64,000 bases of DNA from Candidatus Saccharimonadota bacterium (GCA_017540545.1 JAFYAV010000001.1:310001-374000); one strand, 5' to 3'. Positions 1 to 64,000 are shown, counted from the stretch's first letter. Made by a program: numbers and translations. Notes: generated from the letters alone by a model not told the origin.

Positions 1-276
1 CCATTCGATCCAGCGGCAGCACCTGAATCTGCCGATGATGCACCAGCTTCTGCGCCGTTTGGGTCGCTGTCTGCTCAGGAATTTGCCGACCAAATCCAAA
101 ACAATGATGCCAGTCCAGATACTTCTAACACTACGGCCAGCTTACCTACGCCAGACATTTCAATGCCGGCCGTCACTCAATCGCCGTCGTCGGATAGTCC
201 GAATATTGGGCAGGGTGTGATGCAGGATCAAGTCTACCCAGCCGATCCAAGTGCCTTCCAGATTCCTGGCATGTAA
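1..276 (+). CDS. C-terminal end of a Pro/Ala/Ser-rich protein (partial)
   Basis: An open frame runs in from the left edge and stops with TAA at 274-276, giving the last 91 residues of a protein. They are rich in Pro, Ala, Ser, Asp and Gln with no recognisable domain, resembling a disordered tail of a surface or membrane protein. The product cannot be named from this fragment. It ends one base before the ATG chosen for the D,D-carboxypeptidase, so the two are probably co-transcribed. A small ORF in another frame (35-220) has no support. Confidence 0.6.
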   Translation, partial: PFDPAAAPESADDAPASAPFGSLSAQEFADQIQNNDASPDTSNTTASLPTPDISMPAVTQSPSSDSPNIGQGVMQDQVYPADPSAFQIPGM

Positions 277-277
277 A

Positions 278-1486
278 ATGGCCATAAACCACATGAGCGG
301 AAGAGTGCTAATTAGTATAGTTTTGGCGCTGTTTCTATTGCGGAGTGTCCCGGTCGCTGCGCTTAAGGCGGATACTGAAGTAATTAAGGATATTGGTGTT
401 AAATCCAGAGCAGTCTTCTTATGGGACTTGGATCATGCTAAGACTATACTTAGTCAGAATGCCGAACAAGAGATGCCGGTTGCATCGCTTACGAAAATCA
501 TGACGGCATTAGTAACTCTAGAAAAACGCCAACTAAACGAAACGGTCGTAATCACTCAAGAGATGGTTAGTAATCTTGGCGATTATGCGGCTATTGGTCT
601 GCGAGTGGGGCAAAGCGTTACGGTCGAGGACTTACTCTACGCGACTATGTTGCCGTCAGCTGGCGATGCCGCCCAAGCACTCGCCATCTCGACCAGCGGT
701 TCTATTGCTGATTTTGCCGAGGCGATGAACCAAAAAGCAAAAAGCCTTGGTCTTAAGAAAACTCACTTTAGTAATCCTGTCGGTATGAATGAGAATAATT
801 ACTCGACCGCCCACGATATGTCTATAGTCCTGCAAGCTGCGCTTCAAAATGAGACTTTTACGAAAATATTCCAAACATATCAGTATAAACTAAAATCCGT
901 CAATCTAACCGCCGAAAAAACATTCACTAAGCATGCCAATATTCTTGGCGGCAAAACGGGATATACGCAACTTGCCGGTCGTTGCTTTGCGAGTAATGCT
1001 AAACTAAACGGAGTAAACTACGCGCTTATTACACTAAACGCCGACCCTAATTCTACCGAACACATCAAAGACGCCGAACGTATTTATGGCTATGTCAAAG
1101 AAACCTATATCGAGAAAGATATTCTGCAGGCGGGCAGTCTCATTAAGACGCTCGCCGTTACGGATAGCAAACAAAAAACACTCGATCTTCATGCAGGGCA
1201 GACTGTTCGCGTTATTCTCCATAAAGACATCAAGCCAGAACAATTGACATATCAATTCAACGGCACTGAGACGATAACTCCAGATATTCCGCTTGGCGCT
1301 AAACTGGGCACCTACTCAATTTATTACGGCGAAGACAAGCTTTACGAAACTGACATTTATCTTGAGGACGAAATCGAATTCTATAATTATCCGCTCATCA
1401 TTGCGACTTTTGTTGGTATTGGTGCTCTTGCTGCAGCTATTCTCGTTGCGGCTGTTTTTATCATCCGCGCCGCAGTTCATCATTAG
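278..1486 (+). CDS. dacA: Serine-type D-Ala-D-Ala carboxypeptidase (peptidase S11), membrane anchored
   Basis: Removes the terminal D-Ala of peptidoglycan pentapeptides outside the membrane. With the ATG at 278 the protein has 402 residues. It shows an N-terminal hydrophobic signal segment (about 10-29), the SxxK nucleophile motif SLTK (about 70-73), and KTG preceded by ILGG (about 226-228). A C-terminal membrane helix lies near 375-398. The usual SxN triad reads SAG in the context PSAGDAA, so the Asn is replaced by Gly. A GTG at 251 in the same frame would overlap the upstream gene; the ATG at 278 avoids this, and 293 is a third option. None has a clear Shine-Dalgarno. The hairpin at 1495-1525 closes the unit. 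Family assignment is firm; the active-site variant is a point to note. Confidence 0.9.
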   Translation: MAINHMSGRVLISIVLALFLLRSVPVAALKADTEVIKDIGVKSRAVFLWDLDHAKTILSQNAEQEMPVASLTKIMTALVTLEKRQLNETVVITQEMVSNLGDYAAIGLRVGQSVTVEDLLYATMLPSAGDAAQALAISTSGSIADFAEAMNQKAKSLGLKKTHFSNPVGMNENNYSTAHDMSIVLQAALQNETFTKIFQTYQYKLKSVNLTAEKTFTKHANILGGKTGYTQLAGRCFASNAKLNGVNYALITLNADPNSTEHIKDAERIYGYVKETYIEKDILQAGSLIKTLAVTDSKQKTLDLHAGQTVRVILHKDIKPEQLTYQFNGTETITPDIPLGAKLGTYSIYYGEDKLYETDIYLEDEIEFYNYPLIIATFVGIGALAAAILVAAVFIIRAAVHH

Positions 1487-1494
1487 GCAACAAA

Positions 1495-1525
1495 AAATAC
1501 TCCGTCACTTCTAGAGTATTTCTTT
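1495..1525. terminator. Bidirectional terminator between dacA and tRNA-Pro
   Basis: An 8-bp perfect stem (AAATACTC at 1495-1502 with GAGTATTT at 1514-1521) has an A-run on the left and TTTCTTTT on the right, so it can serve both the plus-strand dacA and the minus-strand tRNA. Confidence 0.75.
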
Positions 1526-1527
1526 TG

Positions 1528-1603
1528 TGGTCGGGGCGACCTGACTCGAACAGGCGACCTCGCAGTCCCGAACCGCGCGCGCTACCAACTGCGCCACGCC
1601 CCG
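1528..1603 (-). tRNA. tRNA-Pro (anticodon CGG), CCA encoded
   Basis: On the minus strand a full cloverleaf can be drawn: 7-bp acceptor CGGGGCG/CGCCCCG, D-stem GCGC/GCGC, anticodon stem CGCGG/CTGCG around loop TTCGGGA (anticodon CGG), and T-arm with TTCGAGT. Discriminator A and the CCA end are in the DNA (complement at 1528-1530). It decodes CCG. Confidence 0.93.
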
Positions 1604-1622
1604 ACTCTAGCCTATTATATCT

Positions 1623-3173
1623 CTATTCTCTCTCTAATTTCAAGATTTGGTAGGTATAGCTATGCTCGTCGTATTGTTGGTTCATCACTTCTGCTACACG
1701 CCAGCCCTCACGCGGAAACTTGATATAGTCCTGTCCCTCTTTTGTCGGCGCCTTACCGACGTACCAAAAGCTATCATGCTTAGCTAGCCAGCTGTCCAAA
1801 TCGTCAATTCGCCCGAAATAGCTTTTTTCTAGTGGCTTCATTGATCCGTATTTATAGCTGGTTTTTTCATTAATAAACAAAACCGGGTGTTCTTCGGAAG
1901 TGTAGGCGACTAAATCGTAATACAGCCACGCTGAATTGCTAATAATTGGTAGATTTTTCCCCGCATCTAAGCCTACGACCGAATTAAAGATATTCTTACT
2001 AACAGTTTTCATGCCAGTGTCCATATTGTAATTGCCTTTTTGGTAAACCGTTGCTACGCCAATGGCTGAGCTGCCGACCAATAGTAGAGCCAGACAAATA
2101 GCGGTTAATGCCGGTCGCCACGCTGGTCGTTTTTTCTTACTACGGCGTACCTTTTTATTGATATCGCCCATCAGCAAAGTTACTCCTACACCCGTAGCCA
2201 TTGGAATCGCTAACATTGCGAACATGATATAGCGCGAAATGAATAGCGGGTCGAGTGGTGGCATCGACAGTAGCATCAGAAGTACGAGCGGTACGAGTGC
2301 CATCGAGAGCAATAATGTCATTCGCTTGCGGTAATGTATTAATAAAAATGAAATAACAAAGAAAGTTATTACAGCTAAAATCATCAGCCAGTTTTTTACT
2401 TCGTCTGCCCGCATATAATATACCCCCTCCGTAAAATAGCTCGCGATGGTTGTAACACTGACTGGGCTAACCCAAAAACCGTTTTGTTCCACATCCGTCA
2501 CCTGCGCAAATAGACTTGGCACCCACGGCAAGAATAACAATATGGACAATACATAGACTAGCCAGATTTTTTCCGTCCAAAACTTCTTCCCGTATATCTT
2601 TATTAAATACAACAAGTGTGCACACCACGCCAGTGCCGCAAAATAATGCGTCCACATACCTAGCGCTACTAATATTGCATAGATAATCCACCAACATTTC
2701 CGACCGTTATCGATTGCGAGCTGCAGGAAAAATGTCGCAGCGAAAACAATTGCAACTACCAGTGTATACATGCGCATTTCCTGGCCGTATCGAATGAAAA
2801 TCGGTGAGATGCTTAGTAAAAATCCGCTAATCGAGGCCGCTTTCAGGCCGTATTTATATTTCAGCCACAAAAATGCAAACATAATTGCAATTGCCCCTAG
2901 TATGGTCGACATCATGCGCATTGCAAAATCGGTATGTCCAAAAACATGCGCCCACGCCTTTAGTAAGAAATAATAGAACGGCGGATGCACGTCTGCAGCG
3001 GTGAACTCCCAAATGCTTTTTAAGTCAAACCGCGTCAGGTATGAACTAAATGACTCATCGAACCAGATTGATTGCTGTAAATTGACGGCGCAGAGAATCA
3101 TGTATAATGCGCCCAAGAAAGCCGGCATTACGATTAAAAAAACTCGCCTCCGCTTTCTCAAGTAATCCTCCAT
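1623..3173 (-). CDS. PMT/ArnT-type polytopic glycosyltransferase (GT-C fold)
   Basis: A 516-residue integral membrane protein of the dolichyl/polyprenyl-phosphate-mannose protein mannosyltransferase superfamily, which transfers sugars from polyprenyl-phosphate donors to acceptors outside the membrane. The first periplasmic loop has the hallmark WFDESFSS (about 36-43) and DVHPPFYYFLLK (about 61-72), the acidic and HPP signatures of GT39/GT83-type enzymes. About ten hydrophobic segments follow, then a soluble C-terminal domain from about residue 370. The substrate cannot be told. The -10 TAGAAT (3180-3185) is 6 nt before the ATG with no Shine-Dalgarno, so the mRNA is probably leaderless. It faces a tRNA-Pro across a palindromic divergent promoter. 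Confidence 0.85.
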   Translation of the reverse strand: MEDYLRKRRRVFLIVMPAFLGALYMILCAVNLQQSIWFDESFSSYLTRFDLKSIWEFTAADVHPPFYYFLLKAWAHVFGHTDFAMRMMSTILGAIAIMFAFLWLKYKYGLKAASISGFLLSISPIFIRYGQEMRMYTLVVAIVFAATFFLQLAIDNGRKCWWIIYAILVALGMWTHYFAALAWCAHLLYLIKIYGKKFWTEKIWLVYVLSILLFLPWVPSLFAQVTDVEQNGFWVSPVSVTTIASYFTEGVYYMRADEVKNWLMILAVITFFVISFLLIHYRKRMTLLLSMALVPLVLLMLLSMPPLDPLFISRYIMFAMLAIPMATGVGVTLLMGDINKKVRRSKKKRPAWRPALTAICLALLLVGSSAIGVATVYQKGNYNMDTGMKTVSKNIFNSVVGLDAGKNLPIISNSAWLYYDLVAYTSEEHPVLFINEKTSYKYGSMKPLEKSYFGRIDDLDSWLAKHDSFWYVGKAPTKEGQDYIKFPREGWRVAEVMNQQYDEHSYTYQILKLERE

Positions 3174-3179
3174 ATTTTA

Positions 3180-3203
3180 ATTCTATCATAATTATGATAT
3201 AAT
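3180..3203. promoter_or_regulatory. Divergent promoters overlapping a 16-bp palindrome
   Basis: TATCATAATTATGATA (3184-3199) is a perfect palindrome. Its left edge overlaps the minus-strand -10 TAGAAT (3180-3185) of the glycosyltransferase and its right edge overlaps the plus-strand -10 TATAAT (3198-3203) of tRNA-Pro(TGG). It may be an operator or simply back-to-back A/T-rich -10 elements. Confidence 0.5.
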
Positions 3204-3213
3204 TACCCAAAAC

Positions 3214-3289
3214 CGGGGTTTGGCGCAGTTGGTAGCGCGCGCGCTTTGGGAGCGCGAGGTCAGCAGTTCGAGCCTGCTAACCCCGACCA
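3214..3289 (+). tRNA. tRNA-Pro (anticodon TGG), CCA encoded
   Basis: Acceptor CGGGGTT/AACCCCG, D-arm GCGC/GCGC, anticodon stem CGCGC/GCGCG with loop TTTGGGA (anticodon TGG), T-arm AGCAG/CTGCT with TTCGAGC, then A and CCA in the DNA. It reads CCA and probably other CCN codons. It is similar in its D-arm to the tRNA-Pro(CGG) at 1528-1603. Confidence 0.95.
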
Positions 3290-3294
3290 AAAAA

Positions 3295-3323
3295 TAACCT
3301 TTCGACCGCAAGGTCATTTTTTG
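3295..3323 (+). terminator. Terminator after tRNA-Pro(TGG)
   Basis: A short stem (ACCTT with AAGGT around a TCGACCGC loop) is followed by a T-rich tract just after the tRNA. The stem is only 5 bp. Confidence 0.45.
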
Positions 3324-3459
3324 TTGTGCGTACAATATATTAATCACGCCTCTATCGTCATGGGCGAACAAAAAAAGTCATAAAATAGCTAAAACTAGCT
3401 TGTAGAAAATACGTGAACGGAAAAACCAAAGCCGAAGAGACAAGAGTATTTTTCTTTGC

Positions 3460-3465
3460 TATAAT
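3460..3465 (+). promoter_or_regulatory. Promoter -10 of ftsH
   Basis: TATAAT lies 50 nt before the ftsH ATG; no good -35 is seen. A Shine-Dalgarno TAGGAG (3504-3509) precedes the start, so ftsH has an ordinary leader, unlike many genes here. Confidence 0.5.
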
Positions 3466-3515
3466 CAGTAGATGATAGGGTGCGAGTGTGTTGCCCATTT
3501 AATTTAGGAGTTTAA

Positions 3516-5414
3516 ATGCCAGAATACAAAAAAAGCGTTAGCGGAAAACGCCCGCAGAAAAAACCGAATAAAGCCATTAATACCGTTCGCCTGATAATTT
3601 TTTGGATGGTCGTCATCATTATCGGCATGGCCGCCATTACCGCTTTCAATCCCGACGCCGGCGTCAAGAGGGAAGAGCGTACGCTCACTGAAGTTCTTGC
3701 ACTTGCGAAAGATGACAAGCTCGAAAAGATTGAGGTTAAAGGCGACGAGCTTAAAGTAACCACTAAAGATGGCACGGATTTGCCGAAAATTATCTCTTCT
3801 CGCAAAGATGGAGCTGGCACTTTGCAAGAGCAGGGCTTTGAAGAAGTAATTAATGAAGGCAAAGTTGCCGTCGAGATTGTCGAGAATATTGATACTATGG
3901 GCATGATTCTCGACATTGCTCTCATTGTTGTACCAATTTTGATCGTCATAGGCTTCCTTGCCTATATGATGCGCCAAGCTCAGAATATGAATAATCAATC
4001 CATGGGCTTCGGTAAGGCTAAAGCTCGTCTTTATGGTAACGAAAAGAAGCGCGTAACCTTCGAAGATGTTGCCGGCAACGAAGCCGCCAAGCAAGATCTT
4101 TCTGAAATTGTTGATTTTCTAAAGAACCCTAAAAAATATGAAAAACTAGGTGCCAAAATCCCACGTGGCGTCCTGCTAGCAGGCGACCCCGGCACCGGCA
4201 AGACCTTGATGGCGCGTGCCGTTGCTGGCGAAGCTGGCGTCCCATTCTTTTCGATCTCCGGTTCAGAATTTGCGGAAATGTTCGTTGGTGTTGGCGCCTC
4301 TCGCGTGCGCGACCTCTTCGGTAAGGCGAAAAAGAATGCCCCGAGTATCATCTTTATTGACGAAATTGACGCTGTCGCCCACAAGCGCGATGCGCGTGGC
4401 GGTGCTGGCCGCGAAGACGAGCAAACCCTCAACCAGATTTTGGTTGAAATGGATGGTTTCGATAATGACACTGGCGTTATCGTGATGGCCGCAACTAACC
4501 GTGTCGATATGCTCGACAAGGCATTACTCCGCCCAGGGCGCTTCGATCGCCACGTCAATGTTACATTGCCAGAGCGCAAAGACCGCGTTGAGATTCTTAA
4601 AGTGCATTTCAAGAACAAGCCCATTGCAGACGACGTTAACATCGACGCTCTAGCCGCCAAGACAGCCGGTAGCTCTGGAGCCGACCTAGCCAATATCGCC
4701 AACGAGGCTGCTATCACTGCTGCCCGTAGCAATCATAGCGAAATTACCAACGCTGATATTACGGAAGCTTTCGAGCGTGTTTCTATCGGACCTGAGCGTA
4801 AATCTAAAGTTATGAACGACCAAGAGCGTCGCATCACGGCCTATCACGAAGCTGGCCACGCGATTGTTGGTCACGTCTTGCCGGATTCCGATCCCGTCCA
4901 TAAAGTCACTATTATCCCGCGCGGCCATGCTGGTGGCGTAACGTGGTTTATACCGCCGGAAGATCGTAGCTACAAGAGCATTTATGAGCTTAAAGACGTG
5001 CTCGCCCGCGCTATGGGCGGTCGTGTCGCCGAGCGTATGATTCTCGGTAAAGACGGCATTACTACTGGCGCCAGCTCTGACCTTCAGCATGTTGCCGAGC
5101 TTGCACGCGAGATGGTCTCGCAAGAAGGCATGGGAGCTAAGCTGCGCGACCAAGTTTTTAACTCTGACGAAGTCAATTTCTTTGGAGACCGCGCAAAGAC
5201 CTATTCCGAAAAAACTTCCGAGCTTATTGATGCTGAAATCGAGGCGCTCAACAAAGAAGCCGTCGCCCGTGCTGAATCCGTCCTCAAAGCTAATCGCAAA
5301 TATCTCGACGAACTTGCAACGGTCCTACTCGAGAAGGAATCTCTCGAAGAGAAAGAGGTAGCAGAAATTCTTAAAGGCACAACGTTGCCAGATGCCGCAA
5401 AGCTGCATGACTAG
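3516..5414 (+). CDS. ftsH: ATP-dependent zinc metalloprotease FtsH
   Basis: A membrane-bound AAA+ protease (632 residues) that extracts and degrades membrane and misfolded proteins. Two N-terminal helices (about 24-44 and 127-150) flank a short extracytoplasmic domain. The AAA module has Walker A GDPGTGKT (223-230), Walker B IIFIDE (about 278-283) and the second region of homology ending in RPGRFDRH. The protease domain has the zinc motif HEAGH (444-448). Length and domain order are normal for the family. The start is supported by the TAGGAG Shine-Dalgarno 6 nt upstream. murJ follows after 9 nt, so the two form an operon. Confidence 0.98.
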
Positions 5415-5423
5415 AAGGGGCGC

Positions 5424-7061
5424 ATGAAAGGACAAAAGAATCGCTTCCGCTCAGTCGTATCGTTAGTTAATACGAGGCTATCAGTCAAAACTGCTGCCAT
5501 CGTTATTGCTAGCTCGACGCTTATCTCTGCACTTTTGGGTATTTTCCGTGATCGTTGGCTTAATTCTATGTATTACGATACATATCCAGCCGGACTTGAC
5601 GCTTACACGGCCGCCTTTACTGTTCCAGATTTTCTCTTCTTTATCATTACATCTGGCGCCCTTGCCGTGACCTTTATTCCCGTTTTCAATCAGCGTCTCG
5701 TTTCTGGCAATAAGAAGTCTGCCTGGGAGCTGAGCGGTAGCATTCTAAATTTTCTAGCCATTCTTTGTCTAATAGCCTCAATCTGCATTATGGTTTTTGC
5801 GGATCCTCTCGTCCGTTACGTAGTTGCGCCGGGTCTGAATGAGTCTGCCATGGCTCTTGCCATCAATATGATGCGGGTGATTGCTATCAATCCATTCCTC
5901 TTCGCAATCGCTACGGTGTTATCAAGTATGCAACAAGCGGTCGGACGTTTTGTTTTCTACGCCATCGCACCTGCTCTCTATAATGTCGGTATCATCATTG
6001 GTATTCTGGTGTTTACGAATGGTATCAATATTTTCGGAATTCAATTATTCGAAGGTGGCATTATGGGCGTCGCACTTGGTGTAGTGCTCGGTGCTATTTT
6101 GCAACTTGTCACAAGTATTATTGGCCTAGTTGGTTTAGGCTTTGAGTATGAGTTCAAAATTCACTGGAAGAATCAAGGTTTTCGCTCGATTCTTAAAGTT
6201 TTACCACTTCGCTCGGTCGACCAAGGTATTGATTATGTCACAAGTATCATGAACACTAACCTAGCATCGCGCATGGGCGAACAATCGATTCGCGCCTTCC
6301 AACAAGCCTCGTCGCTGCATTCTATGCCAGTTAACCTCATTGGTGTTGCTATTTCTACGGCTTTCTTCCCTAAGCTGAGCGATGAGGCCGGTCTTGGCGA
6401 GGAGGCTGCTTACCGCAATACCTTACGTTCCGCCTACCGTACAATTATTTGGATCTCTCTCCCAGTCGCCATTGTTGCGCTCTTCATTCGCGGATATGTT
6501 GTAAACTTCATCAAAAATGGCGGCGATCCTAAAATTGCTAGCGTTCTAGCTGCCTTCGTGATTGCTATCTTTTGCCAATCTCTGTACCATATTGTCGCAC
6601 GCGGCTATTATGCCAAGCAAAATACGCATACGCCGCTCATTATTTCCGTCATTGCCTTCATCGTACAAGTAGTCTTTGCGATTTGGTTTAGCGTGCTTAA
6701 TCTCGGCCCTGAGGGTCTAGCATACGCCGCATCAATTAGCGCACTCTTCGAAGTTGCCATTCTTGCCATTTGCCAGAATCGCGACATGCATCGTCAGCTT
6801 TTTAATTTAGAATTCTGGACGACCATGGGGAAGATCCTACTCGCATCTGTCTTTACTGGTGCGGTTGCATATATTATGACTAAGCTTCTTCCGCTCCGCG
6901 CAGTCGACAATTCTTTCTTAACGACTTTCCCGAAATTCCTCGTGATTACAGCGGTGACGGGTGTTTTCTATATTGTCGCCTGTTCAATCCTGCATATCGA
7001 GGAAGTAAAGCCAGTTATCCAAAAAATCAACGACATACTCTTCAAGAACGTTAAGCACTAA
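5424..7061 (+). CDS. murJ: Lipid II flippase MurJ (MviN family)
   Basis: A 545-residue polytopic protein of the MOP exporter superfamily. MurJ moves lipid II across the cytoplasmic membrane for peptidoglycan synthesis. About 13-14 hydrophobic segments are spread over the whole length; the N-terminal part shows the MviN-like run of a first helix followed by a fragment containing FRDRWLNSMYY, then TVPDFLFFI and FIPVFNQ. The start lies 9 nt after ftsH, preceded by GAAGGGG as Shine-Dalgarno. Together with MurA, MurB, DacA and the sortase this shows a complete, Gram-positive-like wall. The unit ends at the hairpin at 7064-7098. Confidence 0.93.
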   Translation: MKGQKNRFRSVVSLVNTRLSVKTAAIVIASSTLISALLGIFRDRWLNSMYYDTYPAGLDAYTAAFTVPDFLFFIITSGALAVTFIPVFNQRLVSGNKKSAWELSGSILNFLAILCLIASICIMVFADPLVRYVVAPGLNESAMALAINMMRVIAINPFLFAIATVLSSMQQAVGRFVFYAIAPALYNVGIIIGILVFTNGINIFGIQLFEGGIMGVALGVVLGAILQLVTSIIGLVGLGFEYEFKIHWKNQGFRSILKVLPLRSVDQGIDYVTSIMNTNLASRMGEQSIRAFQQASSLHSMPVNLIGVAISTAFFPKLSDEAGLGEEAAYRNTLRSAYRTIIWISLPVAIVALFIRGYVVNFIKNGGDPKIASVLAAFVIAIFCQSLYHIVARGYYAKQNTHTPLIISVIAFIVQVVFAIWFSVLNLGPEGLAYAASISALFEVAILAICQNRDMHRQLFNLEFWTTMGKILLASVFTGAVAYIMTKLLPLRAVDNSFLTTFPKFLVITAVTGVFYIVACSILHIEEVKPVIQKINDILFKNVKH

Positions 7062-7063
7062 CA

Positions 7064-7098
7064 AAAAATATCCCGCCATTTTGGCAGGATATTTTTTA
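7064..7098. terminator. Bidirectional terminator between murJ and the YtxH-like gene
   Basis: AAAATATCC-C-GCCA pairs with TGGC-A-GGATATTTT (one C/A mismatch), with A-runs before and T-runs after. It serves converging transcripts. Confidence 0.85.
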
Positions 7099-7105
7099 GA
7101 CCTAA

Positions 7106-7387
7106 CTATTTTTCTTCTTTCTTTTCCTCGGCTTTGTCTTCAGCCTCTTTCTTAGCTTCAGCTTTCTTTTCCTTGCAGCATTCTTCACCCTTTTTCTTGA
7201 ACTTGTCAAAGAACTTGCTGCCAGCTTCCTTGCCGCTCTTTACAGCTTTGTCGCTTGCGTCTTTAATATCCTTGCGTGTTTCTTCGCCACTTTTTGGCGC
7301 CATCACAATACCGGCAATCGCGCCAGCCACCGCACCAAGTGCTGCGCCTAACAAGAACTTTCCGCCCTTATCCTTAGATTCGCTCAT
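7106..7387 (-). CDS. YtxH-domain small membrane protein
   Basis: 93 residues: a glycine/alanine-rich hydrophobic segment (about 11-31, GAALGAVAGAIAGIVMAPKSGEE) followed by a long Lys/Glu-rich charged tail. The motif APKSGEETR after the helix is typical of YtxH proteins, small stress-related membrane proteins of unknown mechanism. The tail holds paired cysteines (ECCKE). It starts 2 nt after the next upstream gene (7390-7683), with which it must share a transcript. Confidence 0.8.
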   Translation of the reverse strand: MSESKDKGGKFLLGAALGAVAGAIAGIVMAPKSGEETRKDIKDASDKAVKSGKEAGSKFFDKFKKKGEECCKEKKAEAKKEAEDKAEEKKEEK

Positions 7388-7389
7388 TT

Positions 7390-7683
7390 TTATTCCTCCT
7401 CGTCGTCTTTTGCGACTTTATTTTTCTTGGCTTTCTTCTTTTTCGCGCCATCGCCGGTATAGTTATCGACGAAGTACTTTACTAAACCGCCTACGGTTGT
7501 CATATCGCGAACATTCCCGGCAATATCATCCGCCTTCTCGGCAATACCTTGGCCCTGAATCATGATTTTCTTGGCTTCTTTGGTAATGCCGATTAATTTA
7601 ATCAGCAGAATAATAAATAATAGTAGAAATAGGAAGAGCATTCCTGAGAGAATAAACACTAATATCCAAGCAGGAGTTTCCAT
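7390..7683 (-). CDS. Small single-pass membrane protein, function unknown
   Basis: 97 residues with one strong N-terminal hydrophobic helix (about 6-31), an amphipathic middle rich in isoleucine, and a C-terminal tail of lysines ending DDEEE. This pairing with a YtxH-like protein recalls the DUF948/YtxH pairs of Gram-positive bacteria, but the match is by layout only. It lies 3 nt from galU and 2 nt from the YtxH-like gene, so it is part of the same minus-strand operon. Confidence 0.7.
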   Translation of the reverse strand: METPAWILVFILSGMLFLFLLLFIILLIKLIGITKEAKKIMIQGQGIAEKADDIAGNVRDMTTVGGLVKYFVDNYTGDGAKKKKAKKNKVAKDDEEE

Positions 7684-7686
7684 CGC

Positions 7687-8529
7687 CTAAGCCTCCATTT
7701 TATTAAATTCTTCGTACGCCTTGTAGTAGTTCTTTGGATCTCCAGTCGTGAGCCATTTGCCGCGGCTTTTAACTACCAGAACATCCCCAGACTTTGCGAG
7801 CTTAGTAATTGCATCAACCGTCCAAAGTTCATCGTCAAGGCCAGTGTTGGTTGGGATCAAGTGCGCAAATACCTCTGGAGTTAGGAGGTAACGACCATAA
7901 GAAGTCAAGTTAGATGGCGACAATTCTGGCTTAGCCGGTTTTTCTACAATGTGGCTCAACGTCTGTTTTTTCTTATTTTTCATAGCAATCATGCCATATT
8001 TATTCCAGACCTCTTTTGGCATTTCTTGTGCAGTAATAATCGCTTTTGCCTCAGGATGTTTTTCGAAAGCGTCAATCAATGTTTTGACGTCGCCTTCTCC
8101 AAAGATTAAGTCGTCGCTATACAGCGCAATAAACGCCTCATCGTCGGCCAGGTATGGCTTTGCAGACGCAATCGGCGAACCGTTACCGTAAGGTAAAGCT
8201 GGATCCTGTTCGATAACCGTAATATTTGCTAGCGATAGCACCTTGCGCACAGACTCGAACCTATCGAGCTTGCCTTGAGATTCTAATTGTGCGTAAATCT
8301 TTTCACACGGATTACTAAAGTAGTCTTCATAAATTGGACGCCCCTCGTGAGTGGCTACGATAATAATGTCCGTAATTCCACCCGCAACGCACTCTTCCAC
8401 GACATATTGCATAATCGGCTTTGCGCCTAGTGGAATCATCGCTTTCGGGATGGTCTTAGTAATTGGCAAGAAACGACTTGCAAAACCTGCATCGGTAATC
8501 ACTGCTTTAGTTGGTTTCTTGTACGGCAT
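7687..8529 (-). CDS. galU: UTP-glucose-1-phosphate uridylyltransferase
   Basis: A 280-residue nucleotidyltransferase that makes UDP-glucose from UTP and glucose-1-phosphate, feeding surface polysaccharides. The N-terminal nucleotide-binding motif reads AGFASRFLPITKTIPKAMIP, a variant of the usual AAGxGTRFLPxTKxIPKEMLP: the GLGTR core is FASR here. Further family blocks are KPIMQYVVEE, LYSDD (about 139-143) and KWLTTGDPKNYYKAY at the end. It lies between gatB and the small membrane protein genes, within the minus-strand run that starts at gatC. Substrate choice between glucose and other sugar phosphates is not certain. Confidence 0.88.
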   Translation of the reverse strand: MPYKKPTKAVITDAGFASRFLPITKTIPKAMIPLGAKPIMQYVVEECVAGGITDIIIVATHEGRPIYEDYFSNPCEKIYAQLESQGKLDRFESVRKVLSLANITVIEQDPALPYGNGSPIASAKPYLADDEAFIALYSDDLIFGEGDVKTLIDAFEKHPEAKAIITAQEMPKEVWNKYGMIAMKNKKKQTLSHIVEKPAKPELSPSNLTSYGRYLLTPEVFAHLIPTNTGLDDELWTVDAITKLAKSGDVLVVKSRGKWLTTGDPKNYYKAYEEFNKMEA

Positions 8530-8551
8530 TTTCTTGTTGCTCCTTTCTAAT

Positions 8552-9979
8552 TTACGACAACTTCTTTTTAATTAGCTCGTTAACGGTTGCTGGATTAGCT
8601 TTCCCCTTGGATTTCTTCATCACTTGTCCGACCAAGAATCCAATCGCTTTCATTTCGCCATTGCGGACATCGTCTGCCGCCTTGGCGCACTCCGGCGCAG
8701 TCAGCACATCGTCGATAATCGCTTCTAGCGCACCCTCATCATTTTCCTGCAAAAGATTCATCTCTTTTGCAAGTTGGTGTGGGCTCTTCTGCGTATTCTT
8801 TTTGTCATACATTTCCATCAAAATCGCTTTCGCCCCCGTCGAAGAGAGCTCTTTTTTCTCAACCATTTCGGATAATTCGGTTAATTCGCTCGCCGTTGCA
8901 AGCGAAAAGTCCTTATCGAGATTTTCTTCCGCTAACAAAATACTCGAGAACCAGTGCGCGATTCGCGGCGCCAGTTTGATATCTTTGTCGCAAGCCTCAT
9001 TCAGGCGCTCGGCCAGAATCGGGTAATTCAGAATCGCCTCACATTCGCTATGGTCAAGGTTGAGCACGCCGAACTTGGAGCGATACTCATCTGGCATCAT
9101 TGGCATGCTCGCAGCAACTTTATCGACATAGCTTTGTTCGAGTACGACCGGCGGTACGTCAGGCTCTGGCATGTAGCGATAATCCTGCGCGTCTTCCTTG
9201 CTTCGTTGGGCCGTTGTTTTTCCAGTCGTATCATTCCAACCCCGCGTTTCCTGGACAACTTTTTCGCCTTTCTCAATTAGGGCGATTTGGCGCTTAATTT
9301 CGTATTCGATTGCGCGCTCGACACTACGGAATGAATTGAGGTTCTTCGTTTCCGTGCGCGTGCCAAGCTTATCGGTCTTTGAGACGGATACGTTTACGTC
9401 AAAACGCATATTCCCCTGATACAAATCACCATTCGTCACGCCCGCGTAGACCATTAAGCGGTGTAATTCTTCGCAGTATAGTCGCGCCTGTGCGGCTGAG
9501 CTCATGCCGGGCAAATCCGTTACAATTTCCAAAAGCGGCGTACCTGCGCGGTTCAAATCGACGAGAGAATATCCACTAAAATGAGTCAACTTACCTGCAT
9601 CCTCCTCGAGATGGGCATGCTCAATATGCACTTCGGAGCCGTCGGGCAGGTGGACTACGCCTGCGCCAACGATTGGCTGATACATTTGTGTAATCTGATA
9701 GCCTTTTGGTAGGTCTGGGTAATAATAATGCTTACGATCAAAACGGCTTGTGAGATTAATCTTACAGTTCATTGCAAGACCGGCACGCACGCATTTCTCA
9801 ATAGCTGCTTTGTTCAGCACCGGTAACATCCCGGGCAGGGCGTAGTCAATCGGGCTCATACAAGCGTTCGGCTCTTTGTCTACCGCATCGTTGTCGACTG
9901 CGCTAAATAGTTTCGTCTTAGTATTGAGCTGAACATGACATTCGATGCCAATGGTGGCTTTATAATCTTTTGCACTCAT
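8552..9979 (-). CDS. gatB: Asp-tRNA(Asn)/Glu-tRNA(Gln) amidotransferase subunit B
   Basis: The 475-residue tRNA-binding kinase subunit of GatCAB, which activates mischarged Glu-tRNA(Gln) or Asp-tRNA(Asn). Diagnostic blocks are GIECHVQLNTKTKLFS (12-27), YYYPDLPKGYQITQ, HLEEDAGK and DLNRAGTPLLEIVT. The C-terminal part is the YqeY/tail domain with MKAIGFLVGQVMKKSKGKANP. It immediately follows the HEPN-like gene (start at 9979, neighbour stop at 9980). Its presence implies indirect charging of Gln and/or Asn tRNAs. Confidence 0.97.
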   Translation of the reverse strand: MSAKDYKATIGIECHVQLNTKTKLFSAVDNDAVDKEPNACMSPIDYALPGMLPVLNKAAIEKCVRAGLAMNCKINLTSRFDRKHYYYPDLPKGYQITQMYQPIVGAGVVHLPDGSEVHIEHAHLEEDAGKLTHFSGYSLVDLNRAGTPLLEIVTDLPGMSSAAQARLYCEELHRLMVYAGVTNGDLYQGNMRFDVNVSVSKTDKLGTRTETKNLNSFRSVERAIEYEIKRQIALIEKGEKVVQETRGWNDTTGKTTAQRSKEDAQDYRYMPEPDVPPVVLEQSYVDKVAASMPMMPDEYRSKFGVLNLDHSECEAILNYPILAERLNEACDKDIKLAPRIAHWFSSILLAEENLDKDFSLATASELTELSEMVEKKELSSTGAKAILMEMYDKKNTQKSPHQLAKEMNLLQENDEGALEAIIDDVLTAPECAKAADDVRNGEMKAIGFLVGQVMKKSKGKANPATVNELIKKKLS

Positions 9980-10402
9980 CTATATCGCTCCTAAATCCTT
10001 TAAAGCCTGTTTGTAAGTCGCTAGGGCATGTTGTGCTTGGCGGTATTCTGGTTGAAAATCGCTTTCGTGCGCAATCTGATTGCGTAGTTTGTGTGCGTAC
10101 CAGACGGCATTTAGCTCAGAAAACTTATCTTTACCGATTTTTTTCAAGCGGTCACCCATCGTGCGTCCCTGCACGCCCATTTCGCAGAGTGCTTTGTCGA
10201 GTAACTTGTCGCCTTGAATAATCGCCATCGAATATGTCGCCTCATTCCCTTGCTGTAGCGAATTTTCTATCCTTAAAAAGTCAATTTGGTAATTCTCTTT
10301 ATCAAAGGCATGGCCTCTATTCTTCGTTAGAGACATCATGACTAAGAGGAGAATTCCTACGACTACGACGGCTATTAGTAGTGTCAAAAGTGAACCGTCC
10401 AT
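9980..10402 (-). CDS. Membrane-anchored protein with HEPN-like RNxxxH motif, inside the gat operon
   Basis: 140 residues: one N-terminal transmembrane helix (about 5-24), then a cytoplasmic alpha-helical domain. Near its end is HKLRNQIAHE, with Arg107 and His112 in the R-x4-H spacing of HEPN domains. Such domains are often RNases in toxin, defence or RNA-processing proteins, but some are only structural. The gene is tightly packed between gatA (1-nt overlap) and gatB (adjacent), so it is co-expressed with the tRNA amidotransferase. That may hint at a tRNA-linked role, though this is inference. No full-length family is recognised. Confidence 0.75.
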   Translation of the reverse strand: MDGSLLTLLIAVVVVGILLLVMMSLTKNRGHAFDKENYQIDFLRIENSLQQGNEATYSMAIIQGDKLLDKALCEMGVQGRTMGDRLKKIGKDKFSELNAVWYAHKLRNQIAHESDFQPEYRQAQHALATYKQALKDLGAI

Positions 10403-11790
10403 TACGCTGCCTCCTCTACATTTTTTGCGATGTTCAGCAGAACTTGGTCGCTCTGGCGCGGGCCGATTAACTGTACGCCAATTGGCAATCCACTCTTTGA
10501 CTTGCCCGCCGGCGTCGCTACAGATGGTACTCCGGCAAGATTTGCCAATACGCTTAGCATATCTTCCATATACATTTGCAACGGATCGTCGGTCTTCTCG
10601 CCCAATTTGAATGGCGGTGCCGGTGCAACCGCACAGAGCAGGGCATCATATTTTTCAAAAGCCTCATTGTAAGCGTTTACCAAAAGCGTACGTGCTTTCT
10701 GGGCTTTCAAATAATATGCATCGTAAAAACCGGAACTTAGTACGAAGTTTCCAATCATGATACGGCGCTTATTCTCTGGCATAAAACCCTCATCGCGTGT
10801 TTTGCCATAAATACTGTCAAGGTCAGTAGTATCGGAGGCGCGATGTCCGTATCGGATTCCATCGTAACGGCTCAAGTTCGACGCCACTTCGGCTGGCTGA
10901 ATAATATAATAAATTGCCAAACCATAGCGCATAATTGGCATGCTAATTTCTTCGACTGTGTAACCGGCCTTCTCCATCTTCTTGGCGTAATCAAGCACGG
11001 TCTTGCTTACTTCCGGATCAATACCGTCCTTCAGAAAGTCCGAGATGATACCAATCTTCTTCTTTTTCGGTTTCGCGTCTTCGAGTTCGCGCGTCCAAAA
11101 ATCATCTATAGTCGTTGAATCCTTTGGGTCTTTGCCAGCCATAATGCTCATGACGAGGTTAATATCGTCGGCGCTCTTAGCGAGGCATCCCATTGCGTCA
11201 AGCGACGAAGCCATTGCCACAACGCCATAACGACTCACGGTACCGTAGGTTGGTTTCATTCCCCAGATGCCATTGTAGCTGGCTGGCTGACGAATTGAAC
11301 CGCCCGTATCGGATCCTAGCGCAAATTGCACAATATCAAGCGCGACCGCCGCAGCTGAGCCTCCGCTCGAGCCGCCGGCTACACGACTCTTGTCGTACGA
11401 ATTGAGTGTTGGGCCAAAATATGAATTCTCTGTACTGGAGCCGTGCGCAAAAGCATCGAGGTTGGCGCGGCCAATCATGATTGCGCCTTCTGCTTCAACT
11501 CTCGCTACTGCCGTGGCGGTAATTGGTGAAGGGAAGTTATCAAGCATGCGCGCGGCCGCCGTCGTCACTCCGTCTGGGCTGAGATAGTTGTCTTTTAGTG
11601 CATAGGGAACACCAGCGAGGCGTCCAACCTTTTCACCTTTGGCGATTCTTTCATCAATTTCGCGTGCTCGCTCTAATGCGCGCGCTTCGTTCATTGAAAT
11701 AAAACAATGATAGTCCTCACATTCTTTTGCTCTATCGAGCGCCGCGCGAACTAAATCTACGGCTTTCGTGTTCTTGTCTGCAATAATCAT
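10402..11790 (-). CDS. gatA: Asp-tRNA(Asn)/Glu-tRNA(Gln) amidotransferase subunit A
   Basis: A 462-residue amidase-signature enzyme that releases ammonia from glutamine for GatB. The Ser-cisSer-Lys triad is visible: Lys in ALKDNY (about 66-71), the cis-Ser in the GGSSGGSAAAVA block and the nucleophile in GSDTGGSIRQPAS. The ATG overlaps the stop of gatC by 4 nt, giving translational coupling. Length is typical. Confidence 0.97.
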   Translation of the reverse strand: MIIADKNTKAVDLVRAALDRAKECEDYHCFISMNEARALERAREIDERIAKGEKVGRLAGVPYALKDNYLSPDGVTTAAARMLDNFPSPITATAVARVEAEGAIMIGRANLDAFAHGSSTENSYFGPTLNSYDKSRVAGGSSGGSAAAVALDIVQFALGSDTGGSIRQPASYNGIWGMKPTYGTVSRYGVVAMASSLDAMGCLAKSADDINLVMSIMAGKDPKDSTTIDDFWTRELEDAKPKKKKIGIISDFLKDGIDPEVSKTVLDYAKKMEKAGYTVEEISMPIMRYGLAIYYIIQPAEVASNLSRYDGIRYGHRASDTTDLDSIYGKTRDEGFMPENKRRIMIGNFVLSSGFYDAYYLKAQKARTLLVNAYNEAFEKYDALLCAVAPAPPFKLGEKTDDPLQMYMEDMLSVLANLAGVPSVATPAGKSKSGLPIGVQLIGPRQSDQVLLNIAKNVEEAA

Positions 11791-12074
11791 AGTACTTTCG
11801 GCACCTTTATCTGATGATCTTCGTTTTCGACCGTAAGACTCAGTAGATCTTCTCGATCCGCCTCGAATTCTTCAATAATATCCTCGCGCCAGACGTTTTG
11901 CATATCAAAACACTGATACGTCGGCTCAATGCCTTCAGTGTCTAGTTCGTCCAACTGCGAAATGTAGTTGACGATATTATCTAGATCTTTTTTCAGTGGC
12001 TCGATTTGCTTCTCGTCCAACGAAATATTTGACAGTACTGCCAAATGTAAGACATCTTCCGTTGTAATAGCCAT
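11787..12074 (-). CDS. gatC: Asp-tRNA(Asn)/Glu-tRNA(Gln) amidotransferase subunit C
   Basis: 95 residues, the small subunit that clamps GatA to GatB. Family features are the N-terminal VLHLAVLSNISLDE block, the DLDNIVNYISQLDELDTEGIEPTY segment and the short C-terminal KVPKVL. It is the first gene of the operon gatC-gatA-HEPN-like-gatB. The -10 TATAAT (12081-12086 on the minus strand) is 6 nt before the ATG and no Shine-Dalgarno fits, so the operon mRNA is predicted to be leaderless. Confidence 0.93.
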   Translation of the reverse strand: MAITTEDVLHLAVLSNISLDEKQIEPLKKDLDNIVNYISQLDELDTEGIEPTYQCFDMQNVWREDIIEEFEADREDLLSLTVENEDHQIKVPKVL

Positions 12075-12080
12075 GCATAG

Positions 12081-12086
12081 ATTATA
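12081..12086 (-). promoter_or_regulatory. -10 element of gatC, leaderless arrangement
   Basis: TATAAT on the minus strand, 6 nt before the ATG of gatC. Transcription starting about 7 nt after the hexamer would begin at the start codon itself. Confidence 0.7.
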
Positions 12087-12109
12087 ACAGATAGGCTTTG
12101 ACTAATAAA

Positions 12110-13651
12110 CTAGATATCGGACAGTGGCTCGATATTTGCGCCCAATGCTCTCAGGCGGTTAGCGAAATCTTCATATCCACGCGCAATCGAATAGACGTTG
12201 CGCAGAATCGAAACGCCTGGCGCGGCCAACATGGCCAACATGATTACGACCGCCGGGCGCAAGGCTGGTGGTGCCATCATTTCGGCTGGCCGCCAATTTG
12301 TCGGGCCATTTACAAAGATGCGATGAGCGTCGAGCAATTCCACTTTTGCATTCAAATTTGAGAGCTCGGTCGAATAAATCGCACGGTTTTCAAACACCCA
12401 GTCATGGATTAGTGTGCGCCCCTCAGCAGTTGCGGCAATCAGCGAGAAAAAAGGCAAGCTGTCTATATTTAGTCCAGGAAATGGCATTGGATGGATCTTG
12501 TCAATCGGCGCCTTCAGGTTTGACTTTTTCAACTTAATATCCACCAAACGCGTATGGCCGTTTGTGCTTAGATATTCATCGCTGATTTGCATCTTCTGAC
12601 CCATATTGCGAAGAACCTCCATTTCAATCTCCAAGAACTCAATCGGGACGCGCTTGACTTCTATTTCTGACTTCGTTGCTATTCCGGCCGCAATGAAACT
12701 CATTGCCTCAATAGGGTCTTCGCCTGGCGCATAGGAAATCGCCTTACTAATTTTCTTTACTCCATGAACCACAAGATTCGTCGTTCCGACCCCCTCAATT
12801 TCGACGCCCAGCTCCTGTAGATATAGGCAAACATCTTGCACCATATAATTAGGGCTAGCGCCAACAATGGTAGTCTTGCCTGGATGCAATGCTGCCGCCA
12901 TCACGACATTCTCTGTGACCGTGTCGCCGCGCTCTATTAGAACTATCTTCTTATCGCCCGTTTTCACGCTACGCACGCTCGCTTCATAGAAGCCAGGGTT
13001 ACACTTTGCGTCTACGGATAGTCCGAAATTCTTCAGAGCTTGCAAATGCGGTTCTATTGTGCGCGACCCCAATGAACAACCGCCTGCGTAGGGCAACTTA
13101 AACTTTTTATATCGATGCAGAAGTGGTCCCATTAACATAATGACTGTCCGCGTGCGTCGTGCCGCCTCAATGTTCATGTTTTCCAAGTTTAGTTTCTTTG
13201 GCGGGGTGATCTCAAGGTCGCGACCATTGTTTACCCATTCCGCTTTCACGCCAATTGACTCCAATACTTCAATGATGCGATAAACTTCCTCAATATGGGC
13301 CAGATGTACTAGCGTTGTCTTTTGTTCATTTAAGAGCGCTGCACAAAGTAAACCAACTGCAGCATTCTTTGAAGTATTTATCGTGACAGAACCATGCAGC
13401 GCTTTGCCGCCTTTGATCTTGTAACTCTTTGATGCGGTATCATTGACGGTGACAATTTGCGTGCGCAGGGCATGGCTAATTTTGCTAATTATCTCAAGCG
13501 ATGCATTTTGCTTGCCATGCTCAATTCTATTGATGGCAGACTGGCTAGTGCCAATCTTCTCGGCCAGCTCGGCCTGGGTCATATTCTGGCGAGTTCGGGC
13601 AGTTGCGATGATTGCGCCAATCTCGACCATATAGTCGGCTTGCTTCTTCAT
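12110..13651 (-). CDS. murA: UDP-GlcNAc 1-carboxyvinyltransferase MurA with N-terminal XRE-type HTH domain
   Basis: 513 residues. The first about 68 form a Cro/C1-type helix-turn-helix (MTQAELAEKIGTSQSAINRIEHGK at 24-47); from about 76 onward lies a full MurA (EPSP-synthase fold), which adds enolpyruvate to UDP-GlcNAc in the first committed wall step. Seen in the enzyme part: NTSKNAA (92-98) with the substrate-binding Lys/Asn pair, and GGCSLGSR, where Cys192 matches the PEP-binding Cys115 of E. coli MurA (so fosfomycin-sensitive type). Standard MurA is about 420 residues and has no HTH. The frame is continuous across the junction, so it is a real fusion and not two genes. It may bind DNA or regulate itself, which is inference. 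Confidence 0.93.
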   Translation of the reverse strand: MKKQADYMVEIGAIIATARTRQNMTQAELAEKIGTSQSAINRIEHGKQNASLEIISKISHALRTQIVTVNDTASKSYKIKGGKALHGSVTINTSKNAAVGLLCAALLNEQKTTLVHLAHIEEVYRIIEVLESIGVKAEWVNNGRDLEITPPKKLNLENMNIEAARRTRTVIMLMGPLLHRYKKFKLPYAGGCSLGSRTIEPHLQALKNFGLSVDAKCNPGFYEASVRSVKTGDKKIVLIERGDTVTENVVMAAALHPGKTTIVGASPNYMVQDVCLYLQELGVEIEGVGTTNLVVHGVKKISKAISYAPGEDPIEAMSFIAAGIATKSEIEVKRVPIEFLEIEMEVLRNMGQKMQISDEYLSTNGHTRLVDIKLKKSNLKAPIDKIHPMPFPGLNIDSLPFFSLIAATAEGRTLIHDWVFENRAIYSTELSNLNAKVELLDAHRIFVNGPTNWRPAEMMAPPALRPAVVIMLAMLAAPGVSILRNVYSIARGYEDFANRLRALGANIEPLSDI

Positions 13652-13654
13652 GGT

Positions 13655-13671
13655 CCTATTATATCACTAGG
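13655..13671 (-). promoter_or_regulatory. -10 of murA (leaderless) with a small inverted repeat
   Basis: The minus-strand TATAAT (13658-13663) is 6 nt before the murA ATG. It sits inside an imperfect inverted repeat CCTA-N9-TAGG (13655-13671), a conceivable operator for the HTH domain of MurA itself. Confidence 0.5.
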
Positions 13672-13707
13672 CGCATATTAACGAGGAAAAGAATTCGCAT
13701 TATGCCA

Positions 13708-13728
13708 TGTGGAAAACTCTGTGGAAAA
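13708..13728 (+). repeat. Two DnaA-box-like 9-mers in tandem
   Basis: TGTGGAAAA occurs at 13708-13716 and again at 13720-13728, 12 bp apart. Each differs at one position from TGTGGATAA, the complement of the DnaA box TTATCCACA. They lie between murA and the NrdR-like sites, within the nrdD control region. Confidence 0.4.
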
Positions 13729-13746
13729 ACTATTCATAGTGTTGTA

Positions 13747-13907
13747 AAAAATGCAATAATAGCGTGTCGCGTATCTAGAACACGCTATATATAGCGTGTT
13801 AGTCTAAAAAATCTCCATCTGTTAGCGTTGTATTATTTACAATTTCTATTGCAAAGCCCTATATATAGCGTTACCATAATCTCAACAAACGCTAAATGTA
13901 GTGTTTC
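13747..13907 (+). promoter_or_regulatory. Four NrdR-box-like sites upstream of nrdD
   Basis: Site 2 (13779-13800) is a perfect 22-bp palindrome with half-site AACACGCTATA, close to the NrdR consensus acaCwATATwGtgt. Sites centred at about 13757 (right half TAATAGCGTGT), 13863 (CTATATATAGCG) and 13896 (CGCTAAATGTAGTG) are partial matches. Centre spacings are 32 bp (sites 1-2), 74 bp (2-3) and 33 bp (3-4), so they form two pairs about three helical turns apart, the known NrdR arrangement. The 309-bp gap 13652-13960 is thus a regulatory region, with a GGAGG Shine-Dalgarno just before nrdD. Confidence 0.8.
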
Positions 13908-13960
13908 GGAATATAGAATAACGCAATAATAGACTGACTATCAGGACAACGGAGGTAAAA

Positions 13961-16309
13961 ATGTTCAAGTCAATCAGAAAGCGCGACGGTAAGGTTGTGT
14001 CTTTCAAACCAGATAAAATCACTGAGGCTATCGCGAAAGCAGGCAACGCAACGGGCGAATTTGGCCACGATCGTGCCGTCCATATCGCAGACAAGGTGCT
14101 ACGTATAGCTAACGAAGAAATCAAAACCCGTATCCCGACCGTTGAGCAAATTCAAGATATTGTCGAGCGTGTCTTGATGGAATCGGCCTTCAAGCGTACC
14201 GCTAAAGCTTATATCGAATATCGTGCCGAGCGCACGCGTGTACGTGAAGCAAAGAGTAAGCTTATGCAGACCTACGGAGTTATCTCCATTACGGATTCCT
14301 CCGAGGACTCATCCGTCAAGCGCGAGAACGGCAACATCGATGGCGACTGTGCTATGGGCAAAATGCTTCGCTTCGGCTCTGAGGGCTCTAAGGAATATGC
14401 TAAGTTGCTCCTTCTGAAGCCGGAATTTGCCGCCGCACACGATAATGGCGATATTCATATCCACGATCTCGATTTTATGGCAACTGGCACGCTTACCTGC
14501 TGTCAGACCGACCCGCTCAAATTCTTCGAGCGCGGCTTCAATACTGGCCACGGCTATCTCCGCACCCCGCAATCCATCGGTACAGCCGCCGCGCTTGCCG
14601 CCATTATCCTCCAGGCCAATCAGAACGAGCAGCATGGCGGCCAGTCTATTCCTAATTTCGATTACGCTATGGCTCCGAGCGTCGATAAAACTTTCCGCAA
14701 ATCCCTCAAAGAAAACCTCAGAAAATACGAAGAATTTACCGGCAAAAAGCTTAATATCGAAATTAAAGACGATGTTACTTATGGCGACGAGAAGAGGCTT
14801 AAAAAAGCCAAACTGCCAGACATCGTTATTAAAACTGCTACGGAAGATACCGAACATCAGACGCTTCAGGCCATGGAAGGCTTCGTTCATAATCTTAATA
14901 CGATGCACAGCCGCGCCGGCGCCCAGGTTCCGTTCACGAGCATTAATTTCGGCACCGATACTACGCCAGCTGGCCGCCTAGCATCCAAGATGCTCCTTGA
15001 GGCAACCATGAACGGCCTCGGCCATCACGAGACGCCAATCTTCCCAATCTCAATCTTCAAAGTAAAGGAAGGCGTCAACTACAACCCAGGTGACCCAAAT
15101 TACGACCTCTTTAAGCGCGCTATGGAAGTCTCCGCCAAGCGTCTCTTCCCGAACTTTACCTTTATTGACGCGCCATTTAATCTCCAGTACTACAAGCCAG
15201 GCGATCCAGATACCGAGATTGCGACTATGGGCTGCCGCACGCGTGTATTTGGCTCTTGTTTCCCTGAAACTGATGGTCACGTTTCTAGTCGCGGCAACCT
15301 TTCCTTTACGTCGCTAAATCTCGTGCGCATTGGTATCAAGCATGGCATTTGCCTAGGCGAGCGCAAAGAAGCAGATTGGGATGGTTTCTATCGCGAGCTA
15401 GACGAAAAGCTTCAGATTTGTGCCGACCAGCTTTATCAGCGTTTCGAATTCCAGGGCGAACAAAAAGTTAAGAACTTCCCATTCTTGATGGGGCAGGGCA
15501 ACTGGTATGGCAGCGAAAAGCTCAAGCCAAACGATAAGCTCCGCGACGTCATCAAGCATGGCACGCTCTCGATTGGCTTTATCGGCCTCGCTGAAACTCT
15601 TGTCGCAATGATCGGTAAGCATCACGGTGAAAGTGCTGAAGCTCAGGAGCTCGGCCTTGATATTGTTGGCCATATGCGCGAGTTCTGCGATGAGATGACT
15701 AAAAAACGCCACCTCAACTACACCCTACTTGCCACTCCGGCCGAAGGCCTTGCTGGTCGCTTTACTAAGATGGATCGCAAGCTATACGGCAAAATTAAAG
15801 GCGTAACTGACCGAGATTTCTACACCAACTCCTTCCATGTTCCTGTTTATTATCCAATTTCCGCCTTTGAGAAAATCGACATCGAAGCTCCGTATCACGC
15901 CCTCTGTAATGCGGGACACATCACCTACATCGAAATGGACGGCGATCCGTCCGACAATATCGAAGCCTTTGAGGCAGTTATTCGTCACATGAAAGAAGCC
16001 GGTATTGGCTACGGTTCGGTCAACCACCCAGTCGATCGTGATCCAGTCTGTGGTTTTTCTGGCATCATTGAAGGCGACGTTTGTCCAAGTTGCGGCCGCC
16101 ACGAGACGGACGGCGACTTCGGCTTTGAGCGTCTCCGCCGTATTACTGGTTATCTAGTCGGCTCGCTCGAGCGTTGGAATGATGGCAAGAAGGCTGAAGA
16201 GGCTGCTCGCGTCAAGCATAACGTATCGGTGGGGCAGTACGACCAGGCCACTAAGGTAAAACGCGAATCCGAGAAAGCCAATCAAAAGGCTGCTATCGGT
16301 AAAGAATAA
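13961..16309 (+). CDS. nrdD: Anaerobic ribonucleoside-triphosphate reductase (class III)
   Basis: 782 residues. An N-terminal ATP-cone (about 1-95, starting FKSIRKRDGKVVSFKPDKI) gives allosteric control, followed by the glycyl-radical barrel that reduces NTPs to dNTPs without oxygen. The finger-loop cysteine sits in MGCRTRVFGS; the C-terminal radical-site region is RRITGYLVGS. A zinc-type patch reads DPVCGF then DVCPSCGR, giving three cysteines plus an Asp where a fourth Cys often stands. The Shine-Dalgarno GGAGG precedes the ATG by 6 nt. Upstream NrdR-like boxes fit control by dNTP level. nrdG follows after 62 nt. Confidence 0.97.
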   Translation: MFKSIRKRDGKVVSFKPDKITEAIAKAGNATGEFGHDRAVHIADKVLRIANEEIKTRIPTVEQIQDIVERVLMESAFKRTAKAYIEYRAERTRVREAKSKLMQTYGVISITDSSEDSSVKRENGNIDGDCAMGKMLRFGSEGSKEYAKLLLLKPEFAAAHDNGDIHIHDLDFMATGTLTCCQTDPLKFFERGFNTGHGYLRTPQSIGTAAALAAIILQANQNEQHGGQSIPNFDYAMAPSVDKTFRKSLKENLRKYEEFTGKKLNIEIKDDVTYGDEKRLKKAKLPDIVIKTATEDTEHQTLQAMEGFVHNLNTMHSRAGAQVPFTSINFGTDTTPAGRLASKMLLEATMNGLGHHETPIFPISIFKVKEGVNYNPGDPNYDLFKRAMEVSAKRLFPNFTFIDAPFNLQYYKPGDPDTEIATMGCRTRVFGSCFPETDGHVSSRGNLSFTSLNLVRIGIKHGICLGERKEADWDGFYRELDEKLQICADQLYQRFEFQGEQKVKNFPFLMGQGNWYGSEKLKPNDKLRDVIKHGTLSIGFIGLAETLVAMIGKHHGESAEAQELGLDIVGHMREFCDEMTKKRHLNYTLLATPAEGLAGRFTKMDRKLYGKIKGVTDRDFYTNSFHVPVYYPISAFEKIDIEAPYHALCNAGHITYIEMDGDPSDNIEAFEAVIRHMKEAGIGYGSVNHPVDRDPVCGFSGIIEGDVCPSCGRHETDGDFGFERLRRITGYLVGSLERWNDGKKAEEAARVKHNVSVGQYDQATKVKRESEKANQKAAIGKE

Positions 16310-16322
16310 GAGCAAATCCCTC

Positions 16323-16349
16323 AATGCCGCGCTGCCTAAACGCGGCATT
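16323..16349 (+). terminator. Strong hairpin between nrdD and nrdG
   Basis: AATGCCGCG pairs perfectly with CGCGGCATT over a 9-nt loop; only TTTTG follows, so it is a weak terminator at best. It could reduce or stabilise nrdG mRNA relative to nrdD. Confidence 0.55.
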
Positions 16350-16371
16350 TTGGGCTAAAATAGGAACTGAC

Positions 16372-16914
16372 ATGACAACTAACAAGAAAACTAATATACT
16401 TTGCGAACCACAAATGGACGTACCAGATGGACATATTGTCCTCTCCGGAGATCTTGAGCATGACTCAATCGTAAATGGCCCCGGTCTCCGCGCCGTCCTC
16501 TGGACGCAAGGATGTCGCCAGCATTGCCCTGGCTGCCAAAATCCCGAAACCTGGCCAGAAAAAGACGTCGGTGTTGTTGTCAAAATTGAGAAAGTCAAAG
16601 ACGAACTCCGCAAGCTTAAAGGGCAGAGCGGTCTGACTTTCTGTGGCGGCGAGCCACTTTTACAGGCTAAAGCCTGTCTCGAAATCGCCAAATTCTGTAA
16701 GGAAGAGCTCGGCTGGAATGTCTGGTCCTTTACGGGACTAGTCTACGAGCAAATCCCCCGCGATTCTGACGCTTGGAAATTTGTCGAGGAGCTTGATGCG
16801 CTTATTGATGGCCCCTTCATCGTCTCACAGCGCGATCTCACGCTAAAATTTCGAGGTAGCCGCAATCAGCGCATTCTTCATCTCGACCACGGTAAAATTA
16901 TCTCTCAGGAATAA
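16372..16914 (+). CDS. nrdG: Anaerobic ribonucleotide reductase activating enzyme (radical SAM)
   Basis: 180 residues from the ATG at 16372. A longer frame from 16324 would run through the hairpin and is not preferred. The radical-SAM cluster motif is CRQHCPGC (C-x3-C-x2-C) in the context WTQGCRQHCPGCQNPETW, and a GGE motif (CGGEPLL) follows. NrdG uses SAM and a 4Fe-4S cluster to make the glycyl radical on NrdD. The gene's last 10 bases overlap the end of the convergent secreted-protein gene. Confidence 0.95.
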   Translation: MTTNKKTNILCEPQMDVPDGHIVLSGDLEHDSIVNGPGLRAVLWTQGCRQHCPGCQNPETWPEKDVGVVVKIEKVKDELRKLKGQSGLTFCGGEPLLQAKACLEIAKFCKEELGWNVWSFTGLVYEQIPRDSDAWKFVEELDALIDGPFIVSQRDLTLKFRGSRNQRILHLDHGKIISQE

Positions 16915-18236
16915 ATATCTTTTACTATCGCAGTCGACGCTGATGTCGATAAGTTTTTTACCGCATCATCCGAGGCTGGCAGAAAGAGGTCAAGAATCGC
17001 CGCCGCTAGCACCCACATAATAATGCCGACTACTATCTCGAGAATTCGTTGTTTAGCTTTTGTGACCTGTGCTGTATTTCCGCCAGCGGTCATTACGATA
17101 AAACCACTATAAATTAACCCAATCGTCCCCAGCACAGAGATACCGACCGTCATTACGCTAATAGTGAACTTAATAATGCCTAACACTGTGCCCTGACCGT
17201 CAACTTCTGCCGAATCGCACCATAGATATAATATGGTCGCACATTGCGCCCGTTTTGATGGCTCGATTTGGATTTTAGGTTCAGGCTTTTTTGTTGTGCC
17301 GCCACCAGTTGTCATTTTAGTATTGGTGGAGTTGCTAACACCCATGGTTTTACCGCTTACAGCATAGAGCGATAGGCCATGCCCCCAACTAGTGTCGTTT
17401 TTGTCCTTTGGTATCGAAAGAATCATTGTCCCGTCTTCGAGGAACCCTACCTGCTCAATGATATCTGTGCCAATCACATCTTTCCCAACTAAAAATTCCT
17501 TAATAAGATTCGAATTCTTATAACCGTAAACTCGCAATTTTGATCCACCGCAGGACGGCCGATATGAATTAATGATGGCATAATCGCCAAAAGATCCTGG
17601 CCCCTCCTCATACATCGTGCAATCGGCGCGCGAAGCGCTCACTTTTCCGACCACATTCAGATTGGCGTCTTTCAGTTTGCCCCCACCCTCATTGCCTGTC
17701 CAGTAAACGTCATGTTTAGCGTTATAGGTTAATTTAGAACTTCCAACACCAGAAAACTTCTTTTCGTATTTCATGGTCTTATCATCAAACTGGAAAGAGG
17801 TATCTCCCGAATTAGCGCCGGCCGTAATCCATACCTTGTCGGTCTTGTAATTGTAAGCGGCTGAGCTTCCGTGCCCATAGCATCCTTCGTCACCTAATTT
17901 ATAACAACTAAAGTTCTTCTTGCTTGGAATCATTTTCTCAATCTTGAGCGTTTTGCGACTAATAAAATATACGCGCACTTTTCCGCCGTCCCCATATCCC
18001 CCATTAATGCCGTGCGCAACCACAATATGCCTAGACGTAATCGCCATGCCCTGGACCTCGCCCTCGTCGTCGACAAAACAGTCCGTGCCTACGCCACAGT
18101 TACCGCCACCATAAGAAAAATGCTTAACCAACTTAACGTTTGCTTTCGTAAGCCTCGTCTCAGCGAAAGTAGTACCGGCGCACGCAAGAGAAAAGAACCC
18201 CATCAATGCCAGTGCCAACCCATACTTTACCTTCAT
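16905..18236 (-). CDS. Secreted beta-rich protein ending in a VirB2/TrbC-like membrane-helix pair
   Basis: 443 residues from the ATG at 18236, which has a GGAG Shine-Dalgarno 7 nt upstream and yields a clean signal peptide (MKVKYGLALALMGFFSLACA). An in-frame start 30 nt earlier lacks one. Residues about 25-320 repeat a Cys-containing, Gly/Tyr-rich motif set (CFVDDEGEVQGMAITSRHIVVAHG, GHGSSAAYN) that is clearly related to the N-terminal part of the protein at 21770-24550, probably a beta-propeller-like fold. The C-terminal 110 residues contain two hydrophobic helices with AGGNTAQVTKAKQRI between them, the layout of VirB2/TrbC pilin-like proteins. Function unknown; localisation is exported or membrane. 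Confidence 0.75.
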   Translation of the reverse strand: MKVKYGLALALMGFFSLACAGTTFAETRLTKANVKLVKHFSYGGGNCGVGTDCFVDDEGEVQGMAITSRHIVVAHGINGGYGDGGKVRVYFISRKTLKIEKMIPSKKNFSCYKLGDEGCYGHGSSAAYNYKTDKVWITAGANSGDTSFQFDDKTMKYEKKFSGVGSSKLTYNAKHDVYWTGNEGGGKLKDANLNVVGKVSASRADCTMYEEGPGSFGDYAIINSYRPSCGGSKLRVYGYKNSNLIKEFLVGKDVIGTDIIEQVGFLEDGTMILSIPKDKNDTSWGHGLSLYAVSGKTMGVSNSTNTKMTTGGGTTKKPEPKIQIEPSKRAQCATILYLWCDSAEVDGQGTVLGIIKFTISVMTVGISVLGTIGLIYSGFIVMTAGGNTAQVTKAKQRILEIVVGIIMWVLAAAILDLFLPASDDAVKNLSTSASTAIVKDIYS

Positions 18237-18315
18237 TTTTTTTCTCCAAGTTAATCTCATAAACAAGCTAGCTTAATAATAACATAAACAAATTATCGCT
18301 TAAATGGTCCAGAGT

Positions 18316-18321
18316 TATAAT
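18316..18321 (+). promoter_or_regulatory. -10 element, leaderless arrangement (Nudix gene)
   Basis: TATAAT 7 nt before the ATG at 18329; no Shine-Dalgarno in between. Confidence 0.7.
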
Positions 18322-18328
18322 TAATAGC

Positions 18329-18817
18329 ATGAATGATGTATCGAAAAAAGAAACCCGCTTCAGAACCATGGCGGGGGTGCTCGTAGTTTTAATCAGGCAG
18401 GGGAAACGCGGCGTGGAATGCCTATTGCAAAAAAGACAAAACACAGGTTTTGCCGATGGCTTATGGGATTTTTCTGCCTCCGGCCACGTCGAAGAAAATG
18501 AACCTATGACGGTAGCTGTCTGTCGCGAAAGTAAAGAAGAAGTTGGCGTAACGGTCCTGCCTGAAGACGCTAGATTTATCGGACTATATCACATTCTCGG
18601 CATCGACAACGAGCCAAGGCTCCTGGGTTGTTTTGTGGTAGATAAGTTTTCTGGCGAGCCTAGCATCGGTGATTCGGATGAGGTTAGCGAGCTCGCCTGG
18701 TTTAGTGTTAATAGCTTACCCGATACAATAATTGACTCTCGCAAAAGGGCACTGGAACACTTCCTGCGCGGAGATGTGTTCTTTGAAGAGTTCGGCTGGG
18801 GAGACGGCAAGATATAA
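18329..18817 (+). CDS. Nudix hydrolase
   Basis: 162 residues. The Nudix box GHVEENEPMTVAVCRESKEEVGV matches G-x5-E-x7-REUxEExGU. The N-terminal half shows the RKRQNTGFADGLWDFSASGHVE context common to MutT/NUDT-type enzymes that cleave nucleoside diphosphates linked to another group. The substrate cannot be told from the sequence; roles range from nucleotide-pool cleaning to mRNA or cofactor hydrolysis. It has its own -10 with a predicted leaderless transcript and is followed 52 nt later by the prepilin gene. Confidence 0.88.
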   Translation: MNDVSKKETRFRTMAGVLVVLIRQGKRGVECLLQKRQNTGFADGLWDFSASGHVEENEPMTVAVCRESKEEVGVTVLPEDARFIGLYHILGIDNEPRLLGCFVVDKFSGEPSIGDSDEVSELAWFSVNSLPDTIIDSRKRALEHFLRGDVFFEEFGWGDGKI

Positions 18818-18869
18818 TTTCCAATATTAATAGTCCTGCGTCGCGAAATCATATATAATAAGCATAAGC

Positions 18870-19514
18870 ATGAAACGTCGCAAAGGTTTTACTGTCATAG
18901 AGATAGTTCTCGTATTGGCGATAGCCGGCCTCATCTTTGCCATGGCCTTTATTGCGCTCCCGGCTCTTCAGCGGTCGCAGAGGAACGCCCAACGAAAGAC
19001 TAATGTCTCGAATATTATAGCCGCTATGAACTTATGGAAGAAACATAATAAGGGCAGCGTTAGTGATAATGCCGATAAAGCATATAAAGCAAATGGTTTC
19101 TGCACCTTCTGGAACCGTTATGTCGGGAAGGAGCTCCAAGATCCATCCACCGGCCAACCTTACCTGATAGCTCTTTGGAATAGCACCAGGGTATATGATT
19201 GTCGAGCGAAAAAGACCTATCCCCGCTCCGGATATGATCCATCCGCAGTGGGTAGAACATCTGGCAATAAGTGGCCATTGATGGAGTTGGGCGACATTCA
19301 ATATAATGATGTATCTAGGTGCGAGGGCGACACGTTTGACGATAACTTAGGAGCTTCGGCTAATCGGCACGCCTTTGCTTTTCGCATATATCTAGAGGGC
19401 GGAATAATCGTTTGCGTCGATAATGGCTATTCCGGCGATCCGAATGATAGACCGCACGGCTCCACATTTCTTGATATTTTTGCCGACATCGATAGCTATC
19501 GCATCACTTTCTAA
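18870..19514 (+). CDS. Type IV pilin / pseudopilin-like prepilin
   Basis: 214 residues. The N-terminus RRKGFTVIEIVLVLAIAGLIF is a class III signal: prepilin peptidase cleaves after Gly, leaving Phe as residue 1 and Glu5, then a 20-residue hydrophobic helix. The remainder is a globular domain with four cysteines and Gly/Asp-rich loops, like minor pilins or GspG/GspH-type pseudopilins. The -10 TATAAT (18854-18859) is 10 nt before the ATG. No other pilus assembly gene is in the window, so the machine is presumably encoded elsewhere. Confidence 0.85.
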   Translation: MKRRKGFTVIEIVLVLAIAGLIFAMAFIALPALQRSQRNAQRKTNVSNIIAAMNLWKKHNKGSVSDNADKAYKANGFCTFWNRYVGKELQDPSTGQPYLIALWNSTRVYDCRAKKTYPRSGYDPSAVGRTSGNKWPLMELGDIQYNDVSRCEGDTFDDNLGASANRHAFAFRIYLEGGIIVCVDNGYSGDPNDRPHGSTFLDIFADIDSYRITF

Positions 19515-19524
19515 CAAATCCAGC

Positions 19525-19530
19525 TATAAT
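19525..19530 (+). promoter_or_regulatory. -10 element, leaderless arrangement
   Basis: TATAAT 6 nt before the ATG at 19537. Confidence 0.65.
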
Positions 19531-19536
19531 AGCTTT

Positions 19537-19950
19537 ATGAAGATATGTGTTTGTTGTAGCCTTAGTTTCACCGATGAGGTGCTAGCATTGGCCGAAGAAC
19601 TTGAGAGACGTGGCCATGAATTATTACTGCCGAATAGCGTCGTTAAACGCCTAATCAAACGTGCAGACTTTGATCCAGTCAAAACCAAGGTTGAAACCGA
19701 TGCTGTGCGCAAGCATATTGATAAAATTCGCAAAGCCGATGCCGTTTTAATCTGCAACTACGACAAAAAGGGCATCGCTAACTACATTGGTGCAAATACT
19801 TTTATTGAAATCGCCGCTGCTCACTATCACCGCAAACCTATTTATACGCTCAATCCGCTTCCAGATCAGCAGTACATCAATGACGAGATTCAATCATTCA
19901 ACATTAAGCCGCTGAATGGCGACCTTAGTCTACTCGGAGCCGATGCGTAG
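19537..19950 (+). CDS. Small nucleotide-related protein (nucleoside 2-deoxyribosyltransferase-like)
   Basis: 137 residues from the ATG at 19537, chosen because it follows a -10 hexamer by 6 nt; an in-frame start at 19423 would overlap the prepilin. The N-terminus MKICVCCSLSFTDEVLALAEELERRGHEL and the later DAVLICNYDKKGIANYIGANTFIEIAAAHYHRKPIYTLN resemble Rossmann-like nucleoside deoxyribosyltransferase or related hydrolase folds (the NYIGANTFIEIAAA block). The match is by overall pattern only and the reaction is not established. Its stop codon lies inside a hairpin shared with the convergent HD gene. Confidence 0.65.
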   Translation: MKICVCCSLSFTDEVLALAEELERRGHELLLPNSVVKRLIKRADFDPVKTKVETDAVRKHIDKIRKADAVLICNYDKKGIANYIGANTFIEIAAAHYHRKPIYTLNPLPDQQYINDEIQSFNIKPLNGDLSLLGADA

Positions 19951-19968
19951 AGTGTTAAAACTCTACGC
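19945..19968. terminator. Convergent hairpin covering both stop codons
   Basis: GCGTAGAGT pairs perfectly with ACTCTACGC over a 6-nt loop. The TAG of the plus-strand gene (19948-19950) is in the left arm and the TAA of the minus-strand gene (19955-19957) in the loop. T-richness follows only at a distance, so strength is uncertain. Confidence 0.6.
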
Positions 19969-20602
19969 CAGCCGCTTTTTGTTTGGCAATATATTTTCTT
20001 TGCGCCTCAATGAAGGCGTTTTTGTCCGCCAGTAAGGCGCGTATTTCTTTCAGGAAATTCTCATATTCTTCATCTGCAAAGTAAAACTTTGCATAGCCAT
20101 TCTCGCCGTATTTATCCTGCAAATGTTCATAGGCGCGTTCGAATTGCTGCTCATCGGTGTAATTCGGATAATGCTTTTTGCCATAACTATATGTTCGCGC
20201 AAGGCATGTTTCGACGGTAATATTACGATCCGCCGTGGAAATAATCTTACCGTAAATGCTCCGCGGCTCATCTTCCTTGGAAGCACGATGGTCTTCGATG
20301 GCTTCTTTGATAGTCTCTATCTCGTCGGCGCTGAAAAACTTCTTTAGCATATCGTCTTTCTCGGCCATCTCTGCCGCAATCATTTCGTGCTTTTCACGGT
20401 CGATATGATTTGCGATGTCGTGGTAGGCCGCAACGGTATATACTATGTCGTAATTAATATCCGGCACAGTTGCCGCAAACTTCATACTGCGCTCGATACT
20501 GCGTTGCGCGTGAGCGAGGTCGTTTGACGGGCCATTCTTCTCGTATTCGGGTAAAATGCTTCGCTCTATATATTTTTTCAATTCTGGGTTAACCTTGTCC
20601 AT
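19955..20602 (-). CDS. HD-domain phosphohydrolase
   Basis: 215 residues. The metal-binding HD pattern is visible as H (DLAHAQRS), HD (AAYHDIANH), a further H in EDHRAS and D in STADRN. Such enzymes hydrolyse nucleotides or phosphate esters; the substrate is unknown. The C-terminal part is Lys/Glu-rich and helical. The ATG is preceded by the strong Shine-Dalgarno GGAGGAG, so unlike its neighbours it has a leader. Confidence 0.8.
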   Translation of the reverse strand: MDKVNPELKKYIERSILPEYEKNGPSNDLAHAQRSIERSMKFAATVPDINYDIVYTVAAYHDIANHIDREKHEMIAAEMAEKDDMLKKFFSADEIETIKEAIEDHRASKEDEPRSIYGKIISTADRNITVETCLARTYSYGKKHYPNYTDEQQFERAYEHLQDKYGENGYAKFYFADEEYENFLKEIRALLADKNAFIEAQRKYIAKQKAAGVEF

Positions 20603-20705
20603 TTCTCCTCCTATATAACGGCAACTCTGCCATCTTTTCTCAATTATAGTTTAAAACGACGCGGCCCGCACGCGCAGCCTTTGAGTATCATATAGCTATT
20701 CTCGA

Positions 20706-21281
20706 CTAGTCGTATTTGTGCAGGGCGGGTAAGTTCAGCAAATCGTCCAATGAACTTGCATTGTCGATAATCTCGTTATCCGTAAAACGCTTTTCGGTGC
20801 GAGCGAGTTGTTTTAACTCCTCGAAGCTCACTTCTACTACCTCAATCTGTTCACCCCCATCCAAATTTTGTTGCACTTGTTCGATAAAATCCGTAGCAAT
20901 AAAGGTGTAAACTAACCAATCCATTTTCAGATAGGGCTGGCACACTCTTACTAGTTTCCATGAACGAAAGCTCATGCCGGTTTCCTCAAGCATCTCGCGC
21001 TTCGCGGCGGCAAGTTCGTTCTCGTCTGGATTATCATGTCGACCGCCAGGAAAATCGTAAAACCAGTCTTTACGCGGTTGTTTTTGGTGCGTAATCACAA
21101 CTTTTCCATCTTTAATGCCAATCGCATTTACTGTGTCATTGCGCCGTAGCATCTCAAAAGTCTCCGTAGTGCCATCGTAAAGCTCCTGCGGCCACTGATA
21201 GACGTCAAATATTTTCCCCTCAAATACCCTTTTCGCATTCTCTGGAATTGTCATGATTCCATCAGGAATATATTCTCTCAT
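20706..21281 (-). CDS. Nudix hydrolase, ADP-ribose pyrophosphatase-like
   Basis: 191 residues with the Nudix box GGRHDNPDENELAAAKREMLEETGM. The preceding TFEMLRRNDTVNAIGIKDGKVVITHQKQP strand pattern fits the ADP-sugar/ADP-ribose branch of the family, with a Pro-rich loop RKDWFYDFPGGR before the box. The substrate is inferred only by that resemblance. The minus-strand -10 TATAAT (21288-21293) is 6 nt before the ATG, so the mRNA is probably leaderless. The short space to the HD gene holds no obvious terminator. Confidence 0.85.
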   Translation of the reverse strand: MREYIPDGIMTIPENAKRVFEGKIFDVYQWPQELYDGTTETFEMLRRNDTVNAIGIKDGKVVITHQKQPRKDWFYDFPGGRHDNPDENELAAAKREMLEETGMSFRSWKLVRVCQPYLKMDWLVYTFIATDFIEQVQQNLDGGEQIEVVEVSFEELKQLARTEKRFTDNEIIDNASSLDDLLNLPALHKYD

Positions 21282-21287
21282 GGCAAA

Positions 21288-21293
21288 ATTATA
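21288..21293 (-). promoter_or_regulatory. -10 element, leaderless arrangement (Nudix gene)
   Basis: Minus-strand TATAAT 6 nt before the ATG at 21281. Confidence 0.7.
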
Positions 21294-21324
21294 TCACGAG
21301 ACGAATAAATTTGCACAAAGTGTC

Positions 21325-21382
21325 TTGACTTATAAGTATTGCTATAATATAATAACGACGCTAGGAAAACTGTAGTCTAGCG
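21325..21382 (+). promoter_or_regulatory. Consensus promoter and leader hairpin of a 70-codon gene
   Basis: TTGACT (21325-21330), 17 bp, TATAAT (21348-21353): a near-perfect sigma-70-type promoter. The transcript would begin near 21360 with the CGCTAG/CTAGCG hairpin (21359-21382). Confidence 0.8.
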
Positions 21383-21412
21383 CAAGAACACTTTAGAAAG
21401 GGGGTGAAATGA

Positions 21413-21625
21413 GTGAGAAATCAGGACTTAGGAACTAGCTATGTAATTTCCGGTACGCAGTCGAGCTATGAGGAAGCCGCTAGGCAGCTTGAGCGGGCTT
21501 ATGGAAATCCCTTTAGCTCGCACCAGCGAGTAGATCTGAGCGACGCAGAGCTTGACGGCATGAGAAGTGTCGGTAGGTTATCGGAAGACGTATACAGATA
21601 CTACAGGGAACACCGTGGCTATTGA
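21413..21625 (+). CDS. Small conserved-looking protein of unknown function
   Basis: 70 residues beginning with GTG at 21413, 8 nt after the Shine-Dalgarno AAAGGGGG. An ATG at 21409 in another frame opens only a 9-codon ORF overlapping the start. The protein is soluble, rich in Arg, Tyr, Glu and Ser (YEEAARQLERAYG, VYRYYREHRGY) and has no recognised domain. A consensus promoter, a leader hairpin and a strong terminator bracket it, so the gene is probably a highly expressed single-gene unit. The tight 0.35-kb cassette also allows a functional RNA instead of, or in addition to, a protein. Confidence 0.65.
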   Translation: MRNQDLGTSYVISGTQSSYEEAARQLERAYGNPFSSHQRVDLSDAELDGMRSVGRLSEDVYRYYREHRGY

Positions 21626-21636
21626 TAGCCGCACAT

Positions 21637-21664
21637 CCGCCGGTTTTCGACCGGCGGCTTTTTC
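21637..21664 (+). terminator. Strong intrinsic terminator
   Basis: CCGCCGG pairs with CCGGCGG over a 7-nt loop and is followed by CTTTTT, ending the 70-codon gene. Confidence 0.9.
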
Positions 21665-21769
21665 ATGCTAGAAATCGTCAAGCCAAAATATTGCTAATAC
21701 TTCCTCAAAAACTGAGTACGCTAGCTTCCTGACTTGCCGCCGGCGATACCCCCCCGTTAGCCGTAAGTG

Positions 21770-24550
21770 CTAGTAATACTTGCAGCTATGGTTACCATTT
21801 GAGCCGATGCTACAATAAATCCCTTCGGTGCCTTTGCCCGAGTTCATCACGTGCGCCTTTGGCAAATCTTTGTATGTATAGAAATATGATCTCACGCGAT
21901 TCAGCGCTGCTGAGCTTTGCGAGGACGTTTTAGCCATTTCAATCACATAGACGTTCTGGTTTGTAGTTAGTCCCAATACCCCCATGGCATCGGGCGCGTT
22001 GTTCATGCCATGGTTAGTTGCTTCGTAAAATGCAATATTTCCCAACTTACCAGCCCAATTGGCGGCAATCTTCTTGGCGACATTTGTCTCAGACGATACA
22101 GCTATCTGCCCGCCAAGTGCGCCAGTGAAAGCTTTAGTGCTCGCGTTAAACTTCGGGTTATTGTAGAGTGTTGTAGAACCGTTCCCGTATATCCCGCTTC
22201 TCGGCTTGAAATCGTAGCCGGCATTACTCAAGTCGCCAGGTATATAAATATACTTTTCGCCGCCATTCATCTTGACCGTGACGAAAGAGGCAATCGAGTT
22301 GGCGTCCGAACTGCAGTTGGATGTAGTCGAGCTAGAAGCGTAGGCGTAGAAGTATCTGTTCATGCCGCTCCCGCCCGTTTTCTTGACTAACTTCGCACTC
22401 GTCTTGTAGCTAAAATTCGGATACTCTGAACCGTCAATATATACATATTTCGAACCAGCCTTGACATATTTATATACACTCGTATCAGTCGCGGAGGTAA
22501 ACTGAATAATATTGCCAGTTTTGCAGGGATTCTTTCCGTTCTTTACATAACCCGCGAAGACGTCGCCGACATTGAATAGATTCAGTTTGACATATCTGCC
22601 AATGTTCAGCTCGTATTTTTCTTTGAGAATCTTGACCTTCGCTTTGTTATTTCCGACCAATTTTTTCACTTTCGCCTCGGTCATATTCGAGCTAGCGTGA
22701 ATCCATGCCCCTTCGGCTACTGCTGCTTTGGCGACTTTTGTAAAGCTGGCGGTCTTGCCAGCAATCGCCTCGTTCTTAATGATTACATTCCGAACGAGAA
22801 TTCTCTGGTCCTGGATCAGCTCAACCGCATTCCCCCAGTGATCGCCATCAAAATGCGAAATTACTAAGTAATCAATCACAACTTTAGTTGCGGCGCCTTG
22901 AGATTGTTTTAGGCGATTATAGATAATATTGCGGATTGCCGCGCTCTTGTCGCCCGTATCGAAAAGAATGAACTTTTTATCGCGCGTCTCAAGCAGAATC
23001 CCCTGATTATTCGAGAGCTCACTTGCTTTTGCGGCCTTTCGTTCTTTATTAATTGCTGGCACATTGCTCGTCAGGTCGAGGTAGTAGGCCTTAACATAAT
23101 CCATAGATGTCGAATAGATATAGATCCTCCTCGTAGCCGTCTTGCCGTTATGTGTTTTGGCGGTAATGTTCACGTAGCCAGTCTTCCCATAAGTGGTTAC
23201 CTTTCCTGCCGAAGATACGGTAGCTTTTGTCTTATCGCTGGTCGTCCAAGTTATGTTCTTGTATGTTGCATTACTTGGCACGACAGTTGCCGCGAGGGTC
23301 GTACTACTGTTGACTAACATGGCCTCACTACCAGAGATGGATACTCCCGTCGCGGGCACGATTACCACCTTTACTGTTGCCTTAGCCGTTTTACCGTTGG
23401 CGCTCTTCGCCGTAATTGTAACGGTTCCGCTTTTCAAGCCAGTAACGGTACCATTCTTCACGGTCGCCACCTTCGTGTTGCTGCTAGTCCAATTGATAGT
23501 TTTGTTCGTTGTATCGGTTGGCGTAAAGCTAACTTTCAGTTTGGTGGTTGCGCCAACTTTTACGGTCGTACTTTTCGTGTTCAGCTTAATGCTGATTGCC
23601 TTTACGCCATCGTAGCCAATTTTCGTATTTGTCGACGCACCGATGCCTAACGTCTTTGCGCTTACGGCGTAAATTGCCGTACTTGCCCCCCAACCAGTCA
23701 GGCTATTGTTATTCGGAATCCCTAACAGCATCGTCCCGTCATCCATGAAGACGACCTGCTCAATCACGTCCGTATGTATAGCTGCATTTGTAACTTCGAA
23801 CGACTTGATGAATTTATTCGTTTTGTGATTATAGAATCTTAACCTTGGTTGGCCACAGCTGTGCCTATAGGTATTCGTAACAATGTAGCTCCCCCATGTC
23901 CCGGGCCCCTCCTCGTACTTTTTGCAATCATCGGTCGCGGCCTTTGGGCTCTTAATCTTTTTGAAGTTCTTGTCGAAGAATACGTTCGCCTCCGTAGCCC
24001 CGCCCCAATAAAAGTCATTCTGCTGATTGTATGTCAGTTTGGAAGTTACGATTTGCTGGTTTTCCGCTCTGTAGAACTTTTCGAGTTTCATCGTTTGGTC
24101 ATTAAACTGAAAATATCCTTCCCGGACCGCTATCCAGATTTTGTCAGTCTTGCCGTTATAGGCTAGCGAACTACCGTGGCCGTAGCAACCCTCGTTGCCG
24201 AGTTTTGTACAACTGAAGTTCTTCTTCTTTGGAATCATGCCGACAATTTTCATCGTCTTGCGATCAATGAAATACAAGCGCACTTTGCCAGAATTTCCGC
24301 TGCCAAGATTAATTGAGTGCGCAATTACGATGTGTCTTGGAGTGATTGTCCACCCTTGCAGCTCGCCGCCGCTATCTATGAAGCATTTCGTACCGATGCC
24401 ACATTTTGTCTCGCTCCCAGTCTTAAAATGGGTTACGAGCTTTACTACATTTTTGTCTAATTTTTTCATAGCGCTGCTTGGCTCCGCATGAATGAAGCTG
24501 ATTGCCAAAGAAGATGCAATCAATGCAGCAATAAACACAACCTTTTTCAT
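21770..24550 (-). CDS. Secreted multidomain protein: propeller-like domain, Ig-like (BIG2) repeats, metallo-beta-lactamase fold
   Basis: 926 residues with a signal peptide (about 1-27). Residues about 30-320 are paralogous to the protein at 16905-18236 (CFIDSGGELQGWTITPRHIVIAH, CYGHGSSLAYN). Then come two bacterial Ig-like type 2 repeats (about 325-490, each with NKTINWTSSNTKVATV-like cores). From about 505 onward lies a metallo-beta-lactamase-fold domain like the extracellular domain of ComEC: ILFDTGD followed by ISHFDGDHWGN, the metal-binding H-x-D-x-D-H motif near residue 567, and a late TNHGMNN His. It probably hydrolyses phosphodiester or related substrates outside the cell, which is inference. 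A -10-like TATCAT lies 9 nt before the ATG. Confidence 0.82.
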   Translation of the reverse strand: MKKVVFIAALIASSLAISFIHAEPSSAMKKLDKNVVKLVTHFKTGSETKCGIGTKCFIDSGGELQGWTITPRHIVIAHSINLGSGNSGKVRLYFIDRKTMKIVGMIPKKKNFSCTKLGNEGCYGHGSSLAYNGKTDKIWIAVREGYFQFNDQTMKLEKFYRAENQQIVTSKLTYNQQNDFYWGGATEANVFFDKNFKKIKSPKAATDDCKKYEEGPGTWGSYIVTNTYRHSCGQPRLRFYNHKTNKFIKSFEVTNAAIHTDVIEQVVFMDDGTMLLGIPNNNSLTGWGASTAIYAVSAKTLGIGASTNTKIGYDGVKAISIKLNTKSTTVKVGATTKLKVSFTPTDTTNKTINWTSSNTKVATVKNGTVTGLKSGTVTITAKSANGKTAKATVKVVIVPATGVSISGSEAMLVNSSTTLAATVVPSNATYKNITWTTSDKTKATVSSAGKVTTYGKTGYVNITAKTHNGKTATRRIYIYSTSMDYVKAYYLDLTSNVPAINKERKAAKASELSNNQGILLETRDKKFILFDTGDKSAAIRNIIYNRLKQSQGAATKVVIDYLVISHFDGDHWGNAVELIQDQRILVRNVIIKNEAIAGKTASFTKVAKAAVAEGAWIHASSNMTEAKVKKLVGNNKAKVKILKEKYELNIGRYVKLNLFNVGDVFAGYVKNGKNPCKTGNIIQFTSATDTSVYKYVKAGSKYVYIDGSEYPNFSYKTSAKLVKKTGGSGMNRYFYAYASSSTTSNCSSDANSIASFVTVKMNGGEKYIYIPGDLSNAGYDFKPRSGIYGNGSTTLYNNPKFNASTKAFTGALGGQIAVSSETNVAKKIAANWAGKLGNIAFYEATNHGMNNAPDAMGVLGLTTNQNVYVIEMAKTSSQSSAALNRVRSYFYTYKDLPKAHVMNSGKGTEGIYCSIGSNGNHSCKYY

Positions 24551-24656
24551 CTGTTTTTAATGATACAGTATCGCGTCGAGTTGCACAATTCTGCTATTTG
24601 CGCGCGTCTAGGTCCTGTTTTAAACTTGACAGAAGGTGCGGGATTTTTCTTGCCAC

Positions 24657-24681
24657 GAAAAAACGGCCCCATTTCGGGGCC
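24657..24681 (-). terminator. Intrinsic terminator of the racemase-like gene
   Basis: On the minus strand GGCCCC-GAAAT-GGGGCC followed by GTTTTTT. Confidence 0.9.
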
Positions 24682-24719
24682 ATTCGTCGAAGGTTCAATT
24701 GCTCCAGCCTGGTCGCACC

Positions 24720-25526
24720 TCAAAATGTGAGGAATGCGACAACGTCTTTTACTAATTCCTGAAAGGCGCCGATGAACATATAATGGTGGTTTAGTCCATC
24801 GGCGAGATAGCAGTATTCATCCCTTTTTTGCATTATTACCTCAAGTTCGGGCTCGCAGAAAACAAACCCATCGATACCGCCCCTCCCCTTCGTAAAGTCG
24901 CGAATATCCGCTTCGTGGATGATGTTTCTAATCTTGCCTTGCAATTCACCACACTTGGGGCGACCTCGATAGAACTCGCAGGTGACGATCTTATCAATCG
25001 TCTCGATTTCTGGCTTTTCAAAAATATCGTCGACCACCTCCAGGCCATCCATGCAAAGGTGGTTCTTCAGAAAATCCTCAATCATCACGTCACGGGAGCC
25101 CAGAAGCGCGATGCGCTTGAGCTCTTTTGCGCTGCATGCAGAGGCGATGTAGTTTCCAACATGCAGCAAATCGATTTCCGTGCAACTATCAATGCGTGGC
25201 CAGGTGCCACTCGTATCAGGGATAATGTGCGTCTGAGATATCATTTCGGCAGCCCTGTGTAACACCCCATTTGTCAGTACGATATAATCGCATTGATTAT
25301 ATACCGTGAGATCGAATGCCGCCTGATCGACTGCTTTATCGACTTCACTTGGTTTGCCGCTCTTTCTCAGTTGGTCAATGTCGATGATCCTCATTGACAC
25401 TTCGATGTTATGACTTTGCTGCACTTCTGGATTAGCACAAAAGCACGAAAGTATTTTGCTTGCCGCCTCGTAGCGCAACAAATCTGCGACGAGTCCGATT
25501 CTTATAGGTACTTGTTTTTCCGCCAT
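24720..25526 (-). CDS. Asp/Glu-racemase-superfamily protein lacking the first catalytic Cys
   Basis: 268 residues of the aspartate/glutamate/hydantoin racemase fold, recognised from IGLVADLLRYEAASK, the first-domain end YIVLTNGVLHRAAEMI, the KRIALLGSRDVMIEDFLKNHL strand-loop and the second-domain DGFVFCEPELEVI. Two-base racemases use one Cys in each domain (first CNT, second GCTE). Here the first site reads TNG, so only the second Cys remains. It may have another activity or bind rather than racemise. The start has a good Shine-Dalgarno (AAGGAAGGAAG). Its leader can fold into a terminator-like structure (25553-25612). Confidence 0.7.
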   Translation of the reverse strand: MAEKQVPIRIGLVADLLRYEAASKILSCFCANPEVQQSHNIEVSMRIIDIDQLRKSGKPSEVDKAVDQAAFDLTVYNQCDYIVLTNGVLHRAAEMISQTHIIPDTSGTWPRIDSCTEIDLLHVGNYIASACSAKELKRIALLGSRDVMIEDFLKNHLCMDGLEVVDDIFEKPEIETIDKIVTCEFYRGRPKCGELQGKIRNIIHEADIRDFTKGRGGIDGFVFCEPELEVIMQKRDEYCYLADGLNHHYMFIGAFQELVKDVVAFLTF

Positions 25527-25552
25527 TCTTCCTTCCTTCCTTTCTGAACTGT

Positions 25553-25612
25553 AAAAAAGCTACCCTAACCGTTACGTCCCCCTCCTGTAAAAGCAAGCTG
25601 AAGGAGTTAGCT
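25553..25612 (-). promoter_or_regulatory. Structured leader, attenuator-like
   Basis: Read on the minus strand, AGCTA near 25608-25612 can pair with TAGCT at 25558-25562 directly before TTTTTT (25553-25558). An inner CTCCT/AGGAG stem can form too, and CTAAC/GTTAG competes with it. This looks like an intrinsic terminator inside the 5' leader of the racemase-like gene. No known riboswitch class is recognised. Confidence 0.45.
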
Positions 25613-25682
25613 ATAATAATAACATTTTTTTGAAATAAAACAAGTAGCGCTAAGTGTGGCGACGGTATTAATACTATAGTGG

Positions 25683-25688
25683 TATAAT
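25683..25688 (+). promoter_or_regulatory. Promoter -10 of metK riboswitch transcript
   Basis: TATAAT about 20 nt before the start of the SAM aptamer; the -35 is poor. Confidence 0.6.
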
Positions 25689-25703
25689 AGTGATGTTAAC
25701 AAT

Positions 25704-25799
25704 TTAATATCAAGAGTGCAGTGAGGGACCGGCCCGATGACCTGCCAGCAACCTGCTTTACGCAAGGTGCTAATTCCGTCCAGAAAGGGAAGATATGAA
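25704..25799 (+). promoter_or_regulatory. SAM-I (S-box) riboswitch overlapping the metK start codon
   Basis: The conserved S-box core is present in order: GAGGGACCGGCCCGATGA (25723-25740), the GCCAGCAACC element, AAGGTGCTAATTCC (25764-25777) and GAAAGG...AGAT near the end. The P1 helix pairs ATATC (25707-25711) with GATAT (25792-25796), so the A and U of the metK ATG (25795-25797) are inside P1. The polypurine CAGAAAGGGAAG just upstream could serve as ribosome-binding site. SAM binding should therefore hide the start codon. There is no terminator, so control is predicted to be translational. Confidence 0.92.
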
Positions 25800-26826
25800 T
25801 CATACTCTATCTTTGCGTCCGCGTGGCGCTACTACTATTACTAGAACGGCCGAATTCGTTTCGCCGGGGCATCCAGACAAGATCTGTGATATTTTATCGG
25901 ACTATATTTTGGATCTATATCTTACCGAGGATCCGCAAGCTCGCGTTGCTGTTGAGTTAATGGGCGGTCATGGCGAATTATATGTATGCGGTGAAATTAC
26001 CTCTACGGCAACAATCGATATTGCCCAAGCACTCCGCCAAAGACTTGGCCAAAATATTAAAATTCATCTAAACCTCGTTCGGCAGAGTCCAGAAATCGCC
26101 CGCGGCGTCGATATGGGTGGCGCTGGCGATCAGGGCATTATGGTTGGCTATGCCTGTGCGGAGAATCGCTGGTTAATGCCAACAGAATATATTCTGGCAC
26201 GAGATTTGTGCCGAACTATCTATTCTAAGTACGCTTTTGATGGTAAGACGCAAATTACGACCGAATTGACCTACGACGCGTACGGCAAGCTCATATCTTC
26301 CGAGCTCAAACATGTCGTTCTAAGTTGGCAAAATGTTACAACTAAGGTGCTACGTAGAGAGTTAGCCACTTGGGTAGATAATTTGCCAATTCCAAACGTT
26401 GCTATTGCGGACGACCTCAAGACTAGTATCAACCCAGCTGGCGATTGGTTAATTGGCGGCTTTGATGCTGACACGGGTTTGACTGGTCGCAAAATCATCG
26501 TAGACAACTATGGCCCACGCGTGCCGGTCGGTGGCGGCGCTTTTTCCGGCAAGGACCCAAGCAAAGTTGACCGCTCGGCCGCTTATATGGCACGAAAAAT
26601 CGCCACCGATTATTTATGCAAACGCCAAGCCAACGAAGTTTTCGTGCAAATCGCCTACGCACTTGGTGAGACGGAGCCTATTGATGCGACGGTTGTTGTT
26701 GATGGTCGACCGGAGCACGCGGCGGGGTATGATCTATCTCCGCAGGGCATTATTCGACAACTAGAGTTGTTAGAGCCGCATTATGCCGAGCGAGCTACTT
26801 GGGGGCATCATTTTAATAGCTTATGA
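25795..26826 (+). CDS. metK: S-adenosylmethionine synthetase
   Basis: 343 residues, short for the family (about 380-400). Makes SAM from methionine and ATP. Motifs: FVSPGHPDKICD (21-32), GAGDQGIMVGYA and the P-loop-like GGGAFSGKDPSKVDRSAAY. Because SAM synthesis is under a SAM-I riboswitch and the cell has radical-SAM and methyltransferase enzymes (NrdG, PrmC), a full SAM economy is expected. The start codon lies inside the riboswitch P1 helix. A CapA-like gene follows after 12 nt. Confidence 0.96.
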   Translation: MNHTLSLRPRGATTITRTAEFVSPGHPDKICDILSDYILDLYLTEDPQARVAVELMGGHGELYVCGEITSTATIDIAQALRQRLGQNIKIHLNLVRQSPEIARGVDMGGAGDQGIMVGYACAENRWLMPTEYILARDLCRTIYSKYAFDGKTQITTELTYDAYGKLISSELKHVVLSWQNVTTKVLRRELATWVDNLPIPNVAIADDLKTSINPAGDWLIGGFDADTGLTGRKIIVDNYGPRVPVGGGAFSGKDPSKVDRSAAYMARKIATDYLCKRQANEVFVQIAYALGETEPIDATVVVDGRPEHAAGYDLSPQGIIRQLELLEPHYAERATWGHHFNSL

Positions 26827-26838
26827 TAATATTACTTT

Positions 26839-27996
26839 ATGAATAACGGGGACTTCATAAAAACGTCGGCTTCATCTCATCAGAAAAAGCAGCACCTCAT
26901 AGCTATGCGTATTGCGGGCTTAATGATGACGTTGGCGCTAGTGGCCTTATCTGTATTTGTCGGCCTGAGCTATTTCCGACCTTCGTATTCGGAGACCGAA
27001 ATTGACACGACGAAGTCTAGCGAGATCGCCAAGCCAGATAAAGACTATACCGTCAGCATAGTTGGCGACATTTCTCTGGCGGATAACTGGGAAGTGATGC
27101 CACAATACGATAACCGCGGCAAAGGCGCAAATGGTATTCTGTCGGACGAAGTTCTCAAAATCATGCGCGAGAGCGATTTTATGGTTGCCAACAGCGAATT
27201 TACCGTGAGTAATCGCGGTAGTAAAACGCCAGGTAAATATTACACTTTCCGCGCCAAGCCAGAACGGTTATCGATTTATGGCGACATGGGTGTAGATTTG
27301 GTAACACTTGCAAACAATCACGTTTACGATTTTGGGCCGCTCGCTTTTAACGACATGCTAGAAAGTTTTGATGCTATCAAGATGCCATATATTGGCGCCG
27401 GTAGGAATCTAGCCGAAGCTAAAAAGCCGTACTACTTAATCTTGCCCGACGGCTACCGTGTGGCCTTCGTCAATGCCACGCGAGCCGAGAAATGGGGAAT
27501 TGATACGCCCGGCGCAACGGCTACCACTGGCGGCGTTCTCCTTTGTTATGATACGACCGAATTTATAAATACGATCAAAGAGGCAAAGGCGAATAGCGAT
27601 TATGTCATCGCTATCATTCATTGGGGCACAGAGGGGTCGCACCAGCTAGAGCAAGTCCAGAAGACTACTGCCCAAGATTATCTCAATGCCGGTGCAGACA
27701 TTATCGTCGGCGGTCATGCACATGCACTACAGGGCATTGATTATAATGGCGGTAAGCCAATTATCTATAATCTTGGCGATTTTATTTTTAATAACGGCAC
27801 CGAGGATACAGGTATCCTGCAAGTAAAGTTTCTTGCCAGGGGCGGGGTGAAATTCTATTTTCTGCCTGGCCAACAGGCCAATGTTTTTACGAGCCTACTT
27901 TCGGGTACTGCGCGGACTCAAAAAATCAACGAAATCTTGTCCTGGGACGGCTCGAACGCCAAAATCCTTGACGATGGCGAAATTGTGGCAAAATAG
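26839..27996 (+). CDS. CapA/PgsA-type phosphoesterase, membrane anchored
   Basis: 385 residues: cytoplasmic tail, one membrane helix (about 25-47), then a calcineurin-like metallophosphoesterase domain of the CapA family. Visible motifs are GDISLADN, NSEF, ANNHVYDFG, IIHWGTE and GGHAHALQG, ending with PIIYNLGDFIF. CapA proteins take part in poly-gamma-glutamate or capsule export, though many members have no known substrate. The catalytic face would be extracytoplasmic. It sits 12 nt after metK and may be co-transcribed; an A/T-rich -10-like TAATAT is also close to its ATG. Confidence 0.85.
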   Translation: MNNGDFIKTSASSHQKKQHLIAMRIAGLMMTLALVALSVFVGLSYFRPSYSETEIDTTKSSEIAKPDKDYTVSIVGDISLADNWEVMPQYDNRGKGANGILSDEVLKIMRESDFMVANSEFTVSNRGSKTPGKYYTFRAKPERLSIYGDMGVDLVTLANNHVYDFGPLAFNDMLESFDAIKMPYIGAGRNLAEAKKPYYLILPDGYRVAFVNATRAEKWGIDTPGATATTGGVLLCYDTTEFINTIKEAKANSDYVIAIIHWGTEGSHQLEQVQKTTAQDYLNAGADIIVGGHAHALQGIDYNGGKPIIYNLGDFIFNNGTEDTGILQVKFLARGGVKFYFLPGQQANVFTSLLSGTARTQKINEILSWDGSNAKILDDGEIVAK

Positions 27997-28058
27997 CCAA
28001 TGCGTCAGCTTAATCCTGTTATAATAATGAAAAGGATAAGCGGCAGCTAAGGAGCTTT

Positions 28059-29087
28059 ATGAAATCGGCTGAGACAACCACCGAAAACGGCGAACAACAA
28101 AATAATAACCTTGCAAATGGCGAGAGTGTAGCGTCGAACGATTGGGAAGGCGTCGCCGCCATGGCTGAGACTGACGACTCTGCCGGCTGGGATAATTTAG
28201 GCAAAGAAACTACGCCGCCGTCTGGCGTAGAAAATGCGCCCGACGAGGCTGAGGCTTTGGCCGACCTTTCTGAAATTGAGCCAAAAGCAATTGATTACTT
28301 CAAGAACGAATATTTTGACACTAGAGAAAGGCATCCGGATGCCACAGATGAGGCATTTATGACGGCCGCTACTACTTCGGTTGGCGCTCACTATCATGAG
28401 TATTTTCCTGGATTTAGCTTCGGCTCTGACCCTTCTGATAAGCGACCAGAAGATATAGACTGGCTCAATGAAAGATGCCGGGAAGCTATTTTTGAAGTCA
28501 ATAATGAGCAAGAGGCACTTCAATATCTTAAGCGTGATTATGCGGAAGCTAAAAAGGTGCGTCCAGACGCCACGGAAGAGGAGTTTTTGGTAAATATGGC
28601 ATCTCGAACCGGCGCACATTACGATTTTCCAGGGTATAGCCTCCTTGATACTAACCAATCCGAAAAAAAGCCGTATCACGTTCGTTGGCTTGATGAGATA
28701 TGCCGGGAAGCTATCTTTGAAGTCGATAATGAGCAAGAGGCACTTCAATATCTCAAGCGTGATTATGCGGAAGCTAAAAATAGATTTCCAAATGCCACAG
28801 AGGATGATTTTTTGGTAAGCATGACATCTCGAACCGGCGCACACTACGATTTTCCGGGGTATGGCATCCTGAATGCCAACCAATACGACAGAAAAACCTA
28901 TCACAGGGCTTGGCTTGATAAGATATGTAGGCAAGCTATCGACGAAGTTGATCGCGAGCAACAAGCAGCAACGAAGAGTGGGGAAGCTGTCGATAATGCC
29001 GCTAGCTCAGCCGATGCGAAGCTAGCCAACAACAGCAAGAGTCGCGGTGGGTTACTAAAGCGCATCTTTGGTGGTAAAAAGAGTTAA
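28059..29087 (+). CDS. Acidic protein with three about 75-residue repeats, function unknown
   Basis: 342 residues. After an acidic, Asn/Ser-rich N-terminus (1-70) come three copies of a 75-residue unit: ALQYLKRDYAEAKKVRPDATEEEFL, then SRTGAHYDFPGYSLLD, then WLDEICREAIFEVDNEQ. Copies 2 and 3 are nearly identical at the DNA level, so the last duplication is recent. The C-terminus GLLKRIFGGKKS is short, basic and hydrophobic, as in membrane-binding tails. No signal peptide is seen, so it is likely cytosolic. A good Shine-Dalgarno (AAGGAG) supports the start; the next gene follows 15 nt later. Confidence 0.75.
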   Translation: MKSAETTTENGEQQNNNLANGESVASNDWEGVAAMAETDDSAGWDNLGKETTPPSGVENAPDEAEALADLSEIEPKAIDYFKNEYFDTRERHPDATDEAFMTAATTSVGAHYHEYFPGFSFGSDPSDKRPEDIDWLNERCREAIFEVNNEQEALQYLKRDYAEAKKVRPDATEEEFLVNMASRTGAHYDFPGYSLLDTNQSEKKPYHVRWLDEICREAIFEVDNEQEALQYLKRDYAEAKNRFPNATEDDFLVSMTSRTGAHYDFPGYGILNANQYDRKTYHRAWLDKICRQAIDEVDREQQAATKSGEAVDNAASSADAKLANNSKSRGGLLKRIFGGKKS

Positions 29088-29102
29088 TTACGGAGGTATT
29101 TC

Positions 29103-29426
29103 ATGGGTGTCGTATTCTTTCTATTCTTATGGCCAATAGTCTTAGCGGTGGGGATATTTGCAATTTTGCTCCCATATATTCCGTATATCGTATTAGCCCA
29201 CGGCATTGTCTGGCTTGGGATCGGTTTATTGGCCAGGTATATTTTTAATAAACATCAGCTATTCGAAAAAGGTTTGTCAAACAAAAAGACCTGGATTCGC
29301 GTCGTCACGGATGTCGCCCGTTGGGCTATCCGTATCGACATTGTCGCTAATATAATCCTAATTATTGGCGCCATCATTTTGGCTGCCGTATTCACCGCAA
29401 AAGGCCTCACACCGATTCTACCCTAA
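29103..29426 (+). CDS. Small integral membrane protein
   Basis: 107 residues with three likely helices (about 2-22, 25-45 and 78-100) and a positively charged loop between. The Shine-Dalgarno GGAGGT lies 6 nt before the ATG. It is probably in one operon with the repeat protein upstream. No family recognised. Confidence 0.65.
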   Translation: MGVVFFLFLWPIVLAVGIFAILLPYIPYIVLAHGIVWLGIGLLARYIFNKHQLFEKGLSNKKTWIRVVTDVARWAIRIDIVANIILIIGAIILAAVFTAKGLTPILP

Positions 29427-29626
29427 TCGCGACAGATAGATTAATGTAGCTATCTGCCTAATGTCGCATCGACTATTGTTTCCAACTTCTTCACTATCAT
29501 CGTTATCGTAGTTTACGTATATTTTAGGTTGTTTCGACTGTCGGAATTATCAAAAATCTCTTTTGATAGTATTCTCACATGCTATTAAAAACTCCGAAAA
29601 AGCTTTACACGTTCTTTCTGATACAA

Positions 29627-29655
29627 TAAAATATACGTAAGTGGAATGTGTGAGT
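29627..29655 (+). promoter_or_regulatory. Promoter of the pilus operon with shared 17-nt initial sequence
   Basis: TAAAAT (29627-29632), 6 nt, then AAGTGGAATGTGTGAGT (29639-29655). The same 17 nt occur on the minus strand at 40422-40438, again 6 nt after TATAAT, upstream of the giant adhesin. The transcript would begin at or near this sequence. The rest of the 234-bp gap 29427-29660 shows nothing else clear. Confidence 0.75.
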
Positions 29656-29660
29656 AGTAT

Positions 29661-31433
29661 ATGAATCCTTTTTTTTGGAGTTATGTGGTTTTCGCTAAAT
29701 CGATGAAAATCGACATTAAGAGAATACTCACGATTCTTTTCCTTTCAGCCATAATCATCCTATTGGCTGTGATGTCGACATTTAATGTGGTTTTCGCTCG
29801 TACCGGAATGGACATTCCAGTCGAGATAAATTGGTCCGACCGGAGTTTAAGTTCTCGTCCAAGTAGCGTAACACTGCGCCTTATGAATGGAACTACGGAG
29901 GTGTCGAATATTGCCCTCACTCCGTCTGATGTGGATCCATCAGATAGCAATAAGTGGGTTGGTGTTTTTAGTGGCGTCCCATATAATGCAAACTACACAG
30001 TCGTAGAGGATTCGGTTTTAGACTACTCGATCACATCAAATAATCTTTCGCCAAGCATTTCGGCTGTTACGATTCTCAATTCTGCCAGTGATACAAATAC
30101 CTATACTCGAACTAATACCACGCATAATCTCGGGGACGTTAATTTCATTGTTCTCAGGATTGGCGATAGCTATTATGGTTGGACACTAGAATCATACCCC
30201 ACGGGAACTAAAAGAGATGAACTAACGAGCGCTATTAGAGCGCTAGCAGGGAATGGCAACGCTACGCTTAGCGAATATGAATATGGAGTGCCAGCTACTA
30301 TTTCAACAAACGCTATTGCTTTTTTATACGGCAATACCATTAATGTCTCCGGCAATGAAGGCAATATCTCAATCAGGATTACGCGCGGCCTTCTAGGTGG
30401 AGGCGAAGTATCAGCAGTCTATTACGGCAATTTGGTTCCGGGTGTAACTGATGGTGTTTCGTTCGAGAACGTAGAAATTATTCCTACCTATAACCTTACC
30501 GTTCACCATCTTCATGAAGACAATTCTCAGTTTGCGGCAGATACTATTACAACTTATAACGAGGGCGATCCTTATACTGCTAATCCAATTTCCAACAATC
30601 GGTACACGCCCGAACTTACCGTCGGTCAGGCCACGGGCACTATTACTCAAGACACCGAGGTAACTTATGTTTACCACCCAAAGTTTCATAATGTTGTTTA
30701 TCAATTTACCGGTAGCGTTCAGCCCCCAAATGCTAGCACTTTACTACCGGCAACTGTTACTTATGATGATGGCGACACTGTAACTGTCGCCCAAGCGCCA
30801 ACCGCTACCGGCTATCGTTTCCTCGGTTGGACCATGAATGGTCAAAGCGTAAGCGGGACCTTTACCATGCCTTCGCAAAATGTTACCATAAGCGGTAGTT
30901 GGGAGCAGTTCAGCGGATATTTTTCACCGAGCATTTCGAAGCAGATTACTAATCCTCAAGGTGTTTACCGTTACGGGGATACAGTAGAATTCTTGATTAC
31001 AGTATCAAACCCAGAATCATATCCAATCGCCAACGTCGAGGTAACAGAAAAACTCGTCGGCGCTAGCTTCTTGGCTCATTCTGGCTATACGGTTTCAAAT
31101 ACTGGCGACACGGCGACGATTCCTTCGATTCCGGCCAATGGCGCAGCTGTGCTCTATGCTGAATTCGATATCGCTGATGATATCACTCGAACCCTCACTA
31201 ACACGGTAGAAATTACCGGTGCTAGCGCAGATAACTATTATTTTCTCGATACATCACAAACATATATCGCCAGCGTCCAGTTCAATACCCAAAGCTGGCA
31301 AGATGTCCCGGTCTTAACCGGGGTAAACACCAATAGTACAATACTTTATTTTGTCCTAATGCTCCTAGGAGCAATCGGAATAGGAGGGGGTATTGTAGCA
31401 CATCGAGCAAACATAAAAGAAAGGGAGAAATGA
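29661..31433 (+). CDS. Surface adhesin, probable ancillary or tip protein of a sortase pilus
   Basis: 590 residues. A Sec signal is present (best as MKIDIKRILTILFLSAIIILLA, whose Met is at 29703; the first ATG is at 29661). Domains: an N-terminal beta region with isopeptide-like character, MucBP-like module (LTVHHLHEDNSQ, about 275-335), an InlB/SHIRT-type repeat (VVYQFTGSVQPP to GSWEQ) and a DUF11-like module (PSISKQITNPQGVYRYGDTV). The C-terminal sorting signal reads VPVLTGVNTNS, a hydrophobic helix, then KEREK. It lacks LPxTG. The next gene overlaps its stop by 4 nt. Confidence 0.85.
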   Translation: MNPFFWSYVVFAKSMKIDIKRILTILFLSAIIILLAVMSTFNVVFARTGMDIPVEINWSDRSLSSRPSSVTLRLMNGTTEVSNIALTPSDVDPSDSNKWVGVFSGVPYNANYTVVEDSVLDYSITSNNLSPSISAVTILNSASDTNTYTRTNTTHNLGDVNFIVLRIGDSYYGWTLESYPTGTKRDELTSAIRALAGNGNATLSEYEYGVPATISTNAIAFLYGNTINVSGNEGNISIRITRGLLGGGEVSAVYYGNLVPGVTDGVSFENVEIIPTYNLTVHHLHEDNSQFAADTITTYNEGDPYTANPISNNRYTPELTVGQATGTITQDTEVTYVYHPKFHNVVYQFTGSVQPPNASTLLPATVTYDDGDTVTVAQAPTATGYRFLGWTMNGQSVSGTFTMPSQNVTISGSWEQFSGYFSPSISKQITNPQGVYRYGDTVEFLITVSNPESYPIANVEVTEKLVGASFLAHSGYTVSNTGDTATIPSIPANGAAVLYAEFDIADDITRTLTNTVEITGASADNYYFLDTSQTYIASVQFNTQSWQDVPVLTGVNTNSTILYFVLMLLGAIGIGGGIVAHRANIKEREK

Positions 31434-32524
31434 AAAAACTTTCACTCACTGCAGGCGTAGCAGCTATCGCTCTAGCTGTTGCAAGTATTATTCCTGCGGC
31501 CGGCGCATTTGCGCAAACAGCAACAACATTTGACGGAAACATAAACTCCGTCACGCTAAAAAGGACCGTTTCTGGTGTCTCAAACCCAGTCACGAACACC
31601 TTTACCTATACCATCACGGAAACTAGCAAGCCTACTGGCGCAACTTCGCCAAGCGTACCGAGCAGTGCAACCATCGTTTTCGATGGTTCAGAAACAATCA
31701 CGAACAAATCAGTTGAAGAAACAACCACCATTGATCTTAGCGCCCTTAATTATGATAAGGCCGGTGATTATACCTGGACTATTGCCGAGACTGATTCGAC
31801 GGATCGTACCAACTATCCAATCGATTCCGATAGCAACAATTACACCTTGCAAATTTCCGTTCGCTACACGATGAACGGCAATACGCCGACTACAGCCTAT
31901 ACTGCCTACGTTACGCTTAAGAGCAAGGCCAATAATAAGGTTGAGCCAAATGCTACTTGGGGTAGCACTGCGGCTCGTACGTATATTTCAGCCACCGCTT
32001 CTACGACCGGCAACATGGCTGACGTAAATGAATGTTTTGCCTATACTGTTAATATCCCAGTAGGTAACGGCGTCGTTGCGGGCGATAGCTTTACTATTAG
32101 CTCTAACAGCGCTTGTACCCAAACTAGCGCGACGAGCGTTAAGGCTGGCACTCCAGCTACCGTTTATCTCAAGAATGGCGAAAGCTTAACTGTCGGTGTC
32201 AATAATGGTGCAAATGAGTTACCAGTTGGCGCAAAATATACTATTACCAAGACCAACGCTAGCGACGATTATATCGAAAAAATGGATGGCGAAGATGCTA
32301 ATACGGTCACTAAGACTACTGTAGCTGTCCCAACTGCCGGCGATTCGGCTGCAGAAGCTGCATTCGCCGCAAACAACCACACAGATATTGAGAACAACAA
32401 GGAAAAAGATCCACTAACGGGTATCGTCACCAATTACTGGTTCTATCTCGTTCTCTTAATCATCGGTGCCTTCGGTCTCATTGTCTTCATGCGCAAGCGC
32501 CAAGATGACGAAGAAGAGCAATAA
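31430..32524 (+). CDS. Backbone pilin, Spy0128-like (sortase-assembled pilus)
   Basis: 364 residues with a signal peptide ending near FAQTA. Two isopeptide-linkage domains follow in the manner of the streptococcal FctA/Spy0128 pilin: first domain with NTFTYTITETS and GDYTWTIAETDSTDR (the Glu-containing TIAE block), second with CFAYTVNIPVGN and YTITKTNASDDY. The C-terminal sorting signal is DPLTGIVTNYW, a hydrophobic helix, then MRKRQ. Overlaps the adhesin stop (ATGA), with GGGAG as Shine-Dalgarno, so the two are coupled. Family assignment rests on the motif layout; the polymer itself is inferred from the neighbouring sortase. Confidence 0.85.
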   Translation: MKKLSLTAGVAAIALAVASIIPAAGAFAQTATTFDGNINSVTLKRTVSGVSNPVTNTFTYTITETSKPTGATSPSVPSSATIVFDGSETITNKSVEETTTIDLSALNYDKAGDYTWTIAETDSTDRTNYPIDSDSNNYTLQISVRYTMNGNTPTTAYTAYVTLKSKANNKVEPNATWGSTAARTYISATASTTGNMADVNECFAYTVNIPVGNGVVAGDSFTISSNSACTQTSATSVKAGTPATVYLKNGESLTVGVNNGANELPVGAKYTITKTNASDDYIEKMDGEDANTVTKTTVAVPTAGDSAAEAAFAANNHTDIENNKEKDPLTGIVTNYWFYLVLLIIGAFGLIVFMRKRQDDEEEQ

Positions 32525-32557
32525 TAGGCTTAATTATATTAGACACAAATAAACACC

Positions 32558-33073
32558 ATGGACGGATTAAAGACCTTCTTAGATAAATATGGCGGTTGGG
32601 TTCGGCTGCTCGTCAAGATTGTCATACTAGTGAGTGTTCTGTGGCTCATCTTTGGCGTACTAATTGGTCTTCAGCGGGTAGAGGGAGTATCTATGTCTAA
32701 TCGCGTAGAGGACGGTGATCTCGTCCTATTCTCCCGTACGGATAAGACATATTATCCAGATGATGTCGTGCTGTTTGAGCGCGATAATGAAACGCACGTC
32801 TCATCGATACTAGCCTCTCCCGGCGATTTGATTACCTTAGACGAAGCTGGACGCCTGTACGTTAACGGCGCACGCGTGTCCGATACGGTTGTCTATAATC
32901 TCGCCGAGGGGGAGACGCCCTCTATCACTTTTCCGTTCCGCGTACCTACGGGGAGCTATTTCCTGCTCAATAAAAACCTCGAAGCAATGGATGATTCGCG
33001 CAGCTTCGGTGCGGTTTTCGAACAAAACATAAAGGGGAAAGTCGTAGGTATTCTCCGCACGAGGTCAATCTAA
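32558..33073 (+). CDS. Signal peptidase I-like protein lacking the catalytic Lys (SipA-like)
   Basis: 171 residues: N-terminal membrane helix (about 16-38), then a shortened S26 signal-peptidase fold. The nucleophile region GVSMSNRVEDGDLVLF keeps Ser45. The block that normally reads YVKRVxGLPGD is HVSSILASPGD, so the general-base Lys is Ser82. In group A Streptococcus pili the SipA/LepA protein of the FCT locus is a signal-peptidase homologue also lacking an intact dyad and acts in pilus assembly. A chaperone-like role is inferred here. No Shine-Dalgarno is seen before its ATG. Confidence 0.82.
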   Translation: MDGLKTFLDKYGGWVRLLVKIVILVSVLWLIFGVLIGLQRVEGVSMSNRVEDGDLVLFSRTDKTYYPDDVVLFERDNETHVSSILASPGDLITLDEAGRLYVNGARVSDTVVYNLAEGETPSITFPFRVPTGSYFLLNKNLEAMDDSRSFGAVFEQNIKGKVVGILRTRSI

Positions 33074-33074
33074 T

Positions 33075-33818
33075 ATGAAAAAGAATAAAAATGTGGACAA
33101 AATAAGGAGGCGCATCGAGCAACTGGTAGATTCAGTCTCTATGGTGGTCTTCTTGCTCTTTTTCTTGATTGGCTTATATGCACTATTAGATATCCACGCC
33201 GTCAATATCAGCGCCAAGATGGATGAAGAAATTGCGAGCTTGGCGCCAGATGCGGATGCTGATGTAGATTTAGCGGAATTAAAAAAGATTAACCCCGAAA
33301 TTATCGCTTGGGTGAAGATTAAGGATACGAATATAGACTATCCAGTCGTTCAAGCCAAAAATAATACCAAATACCTAACTAGAAACTATCGTGGCGACTT
33401 TGCCACTGCGGGTAGTATCTTCTTGGACTACCGCAATGATGGTTTCGATGATGACTTTTCGTTAATTTATGGACACCGAATGGATGGCCAACGCATGTTC
33501 GGCGGTATCTCGCTTTTTGAGCAAAAAGACTATTTCGATAAACATAAGGATGGCATTCTCTATACCGAAGATGGCGTTTACGATCTCGAAATCTCAGACT
33601 TTTCAGTCGTAGATGTCGATCGCACATCAATCTATAATCACGATAGCAATCGCAATAAGCGCAACAGTATGGTTATTCATGAAGTGCGTTCATTCGCAAA
33701 GCAATCACGCGTAGTTGAATATGGTGACGACGATAAAATCATTGTACTCTCAACCTGCGATAAGGATTCCAAACACTATCGCAATGTTTTGCTTGCTAAG
33801 ATGATCCCGCGTCGCTAA
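33075..33818 (+). CDS. Class B-type sortase of the pilus operon
   Basis: 247 residues: N-terminal anchor helix (about 20-41) and a sortase domain of class B style (INPEIIAWVKI, NIDYPVVQ, GSIFLDYRN). The catalytic triad is in place: His134 (YGHRMDG), Cys228 (LSTCDKD) and Arg236 (HYRNVLL). The enzyme should cleave the LTG-type signals of the adhesin and the pilin and join them. It begins 2 nt after the signal-peptidase-like gene, with GAGGT as Shine-Dalgarno. A hairpin terminates the unit at 33844-33878. The class B resemblance matches SrtC2 in streptococcal FCT-3 pilus loci. Confidence 0.92.
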   Translation: MKKNKNVDKIRRRIEQLVDSVSMVVFLLFFLIGLYALLDIHAVNISAKMDEEIASLAPDADADVDLAELKKINPEIIAWVKIKDTNIDYPVVQAKNNTKYLTRNYRGDFATAGSIFLDYRNDGFDDDFSLIYGHRMDGQRMFGGISLFEQKDYFDKHKDGILYTEDGVYDLEISDFSVVDVDRTSIYNHDSNRNKRNSMVIHEVRSFAKQSRVVEYGDDDKIIVLSTCDKDSKHYRNVLLAKMIPRR

Positions 33819-33843
33819 CAAACAAATTGGCCAAAACCAAATG

Positions 33844-33878
33844 TCCCCGGTTTGCTGAGCTGGGGGATTTTCTTTTTT
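33844..33878 (+). terminator. Terminator after the pilus operon
   Basis: TCCCC pairs with GGGGA around a GC-rich loop, followed by TTTTCTTTTTT. Confidence 0.75.
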
Positions 33879-34057
33879 GAGTTAGCGGCGTCTAATTAAG
33901 CGTAGATAATAATCTAATTATACCACATCGGAGTAAAAAAGTCAAGGACGCTCATGCTTACGGCATTATTGTCGCGATAAACATTAATTAAAATTAGTGA
34001 AGAAAAAACATGATTGTGCCATAATTAAGGATAAGAGCAATTAAAAAGGATAACGAC

Positions 34058-34696
34058 ATGAAACAAGATGCGGCTACCAAAGTGCCAACTACTGAAAAGA
34101 ATAAATCGAGCAATGCGAAAAAATGGATGATTATTGCGGCGGTTGCCTGTCTTGTGGCGGCTTGCGGAGTCGGATTTGGTATTTATGGCATGATTCAAAG
34201 CTCGCAAAAAGATGCACAAATCTCTGATTTAAAAAATAAAAACACCGCGCCTCTAGATTCGCATGAAGACGAGGGAAAAGAAGATGAAGGTGGGGATAAT
34301 TCTAATAAGTCTACTTCTAATCCTGAATCCAAAGACAAGACTGACGCCTCAGATAAGGATGCTCCTCTTACCTCCGATCGGTTTTTAAAGATACCAGAAT
34401 TGGGAATAAAGGTTAAATTGCCAAACATCCCCAACGACATTACCTATAAAAAGTATGTCTCAGAGCTTGGCGACGTCTTTTATGATCTTTATAGCGACGG
34501 GAAGCCAACGGGTCTTTCCGTTTTCTACGTACCAAAAACAGCCGGAGCCGTGCCAGATACGACGATCCATTTTAGCACCGTTGGAGACAACACGTATGCG
34601 ATAGCGCTAAAAAATAGAGAAACAGAATTGCAGCCACCCGCATCCACGCTTGCGGACTTTTTCCGAAACGCCGACGAAGTATTCGTAAAGCTCTGA
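34058..34696 (+). CDS. Membrane-anchored protein with acidic linker, function unknown
   Basis: 212 residues: basic N-terminus, one helix (about 28-46), a low-complexity acidic Ser/Asp/Lys linker (about 60-108), then a compact C-terminal domain of about 100 residues (DRFLKIPELGIKVKLPNIPNDITYKKYVSELGDVFY). The layout is that of a single-pass surface protein with an extracytoplasmic domain. No family recognised. The start follows AAAAAGGATAACGAC. A plain 180-bp gap separates it from the pilus operon terminator. Confidence 0.7.
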   Translation: MKQDAATKVPTTEKNKSSNAKKWMIIAAVACLVAACGVGFGIYGMIQSSQKDAQISDLKNKNTAPLDSHEDEGKEDEGGDNSNKSTSNPESKDKTDASDKDAPLTSDRFLKIPELGIKVKLPNIPNDITYKKYVSELGDVFYDLYSDGKPTGLSVFYVPKTAGAVPDTTIHFSTVGDNTYAIALKNRETELQPPASTLADFFRNADEVFVKL

Positions 34697-34775
34697 GAAA
34701 CCTTGAAGAATTATCGCAGACAAAGACTTAATGGATATTCAGGAAGTGATGCTCATTTTTGACATTGATTTATTC

Positions 34776-34781
34776 TATAAT
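34776..34781 (+). promoter_or_regulatory. -10 element, leaderless arrangement
   Basis: TATAAT 7 nt before the ATG at 34789. Confidence 0.7.
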
Positions 34782-34788
34782 AGAACTA

Positions 34789-35415
34789 ATGTTTTGCACT
34801 AATTGTCACGAAGAAATAAAAGAGAGCACCAATCGCTGTCCGGCGTGCGGTAGCGAGAAAATCGTCAATAATGGCGAAGCGTATGGCTTCAAATGGGATA
34901 TTAATTCCACTAATCCAAATGTGCGGTCATTTTTAGCTCTATTTTTAACGCTCGCACTATTGGCTGTACTTGGTATTATTTGGTCCTTTCTGCCAGAAGG
35001 ATATCAATACGGTGGTGGCTTTTTGCCCTTTTTGGCCGTGTGCGCAACGATACTAATTGGCGTCATTATCTACTATTCGATTCAACAAGCCAAGTATATT
35101 AAACGTACGCATAACTCCGCTTGGCATGAGGCTGAGGGGACGGTTATCGACTACCGCGAGGCGTCATTCATTACTAAAACCCATCATGAAATCATTGAAT
35201 TTTCTGTAAAAGGGAAAAAATATCGTCATGTAGCAAAATACGGTGGCGACAAAGAAGGGGAAGGCAAGAAGCGTCGCATCGTATATGATCCGCATAATCC
35301 ATTCGATAGTGAAATTGTCGGCAATCATCGCAACATTGAGATTATAGCTGTATGCGCATTCATGATCATTCTAATTGCGGTTGCCACCTTTGCGCTCATG
35401 AATAGCATGGCGTAA
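34789..35415 (+). CDS. Zinc-ribbon membrane protein with DUF3592-like domain
   Basis: 208 residues from the ATG at 34789. The in-frame ATG at 34759 would fall upstream of the -10 and is not used here. An N-terminal zinc ribbon has CTNC and CPAC (residues about 3-22), followed by two membrane helices (about 46-66 and 76-95), then an extracytoplasmic or cytosolic beta-domain with a further helix near the end. The region AWHEAEGTVIDYREAS to YDPHNPFDSEI resembles DUF3592. Function unknown. Confidence 0.75.
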   Translation: MFCTNCHEEIKESTNRCPACGSEKIVNNGEAYGFKWDINSTNPNVRSFLALFLTLALLAVLGIIWSFLPEGYQYGGGFLPFLAVCATILIGVIIYYSIQQAKYIKRTHNSAWHEAEGTVIDYREASFITKTHHEIIEFSVKGKKYRHVAKYGGDKEGEGKKRRIVYDPHNPFDSEIVGNHRNIEIIAVCAFMIILIAVATFALMNSMA

Positions 35416-35643
35416 ATAACTTAACTAGATAAAGCGATTATTAATGGTTAGTTGAAAAACATATGACTAAAGCAATCAACCTCCCAAACATGCCGAGTTA
35501 CATAAAACCTGGTGGACCTTAGTTCGCAAGGAGGCTAGCCGCTATATGTGACTGGGATATTTTATCGCAAAAAACGACGGCAACCCTAACTTATCCACCC
35601 CCATAGCAAGCGCGAATAGGACAAGTCAAACTGAGCACTTAGA

Positions 35644-35674
35644 GAAAAACTCCTCGGATTTGAATCCGAGGAGT
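35644..35674 (-). terminator. Terminator of the giant adhesin gene
   Basis: A perfect 12-bp inverted repeat (ACTCCTCGGATT with AATCCGAGGAGT, 2-nt loop) followed on the minus strand by TTTTT. The gap 35416-35643 before it holds nothing else I can name. Confidence 0.9.
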
Positions 35675-35693
35675 CATCCTTGCGCATCGCTAT

Positions 35694-38600
35694 CTAGGAC
35701 TTTCGTTTCGTAATAATATATCCGCCGCAACCAAGTCCGGAAATTAGAACACCAACCAATATGAAGTATTTAGCAATACCGCCATCAATGGTCTTTGGGT
35801 TTACGGACTCCGGTATCTTCTCGTAACGGTAAATCACGACATGTTCTTCCTCGCCAAAAGCAAGGTCTGGAGTTTCGCGGATAAGTTTATACCCAGGGAT
35901 TTCTGGTGGGGTATTGTCGCTAACGTCCCCAACAAAGCCATCCTCGATCTGCTCACGTTGGATCTCTACTCCATTCTCGTCTATATAGCGGAAGACAATC
36001 TTGGACGGAGTCTTAATAATAGTCTCAGCGCTGTCAGCGGCATCGTTGTCTTTATTGCTGAGCGCTATGGTAGCTTCAGCCGTAACCAGAAGCCGATCTT
36101 TAGCTTTTGCGCCATCATAAACTAATGAAATATGACGCTCAATAGAGACGTCCTCTCCGTCGGTATAAGTATTACGGTTAGCGCTTTGGATCCAAGTTAA
36201 GGTTTTATTGTTTGCATCATATGCGGCACCACTTAACTCAGATTCGCCTATCACGATTGGATATGGAAGTTTCACGACAATAGTAATATCTGTAGCTCCA
36301 ATATAGTCCTTGATGCTTGCGGAATATTGCAAATCATAATTAATTGTCGCATTTTTACTTGAGACAGTTTCCGGTGCGGTAATTTTAATACTTGAACTGA
36401 GTTTAGGATCTTTCTTTTGATAGTAGTAAGTTACGTCAATAGCAGGCTTGCCGACAGTGCCTCTATAATCTGCTGGTTGATCAGAAACTAGTTCGTAATC
36501 TTGATACCGAGCTGGAATATTAGCTAATGGATGGGTTTCATAGTCTTCCGTATAATTCTTAGTTTCAACGACATCTGGAGCGACTTCATCCGTAGTATCT
36601 TTGATGTAATAGTGGGTAGTGATGGTGGCAGTTTTAAGCTTGTAGTAGTAGGTAACTACAACATCGCCAGCAACAGGACCAGATGCATCACCTACGATGG
36701 AATCGTATTCGTAATTACTATCAACGGAAGCCTGAGAGGTAACATAGGTTTGACCCCAATAAACCGTACTAATCTCATCATTGGCTAATTTCTCTGTAGT
36801 GCCTTTTTTATAGTGATGAACCGTAAGAGTAGCAGTCTTTAGGTTGAAACTGGCATTAAAAGTGTGGCCATTATTTGTAGTTTCGGTAGTTTTTGCGTAA
36901 TTTGCAATATCAGCAGTCGAGAAATTATAGGTAAGTTTTGCGCCGGTCGCACTATATCTTGGTAATTCTTTAGTCCAAGATCTATTACCATTTGTTGGGA
37001 CGGAAATGTTTGTAGTAGTGCCATCACTGGCCGTCGCAACAATCACTACGGAAGCTGGGCGGGTGCTGAATTCATTATTTCGATCGTTGAAGGTCACTGT
37101 GCCAGAATAGTTTTCGTTGGCAATATACTCTACAACTCCGATATTATACGTCGCTTCTCCGGCAACGTCACTCGGCGAAATAGGGCCAACATAGGCGGTA
37201 GCATGGATTGGATTACTAGTCTTGCTACCCTCGGCTTGATTGTCTGTATTATATGCGCCAGCATTGCTAGCGGTGCCTTTTGGCGTGAATAAGTAAGCGA
37301 CACCAGCGCCATTGATTGGATGCTTATTCGTGACCGTAATATAATAACCGTCAGCATTCATAGCGAGCTCAATAAAGCTATATTTACCATTTTCATCGGT
37401 AGTAGTTGAACGAACGAGGCGATTCGATGACTTGTCGTACAAATCAACCTTCCAGCCAGCCTCTTTTAGATCCTGCTCGCCGGAGTCTTTCTTACCATTT
37501 TCATTGCTATCAATAAAGATTTGACCAGACATCTTACCGTCAGCAAGCTTCACGGATACGTAGCTTCCCTTATACCAGCCAGCAAAGATATCTCCAGCGG
37601 AATTCGTAAGTTGCTGGAAATAAAGAGGTCGCCAAGTATTAATTGCGCCATCACTCGCATTTGTGGCGTCTACTACTTTTAATTTATAGATAAAATCGTA
37701 ATTGTCGGCCACGCCTGGTTGATTTGCCGGTATATTCGTCGCAGTAATCTTAATACAATTTACGTCCTCCCAATCAGACGCAGTCCAGCCGGAAGTATTA
37801 GTGGTAAATTTTGCATTTTCAGCTTCAAGGTTAGTGCCATTATCCGAAGGTGTGACATCCTTTCCGTAATATATAACAAAATAATTATTATTCGGGTTCG
37901 AGATAGCACCGGTAAGCGCAGTAGAAAATTCAAAATTTTGATTATTATAACTGAGACTATTCCAGTTCTGATTTTTCTTAGGTATCGGGAAATAAATAGT
38001 AGTTGGGCCAGGAACAGCAACGCCCGAGTTATTAATCATAGTAGCTTTCATGTCGGCCAGCGACCCTTCAGCTGAACCGATAGTAATCGGATTTGATTCC
38101 TCAGACCAAGTAAGCCAAGTATCGGAGCTAGTATGTTTTCCGGCATTATCTACGCCGATAGATGCCCAACCGCGGATTTGGTAATAATTATTCGTAGCGG
38201 CAAATATCGTATGAGCACTGTCGCCACTAAGTCCAAACGGATCACCGCGCTTACCGTGCGTGGATAGTGTTACGGTCGTGTCTGGATCATGAACGAACAC
38301 CATATCCGCTATTTGATATTTTTGATCTGGAGTCGTCATGTCGGTGTTTACCGTCCAAGATACTTTAATGCCCACATTCTCATACCACTTCCCGTTTTCG
38401 CCGATATAGGTCGACATTAGATTCGCTAAACCATCTGGAACATTATGGCCGTCAATTTTATAAATGCGAGCTGTAGCAGTATCTTCGTATGTTACCTGCC
38501 CAAATAAGCTCGTAATATCGATATCGCCACGCGCAGGACCATTAGTTATTGTTAAGTTTGAGATTGGAAGATAATTACCAGCTGCATCTTTAGCTTCTTG

Positions 38601-40391
38601 ACGGATATATATTACTGGGTTCTGAACTGTATTGTTGTAGCGAACAGTTCCGGCCCAGTTCGTTACATTGACCGTAAACTTCAACGAGGCGCCCGCGTTA
38701 ATTATTTGCGTGCCAAGATTCGTTATATCAATACTGCCCTTATTGGTACGCGTGGTAATGATTTTTGCCACACCAGTAGTATTTGACGGATTATTAATAT
38801 CAAATACCTCAATCGTCGCTATGCCAGGCACATCATCACGCAATAGACGTCCAACATAGGAAAATGCTTCCGATGCAACGGCGTCACGTTGAATCTGAGT
38901 GGCGGCAGGAATGACACCTAAATCGTATTCAATTTTAGATATATAGTCGCCATACTCTAAGCCAAAATCACTGTAGGTGAAAGTGCCAGCAAAACCGCTA
39001 GCATTGCATGAACGATTAACCGTAACATCTTTCGAAACACCGCTCTTAGTTTCAACATGAACAGTAGAAATAGTACCATTAGGTTGGCAAACAAGTTCGA
39101 CACCCATCACGCCAAGAACGGATGTATCGAACTCCATTTTCATTCTTTTTGGCGCACTATCCGTACCGCCACGGTTATTTAAACGTCCTACTCCTAACGC
39201 GCCTTGTGAAAATTGCTCAGTGGTCGTCGTAGCTCCGTATTGAATATCATAGGCGGTTCCTTCTTTCGTTGGATTAAGACCCGACAATCCGAGAGTGACT
39301 TTCTCGCCCGATGGCAAAACTTGATATTTTACATTTTGCGTGTTGGAAAAATTAATCGTACGCGTAGTGCCGCCGATTTGGTATAATGTCGCTTCTCCCG
39401 TGCCAGTAACGGTGTATATTTTTCCATCTGGCGCGTTGTCTGGAATAACAATTGCATACGGAAAAGCTTCTGCAGGATTCACCGCGGCACTCGGTTTCCT
39501 TGTTATAGTATAGATTCCTTCGCTACTTCTACTGTCGTCCATGGTATATTGAGGGTTATTACCCATCAACACTATTCTGGCCGACGGGTCATCTACGGTT
39601 AAGACAGTCTTAATTTCTTTAAATAGCGTTTGTGCATGATCTTGTTCAATTAAGTATGAGCCAATAATCATACGATAATAGCCCTCGTATGAATAATGTG
39701 TTTCACCCTTTAAGACATATATATTGTAATTTGATTGATAAAATTTGCCGCTAGTACGCCGTCCGTTCGGAACGCTAACATTTAGATGAGCTGCCTCAGC
39801 TTCAGTTTCGCCGATAAACAACTTCGCTTCGATGGCGTTTTCGATGTAATCCATATCAATCAGCATATCGGCCTTGACTTTCATGTTTAACGTGACCGCC
39901 TGTGTCCCTTCGCTGAGATAATACGTGCGATAACCCGAGTCCGGATAATTATAGTTCAAAATTGGAGCATCCTCTAAAGCAGTCGTCTCGATGCCGTTTG
40001 TTCCCATTGAGGAGTTTAATTGCGAGCGCAAGTTTTCATCCGACGCACCGTCGTCAACCCAAATCATACCGACGGGTAGTTTAATGACGACTTTCTTTGT
40101 AGATATTGGCAGATTACGTATTGCTATTTTAACGTCATATATCTTCGAATCAGCATTACGATCGCCATTTTTTATGTAGCTAAAGTTCGCTAAGGCATTT
40201 TCAACACTAGGCGAAAAATCAACACTGCCATTATCGTCAGTAATAACAGCGGAAATATATTGCGATGCAGCATGAGAGAATAACGGATTTATTATTCCAA
40301 TATAAGCGATGGTCGATAAAACGATTAGTGCAAATGCGCCAAAAACAAGTTTCCTCATTTTCGCACCGACCTTCTTGCGAATTGATTTCAT
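35694..40391 (-). CDS. Giant multidomain surface adhesin with NPKT-type sorting signal
   Basis: 1565 residues. An N-terminal signal (FGAFALIVLSTIAYIGIINPL) leads to a long beta-rich ectodomain. At about 1005-1130 is an SdrD-B/Cna-type module (GQIFIDSNENGKKDSGEQD), then two MucBP-like modules (LTVHHYKKGTTEKL, ITTHYYIKDTTDEV), a DUF11-like stretch and another MucBP-like block (FRYIDENGVEIQREQ). The C-terminus is NPKTIDGG, a helix, then KRKS, a sortase class B-like sorting signal. It has a GGAG Shine-Dalgarno and a promoter element shared with the pilus operon. Likely a host-cell or glycan adhesin anchored by a sortase. Confidence 0.88.
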   Translation of the reverse strand: MKSIRKKVGAKMRKLVFGAFALIVLSTIAYIGIINPLFSHAASQYISAVITDDNGSVDFSPSVENALANFSYIKNGDRNADSKIYDVKIAIRNLPISTKKVVIKLPVGMIWVDDGASDENLRSQLNSSMGTNGIETTALEDAPILNYNYPDSGYRTYYLSEGTQAVTLNMKVKADMLIDMDYIENAIEAKLFIGETEAEAAHLNVSVPNGRRTSGKFYQSNYNIYVLKGETHYSYEGYYRMIIGSYLIEQDHAQTLFKEIKTVLTVDDPSARIVLMGNNPQYTMDDSRSSEGIYTITRKPSAAVNPAEAFPYAIVIPDNAPDGKIYTVTGTGEATLYQIGGTTRTINFSNTQNVKYQVLPSGEKVTLGLSGLNPTKEGTAYDIQYGATTTTEQFSQGALGVGRLNNRGGTDSAPKRMKMEFDTSVLGVMGVELVCQPNGTISTVHVETKSGVSKDVTVNRSCNASGFAGTFTYSDFGLEYGDYISKIEYDLGVIPAATQIQRDAVASEAFSYVGRLLRDDVPGIATIEVFDINNPSNTTGVAKIITTRTNKGSIDITNLGTQIINAGASLKFTVNVTNWAGTVRYNNTVQNPVIYIRQEAKDAAGNYLPISNLTITNGPARGDIDITSLFGQVTYEDTATARIYKIDGHNVPDGLANLMSTYIGENGKWYENVGIKVSWTVNTDMTTPDQKYQIADMVFVHDPDTTVTLSTHGKRGDPFGLSGDSAHTIFAATNNYYQIRGWASIGVDNAGKHTSSDTWLTWSEESNPITIGSAEGSLADMKATMINNSGVAVPGPTTIYFPIPKKNQNWNSLSYNNQNFEFSTALTGAISNPNNNYFVIYYGKDVTPSDNGTNLEAENAKFTTNTSGWTASDWEDVNCIKITATNIPANQPGVADNYDFIYKLKVVDATNASDGAINTWRPLYFQQLTNSAGDIFAGWYKGSYVSVKLADGKMSGQIFIDSNENGKKDSGEQDLKEAGWKVDLYDKSSNRLVRSTTTDENGKYSFIELAMNADGYYITVTNKHPINGAGVAYLFTPKGTASNAGAYNTDNQAEGSKTSNPIHATAYVGPISPSDVAGEATYNIGVVEYIANENYSGTVTFNDRNNEFSTRPASVVIVATASDGTTTNISVPTNGNRSWTKELPRYSATGAKLTYNFSTADIANYAKTTETTNNGHTFNASFNLKTATLTVHHYKKGTTEKLANDEISTVYWGQTYVTSQASVDSNYEYDSIVGDASGPVAGDVVVTYYYKLKTATITTHYYIKDTTDEVAPDVVETKNYTEDYETHPLANIPARYQDYELVSDQPADYRGTVGKPAIDVTYYYQKKDPKLSSSIKITAPETVSSKNATINYDLQYSASIKDYIGATDITIVVKLPYPIVIGESELSGAAYDANNKTLTWIQSANRNTYTDGEDVSIERHISLVYDGAKAKDRLLVTAEATIALSNKDNDAADSAETIIKTPSKIVFRYIDENGVEIQREQIEDGFVGDVSDNTPPEIPGYKLIRETPDLAFGEEEHVVIYRYEKIPESVNPKTIDGGIAKYFILVGVLISGLGCGGYIITKRKS

Positions 40392-40421
40392 ACGTCTCCA
40401 AAAATAACGGTTAGTAAATCA

Positions 40422-40450
40422 ACTCACACATTCCACTTGTGGTTATTATA
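40422..40450 (-). promoter_or_regulatory. Promoter of the giant adhesin, same 17-nt initial sequence as the pilus operon
   Basis: Minus-strand TATAAT (40445-40450), 6 nt, then AAGTGGAATGTGTGAGT (40422-40438), identical to 29639-29655. Confidence 0.75.
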
Positions 40451-40536
40451 TCATATGATTACTATTGTGATAATAGGCTCATGAGGACTATTCTTCGACT
40501 AGGAGGATTATTTGCACTTTTTCTGACTGTATTGTT

Positions 40537-40633
40537 TCGGCCCCTTGCTCGCGCGAACCACTGGTTCTCTCCCAGTAAAACCAAAACAAGCCAACAAAAA
40601 ATACCCTAAGATATTTTTCATTGACTTGGTGGG
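40537..40633. repeat. Direct repeat R1 (about 97 bp), partner of 41760-41857
   Basis: About 92% identical to the region just 3' of tRNA-Val, including the terminator hairpin and the TGGTGGG that corresponds to the tRNA CCA end. R1 has no tRNA body. The rest of the 527-bp gap 40392-40918 holds the adhesin promoter, a small AGATACT hairpin near 40671, and the promoter and leader of the next gene. Confidence 0.75.
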
Positions 40634-40711
40634 GGGGGTAGTTAACCAGGTTTTAACGGTGTATAAGGAAGATACTTGCTGCCAACCAGTATCTGTTTGA
40701 CCCCTGTAATC

Positions 40712-40740
40712 TTGACAAAAATAAGCATATGTGGTATAAT
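40712..40740 (+). promoter_or_regulatory. Consensus promoter of the 194-residue protein gene
   Basis: TTGACA (40712-40717), 17 bp, TATAAT (40735-40740). Confidence 0.85.
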
Positions 40741-40791
40741 GCAGATATGTAACGGTGGTCGGTTAAGCACATTGAAAAGTTAGTTGTGAAT

Positions 40792-40867
40792 AAAGACCTT
40801 TCGTATGTTTGCAACCCGTTTTGGCTATCTCTACATGGTGGTTGAAACGGGTTGCAAAGTAGTCTTT
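40792..40867 (+). promoter_or_regulatory. Long leader hairpin
   Basis: TTTGCAACCCGTTT (40808-40821) pairs perfectly over 14 bp with 40845-40858; an outer AAAGAC/GTCTTT helix can extend it. A third hairpin TGCGAC/GTCGCA follows before the Shine-Dalgarno. The leader is about 170 nt, so RNA-level control or a separate stable RNA is possible. Confidence 0.7.
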
Positions 40868-40918
40868 GCGACTTGATAGATTGAAATGTCGCAAGACAAA
40901 AAACGAAAGGAGAACATT

Positions 40919-41503
40919 ATGATATATACGGAAGATTTAAACGAAAGAGTTGATAAATTATACGACGAGGCTATGCTTAAACTCTGGCAAAGACGCAAGG
41001 AAGGCGACAGGACCGCTAGCTACGATTCCGCCGAAAAGAGCGTGATAAGGCAGCTCGGCTGGACGAAAGAGCAATGGGGCCAGTTCATGGAAGAATCCCG
41101 AGAAGCAAAGGAGGCTGCTGAGGCGGCCCTCGATGCAAAAATCGCTGAAAAGCTCGAGACCAACCGCAAGACCGGCATCAAGAAGATCACTGCTGCGTTG
41201 GTCGCCTCAGGTCTCAAGTACATGTTATCTAAATCGTTAGCAACATCTAGGGAGGAGCTCGTTGATGGGCTTTTGGCTATCGGGTGCAATTATACACTCG
41301 ATGAAGTCATTGCGCAGTTCCCGGAGTCGCAAGGACACCTGCGATTTGACGGCATGCGACAAGGCGAGCTCGCCGTTATGGCGCAAGTCATAGCGAGCGC
41401 AAGGGACACCGGCTACGGGCGAGCGAAATTCTACGACATGATGGAAGGGCCGCACGCCGAAGACGTGAACCGATTCATCGACCAAGCCATCCGCACTACC
41501 TGA
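40919..41503 (+). CDS. Hypothetical helical protein, atypical codon use, between direct repeats
   Basis: 194 residues from the ATG at 40919, 5 nt after AAAGGAG. An upstream in-frame ATG at 40886 lacks a Shine-Dalgarno. The protein is mostly helical: an N-terminal part with many Glu/Lys/Arg, an Ala/Glu coiled segment (about 60-85), then two small domains with repeated ITAALVASGLKYML and LLAIGCNYTLDEVIAQFP. The last looks like a short helix-turn-helix-like repeat, which would suggest DNA binding, but this is tentative. Codon use is G/C-richer than the neighbours. It lies between repeats R1 and R2. A short duplication of its 3' end occurs at 41484-41506 and 41520-41543. Confidence 0.7.
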   Translation: MIYTEDLNERVDKLYDEAMLKLWQRRKEGDRTASYDSAEKSVIRQLGWTKEQWGQFMEESREAKEAAEAALDAKIAEKLETNRKTGIKKITAALVASGLKYMLSKSLATSREELVDGLLAIGCNYTLDEVIAQFPESQGHLRFDGMRQGELAVMAQVIASARDTGYGRAKFYDMMEGPHAEDVNRFIDQAIRTT

Positions 41504-41566
41504 TTCATCGCAAAGAACTAAGCCACCCGCACTACCTGAATCTAATCCAACTAACTTTTGATTAAA

Positions 41567-41617
41567 CCCCCGACTTCCGCACAACCAGTGTGGGTAGAGC
41601 CGGGGGCTCTCTTTTTT
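41567..41617 (+). terminator. Terminator of the atypical gene
   Basis: CCCCCG...CGGGGG enclosing an inner CGCACA/TGTG hairpin, followed by TTTTTT at 41612-41617. Confidence 0.85.
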
Positions 41618-41676
41618 AAAAAAACTTAGTTAAATTGATAGAATAAATCAACATCGTATATCGTCAGAAATTAAAT

Positions 41677-41727
41677 AAAGACCCTGCGGGTCTTTCTTCA
41701 ATTTCTGGTGGATCTTACTGGGCTCGC
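41677..41727 (-). other. tRNA 3'-end-like fragment plus terminator
   Basis: On the minus strand GCGAGCCCAGTAAGATCCACCA (41706-41727) resembles the 3' end of the nearby tRNA-Val, and is followed by the hairpin AAAGACCC/GGGTCTTT (41677-41695). No tRNA body precedes it. Together with R1 and R2 it shows that this stretch is built from tRNA-end-related repeats. The 347-bp gap 41504-41850 holds this, a terminator and R2 only. Confidence 0.5.
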
Positions 41728-41759
41728 ACTGAGCAAAGCGAAGTCCGATGCCCATGCGC

Positions 41760-41857
41760 TCGGCCCCTTGTTCGCGCGAACCCCTGGTTCTCGCCCAGTA
41801 AAACCAAAACAAGCCAACAAAAAATACCCTAATGGCATTTTTCATTGACTTGGTGGG
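41760..41857. repeat. Direct repeat R2, directly 3' of tRNA-Val
   Basis: Same sequence as R1 apart from about six differences and one indel. Contains the tRNA-Val terminator-like hairpin (near 41820-41843). Confidence 0.75.
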
Positions 41858-41927
41858 CCTTACTGGGCTCGAACCAGTGACCTTACGAATGTGAATCGTA
41901 CGCTCTAGCCAGCTGAGCTAAAGGCCC
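41851..41927 (-). tRNA. tRNA-Val (anticodon CAC), CCA encoded
   Basis: Minus-strand cloverleaf: acceptor GGGCCTT/AAGGCCC, D-stem GCTC/GAGC, anticodon stem TACGA/TCGTA with loop TTCACAT (anticodon CAC), T-arm ACTGG/CCAGT with TTCGAGC, then A and CCA. It reads GTG. Confidence 0.95.
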
Positions 41928-42000
41928 ATGGCAAGATTATACCATATGTTTGGCTATTTCATGCCGAAGGGGTGTTGTAGTAAAACCTCCTAAAAGATGT

Positions 42001-42006
42001 TAAAAT
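42001..42006 (+). promoter_or_regulatory. -10 element of prfA, leaderless arrangement
   Basis: TAAAAT 7 nt before the prfA ATG. Confidence 0.6.
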
Positions 42007-42013
42007 ACCCCTA

Positions 42014-43042
42014 ATGGACCTCCGCATTGATTTTGATAGCTTAAACACTGAACGCCAGGAACTGACGGATTTTTTGAGCCAGCCAAATGCCTATGCTGAT
42101 CCGAATTTTGCTGCCAAAAACCGCCGTCTCCAAGAGGTGGGCGATTTAATCCAACTCGGTCAGAAACGCCAACAACTTGCCGATGACATCAAAGAGGCTG
42201 AAAATGACCCAGAACTTGCCGAAATGAAGCCAGATCTCGAGAAGGAACTCCAAGAAACCGAGGCAAAACTTGCTGAAATGCTCATTCCGCGCGACCCTAA
42301 TGATGACAAGCCGGCTATTATCGAGATTCGTGCTGGCGCCGGCGGTGATGAAGCCTCCCTCTTTGCCGGCGATCTCTATCGGATGTATCTCAGATACGCT
42401 GAAACCCATGGCCTCAAGGTGGAACTTCAATCTGAATCTACTAATGACGCGGGTGGCTACAAAGAGGTCATTTTCCGCGTTACGGGCGACCAACCCTATG
42501 GCAAACTCAAGTTCGAGGGCGGCGTCCATCGCGTTCAGCGTGTGCCCGTTACGGAGTCTCAGGGGCGCATCCACACCAGCACTGCCACTGTCGCGGTTCT
42601 TCCAGAGGCGGAAGAGCAGGATTTAGAAATCAAGCCTGAAGATCTCCGTATCGACATCTATCGTGCCGGCGGCCACGGCGGTCAGGGAGTCAATACTACC
42701 GATTCCGCCGTCCGTATCACTCATCTTCCGACTGGCATTGTTGTCACGATGCAAGATGAGCGTTCGCAGCAGCAAAATCGCCTTCGCGCCATGACTATCC
42801 TCCGTTCGCGCCTTTTAGAGCGGAAAATCGCTGACGAGCGCGCCAAGGCCTCTGATGCTCGCAAATCTCTGATTGGTACCGGCGATCGCTCCGAGAAGAT
42901 TCGCACCTATAACTACCCACAGGACCGCATTACCGACCACCGTATCCATTACAGCCGCAGCAACATTACCGCTGCTATGAACGGTGACATAGAGGATATA
43001 ATCGAGGCTCTTTCTGCTCATGAACGTGAGCTCATGGCTTAA
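42014..43042 (+). CDS. prfA: Peptide chain release factor 1
   Basis: 342 residues. It carries the GGQ motif ([16 protein letters not shown]) that triggers peptidyl-tRNA hydrolysis and, in the codon-reading loop, PVT in [12 protein letters not shown], a variant of the RF1 PAT tripeptide, so it should read UAA and UAG. Length is slightly shorter than the usual 360. It overlaps prmC by 23 nt, and PrmC methylates the GGQ glutamine: a functional and genetic pair. No Shine-Dalgarno; -10 TAAAAT 7 nt upstream. Confidence 0.96.
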
Positions 43043-43838
43043 AAACGCCACTAAAACCATCAACCAACTCGACGCGGAGCTAATCCTGGCGCATATTTTG
43101 GGCGTAGAGCGCACTTTTTTGCATGCGCATCCAGATTACGGATTAAAAACAGATCAAGAAGAGCAGGCGAGCCAAGCGCTTCGCCGTCGTGCTACCGGCG
43201 AGCCTCTTGCGTATATTACTGGCGCAAAAGACTTTTATGGTCGCCAATTTATTGTCTCCAGAGATGTGCTAATTCCACGTCCCGAAACTGAAGCACTTAT
43301 AGAGGTCGCTAGGCGTCTCGCTCGCGCTAGTATCCTCGATGTTGGCACTGGTAGCGGCTGCATTGCGATTACGCTTGCTAAAGAACTACCGGGCGTCATG
43401 GTTACCGCGGTTGATATTTCCGATAAAGCCCTCGATATTGCCAGAGAGAATGCCCTAAAACATCAGGCAAAAGTGGACTTTCGCCATTCCGACCTCTTAA
43501 GCGGCCTCGATAATGTCGAAAAATACGACCTTATCGTTGCTAATCTTCCCTACGTTGATCGAAAATGGGATTGGCTCGGACCAGAATTGGCTTTCGAACC
43601 AGAAACCGCCCTCTATGCCGAGGATGATGGCCTAGAACAGATTAAAGAACTCATTCGTCAGGCACCGATGCATCTGGAGCAGGGCGGGCATCTAGTTTTG
43701 GAAGCCGACCGCTCCCAGCATCAAAAAATTGCCAATTTCGCCCTTGAAACCGGCAATTTTACTCCTGTAAAACCTATTTCGGACGCCGAAAAGTCGGCCT
43801 TGGCGTTGGTCTTGCGCCTACGTTCGCCACGCCGCTAG
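43020..43838 (+). CDS. prmC: Release factor glutamine methyltransferase
   Basis: 272 residues. N-terminal PrmC helical domain ([12 protein letters not shown]), then a class I SAM-dependent methyltransferase fold with [22 protein letters not shown] and the motif NLPYVD (the usual NPPY reads NLPY). Methylates the GGQ glutamine of RF1. Overlaps the end of prfA by 23 nt. Confidence 0.94.
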
Positions 43839-44190
43839 TTTGCGCATCCCTAAATCTATTACCTATAGCTCCTCGTTCAGGCCTGGTAGTACGATCGGTC
43901 CCGAGGTGGCGGCTACCAAACCTTTCTTCACGTCGCTGGCGCGCCTGTTCAGACTGGCTTGCATCTAATGCCTTTGCCTGCCGAGACCTACTACGCCCTA
44001 GTATCGAATGTTCATATCCTGATATTGTGCGACCACTGGCGCTAGCCACTGGTCGGGCGCCGTCTTTACTTCTGAGGCTAAAACCGCCATTCGTCTGTGC
44101 GCGAATTGCATTTGCCGTATGTGTGCTGCTCGCGGTTGTTTTTGTTATTCTGCTGATAATTTTACTACCAATTGCCATCTTATTTTCCAT
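43774..44190 (-). CDS. Arg/Ser-rich hypothetical protein
   Basis: 138 residues from ATG 44190 (an upstream TTG at 44202 is also in frame). Basic and low in hydrophobics, with runs such as RSRSRQAKALD and [11 protein letters not shown]. It overlaps the last 65 nt of prmC in antisense. No domain and no Shine-Dalgarno. The length without a stop and the consistent composition argue for a gene, but a chance ORF is possible. Confidence 0.4.
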   Translation of the reverse strand: MENKMAIGSKIISRITKTTASSTHTANAIRAQTNGGFSLRSKDGARPVASASGRTISGYEHSILGRSRSRQAKALDASQSEQARQRREERFGSRHLGTDRTTRPERGAIGNRFRDAQTSGVANVGARPTPRPTFRRPK

Positions 44191-44259
44191 TTTACCACAC
44201 AACTAAACTGCTTATGAATAACATATTTTGCGCTAGAGGTAAATTACTATACAAAACTA

Positions 44260-44500
44260 TTGACAAAAAGCAAAATCTTTGATATAATAATCACAGCTAA
44301 TTGCAAGGACGCGAAACGCTTTGACGAGAGGTGCAGTCTTTACAAATCAGATCATTACTGTGTAAAACGCGCAAAATTTACACAGTTTACAGCTTATGGT
44401 AGTTCTTCGAAGCTGACTACCTAAGCTTAAGTCGTTTGTTACACTCCCCCAGGGGGGGAATTTTCACTGCACCCACAGAGGCGCAGAAGGGAGGCAAAAA
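44260..44500 (+). promoter_or_regulatory. Consensus promoter and about 200-nt structured leader
   Basis: TTGACA (44260-44265), 17 bp, TATAAT (44283-44288). The leader (about 44295-44500) can form CTGTGTAAA/TTTACACAG (near 44357-44384), GGTAGT/ACTACC (near 44398-44421) and a C/G-run hairpin (TCCCCC with GGGGGA), before the Shine-Dalgarno GGGAGG at 44489-44494. Confidence 0.75.
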
Positions 44501-45088
44501 ATGGCAAATTTCAATGCACAGTACTTCGGTAATGGTAATGGCAACTCCGGCAACGGAGGCGGTGGCAATGGTAACTCCGGCAACGGAGGCTATGGCCCCA
44601 ATTACTTCAGCAACTCCGGTGGCAGCGGAAACTCCGGCAACGGTGGCAGCGGAAACTCCGGCAACGGATTTCTCAGCCGCATTTTTGGCGGTGTCGACGG
44701 CGCACTGGGAAACCAGGACCGCAGATTTGCCGGTATTATCGACGGCGCACTGGGAAACCAGGACCGCAGATTTGCCGGTATTATCGACGGCGCACTGGGA
44801 AACCAGGACCGCAGGTTTGCGGGGATGATGGACAGTGCGTTCGAGCGCCACAACCGGTGCCTGTGGGACAGCGCAGCATATAAGGCGTTCGCGATCATCG
44901 TTACAATCCTTGTAGGACTGGCTCTGTTTTGGGTATTCACCCACGAGCCTTTCCTTGTCAAAGAGGTCGTAAACGGCAACACCGTGTCCTCGAAATGGGA
45001 CATCGTTAAGCTGATCGCCGCAGGGGTCCTTGACCTCGGCGTCCTGATTACCCTGATCGGCATTGGCGCAGTTACGCGCAGACGCTGA
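44501..45088 (+). CDS. Gly/Asn-rich repeat protein with two C-terminal membrane helices
   Basis: 195 residues. The first 60 are Gly/Asn/Ser-rich (NGNGNSGNGG). Then come three copies of a 15-residue unit, DGALGNQDRRFAGII, encoded by 45-bp tandem repeats, and finally two membrane helices (about 127-145 and 165-187) ending TRRR. The N-terminal low-complexity part probably projects from the membrane or self-associates. Strong Shine-Dalgarno and consensus promoter. Base composition is richer in G/C than the housekeeping genes. No family recognised. The next gene starts 26 nt later with a GGAGG Shine-Dalgarno, suggesting an operon. Confidence 0.75.
   Translation: MANFNAQYFGNGNGNSGNGGGGNGNSGNGGYGPNYFSNSGGSGNSGNGGSGNSGNGFLSRIFGGVDGALGNQDRRFAGIIDGALGNQDRRFAGIIDGALGNQDRRFAGMMDSAFERHNRCLWDSAAYKAFAIIVTILVGLALFWVFTHEPFLVKEVVNGNTVSSKWDIVKLIAAGVLDLGVLITLIGIGAVTRRR
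44696..44830 (+). repeat. Three 45-bp tandem repeats inside the Gly-rich gene
   Basis: Units 44696-44740, 44741-44785 and 44786-44830; the first two are essentially identical, the third drifts at its end. Confidence 0.9.
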
Positions 45089-45114
45089 TTAGGTCATGTT
45101 AAGGAGGTGACAAC

Positions 45115-46671
45115 ATGAGAAGAGGAACTACGTTACTGGCGGGCGCATTGGTTGTTTTTGCGTCCGCAATCTTCCTGCTCTCGATGCCCAGCGTTAGACG
45201 AGGCATTAAGCAGATATATGAGGAAACCGGCGGAGTCATCGGCTCCAGTCGTTCCTGGACATATTACAACGATCATGTCCAGGATGACGGAGACCAGTCG
45301 AATGACTGGAACTTCGGAGACGACCCGATTCCCGCCGCCGAGCAACGTGTCAAAGACGGCAAGGCGCCTGATTTGCTTCATGCCTTGTTCGATCATGACG
45401 GGAGATCCCTGGGGGGCATCTTCGCGGAGACTATTGACCCCAGGAATGGCAGCCCTACTGCTGATCCTGGCATCCTTGCTGCTATCCTGTACGACACAGG
45501 AAAGATCAGGGAAGTAAACTTACTCCCTGAGGAGGCAATCAAGGGTGTCGAGCCTGAACAGCAGCCTGACGCCGCGGCCGACTACTTTGAAGATCATCCC
45601 GAGGCAGCCGACGAGTCGTACGAGAAGTATCTCGACGAAATCCAGACTGCCGACGTTCGTCTGGAATACAGGGTCGATTACGAGCGCCAGTACTATGCGT
45701 ACCCAGGTGCACGTCATGGCAGGCCCGGTATAGTAGTCCAGGATGCAGAAAAGCACCCGGATGAAAAATCGCTCTTCATCGTTCTTTCGTGGGACGATGG
45801 AGACGAGCAGTGGATCCGCGTAAAATGCCGGTTCCAGCCCGCAGGCGAATTGACGTATTGGCGGCCCATCTCTGATGATACGCCCCATCACACTCCGCCT
45901 AGCACTCCGGATACTCCGGACAAACCCGACACCCCGGACAAACCCGACAACCCGGATGACAACCCGCCGAAGGAGAAGGACATCAGTAAGGAATATCAGA
46001 GTCAGCACGGCTCTGAGAGTCCTTCCACAAACGGGGCTAATGACGAGGATAAAACCCGCAAGGAGGCGACGCCTGATCCTAGCCTGGAGAAGACGAATCC
46101 TCCGGAAGGTCATAAAGACCCGGCAGCTCCTAAACCCTCCAAGGAATACGAGGAGAAGAAGGAGAAGGAGGAGGCATCCAAAGGAACTGAGTCTGGCTCT
46201 AAGGCCAAAGACGAGGCCCCCGCAGACGTCACCACCAATAAAGACAACGATTGGGGTGACTATTCCAAGGAGAAGGAGAAGGCTCACAAGGAAGAGCATA
46301 TGAATCCCGATAAGGGTTCCAGCTCTTCCGGAAGCTCCAATAAGAGTTCCGGCAGCTCCAACAAGAGCTCCGGCTCCAGCTCTTCCAGCGGCTCCGGTTC
46401 CGGCAGCTCTAACAAGAGCTCCGGTTCCAGCTCCGGAGGGCAGAGAACGGAGGCCACGAAGGATCCCGGACTTGAAAGCGGATCCAAATCCTCCGGTAGC
46501 TCTTCCGGCAGCTCCAACAAGAGCTCCGGCTCCAGCTCTTCCAGCGGCTCCGGTTCCAATAAGAGCTCCGGCAGCTCCAACGGGGGTTCAACCCCTAAGA
46601 AGGAGCCTCCGGCGCCTAAGACCGATAGCAATGGGGACAACGTTGAAGTTGATCCCGATACGGTTGAATAA
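45115..46671 (+). CDS. Exported or membrane-anchored protein with long Pro/Lys/Glu and Ser/Gly low-complexity tail
   Basis: 518 residues: one N-terminal hydrophobic segment (about 7-25), a folded region (about 60-255, with FFED-type acidic patches and ADVRLEYRVDYERQYYAY), a Pro/Asp/Lys linker (DTPDKPDTPDKPD) and a Ser/Gly/Asn/Lys repeat tail (GSSNKSSGSSNKSSG). No sorting signal is present. Such tails often act as wall-spanning or flexible linkers. Codon use (many AAG, GAG, CTG) and G/C content differ from neighbouring housekeeping genes. AAGGAGGTGACA precedes the ATG. Two hairpins follow. Confidence 0.78.
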   Translation: MRRGTTLLAGALVVFASAIFLLSMPSVRRGIKQIYEETGGVIGSSRSWTYYNDHVQDDGDQSNDWNFGDDPIPAAEQRVKDGKAPDLLHALFDHDGRSLGGIFAETIDPRNGSPTADPGILAAILYDTGKIREVNLLPEEAIKGVEPEQQPDAAADYFEDHPEAADESYEKYLDEIQTADVRLEYRVDYERQYYAYPGARHGRPGIVVQDAEKHPDEKSLFIVLSWDDGDEQWIRVKCRFQPAGELTYWRPISDDTPHHTPPSTPDTPDKPDTPDKPDNPDDNPPKEKDISKEYQSQHGSESPSTNGANDEDKTRKEATPDPSLEKTNPPEGHKDPAAPKPSKEYEEKKEKEEASKGTESGSKAKDEAPADVTTNKDNDWGDYSKEKEKAHKEEHMNPDKGSSSSGSSNKSSGSSNKSSGSSSSSGSGSGSSNKSSGSSSGGQRTEATKDPGLESGSKSSGSSSGSSNKSSGSSSSSGSGSNKSSGSSNGGSTPKKEPPAPKTDSNGDNVEVDPDTVE

Positions 46672-46680
46672 GCTTCGAAC

Positions 46681-46756
46681 CCACTCGCCTGCGCGGGCGA
46701 GTGGGGGCCTTTAGATTATTTAAGGCCACAAGGTGGGGGCACAGTTCCCCCACCTT
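46681..46756 (+). terminator. Two consecutive terminator hairpins
   Basis: CCACTCGCC/GGCGAGTGG (46681-46704) and AAGGTGGGGG/CCCCCACCTT (46730-46756), the latter followed by CTTTC. Confidence 0.8.
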
Positions 46757-46810
46757 CTTTCAAGTTTTACTCAGTAATGATCTGATTTTAGAGACGATTA
46801 ACAATGCGGC

Positions 46811-46816
46811 TAAAAT
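46811..46816 (+). promoter_or_regulatory. Possible -10 of the LPNTG protein
   Basis: TAAAAT about 57 nt before the ATG at 46873. The leader carries the Shine-Dalgarno AAAGGAAT. Confidence 0.4.
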
Positions 46817-46872
46817 TATCTTTCAATAGAACTTTTTTCCACTCTGGATATTTAAATCAAGAAAGGAATATT

Positions 46873-49392
46873 ATGAAGAAATTCACTAAAGTCGGCCTAG
46901 GCCTTGCAGCCGTTGCTGCAACAGTCGCCGCTGGCGCATTTGTGACTTCTGCGTTTGGTCCTTCCGGGCGTGCTACTTTTACGCTCAAGAAGCCGGCAAC
47001 ATATGTCACATTTAACTCAATTACAGATAACACTAATTTCGGCAATGAGCTCTACTTTGTGAGCGCATCGCCATACACTGGTGATCCAACGAAGAATCAC
47101 TGGACTGACCAAACCGAGGTAGAGAATGGTAAAGAATACGTTATTCGCATGTATGTGCACAATAACGCTGCAGAGAATCTCAACCTTGTCGCTCGCGATG
47201 TTACGGCACACTTCAATGTGCCTACCGAGACTAGCACGGAGATAAAAATCACCGGTCAGCTAAGCTCATCTAACGCGAATCCAACTAAATATTGGGATGA
47301 AACATATCTAAAATCAAAGAATGGCGAAAAGTTCAATCTTGCCTACGTTCAGGGAAGCGCCAAATACTTTAATAACGCAAAGCCAGAAAAGAATGGCGGC
47401 TTTGCAATCGATTGGAAGAACCTTACTTCCACTACGGGCGTTAAGCTTGGCTACGAAAAGATGGACGGAAATATTCCGGGCTGTTTCCAATATGCTGGTT
47501 ATTTAACTTTCCGTGTTAAAGCACAATTTGCCAGCCAGCCAGACCTCTCAATTACTAAAGAGGTTAAGATGCTCGGTACAAATACTTGGAACGAACAGAT
47601 TAAGGTTAAAGGTGGCGATACGGTTCGCTATCGTATTCACGTTAAGAACACTGGCAACGTTCGTCTAGAAGATGTTGCAGTACGCGATCTTCTTCCGGAA
47701 GGCCTCACTTATGTAAAAGGCTCTACGACCGTTATCAACTCATATAATCCAAAAGGTATTACCGTTAGCGATAATATTATCACTAAGGCTGGTATCAATA
47801 TTGGTAACTATGCAGTAAAAGGTGACGCTTATATTTACTTTAACGCTACGGTCAATAAAGCTCTAAGCGACAAGTGCGGCAATTCTACCCTTCGCAACAT
47901 AGCGCAAACTTCCGCCGGTACCAACACTGGTACTAAAGAAGATATCGCCGATGTCATTGTCGAAGGTAAAGTTTGTAACGAAGGTTTCACTATCGATAAG
48001 AAAGTTAAGCGCGCGGCCGATGGCCAGTATGTTGAAAATACTACCCTCAAGGCTGGCGAGACTGCTCATTATCGTATCGCTTTCAAGAACACTGGTGGTG
48101 TCACTTTGAAGAACGTCATCATCAAAGATACTCTTCCTGCTAACATGACTTACGTCAAGGGTAGCACGAAGATTGATAGTACAGCTGCTGCCGATGGTAT
48201 CATCTCGGCAAATGGCCTCAATATTGGTAATGTTGCAGCTGGCAAGACAGTTTATGTCTACTTTGACGCTACTGTCGCAAAAGCTCTTGGCGACAAGTGT
48301 GAGACTACTACCCTCACCAACACCGTTAAGGGTACTTACAACAAAGATGACAAGACTGCTAAGACCGATACTGCTGTAGTCAAGATCGAAGGCAAAATTT
48401 GTCAGGACGGTTTCACTATCGATAAGAAGGTTCTAGACTCTCGCGGTAACTACGTCGAGACTACTACCCTCAAAGCTGGCGAAACCGCTCACTATCGCAT
48501 CGCTTTCAAGAATGTTGGCGATAATGAATTGAAGAATGTTGTTATTAAAGATACGCTTCCTGCAAAGATGACCTATGTCGCTGGTAGCACCAAGGTCGAC
48601 GGCAAGTCTGTCGCTGATGGCATTATCTCCGACAACGGTATCAACATTGGTAGCGTAGCTGCAGGCAAGACTGTCTACATCTACTTCGACGCTAAGGTTA
48701 ACGCCGGCGTCGGCCAAGATTGTGCTAGCGTAACTCTTACTAACGTAGTTAAGGGTAAATATAACAACGACGAAAAGACTGCTAAAACCGATACGGCTAT
48801 CGTCACAGTTGATGCTGCCGAATGTAACGAAGGCTTCACTATCGACAAGATGGTTCAGCTCAACGGCGGTAACAGCTGGAGCGAAAACATTGTTGTCAAA
48901 GCTGGCGACAAAGTTCGCTATCGCATTCAGTTCAAGAACACTGGCGATAAGACTTTGAAGAATGTCGTAATCCGCGATATCCTTCCAGCTCACATGACTT
49001 ACGTCAAGGGCACTACGGTCCTTTACAACTCGGCCAATACCAATGGTAAGACCCTCGCTGATGGTATCATCTCCGCGGACGGTATCAACATTGGTGACTA
49101 CGCTAAAGGCGCCGAAGCTACGATTTACTTCTATGCTACGGTTAACGCATCATTGAAAGATAATTGTAACGACTCTACTTTGACCAATACGGTTAAAGGT
49201 AAATACAATAACGATGCTAAGACGGAGAAATCCGACACTGCCAAAGTTACTGTAAAGGGTAAAGAATGCAAAGAAACTCCAATCGTACCAGAACTTCCAA
49301 ACACTGGTGCTGGTGAAGTTTTGAGCGGTATCATTGGCCTCGCTGCCATGACGACCGCTGCAGGCTACTACATTAATAGCCGCAAGAAATAA
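46873..49392 (+). CDS. LPNTG-anchored surface protein with four DUF11-like repeats
   Basis: 839 residues from ATG 46873 (AAAGGA Shine-Dalgarno). A signal peptide (KVGLGLAAVAATVAAGAFVTSA) leads to an N-terminal domain (about 30-225), then four about 130-residue repeats, each starting like GFTIDKKV and containing AHYRIAFKNTG, KDTLPANMTYVKGS and TLTNTVKG. DUF11-type repeats form beta-sandwich stalks. The C-terminus is LPNTGAGEVLSGIIGL, a helix, then NSRKK: a canonical sorting signal, unlike those of the pilus operon, so at least one further sortase should exist elsewhere. Confidence 0.93.
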   Translation: MKKFTKVGLGLAAVAATVAAGAFVTSAFGPSGRATFTLKKPATYVTFNSITDNTNFGNELYFVSASPYTGDPTKNHWTDQTEVENGKEYVIRMYVHNNAAENLNLVARDVTAHFNVPTETSTEIKITGQLSSSNANPTKYWDETYLKSKNGEKFNLAYVQGSAKYFNNAKPEKNGGFAIDWKNLTSTTGVKLGYEKMDGNIPGCFQYAGYLTFRVKAQFASQPDLSITKEVKMLGTNTWNEQIKVKGGDTVRYRIHVKNTGNVRLEDVAVRDLLPEGLTYVKGSTTVINSYNPKGITVSDNIITKAGINIGNYAVKGDAYIYFNATVNKALSDKCGNSTLRNIAQTSAGTNTGTKEDIADVIVEGKVCNEGFTIDKKVKRAADGQYVENTTLKAGETAHYRIAFKNTGGVTLKNVIIKDTLPANMTYVKGSTKIDSTAAADGIISANGLNIGNVAAGKTVYVYFDATVAKALGDKCETTTLTNTVKGTYNKDDKTAKTDTAVVKIEGKICQDGFTIDKKVLDSRGNYVETTTLKAGETAHYRIAFKNVGDNELKNVVIKDTLPAKMTYVAGSTKVDGKSVADGIISDNGINIGSVAAGKTVYIYFDAKVNAGVGQDCASVTLTNVVKGKYNNDEKTAKTDTAIVTVDAAECNEGFTIDKMVQLNGGNSWSENIVVKAGDKVRYRIQFKNTGDKTLKNVVIRDILPAHMTYVKGTTVLYNSANTNGKTLADGIISADGINIGDYAKGAEATIYFYATVNASLKDNCNDSTLTNTVKGKYNNDAKTEKSDTAKVTVKGKECKETPIVPELPNTGAGEVLSGIIGLAAMTTAAGYYINSRKK

Positions 49393-49451
49393 GTTGACCG
49401 CCTAAGTATAGAGCTTTCCCAGAAGCTTTAGATGGACGGGAAACTATCAAA

Positions 49452-49485
49452 AAATACTCCTTCGAGCAATCGGAGGAGTATTTTT
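49452..49485. terminator. Bidirectional terminator between the LPNTG gene and folD
   Basis: AATACTCCT/AGGAGTATT stem with A-run before and TTTTTG after. Confidence 0.85.
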
Positions 49486-49492
49486 GTTGTGT

Positions 49493-50269
49493 CTATTTTT
49501 CGGTAGCTTGTAGGACGCGTTCAAATAACATCGCTACGGTCAGCGGCCCCACGCCGCCAACCTTTGGTGTCAGTGTCAAATCGTCGCGTTCACGTACAGC
49601 ATCGTCTAAGTCGCCCTTGATTACTCCTGCTTCTGAAGCGGTGCCGGCATCCACGATAGTGGCGCCATTTTTTATCATCTCAGTCTTGATTAATCCTGGC
49701 GTGCCTGTTGCAGTCACGATTACGTCATAATCTACCAATTGATCGAGATTATCGCCCCGCTCGAAAACCGCTACATTATAGCCACTTTCACGCCACATTC
49801 TCTCGAGCGGTGCTCCCACTAGCTTGCCGCGCCCAATAATTGCTAGTTTCTTATCCTGCAAATCCACGCCGTAGCTAGTCAAAAGCCAATGAATCGCCAT
49901 CGCGGTAGCGGTGTCAGACTCGCCACGCAGACCATCGACATCTTTGTCTAGGGGGATTAGACTGAGAATCTTCATATCGCAGTACTTTAGTGGCAATTGC
50001 ACGATAATGCCCGTAGTTGCCGCATCTTCGGCGGCGGCGCGTAACTTTTCTTCGGCATCATCGGCATTAATCTTAATGATATCCACGGCAACGCCGATAT
50101 CCGTGCCGTAGACCTCTTTCAAGTCCATATACTTTTTGATTACCGGCGAGTCGTTATCGTAGAAAACTGCCAATTTTGGGAATTTCTTGCGACTGCGCAA
50201 AGCCTTTACAGTATGAGCCTGCCGCTCCTTAATATAGCCCGCCAATTCACCACCGTTTAGTTCTTTCAT
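49493..50269 (-). CDS. folD: Methylenetetrahydrofolate dehydrogenase/cyclohydrolase
   Basis: 258 residues, shorter than the usual about 285. Interconverts 5,10-methylene-THF and 10-formyl-THF. Family blocks: QLPLKYCDMK with PLDKDVDGLRGES (the usual PxKDVDGF), the Rossmann GRGKLVGAP, and PKVGGVGPLTVAMLFERVL at the end. The conserved active-site Lys of the YVxxK motif is not obvious in the N-terminal part: the place reads FYDNDSPVIKKYMDLKEVYG, so catalysis may differ. Overlaps murB by 4 nt. Confidence 0.88.
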   Translation of the reverse strand: MKELNGGELAGYIKERQAHTVKALRSRKKFPKLAVFYDNDSPVIKKYMDLKEVYGTDIGVAVDIIKINADDAEEKLRAAAEDAATTGIIVQLPLKYCDMKILSLIPLDKDVDGLRGESDTATAMAIHWLLTSYGVDLQDKKLAIIGRGKLVGAPLERMWRESGYNVAVFERGDNLDQLVDYDVIVTATGTPGLIKTEMIKNGATIVDAGTASEAGVIKGDLDDAVRERDDLTLTPKVGGVGPLTVAMLFERVLQATEK

Positions 50270-51297
50270 TCATCCCCCAGTTCCATCGGCTCCTGCTCTA
50301 GCGTGTAGCCAAACTTCTCATATACAATATCAATTACCGCCTGGCGCGCCTTGGCGAGATCTGCATAGCTCTTGGCGCTTTCATTGATTAGAATCAACGC
50401 AGCCTTATCCGACACGCGCATGCCGTAGAATTCTTTCCCCTTTAAGCCCGCATTCTCAATTAGCCAACCGCTTGGCACTTTTCCGCCATCCCAAACCGGG
50501 ATACCCTTTGCCTTAGCTTCTTTGGTTTGTTTTTTATTTAGGTAAATATTCTTAAAGAATGAACCTGATGAAGCGAAATCTTTCGGGTCCGGCAGTTTGC
50601 CGGCGCGAATCTCTGCTACCGCATCGCGCACTACTTGTGGCGTGAATTCTTTTACGCCACGCTCGTCAAAATACGCCTGTAGGGAAGTGTAGAAAGGCGG
50701 CTTCAGCCAGTGCTTGTGCAGCTCGACTGTTACGCTAGTGATAAAGTAACGCCCCACGCCATCACCGGTGTTAAAAATGCTGTGCCGGTAGCCTAAATCT
50801 AGTTCGTCGGCCATCATATGCTTAAAACAATTATCGCGACAATCATATACGCAGACGGAATGCAGTGTTTGTTTTACCTCTTGGCCGTATGCGCCTACGT
50901 TCTGGACTGGCCCAGCCCCAACCGTACCTGGAATCTTTGATAGAGCCTCAATGCCCGAATAGCCGTAGCTTTCGCCGTTCCACAACTTGACGCTATACTC
51001 GACTAAATCGTCGAGTAGCTCGCCACTCTTAGCACAAAGCCGGATTCTATCTGGGTCACTATCGATCACGTAGATGCCGTGTAGTTTATTCACGAAAACA
51101 ACACCCTTAAAGCCGCCGTCGCGCCCAATCACGTTGCTACCGCTACCTAAAATATAGGTAGGCAATTTCTTTTCGGCCGCAAAATGATATGCCTCGGCTA
51201 AATCTTTATCCTCTTCAATCTCGATGACGTATCGGGCCTTCCCGCCAAGCCTCATGGTAGTCAGCTTTGAGATTGGCACATTTTCGCGAATCTTCAT
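50266..51297 (-). CDS. murB: UDP-N-acetylenolpyruvoylglucosamine reductase
   Basis: 343 residues. FAD-binding enzyme that reduces the MurA product to UDP-MurNAc. Motifs: TMRLGGKARYVIE and LGSGSNVIGRDGGFKGVV (FAD site), GIEALSKIPGTVGAGPVQNVGAYG, YRHSIF and GSFFKN with the catalytic Ser. Length and blocks suit a standard MurB. The -10 TATAAT (51304-51309) is 6 nt before the ATG, so the murB-folD mRNA is probably leaderless. Confidence 0.96.
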   Translation of the reverse strand: MKIRENVPISKLTTMRLGGKARYVIEIEEDKDLAEAYHFAAEKKLPTYILGSGSNVIGRDGGFKGVVFVNKLHGIYVIDSDPDRIRLCAKSGELLDDLVEYSVKLWNGESYGYSGIEALSKIPGTVGAGPVQNVGAYGQEVKQTLHSVCVYDCRDNCFKHMMADELDLGYRHSIFNTGDGVGRYFITSVTVELHKHWLKPPFYTSLQAYFDERGVKEFTPQVVRDAVAEIRAGKLPDPKDFASSGSFFKNIYLNKKQTKEAKAKGIPVWDGGKVPSGWLIENAGLKGKEFYGMRVSDKAALILINESAKSYADLAKARQAVIDIVYEKFGYTLEQEPMELGDE

Positions 51298-51303
51298 AGA
51301 ATT

Positions 51304-51309
51304 ATTATA
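51304..51309 (-). promoter_or_regulatory. -10 element of murB, leaderless arrangement
   Basis: Minus-strand TATAAT 6 nt before the murB ATG. Confidence 0.75.
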
Positions 51310-51372
51310 CCATCAAATGCATAAAACCGCCATATTTGACAATGCGCCGGAATCTAGCAACAATAATGGATA

Positions 51373-52029
51373 ATGATGACTAAAGAGCAGAGCATAGTCG
51401 ACTTCTATGCAAAAATACAGAAGCTAAACGACACCGTTCGTACCGGCTGGCTGGATTGGGGCGTGCGCCGCGAGAGGATAGAGAGCATTAGTGAACACAT
51501 ATTCGAAGTTGCCATGTTGGCGATTTTGATGAAGTCGCAATATCAATATGATGTCGATATCGCCAAGGTTGTTTATATGGCAGTTATACACGAACTCGGC
51601 GAAATTACGATTGGTGATTATATGCCATGCGAAATCGGTCAGTCAGACAAAGCGCACATAGAGCACGCCGCCGTTCATGAGCTACTTGGCGACCTGCTAG
51701 ATGCATCTGAGATAGAGGCAATCTTTCTGGAGTTTGACGAGGGTAAGACGCCAGAGGCAAGGCTGGCTTTTCAATGCGATAAACTTGCTTTTTGTATAAA
51801 ATGTAAGTGGTACGATGAGGAATCCTGTGTGGATATGCAACATCTAGAAAATAGTCGCGCTTTTCATGAACCGCAGCTCCAACAGCTATATAAGGATGGT
51901 ATGTCCTGGTCGGAAACGATTTTTGCGTACAACAAGCAGAAGTATGATTTTGATGATAATTTCCTCGCTATCCTAGATTACCTGTCCGCGCACCAGATAC
52001 ATGCTAAAATAGACCCAGTGCACCCGTAG
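51373..52029 (+). CDS. HD-family nucleotidase (YfbR-like)
   Basis: 218 residues; a second in-frame ATG is next to the first. HD-type motifs are seen as SEHIFEVAMLA, IHELGEIT and, later, the acidic DKLAF, similar to the HD_3/5'-deoxynucleotidase group. The exact nucleotide is not known. Its stop codon TAG (52027-52029) lies within the first ten bases of the tRNA-Arg(CCG) gene. Confidence 0.8.
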   Translation: MMTKEQSIVDFYAKIQKLNDTVRTGWLDWGVRRERIESISEHIFEVAMLAILMKSQYQYDVDIAKVVYMAVIHELGEITIGDYMPCEIGQSDKAHIEHAAVHELLGDLLDASEIEAIFLEFDEGKTPEARLAFQCDKLAFCIKCKWYDEESCVDMQHLENSRAFHEPQLQQLYKDGMSWSETIFAYNKQKYDFDDNFLAILDYLSAHQIHAKIDPVHP

Positions 52030-52094
52030 CTCAGTGGAAGAGCACTGGTTTCCGGTACCAGGTGTCGCAGGTTCAACTCCTGTCGGGTGTACCA
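52020..52094 (+). tRNA. tRNA-Arg (anticodon CCG), CCA encoded
   Basis: Acceptor GCACCCG/CGGGTGT (one G-U), D-stem GCTC/GAGC, anticodon stem CTGGT/ACCAG with loop TTCCGGT (anticodon CCG), T-arm with TTCAACT, A, CCA. Reads CGG. Overlaps the end of the HD gene by 10 bp. Confidence 0.9.
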
Positions 52095-52101
52095 GCGCAA
52101 G

Positions 52102-52124
52102 AGCAGGCCTAGAGCCTGCTTTTT
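52102..52124 (+). terminator. Terminator after tRNA-Arg(CCG)
   Basis: AGCAGGC pairs with GCCTGCT, followed by TTTT. Confidence 0.85.
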
Positions 52125-52140
52125 CGCTACCTACGCGCAT

Positions 52141-52164
52141 AAAAAAGCCCCGCCGAAGCGGGGC
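52141..52164 (-). terminator. Terminator of the small minus-strand gene
   Basis: GCCCCGC-TTCG-GCGGGGC followed on the minus strand by TTTTTT. A second GAGGC/GCCTC hairpin lies between it and the gene. Confidence 0.9.
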
Positions 52165-52205
52165 GAGAGGCTTGATGCCTCAATTAAATAAATGTGCTGT
52201 CGACT

Positions 52206-52436
52206 TCAAGCGCCGACGGGTTTCTGCTGCTGCGTGGGCTTTTTGCCGACGTTAGGGTTTGTAAGCCTCTCAAAGACGTGATCGGCAAGCGCCGACTCCT
52301 CGTTGGGTGCTTCGGCTGAGCTTCCTGCTGCGGCCCTTTCTGTCTGGCACCCTGCGTACTCCGCTGCAGCGGTCCAAGGTGTGTCGGTTCTTCTTTTACG
52401 CGCGACGGCTTCTGCTTTTGTATAATGATTTGCCAT
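52206..52436 (-). CDS. Small Ala/Arg-rich protein, unknown function
   Basis: 76 residues, rich in Ala, Arg, Glu and Gln (AEAVARKRRTD, PWTAAAEYAGC), with one Cys. No domain is recognised. A strong Shine-Dalgarno (AGGAGGTAGC) sits before the ATG, and a GTGCC/GGCAC hairpin lies in the leader. The promoter TTGACA-N18-TATAAT and two hairpins frame it like the 70-codon gene at 21413-21625. Base composition is G/C-rich. Confidence 0.6.
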   Translation of the reverse strand: MANHYTKAEAVARKRRTDTPWTAAAEYAGCQTERAAAGSSAEAPNEESALADHVFERLTNPNVGKKPTQQQKPVGA

Positions 52437-52503
52437 ATGCTACCTCCTTTTCGATGGCATGCCCGCTACAAAAACACTGTGCCAAGCTCGGCACAACATT
52501 ATA

Positions 52504-52533
52504 ATTATAGCATACAATACCTAATTTTGTCAA
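52504..52533 (-). promoter_or_regulatory. Consensus promoter of the 76-residue protein gene
   Basis: Minus-strand TTGACA (52528-52533), 18 bp, TATAAT (52504-52509). Confidence 0.8.
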
Positions 52534-52641
52534 TATCAGATGGCCGTAGATACGTCGAAAGAAAATCATGCCTGCCATAATTTCACCACCTCTCTTTCTA
52601 TTGTAATCATGACAGTCTGAACTGCAGGTATTATGATTATG

Positions 52642-52689
52642 CCATATTTAAAGGGTAATTGTCAAGATACGGGAAAGGCGTGATATAAT
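52642..52689. promoter_or_regulatory. Divergent promoters sharing their -35 region
   Basis: Plus strand for tRNA-Arg: TTGTCA (52659-52664), about 19 bp, TATAAT (52684-52689). Minus strand: TTGACA in the same bases (52660-52665), then CATAAT 18 bp on. The two -35 boxes overlap by five bases, so only one polymerase could occupy them at a time. Confidence 0.6.
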
Positions 52690-52699
52690 ACATTCTAGC

Positions 52700-52776
52700 G
52701 CACCCGTAGCTCAGTGGATTAGAGCACTTGTCTTCGGAACAAGGGGTCGTGGGTTCGAATCCCTCCGGGTGTACCA
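52700..52776 (+). tRNA. tRNA-Arg (anticodon TCG), CCA encoded
   Basis: Acceptor GCACCCG/CGGGTGT, D-arm GCTC/GAGC, anticodon stem CTTGT/ACAAG with loop CTTCGGA (anticodon TCG), T-arm GTGGG/CCCTC with TTCGAAT, then A and CCA. It reads CGA and possibly other CGN codons. Confidence 0.92.
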
Positions 52777-52784
52777 GCGAAAGG

Positions 52785-52807
52785 GCGGAGCATTAGCTCC
52801 GCTTTTT
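52785..52807 (+). terminator. Terminator after tRNA-Arg(TCG)
   Basis: GCGGAGC-ATTA-GCTCCGC followed by TTTTT. Confidence 0.9.
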
Positions 52808-52872
52808 CGCTGGTATCCGCAAGGCAACGAGAACCCGGGTTCGACCAGAATCGGCCAGTTTATTTTGGCAAA

Positions 52873-55800
52873 TTATTTTAAATCTTTATCCTTTGCATTA
52901 TGATAGCCGAAACCGTTGGCGCTACAATAATCTTTTATCTTCTTCAAATTACTTGAATTTGCTTTATACTCCAGCAAATACACCTTCAAATTCTTCGCTT
53001 TCACGGTAGCAAGATAATTCTTCAAATATTTAGTCTCACTCGAAGACTGCGTTTTGTATGTATTCGTCGTAAATACTTCCTCCTGGTTTACACCGTCGAA
53101 CAAATTCAAGTAGCTGTTATCTTTCATTGCCTTCGTTACAAAGATATCGCCACCATTTATTAACACTGGCTTGCCATAACTATGCACGGTCCTCAAAATC
53201 GTCTGAAGCCCCTTATATATGCCATCTCTCTTGTAGTGGAAATAGACGTCAGCATTATCAATAAAGTACCCATCTGCGCCCATTTTATTCAATTTCGGAG
53301 CTAACGTGCCAGTAATAAATTTCTGCCATTCCGTCTTACTGACATCTATCCACTTCTCTCCTGGCCATCCGTCATAATCGCTCAGGGCATATTTCTTATA
53401 AGTCTTCCAGTAGGTACGCCAATTTTCGATTGAGCCAATATTTAAATACGTATAGACTTTTATGCCTTTCGCATGTAGCTTATCGACGTCAGCTTTCGTA
53501 AATTCCTGAAAATCAATTACTACTAATTTATAGTTAAATAACTGTTTCAGCTTGCTGCTATTCCAGCCATCGTCATGGTCTATGCCCAAGAATACGCCAT
53601 AGCTAGATACAATCGACCGGTCAAAGTTCATTACCGTTATCTTTGCTGTCGCCGTCTTACCATTATGGCTTTTTGCCGTAATGGTTACTATGCCTGGGGC
53701 CCTACCTGTGACTTTGCCGCCACTTACCGTCGCAACATTGGCGTTGCTCGTGGTCCAAGTTATAGTTTTTGTCGTTGCATTGGACGGTGCAATGGTCGTC
53801 GTTAATGCCACTGAACTACCCTTTGTGATTGTTGCGCTAGTTTTATTTAGCTTGACGCTTGTTACATTGATGCTATTTACGGTAATTGTCGCCGTTGCAG
53901 TCTTGCCATTCGCTGTCTTTGCCGTAATCTTCGCCGTTCCGGCTTTCTTGCCCGTTACCTTACCACCGCTCACGGTTGCTACGGCCGTATTGCTTGAACT
54001 CCAGGTAATTGTTTTGATGGTCGTATTTGTTGGGGCTATCGTAGCAGTCAAAGTTACGGAGCCGCCCACTAATATCGATGCGCTTGTCTTGTTCAACTTC
54101 ACGCTTGTCGCATTAATATTTTTTACAGTAATTGTCGCTGTCGCAGTCTTGCCATTCGCTGTCTTTGCAGTAATCTTCGCCGTTCCGGCTTTCTTGCCCG
54201 TTACCTTACCACCGCTCACGGTCGCTACGGCCGTATTGCTTGAACTCCAGGTAATCGTCTTCGTAGTGGCATTACTTGGTCTAACTGTTGCAGTAAATGT
54301 CTTCGAGGAGCCAACATTAATTGATGCGCTAGTCGGACTAATCGTTACACCTGTCGTAGCGATAGTTTTAGCCGTCACTGTAACTGCGACGCTAGCTGAT
54401 TTGCCGTTGTGTGTTTTGGCCGTTATCGTCGCTTTCCCGGCTTTTACAGCCGTAATTGTACCGCCAGCCACTTTCGCGACGGCGGAATTGCTTGTTGACC
54501 AAGTAATCGTTTTAATCGTCGCATTGCTTGGCGATATTGTTGCCTTAAGCTTATATGTCGAACCCGCAACTAATGCGACCGTTTTCGTATTTACAGTAAT
54601 GCCCGTCGGCTGAATATTCTTCACTGTTACTGTAGATTTTGCTACTTTACCGTTATGTGTTTTAACAGAAATTGTAGCCGTACCAGCCTTTTTGCCCGTA
54701 ATCGTACCGTTGTTGACGGTCGCAATGCTCGTATTGCTAGAGCTCCAAGTAACCGACTTGTTATTTGCACTTTGCGGCAATACGGTTGCAATTAATTTTG
54801 TTGTAGTGCCGACATTTACCGATACCGAACTCTTATTTAGCGTTACTCCCGTCACCTCGACATAGCCCCGTTCGACCGTAATTATCGCCGTCGCAGCTTT
54901 GCCGTTATTTGATCGTGCTGTAATCTTTGCCGTGCCTACCGCACGACCCGTAACTTTACCGTTATCCACAACTGCAACGTTCGTATTGTTGCTAGACCAT
55001 GACAGTGTTTTGTTTGTTGCATTTGCTGGTGAAACCGTTGCAGTTAGCTTAAGTGTCGATCCGGCTTTCACTTTACCAGTGGTCTGGTTCAATTTCACTG
55101 AACTGACCGGTATTACTGGCGGGTTATTTTCCTTGACAGTCACAACCAATGAAGCAGTTTTTCCATTGTGTGTCTTTGCTGTAATTGTCGCCTTGCCAGG
55201 CTTTACGCCAGTTATTCTGCCGCCGCTACTTACTTTTGCTACGGAGGTATTACTCGATATCCAAGTAATAGTCTTGTTGGTAGAGTTTGATGGATGGATT
55301 GTAGCAACCACTGTTATGGTACTACCGACCGTTACGATTTGATCCCCGCGGTTTAGATAAACGCGCTCAGGATAAACGGTCTTATTGCCTGGCCTAGGCG
55401 CAGGCGTAGTTGGTGTAGTAGGGGTAGTTGGCGTAGTTGGGGTACTCGGGGTACTCGGAGTACTCGGATTATCCGGAGTATCCGGAGTATCGCCGCCGGT
55501 TGGATTACTATCGCCCACGACATTAATCGTACAAGTACTTGAATTTGAACTCTTTCCATTCACTTCCAATGTTACATTCGTCGTGCCAACGCCAACCGCC
55601 GTCACTATCCCGTCAGCTACTGTCGCTACATTTTCATCCATACTAGTCCACGTAAATACGTCATCTATATCGACTGGATGAACAAACGCCAATAGTTCCT
55701 TCTTTTCGCCTACCTCTAGGTTCAAAATCGATTCGCTTAGCTCGATCGTCTTTTCCTCTTGATTGACTCCGCTGTTGCCTCCATCGGTGGTCTCGGGAAT

Positions 55801-55968
55801 ATTGACCTCGCTGGTAGTCTCGGGGATATCATTTCCCGAATCGGTATCGGTTTTACCCCCATTTACCAATGCAAAAACTACACCTATAATCGCACCGCCG
55901 ATTAAAAATACTCCTAATAAACCGAGTACTAGAAATTTAATCGAACTGCTCTGATTCTGCTGATACAT
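52873..55968 (-). CDS. Membrane-anchored BIG2 Ig-like array with C-terminal GH114-type domain
   Basis: 1031 residues. N-terminal membrane helix (about 10-33), a Thr/Pro/Asp-rich linker, one Ig-like domain, a PTTPTTP linker, then about eight bacterial Ig-like type 2 repeats of about 80 residues each (cores such as TKTITWSSSNTAVATVSGGKVTGKKAGTAKITAKT). From about 790 is a TIM-barrel domain of the TM1410/GH114 group (LGIDHDDGW, VIDFQEFT, YTYLNIGSIENW, GADGYFIDNADVYFH), related to endo-alpha-1,4-polygalactosaminidase. It probably cuts a galactosamine-type polymer outside the cell. No sorting signal: it is anchored by its N-terminus. Confidence 0.88.
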   Translation of the reverse strand: MYQQNQSSSIKFLVLGLLGVFLIGGAIIGVVFALVNGGKTDTDSGNDIPETTSEVNIPETTDGGNSGVNQEEKTIELSESILNLEVGEKKELLAFVHPVDIDDVFTWTSMDENVATVADGIVTAVGVGTTNVTLEVNGKSSNSSTCTINVVGDSNPTGGDTPDTPDNPSTPSTPSTPTTPTTPTTPTTPAPRPGNKTVYPERVYLNRGDQIVTVGSTITVVATIHPSNSTNKTITWISSNTSVAKVSSGGRITGVKPGKATITAKTHNGKTASLVVTVKENNPPVIPVSSVKLNQTTGKVKAGSTLKLTATVSPANATNKTLSWSSNNTNVAVVDNGKVTGRAVGTAKITARSNNGKAATAIITVERGYVEVTGVTLNKSSVSVNVGTTTKLIATVLPQSANNKSVTWSSSNTSIATVNNGTITGKKAGTATISVKTHNGKVAKSTVTVKNIQPTGITVNTKTVALVAGSTYKLKATISPSNATIKTITWSTSNSAVAKVAGGTITAVKAGKATITAKTHNGKSASVAVTVTAKTIATTGVTISPTSASINVGSSKTFTATVRPSNATTKTITWSSSNTAVATVSGGKVTGKKAGTAKITAKTANGKTATATITVKNINATSVKLNKTSASILVGGSVTLTATIAPTNTTIKTITWSSSNTAVATVSGGKVTGKKAGTAKITAKTANGKTATATITVNSINVTSVKLNKTSATITKGSSVALTTTIAPSNATTKTITWTTSNANVATVSGGKVTGRAPGIVTITAKSHNGKTATAKITVMNFDRSIVSSYGVFLGIDHDDGWNSSKLKQLFNYKLVVIDFQEFTKADVDKLHAKGIKVYTYLNIGSIENWRTYWKTYKKYALSDYDGWPGEKWIDVSKTEWQKFITGTLAPKLNKMGADGYFIDNADVYFHYKRDGIYKGLQTILRTVHSYGKPVLINGGDIFVTKAMKDNSYLNLFDGVNQEEVFTTNTYKTQSSSETKYLKNYLATVKAKNLKVYLLEYKANSSNLKKIKDYCSANGFGYHNAKDKDLK
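53880..54280. repeat. Near-identical DNA repeats within the Ig-like array
   Basis: Copies around 53880-54010 and 54125-54250 are nearly identical for over 100 bp, indicating recent unequal recombination in the array. Confidence 0.75.
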
Positions 55969-56150
55969 TTTGTAATCTGTGCCCTCATTTAATCATCAGA
56001 AAACCAAAACAACTCAATCACAGTCCACTATTACCATAATAGCACAATCATTTTCGAACATAACAATATGTAGCACAAAAACATGCGTGCCATAATCGGT
56101 AAGATCAACTATTATGTTTTGCCGTTGAATTTTTCTTCAGTAGCTAGCAT

Positions 56151-59100
56151 TTAGCCATTCGCATCGCTTTTAAAGACAAGCTTTACTTTGTTGGTCATCA
56201 GATGGGCTTCGCCATGAACTATCGTAGTTTGTTCAAGATCTAGCGAGAGCGATTCTGCTGTTTTGTCATCTAATATGAGTTTAGTAGCCGCTTTATCTAT
56301 CTTGAACCCTTTTATTTTTACGCCTGACCTTAGCAAGTGCATAAACATTAGTCTTTTGGCAGGTTGTTTCTCTAAGTTCACAATTCCTTCAGGAGATTTT
56401 TTTAATTCAATCGTATATTCAGTAAGCGCTATGTTCCAATTCGCATAATCATTTCCTCCCGAAATGTTGCTGAGGTTATTTTTATCTTCTTCCGAGAAGT
56501 TATAGTCGGTCGTAGCATAAAAGTACGGATATGACTCGCCTCTTTCTTGCTGCTTTAGTATCGATCTGGAAATTATGTTCTGATAGTCATTCCAATCAGG
56601 GTTGCCCTCGAGGTTGACGTTTGACAATCTTTCAGCCGCTGAATAATCGATATGTTTGAGACTGCAATCTTTAAGATTTATGGCCGTCGTATTCTTTGGT
56701 AAAATCGCAGATTCTAATGGATTATTCGCAAAAGCTAAGTAGATTCCGCTCTGTTTCGTGAAGTTTGGTATTGATGTAAATTTGTTATTATTAAACGACG
56801 CGAAATATAGGCTGCCTAAATCCAGAAGTTCATCCGCGCTACTGATATTATTATTGTCTGCGGCGATGCTAGAGAGTTCAGTTAGTTTTTCGATTCCAGC
56901 CAGCGACGATATTTGATTATCATCGATTACCAAACTCTGTATTTTTTCGAGCTTATTTACGCCATCTAGGGACGCTAGCTTGTTTTTCGTTAGTACGAGC
57001 GAAATTATATTTTTTATATTTTCTGCACCATCAAATGACGAGATTTTATTGTTGTCCAATGTGAGCCACTTGACGTTGTCTAATCCCGATAATTCTGTGA
57101 AAGATTTTATGTCACAATCCGATAATGACAAGTTGTTAACCGCGCCAAGCGCTGAAAAATTCGAGAGATTTTTATTCCTAGAAAGATCTAGAGACTCTAT
57201 GCCCTTATTATTGAACCCAGATAAATCATTGAAACTATTTCCAGCTGCCGACACGGCGCTTGCTGTGATGTCATTTAGGATAGAGATATCTTCCAGGCCA
57301 GCATCATCTATAGTTAATCTCCAGACGGGCTTATCGAATTTCAGGCTCTTCAAATTCCTATTACCCGACACATCAAGATGGCCAAAAGACGTATTTGTTG
57401 TGGATAGACCGTCTAGGCTCTTGATGTCATTGTCGCGAACCTGAAGTGAAGATAGTTTTGTTAGTTTTCTGAGCGACTCCAGGCTTTTAAGCCCGATGTC
57501 ATCAGCGATTAGTGCATCCAAGTTAGTGAGATTTTCGTATCCGACGACTCCTTTATTGCCAGAGATATTTAAATGAGAATATTCATTTTTTGCAAACTTA
57601 TCATTGAGGCAGCTGACATCTGTAATTTTATTGTAACCTAGCTCAATCCAACTGAGTTTCTCTTCGCTGCACAAGGCCGAGACGTCCGTAATATTGTTTT
57701 TCGTAAGGTCGACACTGTATAGTTCTTTTAATTTTGACATCGGAGCTAAGTCTGAAATATTGTTTTCGGCCATATATAAAGAAGTGAGGTTCGGAAACGC
57801 CTCCGCGATGCCTCGAAGGTCATTATTATTCAAGCCACGAGAAGATAAGTCGAGGTAGGAAACTTTATTGCGTGCGTAGTCACTAATGTACTGCTCATTG
57901 TCTTTCTCAATGATATAAAAACTGAGTTTTTCGTTTATGATATCTTTTACTGTTTGGGACGCGATTGAGCTTATTTTTGTTGCATCATCGAGCGACGTAG
58001 AAACAATTCCAGAAAGTTGAGCCTCGATACCGTATTCATCGTAGGAAATATAATATACTCCATTTTTTGCGCCAGATCCGTCCCATCCTTCTCCGTACGA
58101 GTTAAGGACTAGGTAGGCTCCGTCATGAACCGGAGTTCCCTCTATCCGTTTGCCGTCCTCATTTACCTTGCCAAATTTCTCTTTAGGGTATGTGTCATCC
58201 CAACCAATAATGGATACCGCATGATTGATATAACAGCTACTCATTGATTTTTCGCAATAGCGAGGTATACCCCATCCCCAGGGCACCGTAGTGGAAGCAT
58301 AGAGCGACCCATTGGTCATAATGTGGGCTTTTACGAGATTGCGGAACTCCTCCAATTCTTCCTCTGTTCTATCGGTTGCAATACCATACTCTTTATATAC
58401 TGATGGAAAATCGACGGTTTTAGTAACATAGAGCGGCTCATTATTTTTTGCTAGTTTTAGATAATCGAGATCAATATTGCCGTTGTTGCGAGCCCCGTCT
58501 GTATTAATGTTTAAACCCGAGAACATATCTTCGGAGATGACGCCAATAGAAGAGGCTACATCGGCAAAACTCTGGAAGCTTCCACCGCCATGAAGATTGC
58601 GGGATCCATACATCAAACTAGAGCTTAGAAAATCAATCTGGAATTCGGAAGGATTATAGTCTATCCCGCGTAATTTCAAATGCGTCTCGAGCGCCGTACT
58701 CGATGCGAAGCTCCAGCAAATCCCGTAGTCGCCTTGGTCGCCGACTGTGATGTCGATAGTGTCGCGTAAATCAAATTTTTGCGGGAGTTCTGCGACAATG
58801 GTTCCGTCTGTACCGTCTTTGATGTTGTCTATTTTATCTTTTGGTACATCATTTTTACGAGGCACAACGTCCAGTTTTTCTTTTTCATCATCGGGCAGTT
58901 CGAGATATTTTTTGTATTCATCTGAATAGTGCTCTTCATCCTCTATTTCGGATTCTTCCCCTGACGCCTTATTATCGTCTGTAATGCCTAGTTTTTCTTT
59001 TTGTTCATCTGTCAAATCCTTGACGGTAACAGTTGATCGTTCGGATTCATGCTCCTGATTTACGTTCAATATGATAGCCGCAGTAATTCCAGTAACGGCA

Positions 59101-59192
59101 ATTGCGGAACAGATAATGATCGCAATGAGGCCTTTGTGGGGCTCTCTTGCTGCAGATTTAGGCTTGTCTAACAATTTTTTCCCATCATTCAT
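56151..59192 (-). CDS. Membrane-anchored papain-like (C1) protease with leucine-rich repeats
   Basis: 1013 residues. N-terminal membrane helix (about 21-43), an acidic linker, then a C1 peptidase domain: LPQKFDLRD, Gln153 and the catalytic Cys159 in GDYGICWSFASS, His in INHAVSIIGWDD and Asn in VLNSYGEGWDG. Residues about 430-880 form an internalin-like leucine-rich-repeat region (LTSLYMAENNISDLAPMSKLKEL). A small beta domain closes the C-terminus. The likely role is processing of host or own surface proteins, with the repeats choosing the target; this is inference. -10 TATAGT is 6 nt before the ATG. Confidence 0.88.
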   Translation of the reverse strand: MNDGKKLLDKPKSAAREPHKGLIAIIICSAIAVTGITAAIILNVNQEHESERSTVTVKDLTDEQKEKLGITDDNKASGEESEIEDEEHYSDEYKKYLELPDDEKEKLDVVPRKNDVPKDKIDNIKDGTDGTIVAELPQKFDLRDTIDITVGDQGDYGICWSFASSTALETHLKLRGIDYNPSEFQIDFLSSSLMYGSRNLHGGGSFQSFADVASSIGVISEDMFSGLNINTDGARNNGNIDLDYLKLAKNNEPLYVTKTVDFPSVYKEYGIATDRTEEELEEFRNLVKAHIMTNGSLYASTTVPWGWGIPRYCEKSMSSCYINHAVSIIGWDDTYPKEKFGKVNEDGKRIEGTPVHDGAYLVLNSYGEGWDGSGAKNGVYYISYDEYGIEAQLSGIVSTSLDDATKISSIASQTVKDIINEKLSFYIIEKDNEQYISDYARNKVSYLDLSSRGLNNNDLRGIAEAFPNLTSLYMAENNISDLAPMSKLKELYSVDLTKNNITDVSALCSEEKLSWIELGYNKITDVSCLNDKFAKNEYSHLNISGNKGVVGYENLTNLDALIADDIGLKSLESLRKLTKLSSLQVRDNDIKSLDGLSTTNTSFGHLDVSGNRNLKSLKFDKPVWRLTIDDAGLEDISILNDITASAVSAAGNSFNDLSGFNNKGIESLDLSRNKNLSNFSALGAVNNLSLSDCDIKSFTELSGLDNVKWLTLDNNKISSFDGAENIKNIISLVLTKNKLASLDGVNKLEKIQSLVIDDNQISSLAGIEKLTELSSIAADNNNISSADELLDLGSLYFASFNNNKFTSIPNFTKQSGIYLAFANNPLESAILPKNTTAINLKDCSLKHIDYSAAERLSNVNLEGNPDWNDYQNIISRSILKQQERGESYPYFYATTDYNFSEEDKNNLSNISGGNDYANWNIALTEYTIELKKSPEGIVNLEKQPAKRLMFMHLLRSGVKIKGFKIDKAATKLILDDKTAESLSLDLEQTTIVHGEAHLMTNKVKLVFKSDANG

Positions 59193-59198
59193 AAATAT

Positions 59199-59204
59199 AC
59201 TATA
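59199..59204 (-). promoter_or_regulatory. -10 element of the C1 protease gene, leaderless arrangement
   Basis: Minus-strand TATAGT 6 nt before the ATG at 59192. Confidence 0.55.
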
Positions 59205-59278
59205 GCAATTTCGCGCATTATATTGGTAAGAATCAGAAAAAAGCCACTAAGATATTGCTAGCCGTTATAGCTCGCTTA

Positions 59279-60502
59279 TTATCGCACGTGAAGACTTCTG
59301 ATTTCGAGCGGCGCCAAAATGAGCTTTTGGTATTGCTCTCCGCCGTAGTTCAGGCATACGTCCTGCGCCTCTCCTGAAACATTGGCTACTACGACCTCGT
59401 AGCTAGCCCTCGTTTGACGCGCGACCACGGCAATATCTTCAGAGTCGTAATCGCAACGGATAATTTTGCTACCAGCCGGATAGAGCTTGGCAAATCTTTT
59501 AAGCGCGTCATAGATAGGCGTTAAAATGAAATCATCCCCTTTTTCATTAAGAATTACTGGGCTCTTAACGTAGTTTCGACAATAACTTGGGCCGCCTTGC
59601 CAGTCGAGCAACATATTCCAATCTAGAAATGCGCAAGCGCCAGTATTTATGTCAGACATTAGCTCATAATAATAAGGGTTGGCAGCAGTAGCCCATTCCT
59701 TCGCATCGTAAGGAGAGAAACCGACACACATTTCAGAGCCAAGCATCATGATATCTGGATACTTTTGGCGGACCTGCCACATCTGATCAGGGTGCGTGCC
59801 GTCATACCAGTGATAGCATAGGCCGGCAATTTTTTGGTTATTCTCCGTTAGTAGTTGATCGGCTACTTCTACAAGATGCTTTTTATTGTGATCCCAGAGT
59901 AGTATTTGCGTATCCGTCCCCTCGAGTGCTGACGCAAGATATTTATATGCCAAGCGACGTTGGGCACGATAAGAATAAACACAAGATTCCCATTTCTGGA
60001 TAGCGCGAGGTTCATTTTGCGGAGTAATATAACGTATCCTGACACCATCTTCCTCGTAGGCATCGAGCCACTTGCGAATATAATTGGCGTAGGTCTTATA
60101 GCGCCACGGCTTCAAGTGCCCACCAAAACGCGTTCTATGAGTGGTCTTCAAAAAAGCCGGCGGCGACCATGGGCTTGCAATAATCTGTAAGTTCTGTTTC
60201 TCTAGAGCCATTTTTAGCATCGGAATGACATATTTGCGATCGTGTTCGATAGAGAAATCGCGAAGATTAAATCTGTTGGTATACTGATATGGCTTGAGGC
60301 AAAAATCATTGCTACCAATACTAAGGCGACACCAACGATAATCTAAGCCGTCCTTGCTATAGAAAGCATCAATGAGGTCTCGCTGCCGTTTTTGGTTCAA
60401 TTTTGAAAAATTATACGCAGTGGCTTCAGTAATAGCTCCACCTAGACCCTGCCAGGTACCAAGCTCAATGTCTTTGCGGATTATAACTTCTATGTTAGCC
60501 AT
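59279..60502 (-). CDS. Glycoside hydrolase family 30-like enzyme
   Basis: 407 residues, no signal peptide, so cytosolic. TIM barrel plus beta-domain of GH30 (glucosylceramidase or beta-1,6-glucanase group): GTWQGLGGAITEATAYNF near the start, acid/base Glu in ITPQNEP and nucleophile Glu in MLGSEMCVGF. It may act on imported beta-glucosides or glucosyl lipids; the substrate cannot be named. A -10-like TATAAA lies 6 nt before the ATG. Confidence 0.86.
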   Translation of the reverse strand: MANIEVIIRKDIELGTWQGLGGAITEATAYNFSKLNQKRQRDLIDAFYSKDGLDYRWCRLSIGSNDFCLKPYQYTNRFNLRDFSIEHDRKYVIPMLKMALEKQNLQIIASPWSPPAFLKTTHRTRFGGHLKPWRYKTYANYIRKWLDAYEEDGVRIRYITPQNEPRAIQKWESCVYSYRAQRRLAYKYLASALEGTDTQILLWDHNKKHLVEVADQLLTENNQKIAGLCYHWYDGTHPDQMWQVRQKYPDIMMLGSEMCVGFSPYDAKEWATAANPYYYELMSDINTGACAFLDWNMLLDWQGGPSYCRNYVKSPVILNEKGDDFILTPIYDALKRFAKLYPAGSKIIRCDYDSEDIAVVARQTRASYEVVVANVSGEAQDVCLNYGGEQYQKLILAPLEIRSLHVR

Positions 60503-60508
60503 CGTTTG

Positions 60509-60514
60509 TTTATA
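60509..60514 (-). promoter_or_regulatory. -10 element of the GH30 gene, leaderless arrangement
   Basis: Minus-strand TATAAA 6 nt before the ATG at 60502. Confidence 0.5.
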
Positions 60515-60589
60515 GATAAATCCATTTCCTGCTTTTAGGCTATTTTAGCACGCAGCATTCACGCCAAAACAATGCCATAGGCAAAATGC

Positions 60590-60595
60590 TATAAT
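60590..60595 (+). promoter_or_regulatory. -10 element, leaderless arrangement
   Basis: TATAAT 7 nt before the ATG at 60603. Confidence 0.7.
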
Positions 60596-60602
60596 CATTA
60601 TT

Positions 60603-61271
60603 ATGAACAAATTTGTCAAGCGCGGCTTGAGCGCATACCGAATTTTTCTACGGAACAAGTTTGCCATGTCAGTGATGATGCTTATTGCTGGTGTCATGAT
60701 GGTGATTGGCGCACAGAGCGGTATGGGCAACGATACTAAAACTCTGCCATCACTCATTGCGGCAGCGGCTGGCATTTTTACGTTTTGGGCGTTTTATAGA
60801 ACTGGCTACTTACGCGCTAAGATGGAAGGCCTTAAAGGCGAGGAGCTGGAAACTGCGAAGAGGTCTCTCTTGCTGCAGCTTGGTGAAACGTCGATTTATC
60901 TGGCGCTCACCTTGCTTGGCCTATTTCTGCTTCTTAATGAGGATTTTACTAATCGAATGCTCAACCTAGTAACGGGCGGCTTTACTACTTTTAACGGCGT
61001 GCTAGGCGCAATTCATGCCGTTAAGAATCGTGAAAAATGGCAGACTATGGGTTGGCGATTCTTGCTCTGTTTAGCTGTTGTAGAATTAGCGCTTGGCATC
61101 TATTTCCTTGTCGCCTCGGCCTCTATTAGCAATGATGCCTTAACTGTCATGGGTATCATTACGTCCATCGCCGGCGTAATCGAAGTCATCAATGCGCTCA
61201 GAAAAGAACCAATCGATAAAATCATCAACGACGGTAAGGAAATCGTTAAGACGCTCAAACAAGGCGAATAG
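60603..61271 (+). CDS. Polytopic membrane protein, DUF308/HdeD-like
   Basis: 222 residues with six hydrophobic segments in pairs (e.g. MSVMMLIAGVMMVIGAQSG, SIYLALTLLGLFLLL, FLLCLAVVELALGIYFLV), the layout of DUF308/HdeD-type proteins. Function unknown. The gene for the GH25 lysozyme starts 4 nt after its stop, so they are co-transcribed. Confidence 0.72.
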   Translation: MNKFVKRGLSAYRIFLRNKFAMSVMMLIAGVMMVIGAQSGMGNDTKTLPSLIAAAAGIFTFWAFYRTGYLRAKMEGLKGEELETAKRSLLLQLGETSIYLALTLLGLFLLLNEDFTNRMLNLVTGGFTTFNGVLGAIHAVKNREKWQTMGWRFLLCLAVVELALGIYFLVASASISNDALTVMGIITSIAGVIEVINALRKEPIDKIINDGKEIVKTLKQGE

Positions 61272-61275
61272 ATCC

Positions 61276-62031
61276 ATGTCTAAGCTCAAAACCGCGCGTA
61301 AGATGTTTCTGATTCCGACTATCGTTTTGGTCACAATCGCGACTATTCTCATCTGCTTCTATCAGGCTGTGCGCAATCGTGTAATTAGCGTTAACGAATG
61401 GTCGCTTGGCCCCAATAGTATTCGTGGTGTCGATATTTCTGCCTACCAAGTCGATGTTGATATGCTCAAGCTAAAAGAGCAGGGCATTCAGTTTGTTTAT
61501 ATCAAGGCCACCGAGGGGCGCTCGCATGTTGACGACTATTTTGCGCGCAACTGGCAGAACGCCAAAGACGCCAATCTACTAGCTGGCGCCTATCATTTCT
61601 TTAATTTCGAGAGTTCGGGCATTGAACAGGCCACAAACTTTATTAATAGCGTCGGCGAAAGCTTGGAAGGACGTCTTTTGCCTGCAATTGACCTTGAAAT
61701 CTACGGCGAAGAACGCCCCGTTCTTCCCGACCGAGATAAGCTAAGTCGCGAGCTTCAATCTATGCTCGATGCGCTCGAGGCTCAGTACGGCGTCAAGCCA
61801 ATCATTTACGCTCAAAAAGATTTTTATGACAAATATCTCACAGATTTTTCGGGATATCCGCGCTGGATTCGCGATGTCTATCTGCCGGCAAAACTCAAAA
61901 ATGGTAACGATTGGCTAATCTGGCAATATAATGACCGCGGCCAGCTCGATGGTTATTCTGGCGGAGAGAAATACATTGATCTCGACGTGCTTAATTCCGC
62001 CAAAAGCCTCGACGATATCCGTGTCCATTAG
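61276..62031 (+). CDS. Membrane-anchored lysozyme (GH25)
   Basis: 251 residues from the ATG at 61276 (an upstream in-frame ATG at 61192 would lie inside the preceding gene). One N-terminal helix (about 11-31) anchors a GH25 muramidase: RGVDISAYQ with the first catalytic Asp, FVYIKATEGRSHVD, AGAYHFFNFE and LPAIDLEIYGEE with the second acidic pair, then LIWQYNDRG near the end. It cleaves MurNAc-GlcNAc bonds; use on own wall or on host bacteria cannot be separated here. The start has no strong Shine-Dalgarno. Confidence 0.93.
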   Translation: MSKLKTARKMFLIPTIVLVTIATILICFYQAVRNRVISVNEWSLGPNSIRGVDISAYQVDVDMLKLKEQGIQFVYIKATEGRSHVDDYFARNWQNAKDANLLAGAYHFFNFESSGIEQATNFINSVGESLEGRLLPAIDLEIYGEERPVLPDRDKLSRELQSMLDALEAQYGVKPIIYAQKDFYDKYLTDFSGYPRWIRDVYLPAKLKNGNDWLIWQYNDRGQLDGYSGGEKYIDLDVLNSAKSLDDIRVH

Positions 62032-62034
62032 CGG

Positions 62035-62040
62035 TATAAT
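62035..62040 (+). promoter_or_regulatory. -10 element of the ABC transporter, leaderless arrangement
   Basis: TATAAT 7 nt before the ATG at 62048; AATAGGA in between is too close for a normal Shine-Dalgarno. Confidence 0.65.
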
Positions 62041-62047
62041 AATAGGA

Positions 62048-62758
62048 ATGAGCATTTTAGAAGTAAAAAATTTAAGCAAGCATTATGGCAAGGGCGATAA
62101 TCTTGTCCGCGCTGTAGATGATGTTAGTTTTTCTGTCGAAGAGGGCGAATTTGTAGCCATCATTGGCGCCAGCGGTTCCGGTAAATCCACACTTATGCAT
62201 ATGATCGGCGGCGTCGACAATCCCACTTCTGGCGAAATAATTGTCGATGGCGAAAACATTGCTAAATATAGTGCGGATAAACTTGCTATCTTCCGCCGAG
62301 AAAAAGTTGGCATTATTTACCAATTCTATAATCTAATTCCAGTGCTCACCGTGCGCGAAAATATCACACTGCCGTGTGACCTTGGCAAGCGTCCCATCGA
62401 TAAGGCGCGCCTAGACGGGCTGATTGCCGATCTTGGTCTAACTGAGCGTGCAATGTATTTACCAAACCAGCTTTCGGGCGGTCAGCAACAACGCGTTGCA
62501 ATCGGTCGCGCTCTTTTTGCGCAACCGAAACTAATCCTTGCCGATGAACCAACTGGCAATCTTGACAAGAAATCCGGAGACGAAATCGTTCAGTTGCTGA
62601 AAGTCGCCAATCTCAGATATCATCAGACGATTATTTTGATCACTCACGATATTAATATTGCCGCACAAGCTAATCGCATCATTACTTTCGAGGATGGAAA
62701 AATTATTAAAGACGAAAGACGACCGATAGAAGAGCATGAGAACTCTAACGAAGCTTAA
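62048..62758 (+). CDS. ABC transporter ATP-binding protein (LolD/MacB type)
   Basis: 236 residues from ATG 62048; an in-frame start at 61931 would overlap the lysozyme gene. Walker [11 protein letters not shown]-loop, signature [15 protein letters not shown], Walker [13 protein letters not shown] and switch His in ITHD. It belongs to the MacB/LolD/FtsE group that pairs with FtsX-like permeases, and indeed overlaps the next gene, which is one. Cargo unknown. Confidence 0.95.
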
Positions 62759-64000
62759 TTTGGATAACCTCCGCCAAAATCGCGCAAGAACTGTCGTAAC
62801 AATTATCGGCATTGCGTTATCGGTCGCCCTTATATTATCCGTTGTTGGGACCGTCACGAGCCTGCTCCATACAGAGCGAGTAGATGCCATTAATGAATAT
62901 GGTGATTTTCATATTGTATATGTGAATATTCCTGGCGATAAAATTGCGGTCATCGAAGAATCTAAGGGCTACATTGTCCAGTACTATTCCGCCTCAATCA
63001 ATCCAGAGGATGACGAGCTCTATAGCTATGGCTATCCTCCGTCTCGCGGAAGCTACGAGGCGATTATGGACCCTGACGCCATTGTTCGCGACGCAGAGCA
63101 TTCCTATTGTGTTTTTCTTAAGTATGAGAATCCGGCTTATGCTCGAGATACGGAATCATTTTCTAGCAACCCGGATACGCAACTTGCGCGTGCGCTTAAA
63201 GATGCCGGTTATCTCGAGGAACTTGAGACGCGCACAAATATCACTATTTTTGAGCTAGATGGCGGTATTCCAAGGACCGGGCGCATTTTGCTGTTAAGCT
63301 TTGCCTCTTTGAGCCTAGGCGTAATGGCGATAGTTGCTGCTTTTCTAATCCGCAACTCTTTCAATATCTCAATCACTGAACGCGTGCGTCAGTTTGGTAT
63401 TCTTGCTAGCGTTGGAGCGCGCCCGCGTCAAATTCGCCATATGGTCTACCAAGAGGGCGGTATGGTTGGCTTAATTGCAATTCCACTAGGCCTAGTATTG
63501 GGCGCCGGTGCCACGGCGGCCATAATAGCAATTATAAATAATCTTGTCGGATCACTTTTTGATGCAAGTTTGCTATTTTATATTCCGCTAGAGGCGTATT
63601 TATTAATAATCGGTATCGGCATGATCATCATTATTCTCTCTGCAGCATCGCCTGCTATCGTTGCGAGCCGTGTTAGTCCAATTGCTGCACTGCGTAACGT
63701 TCAGGATGTAAAACTAAAAGCAAAAAAGGTTCGAACTCCAAAGTTTCTCCAGAGGGTTTGGGGTATTGGCGGCGTTATCGCTCATAAGAACCTTAAGCGT
63801 AGCCGGCAAAAATACCGCACAACGGTTGTATCTATCGTTATTAGTGTGGCTGTTTTCATAGGTATCGCGACATTTATGAATTATGGCCACAAGGTGGTTG
63901 GGCTTTTCTTCGAAGATACGGGCTCTAATTACGTTATCACCCAGGGGAGCGTTGAGCTCTACGAAAAAGTCGCCCAAAAATTCAATCTAAAAGAGTATGC
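62736..64000 (+). CDS. ABC transporter permease, FtsX/MacB family (partial, runs off the end)
   Basis: Open from the ATG at 62736 to the window edge, 421 codons seen, no stop. First helix about 18-40 (VVTIIGIALSVALILSVVG), a large extracytoplasmic domain to about 180, then further helices (about 186-208, 237-262 and 286-310) with the FtsX-like block FNISITERVRQFGILASVGARPRQIRHMVYQEG. A second N-terminal-like helix begins near 363, so the protein resembles a long two-half permease. Overlaps the ATPase gene by 23 nt. Confidence 0.9.
   Translation, partial: MRTLTKLNLDNLRQNRARTVVTIIGIALSVALILSVVGTVTSLLHTERVDAINEYGDFHIVYVNIPGDKIAVIEESKGYIVQYYSASINPEDDELYSYGYPPSRGSYEAIMDPDAIVRDAEHSYCVFLKYENPAYARDTESFSSNPDTQLARALKDAGYLEELETRTNITIFELDGGIPRTGRILLLSFASLSLGVMAIVAAFLIRNSFNISITERVRQFGILASVGARPRQIRHMVYQEGGMVGLIAIPLGLVLGAGATAAIIAIINNLVGSLFDASLLFYIPLEAYLLIIGIGMIIIILSAASPAIVASRVSPIAALRNVQDVKLKAKKVRTPKFLQRVWGIGGVIAHKNLKRSRQKYRTTVVSIVISVAVFIGIATFMNYGHKVVGLFFEDTGSNYVITQGSVELYEKVAQKFNLKEY

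What the first reader, a model, noticed from the sequence alone, without database searches (positions are those of the whole stretch)
29627..33878. FCT-like sortase pilus operon in a CPR/Saccharibacteria-like genome
Four coupled genes give adhesin, Spy0128-like backbone pilin, signal-peptidase-like protein and class B sortase, the parts list of the group A Streptococcus FCT locus, but with LTG-type sorting signals (PVLTGV and DPLTGI) instead of LPxTG. The adhesin and pilin share these signals and lie next to their likely sortase. Sortase-assembled pili are known from Gram-positive bacteria; I know of none clearly described in this phylum. It could be the attachment organelle of an epibiont.
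Basis: partly seen in the sequence, partly recalled or inferred. Interest (0 to 1): 0.88.

Follow-up and report, generated by a model that had tools for sequence, protein, structure and literature searches.

The report
Sortase-built pilus operon in rumen Saccharibacteria
A tiny rumen bacterium of the parasite-like Saccharibacteria carries a four-gene kit, related to the one streptococci use, that should build a covalently linked hair (pilus) on its surface; this kind of hair has not been reported from that phylum in the papers I could search.

Summary
A compact four-gene operon (promoter-like site 29604, terminator 33844-33866) encodes an LTG-signal adhesin, a two-domain Spy0128/FctA-type backbone pilin, a signal-peptidase-like protein and a class B sortase. 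Three of the four have streptococcal FCT/PI-2 pilus proteins as best or near-best solved relatives. The pilin model matches Spy0128 over 256 residues (Z 19.4). The position of Spy0128 Lys161, the proven inter-subunit cross-link, is Lys in 42 of 42 pilins of the genus. The signal-peptidase-like protein lacks the catalytic Lys in all 32 full-length pilus-linked members, yet is under strong purifying selection, as expected of a SipA-type assembly factor. The sortase keeps His/Cys/Arg in 66 of 66. The system is confined to one genus: class B sortase in 43 of 45 genomes, a pilin + full SipA + sortase operon in 27, almost none in a 380-genome phylum sample. Departures from GAS: no basal pilin, different gene order, LTG signals, and both intramolecular isopeptide triads broken in the window's pilin, with a conserved Cys pair in domain 2. 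Polymerisation is inferred, not shown; a role in epibiont attachment is plausible but untested. Side finding: the genus's second pilus locus carries recurrent in-frame TGA codons at Trp sites.

The parts
29604..29632 (+). promoter-like site (TTTACA-17-TAAAAT)
   Evidence: consensus scan, 10 of 12 matches; consensus only
29661..31433 (+). LTG-anchored adhesin / tip or ancillary pilin (590 aa; likely true start GTG 29685); Cna_B, MucBP, InlB B-repeat, DUF11 domains
31308..31322 (+). sorting signal PVLTG of the adhesin, followed by TM helix and basic tail
   Evidence: conserved in orthologues
31430..32524 (+). backbone pilin, Spy0128/FctA-like, two domains (364 aa)
   Evidence: DUF7601 and strep_pil_rpt hits; profile hit to 3b2m 1.5e-18; AF2 pLDDT 86.8, VIA Z 19.4 to Spy0128
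31937..31939 (+). codon of Lys170 = Spy0128 Lys161, predicted acceptor of the inter-subunit isopeptide bond
   Evidence: Lys in 42 of 42 pilins
32033..32035 (+). codon of Cys202, predicted disulfide partner in domain 2
   Evidence: present with its partner Cys in 7 of 7 window-type pilins
32114..32116 (+). codon of Cys229, predicted disulfide partner in domain 2
   Evidence: as Cys202
32408..32422 (+). sorting signal DPLTG of the pilin (Thr330 = Spy0128 Thr311, donor of the bond)
   Evidence: Thr330 invariant in the 30-row alignment; tails
32558..33073 (+). SipA/LepA-like signal-peptidase homologue; Ser45 kept, catalytic Lys replaced by Ser82
   Evidence: best solved relative SipA 4n31 3.3e-20; Lys absent in all 32 full-length linked members; dN/dS 0.05-0.08
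33075..33818 (+). class B sortase, His134/Cys228/Arg236 intact
   Evidence: TIGR03064 179 bits; 4y4q 3.8e-37 and Spy0129 3psq 6e-31; triad in 66 of 66
33844..33876 (+). intrinsic terminator-like hairpin closing the operon
   Evidence: 10-pair stem and T-run

Best explanation
The operon builds a sortase-assembled, covalently polymerised pilus of the streptococcal FCT/PI-2 kind. Backbone pilin and adhesin are exported by Sec and held in the membrane by their C-terminal signals. The class B sortase cleaves the LTG motif between Thr and Gly and joins Thr330 of one pilin to Lys170 of the next; the adhesin's LTG Thr is joined to a pilin Lys and caps the fibre. The SipA-like protein, a signal-peptidase fold without its catalytic Lys, works with the sortase as a non-proteolytic assembly factor. 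Shown here by sequence and model: homology of pilin, SipA-like protein and sortase; fold; conserved Lys and Thr; intact sortase triad; loss of the SPase Lys; purifying selection. Inferred: polymerisation itself, adhesin at the tip, a disulfide in pilin domain 2 in place of the intramolecular isopeptide bonds, wall anchoring by another sortase, and use in attachment to host cells or rumen surfaces.
For: Pilin profile hits Spy0128 at 1.5e-18 and T18.1 at 6e-31; AF2 model matches Spy0128 Z 19.4 over 256 residues. Spy0128 K161, the proven inter-subunit Lys (PMC7900414), aligns with K170, Lys in 42 of 42 pilins and one of only four columns at least 95% identical. SPase-like protein: best solved relative is SipA, catalytic Lys lost in 32 of 32 full-length linked members while the genome keeps a separate SPase I with the usual IIKR box; SipA is essential for polymerisation in GAS and also lacks the dyad (PMC4049620). 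Pilus sortases group with Spy0129 and 4y4q, apart from a 100/100 clade of stand-alone SrtB (that split has only 84/67 support). Pilin + full SipA + sortase in 27 genomes. dN/dS about 0.05-0.08 for SipA-like, 0.19-0.23 for adhesin and pilin.
Against: No filament, ladder or cross-link has been seen. No basal pilin is encoded, so anchoring is unassigned. K36 is Arg and N168 is Ser in most members, and K179/E258 are Ala/Lys in the window pilin, so intramolecular isopeptide bonds should be absent. The SPase-like protein keeps its Ser, so residual chemistry is not strictly excluded. The adhesin model is weak (pLDDT 75, pTM 0.39) and its ligand is unknown.
Confidence: 0.86

Rival explanations
1. The sortase only anchors the two LTG proteins to the peptidoglycan as single molecules; there is no polymer, and the conserved Lys is structural.
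For: Class B sortases often anchor single proteins; no basal pilin is present; the isopeptide triads that stiffen a pilus are incomplete.
Against: A dedicated SipA-like protein, required for pilus polymerisation in GAS and pneumococcus (PMC7900414, PMC10548224), stays under strong selection without its catalytic Lys. The only near-invariant charged residue in 42 diverse pilins is the one at the known cross-link site. A separate stand-alone SrtB clade, found in most genomes of the genus examined, could do simple anchoring.
Confidence: 0.1
2. The operon is a contaminant or chimera from a Firmicute in the rumen metagenome.
For: The system resembles streptococcal pili, and the window is from a MAG (73.5% complete).
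Against: It lies inside a 463-kb contig. Orthologues occur in many Saccharibacteria genomes, including independent public MAGs. 43 of 45 genomes of the genus have class B sortase. GC matches the surroundings.
Confidence: 0.02
3. The SPase-like gene is an active pilin-specific signal peptidase, not an assembly factor.
For: Ser45 is kept in the window type, and it scores above the SPase I cut-off. Some streptococcal homologues keep an intact dyad (PMC4049620).
Against: Lys is absent in all 32 full-length linked members and Ser is replaced by Ala, Gly, Asn, Val or Ile in many. The best solved relative is the inactive SipA.
Confidence: 0.07

Closest known systems
Streptococcus pyogenes FCT-2/3/4 pilus (Cpa, FctA/Spy0128, SipA, class B sortase SrtC1/Spy0129, FctB)
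   Same: Homologous two-domain backbone with the same acceptor Lys position, SipA-type pseudo signal peptidase, class B sortase, LPxTG-like xxxTG signals.
   Different: Order is adhesin-backbone-SipA-sortase; no FctB basal pilin; LTG signals; intramolecular isopeptide triads incomplete and a Cys pair in domain 2; adhesin built of Cna_B, MucBP, InlB-repeat and DUF11 modules, not shown to be a Cpa homologue; different phylum.
Streptococcus pneumoniae pilus islet 2 (PitA, PitB, SipA, SrtG1, SrtG2)
   Same: Minimal two-subunit pilus with SipA and a dedicated sortase, no basal pilin (PMC10548224).
   Different: PitB is a weaker match than Spy0128 (Z 13.7 vs 19.4); only one sortase here; motif VTPTG there, DPLTG here.
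Type IV pili of Saccharibacteria (TM7x T4P-1, T4P-2)
   Same: Surface filament in the same phylum, used for host contact (PMC12206443).
   Different: Unrelated machinery: no sortase, non-covalent retractable filament.
Actinobacterial disulfide-containing pilins (Actinomyces FimA with MdbA)
   Same: Sortase pilin stabilised by disulfide; a CPR-wide MdbA-like family is known (PMC6744442) and one DsbA-like gene is in this genome.
   Different: FimA is a SpaA-type pilin with a class C sortase and a different acceptor-Lys motif (established knowledge).

Membership tests
SipA-dependent class-B-sortase pilus (FCT-2/3/4, PI-2) | two-domain FctA/Spy0128-fold backbone pilin | tested here: met
   (Z 19.4, rmsd 2.9, 256 aligned); 5 of 30 members also hit Pfam FctA
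SipA-dependent class-B-sortase pilus (FCT-2/3/4, PI-2) | acceptor Lys at Spy0128 K161 and xxxTG sorting signal on the backbone | tested here: met
   K in 42/42; Thr330 invariant in 30
SipA-dependent class-B-sortase pilus (FCT-2/3/4, PI-2) | class B sortase with intact His/Cys/Arg in the operon | tested here: met
SipA-dependent class-B-sortase pilus (FCT-2/3/4, PI-2) | SipA/LepA homologue lacking the SPase catalytic dyad | tested here: met
   Lys lost in 32/32, Ser lost in part; Ser kept in the window copy
SipA-dependent class-B-sortase pilus (FCT-2/3/4, PI-2) | covalent polymerisation into SDS-resistant high-mass fibres | not testable with these tools
   needs blot, EM or mass spectrometry
Group A Streptococcus FCT locus proper | cpa-sipA-fctA-srtC-fctB order with basal pilin FctB | tested here: not met
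   order adhesin-pilin-SipA-sortase, no further LTG protein in the operon
Spy0128-type isopeptide-containing pilin | complete Lys-Glu-Asn triads for intramolecular isopeptide bonds in both domains | tested here: not met
   window: D1 R/E/S, D2 A/K/N

The most novel reading that the evidence does not exclude
An epibiotic Saccharibacteria lineage of the rumen acquired a streptococcal-type sortase pilus once, made it nearly universal in the genus, replaced the stabilising isopeptide bonds by disulfides, and uses it as a covalent tether to host bacteria or rumen surfaces alongside type IV pili, with portable operons whose adhesin tips diversify while the assembly machinery stays fixed.
Probability: 0.35. 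Interest if true: 0.85.

Novelty: new variant of a known kind. Interest (0 to 1): 0.74.

Why it matters
Host attachment in Patescibacteria is an open question, and work on it has centred on type IV pili. A covalent sortase pilus, present in nearly a whole rumen genus and in almost no other genus sampled, gives a concrete second candidate that can be expressed and tested outside the uncultured organism. It also supplies some 30 diverse full-length SipA-type proteins without the catalytic Lys, from outside Firmicutes, which bears on the unsolved question of what SipA does, and pilins that seem to have given up intramolecular isopeptide bonds.

Tried and rejected
Contamination: rejected (27 genomes carry the operon, 463-kb contig). 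GroEL/GroES next to the second pilus locus: a first guess from gene lengths, rejected on reading the sequence (the 540-aa gene looks like a glycosyltransferase, the 121-aa gene a membrane protein). Conserved chromosomal context: rejected, because none of the window's flanking genes sits next to the operon in the orthologous loci examined. Selenocysteine for the in-frame TGAs: not favoured, since homologues have Trp, not Cys. A VKOR partner for the DsbA-like protein: not found, but the genome is 73.5% complete. Adhesin fold searches gave only single-domain or low-TM matches and do not define a ligand. Cys pair versus domain-2 triad across 42 pilins: Fisher p = 0.055 and the rows are related, so suggestive only. 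Plasmid searches for a Firmicute donor found only distant class B sortases and ordinary signal peptidases.

Full report
What is there. The window is G000:C1:310001-374000 of a 0.8-Mb genome in two contigs. A scan with the sortase returned only loci titled Candidatus Saccharibacteria, including yak-rumen MAG RGIG10081. Four ORFs run together at 29661-33818, with a promoter-like site before and a terminator-like hairpin after. The adhesin start is more likely GTG 29685, which follows a GGAG and aligns with the start of the orthologues.

Family assignments. The sortase passes the TIGR03064 class B cut-off and its strongest solved relatives are 4y4q (organism not checked) and the GAS pilus sortase Spy0129, 3psq. 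The signal-peptidase-like protein's best solved relative is GAS SipA (4n31, 3.3e-20), well ahead of true signal peptidases. The pilin alone hits T3.2 weakly (E 0.011), but a 30-sequence profile hits T18.1 at 6e-31 and Spy0128 at 1.5e-18. Its AlphaFold model (pLDDT 86.8) matches Spy0128 at Z 19.4, rmsd 2.9, 256 residues, then PitB and Cpa. The adhesin carries Cna_B, MucBP, InlB-repeat and DUF11 modules and a conserved QDVPVLTG signal.

Mechanistic residues. The 3gle (N168A) and 3gld (E117A) mutants among the hits fix the Spy0128 numbering in the alignment. K161, which is bonded to T311 of the neighbouring subunit in GAS pili (PMC7900414), falls on window Lys170. That column is Lys in 42 of 42 pilins of the genus and is one of only four columns at least 95% identical. 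Thr330 of the LTG motif is invariant in the 30-row alignment. The residues of the two intramolecular isopeptide bonds are not kept: K36 is Arg in 29 of 42, N168 is Ser in 27, and in the window pilin K179/E258/N303 are Ala/Lys/Asn. Eight pilins without the Cys pair, and one with it, keep the domain-2 Lys/Glu/Asn triad. All seven window-type pilins instead have a Cys pair (202 and 229 in the window), and a DsbA-like gene is present in the genome. A disulfide replacing the isopeptide bond is my inference; the statistical association is weak.

The SipA-like protein. Signal peptidase I needs a Ser-Lys dyad. All 32 full-length pilus-linked homologues lack the Lys (Ser, Ala, Leu or Gly instead) and many also lack the Ser; the second pilus locus has miniature forms of 72-110 aa. 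The genome's separate SPase I (L098) keeps the usual IIKR box (the automatic alignment misplaced this box across an insertion, so the register was read by eye). Despite the loss the protein is among the most conserved in the operon (96% identical to the nearest orthologue, 73-81% to others; dN/dS 0.05-0.08). GAS SipA shows the same state: no dyad, no peptidase activity, essential for polymerisation (PMC4049620).

Distribution and evolution. Class B sortase occurs in 43 of 45 genomes of the genus and in 4 of 100 other genera of the 151-genome set, while some sortase occurs in all 151. DUF7601 occurs in the same genus plus three others. In a 380-genome phylum sample the pilin profile finds, outside the genus, only one weak hit, and the class B sortase two genera. 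Operons with pilin, full SipA and sortase were found in 27 genomes. In the tree, pilus sortases lie with Spy0129 and 4y4q, while the stand-alone SrtB copies form a 100/100 clade on the side of B. anthracis and Listeria SrtB; the deep split has only 84/67 support. The operon sits in different contexts in different species, and the adhesin N-domain is the most variable part (40-49% identity to four of five orthologous adhesins, 72% to the nearest). G020 even carries two tandem adhesins that share the same C-terminal half.

Comparison with the known. It works like, and is homologous to, the SipA-dependent class B pili of streptococci. It is not the FCT locus itself: the order differs and there is no basal pilin. 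Its backbone does not meet the intramolecular isopeptide criterion. In the searched open-access library I found no report of sortase pili in Saccharibacteria or Patescibacteria: searches gave only general mentions, for example that more than half of CPR genomes have a sortase (PMC6744442). Saccharibacterial host contact has been attributed to type IV pili (PMC12206443). Subscription papers and preprints were not searchable, so priority is not proven.

What is not shown. Polymerisation, tip placement of the adhesin, wall anchoring, and any role in epibiosis are inferences; the tests are listed under next steps.

Side observation. The second pilus locus of the genus (own genome C1:33481-35586) has in-frame TGA codons. 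12 of about 117 sortase matches carry exactly one TGA and none TAA or TAG. Five of these TGAs fall on the conserved Trp of the A-W-[LIV] motif and six on a second site that is Trp in L038, and eight pilins share a TGA in one column. RF2 is present, the tRNA-Trp found has CCA, and no UCA anticodon was seen among the tRNAs read (30 of 40 matched loci). The window operon has none. This looks like UGA read as Trp in selected genes, but it is unresolved.

Noticed in passing
L038:8482-10587 (G000:C1:33481-35586), also L086, L089, L095, L101, L102, L104, L105, L106, L108-L110: Second pilus locus (pilin, mini SipA of about 100 aa, class B sortase, next to a glycosyltransferase-like gene): recurrent in-frame TGA codons, several at conserved Trp positions and at the same sites in several species, never TAA/TAG in the sortase matches; RF2 is present. 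Possible UGA-as-Trp readthrough.
   Followed up: partly
L065:149, L085:16827: A gene that looks like dprA by motif (not tested) also has an in-frame TGA where homologues have Tyr or Trp.
   Followed up: no
window 35694-40391 (-): 1565-aa surface protein with MucBP repeats, SdrD_B and a different sorting signal, NPKTIDGG; NPxT signals recur beside other loci and may belong to the stand-alone class B sortase clade.
   Followed up: partly
L047, L053-L055, L057, L059, L061, L063-L069, L071-L073, L078, L085, L088, L091, L094: Stand-alone class B sortase in a conserved neighbourhood (about 794-aa and 915-aa genes) in many genomes of the genus; a candidate housekeeping anchor for the pili.
   Followed up: partly
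L049:11043-14762: Two tandem adhesin genes with near-identical C-terminal halves and different N-terminal domains, suggesting cassette-like tip variation.
   Followed up: no
window 21770-24550 (-): 926-aa secreted protein with Big_2 domains fused to a metallo-beta-lactamase fold.
   Followed up: no
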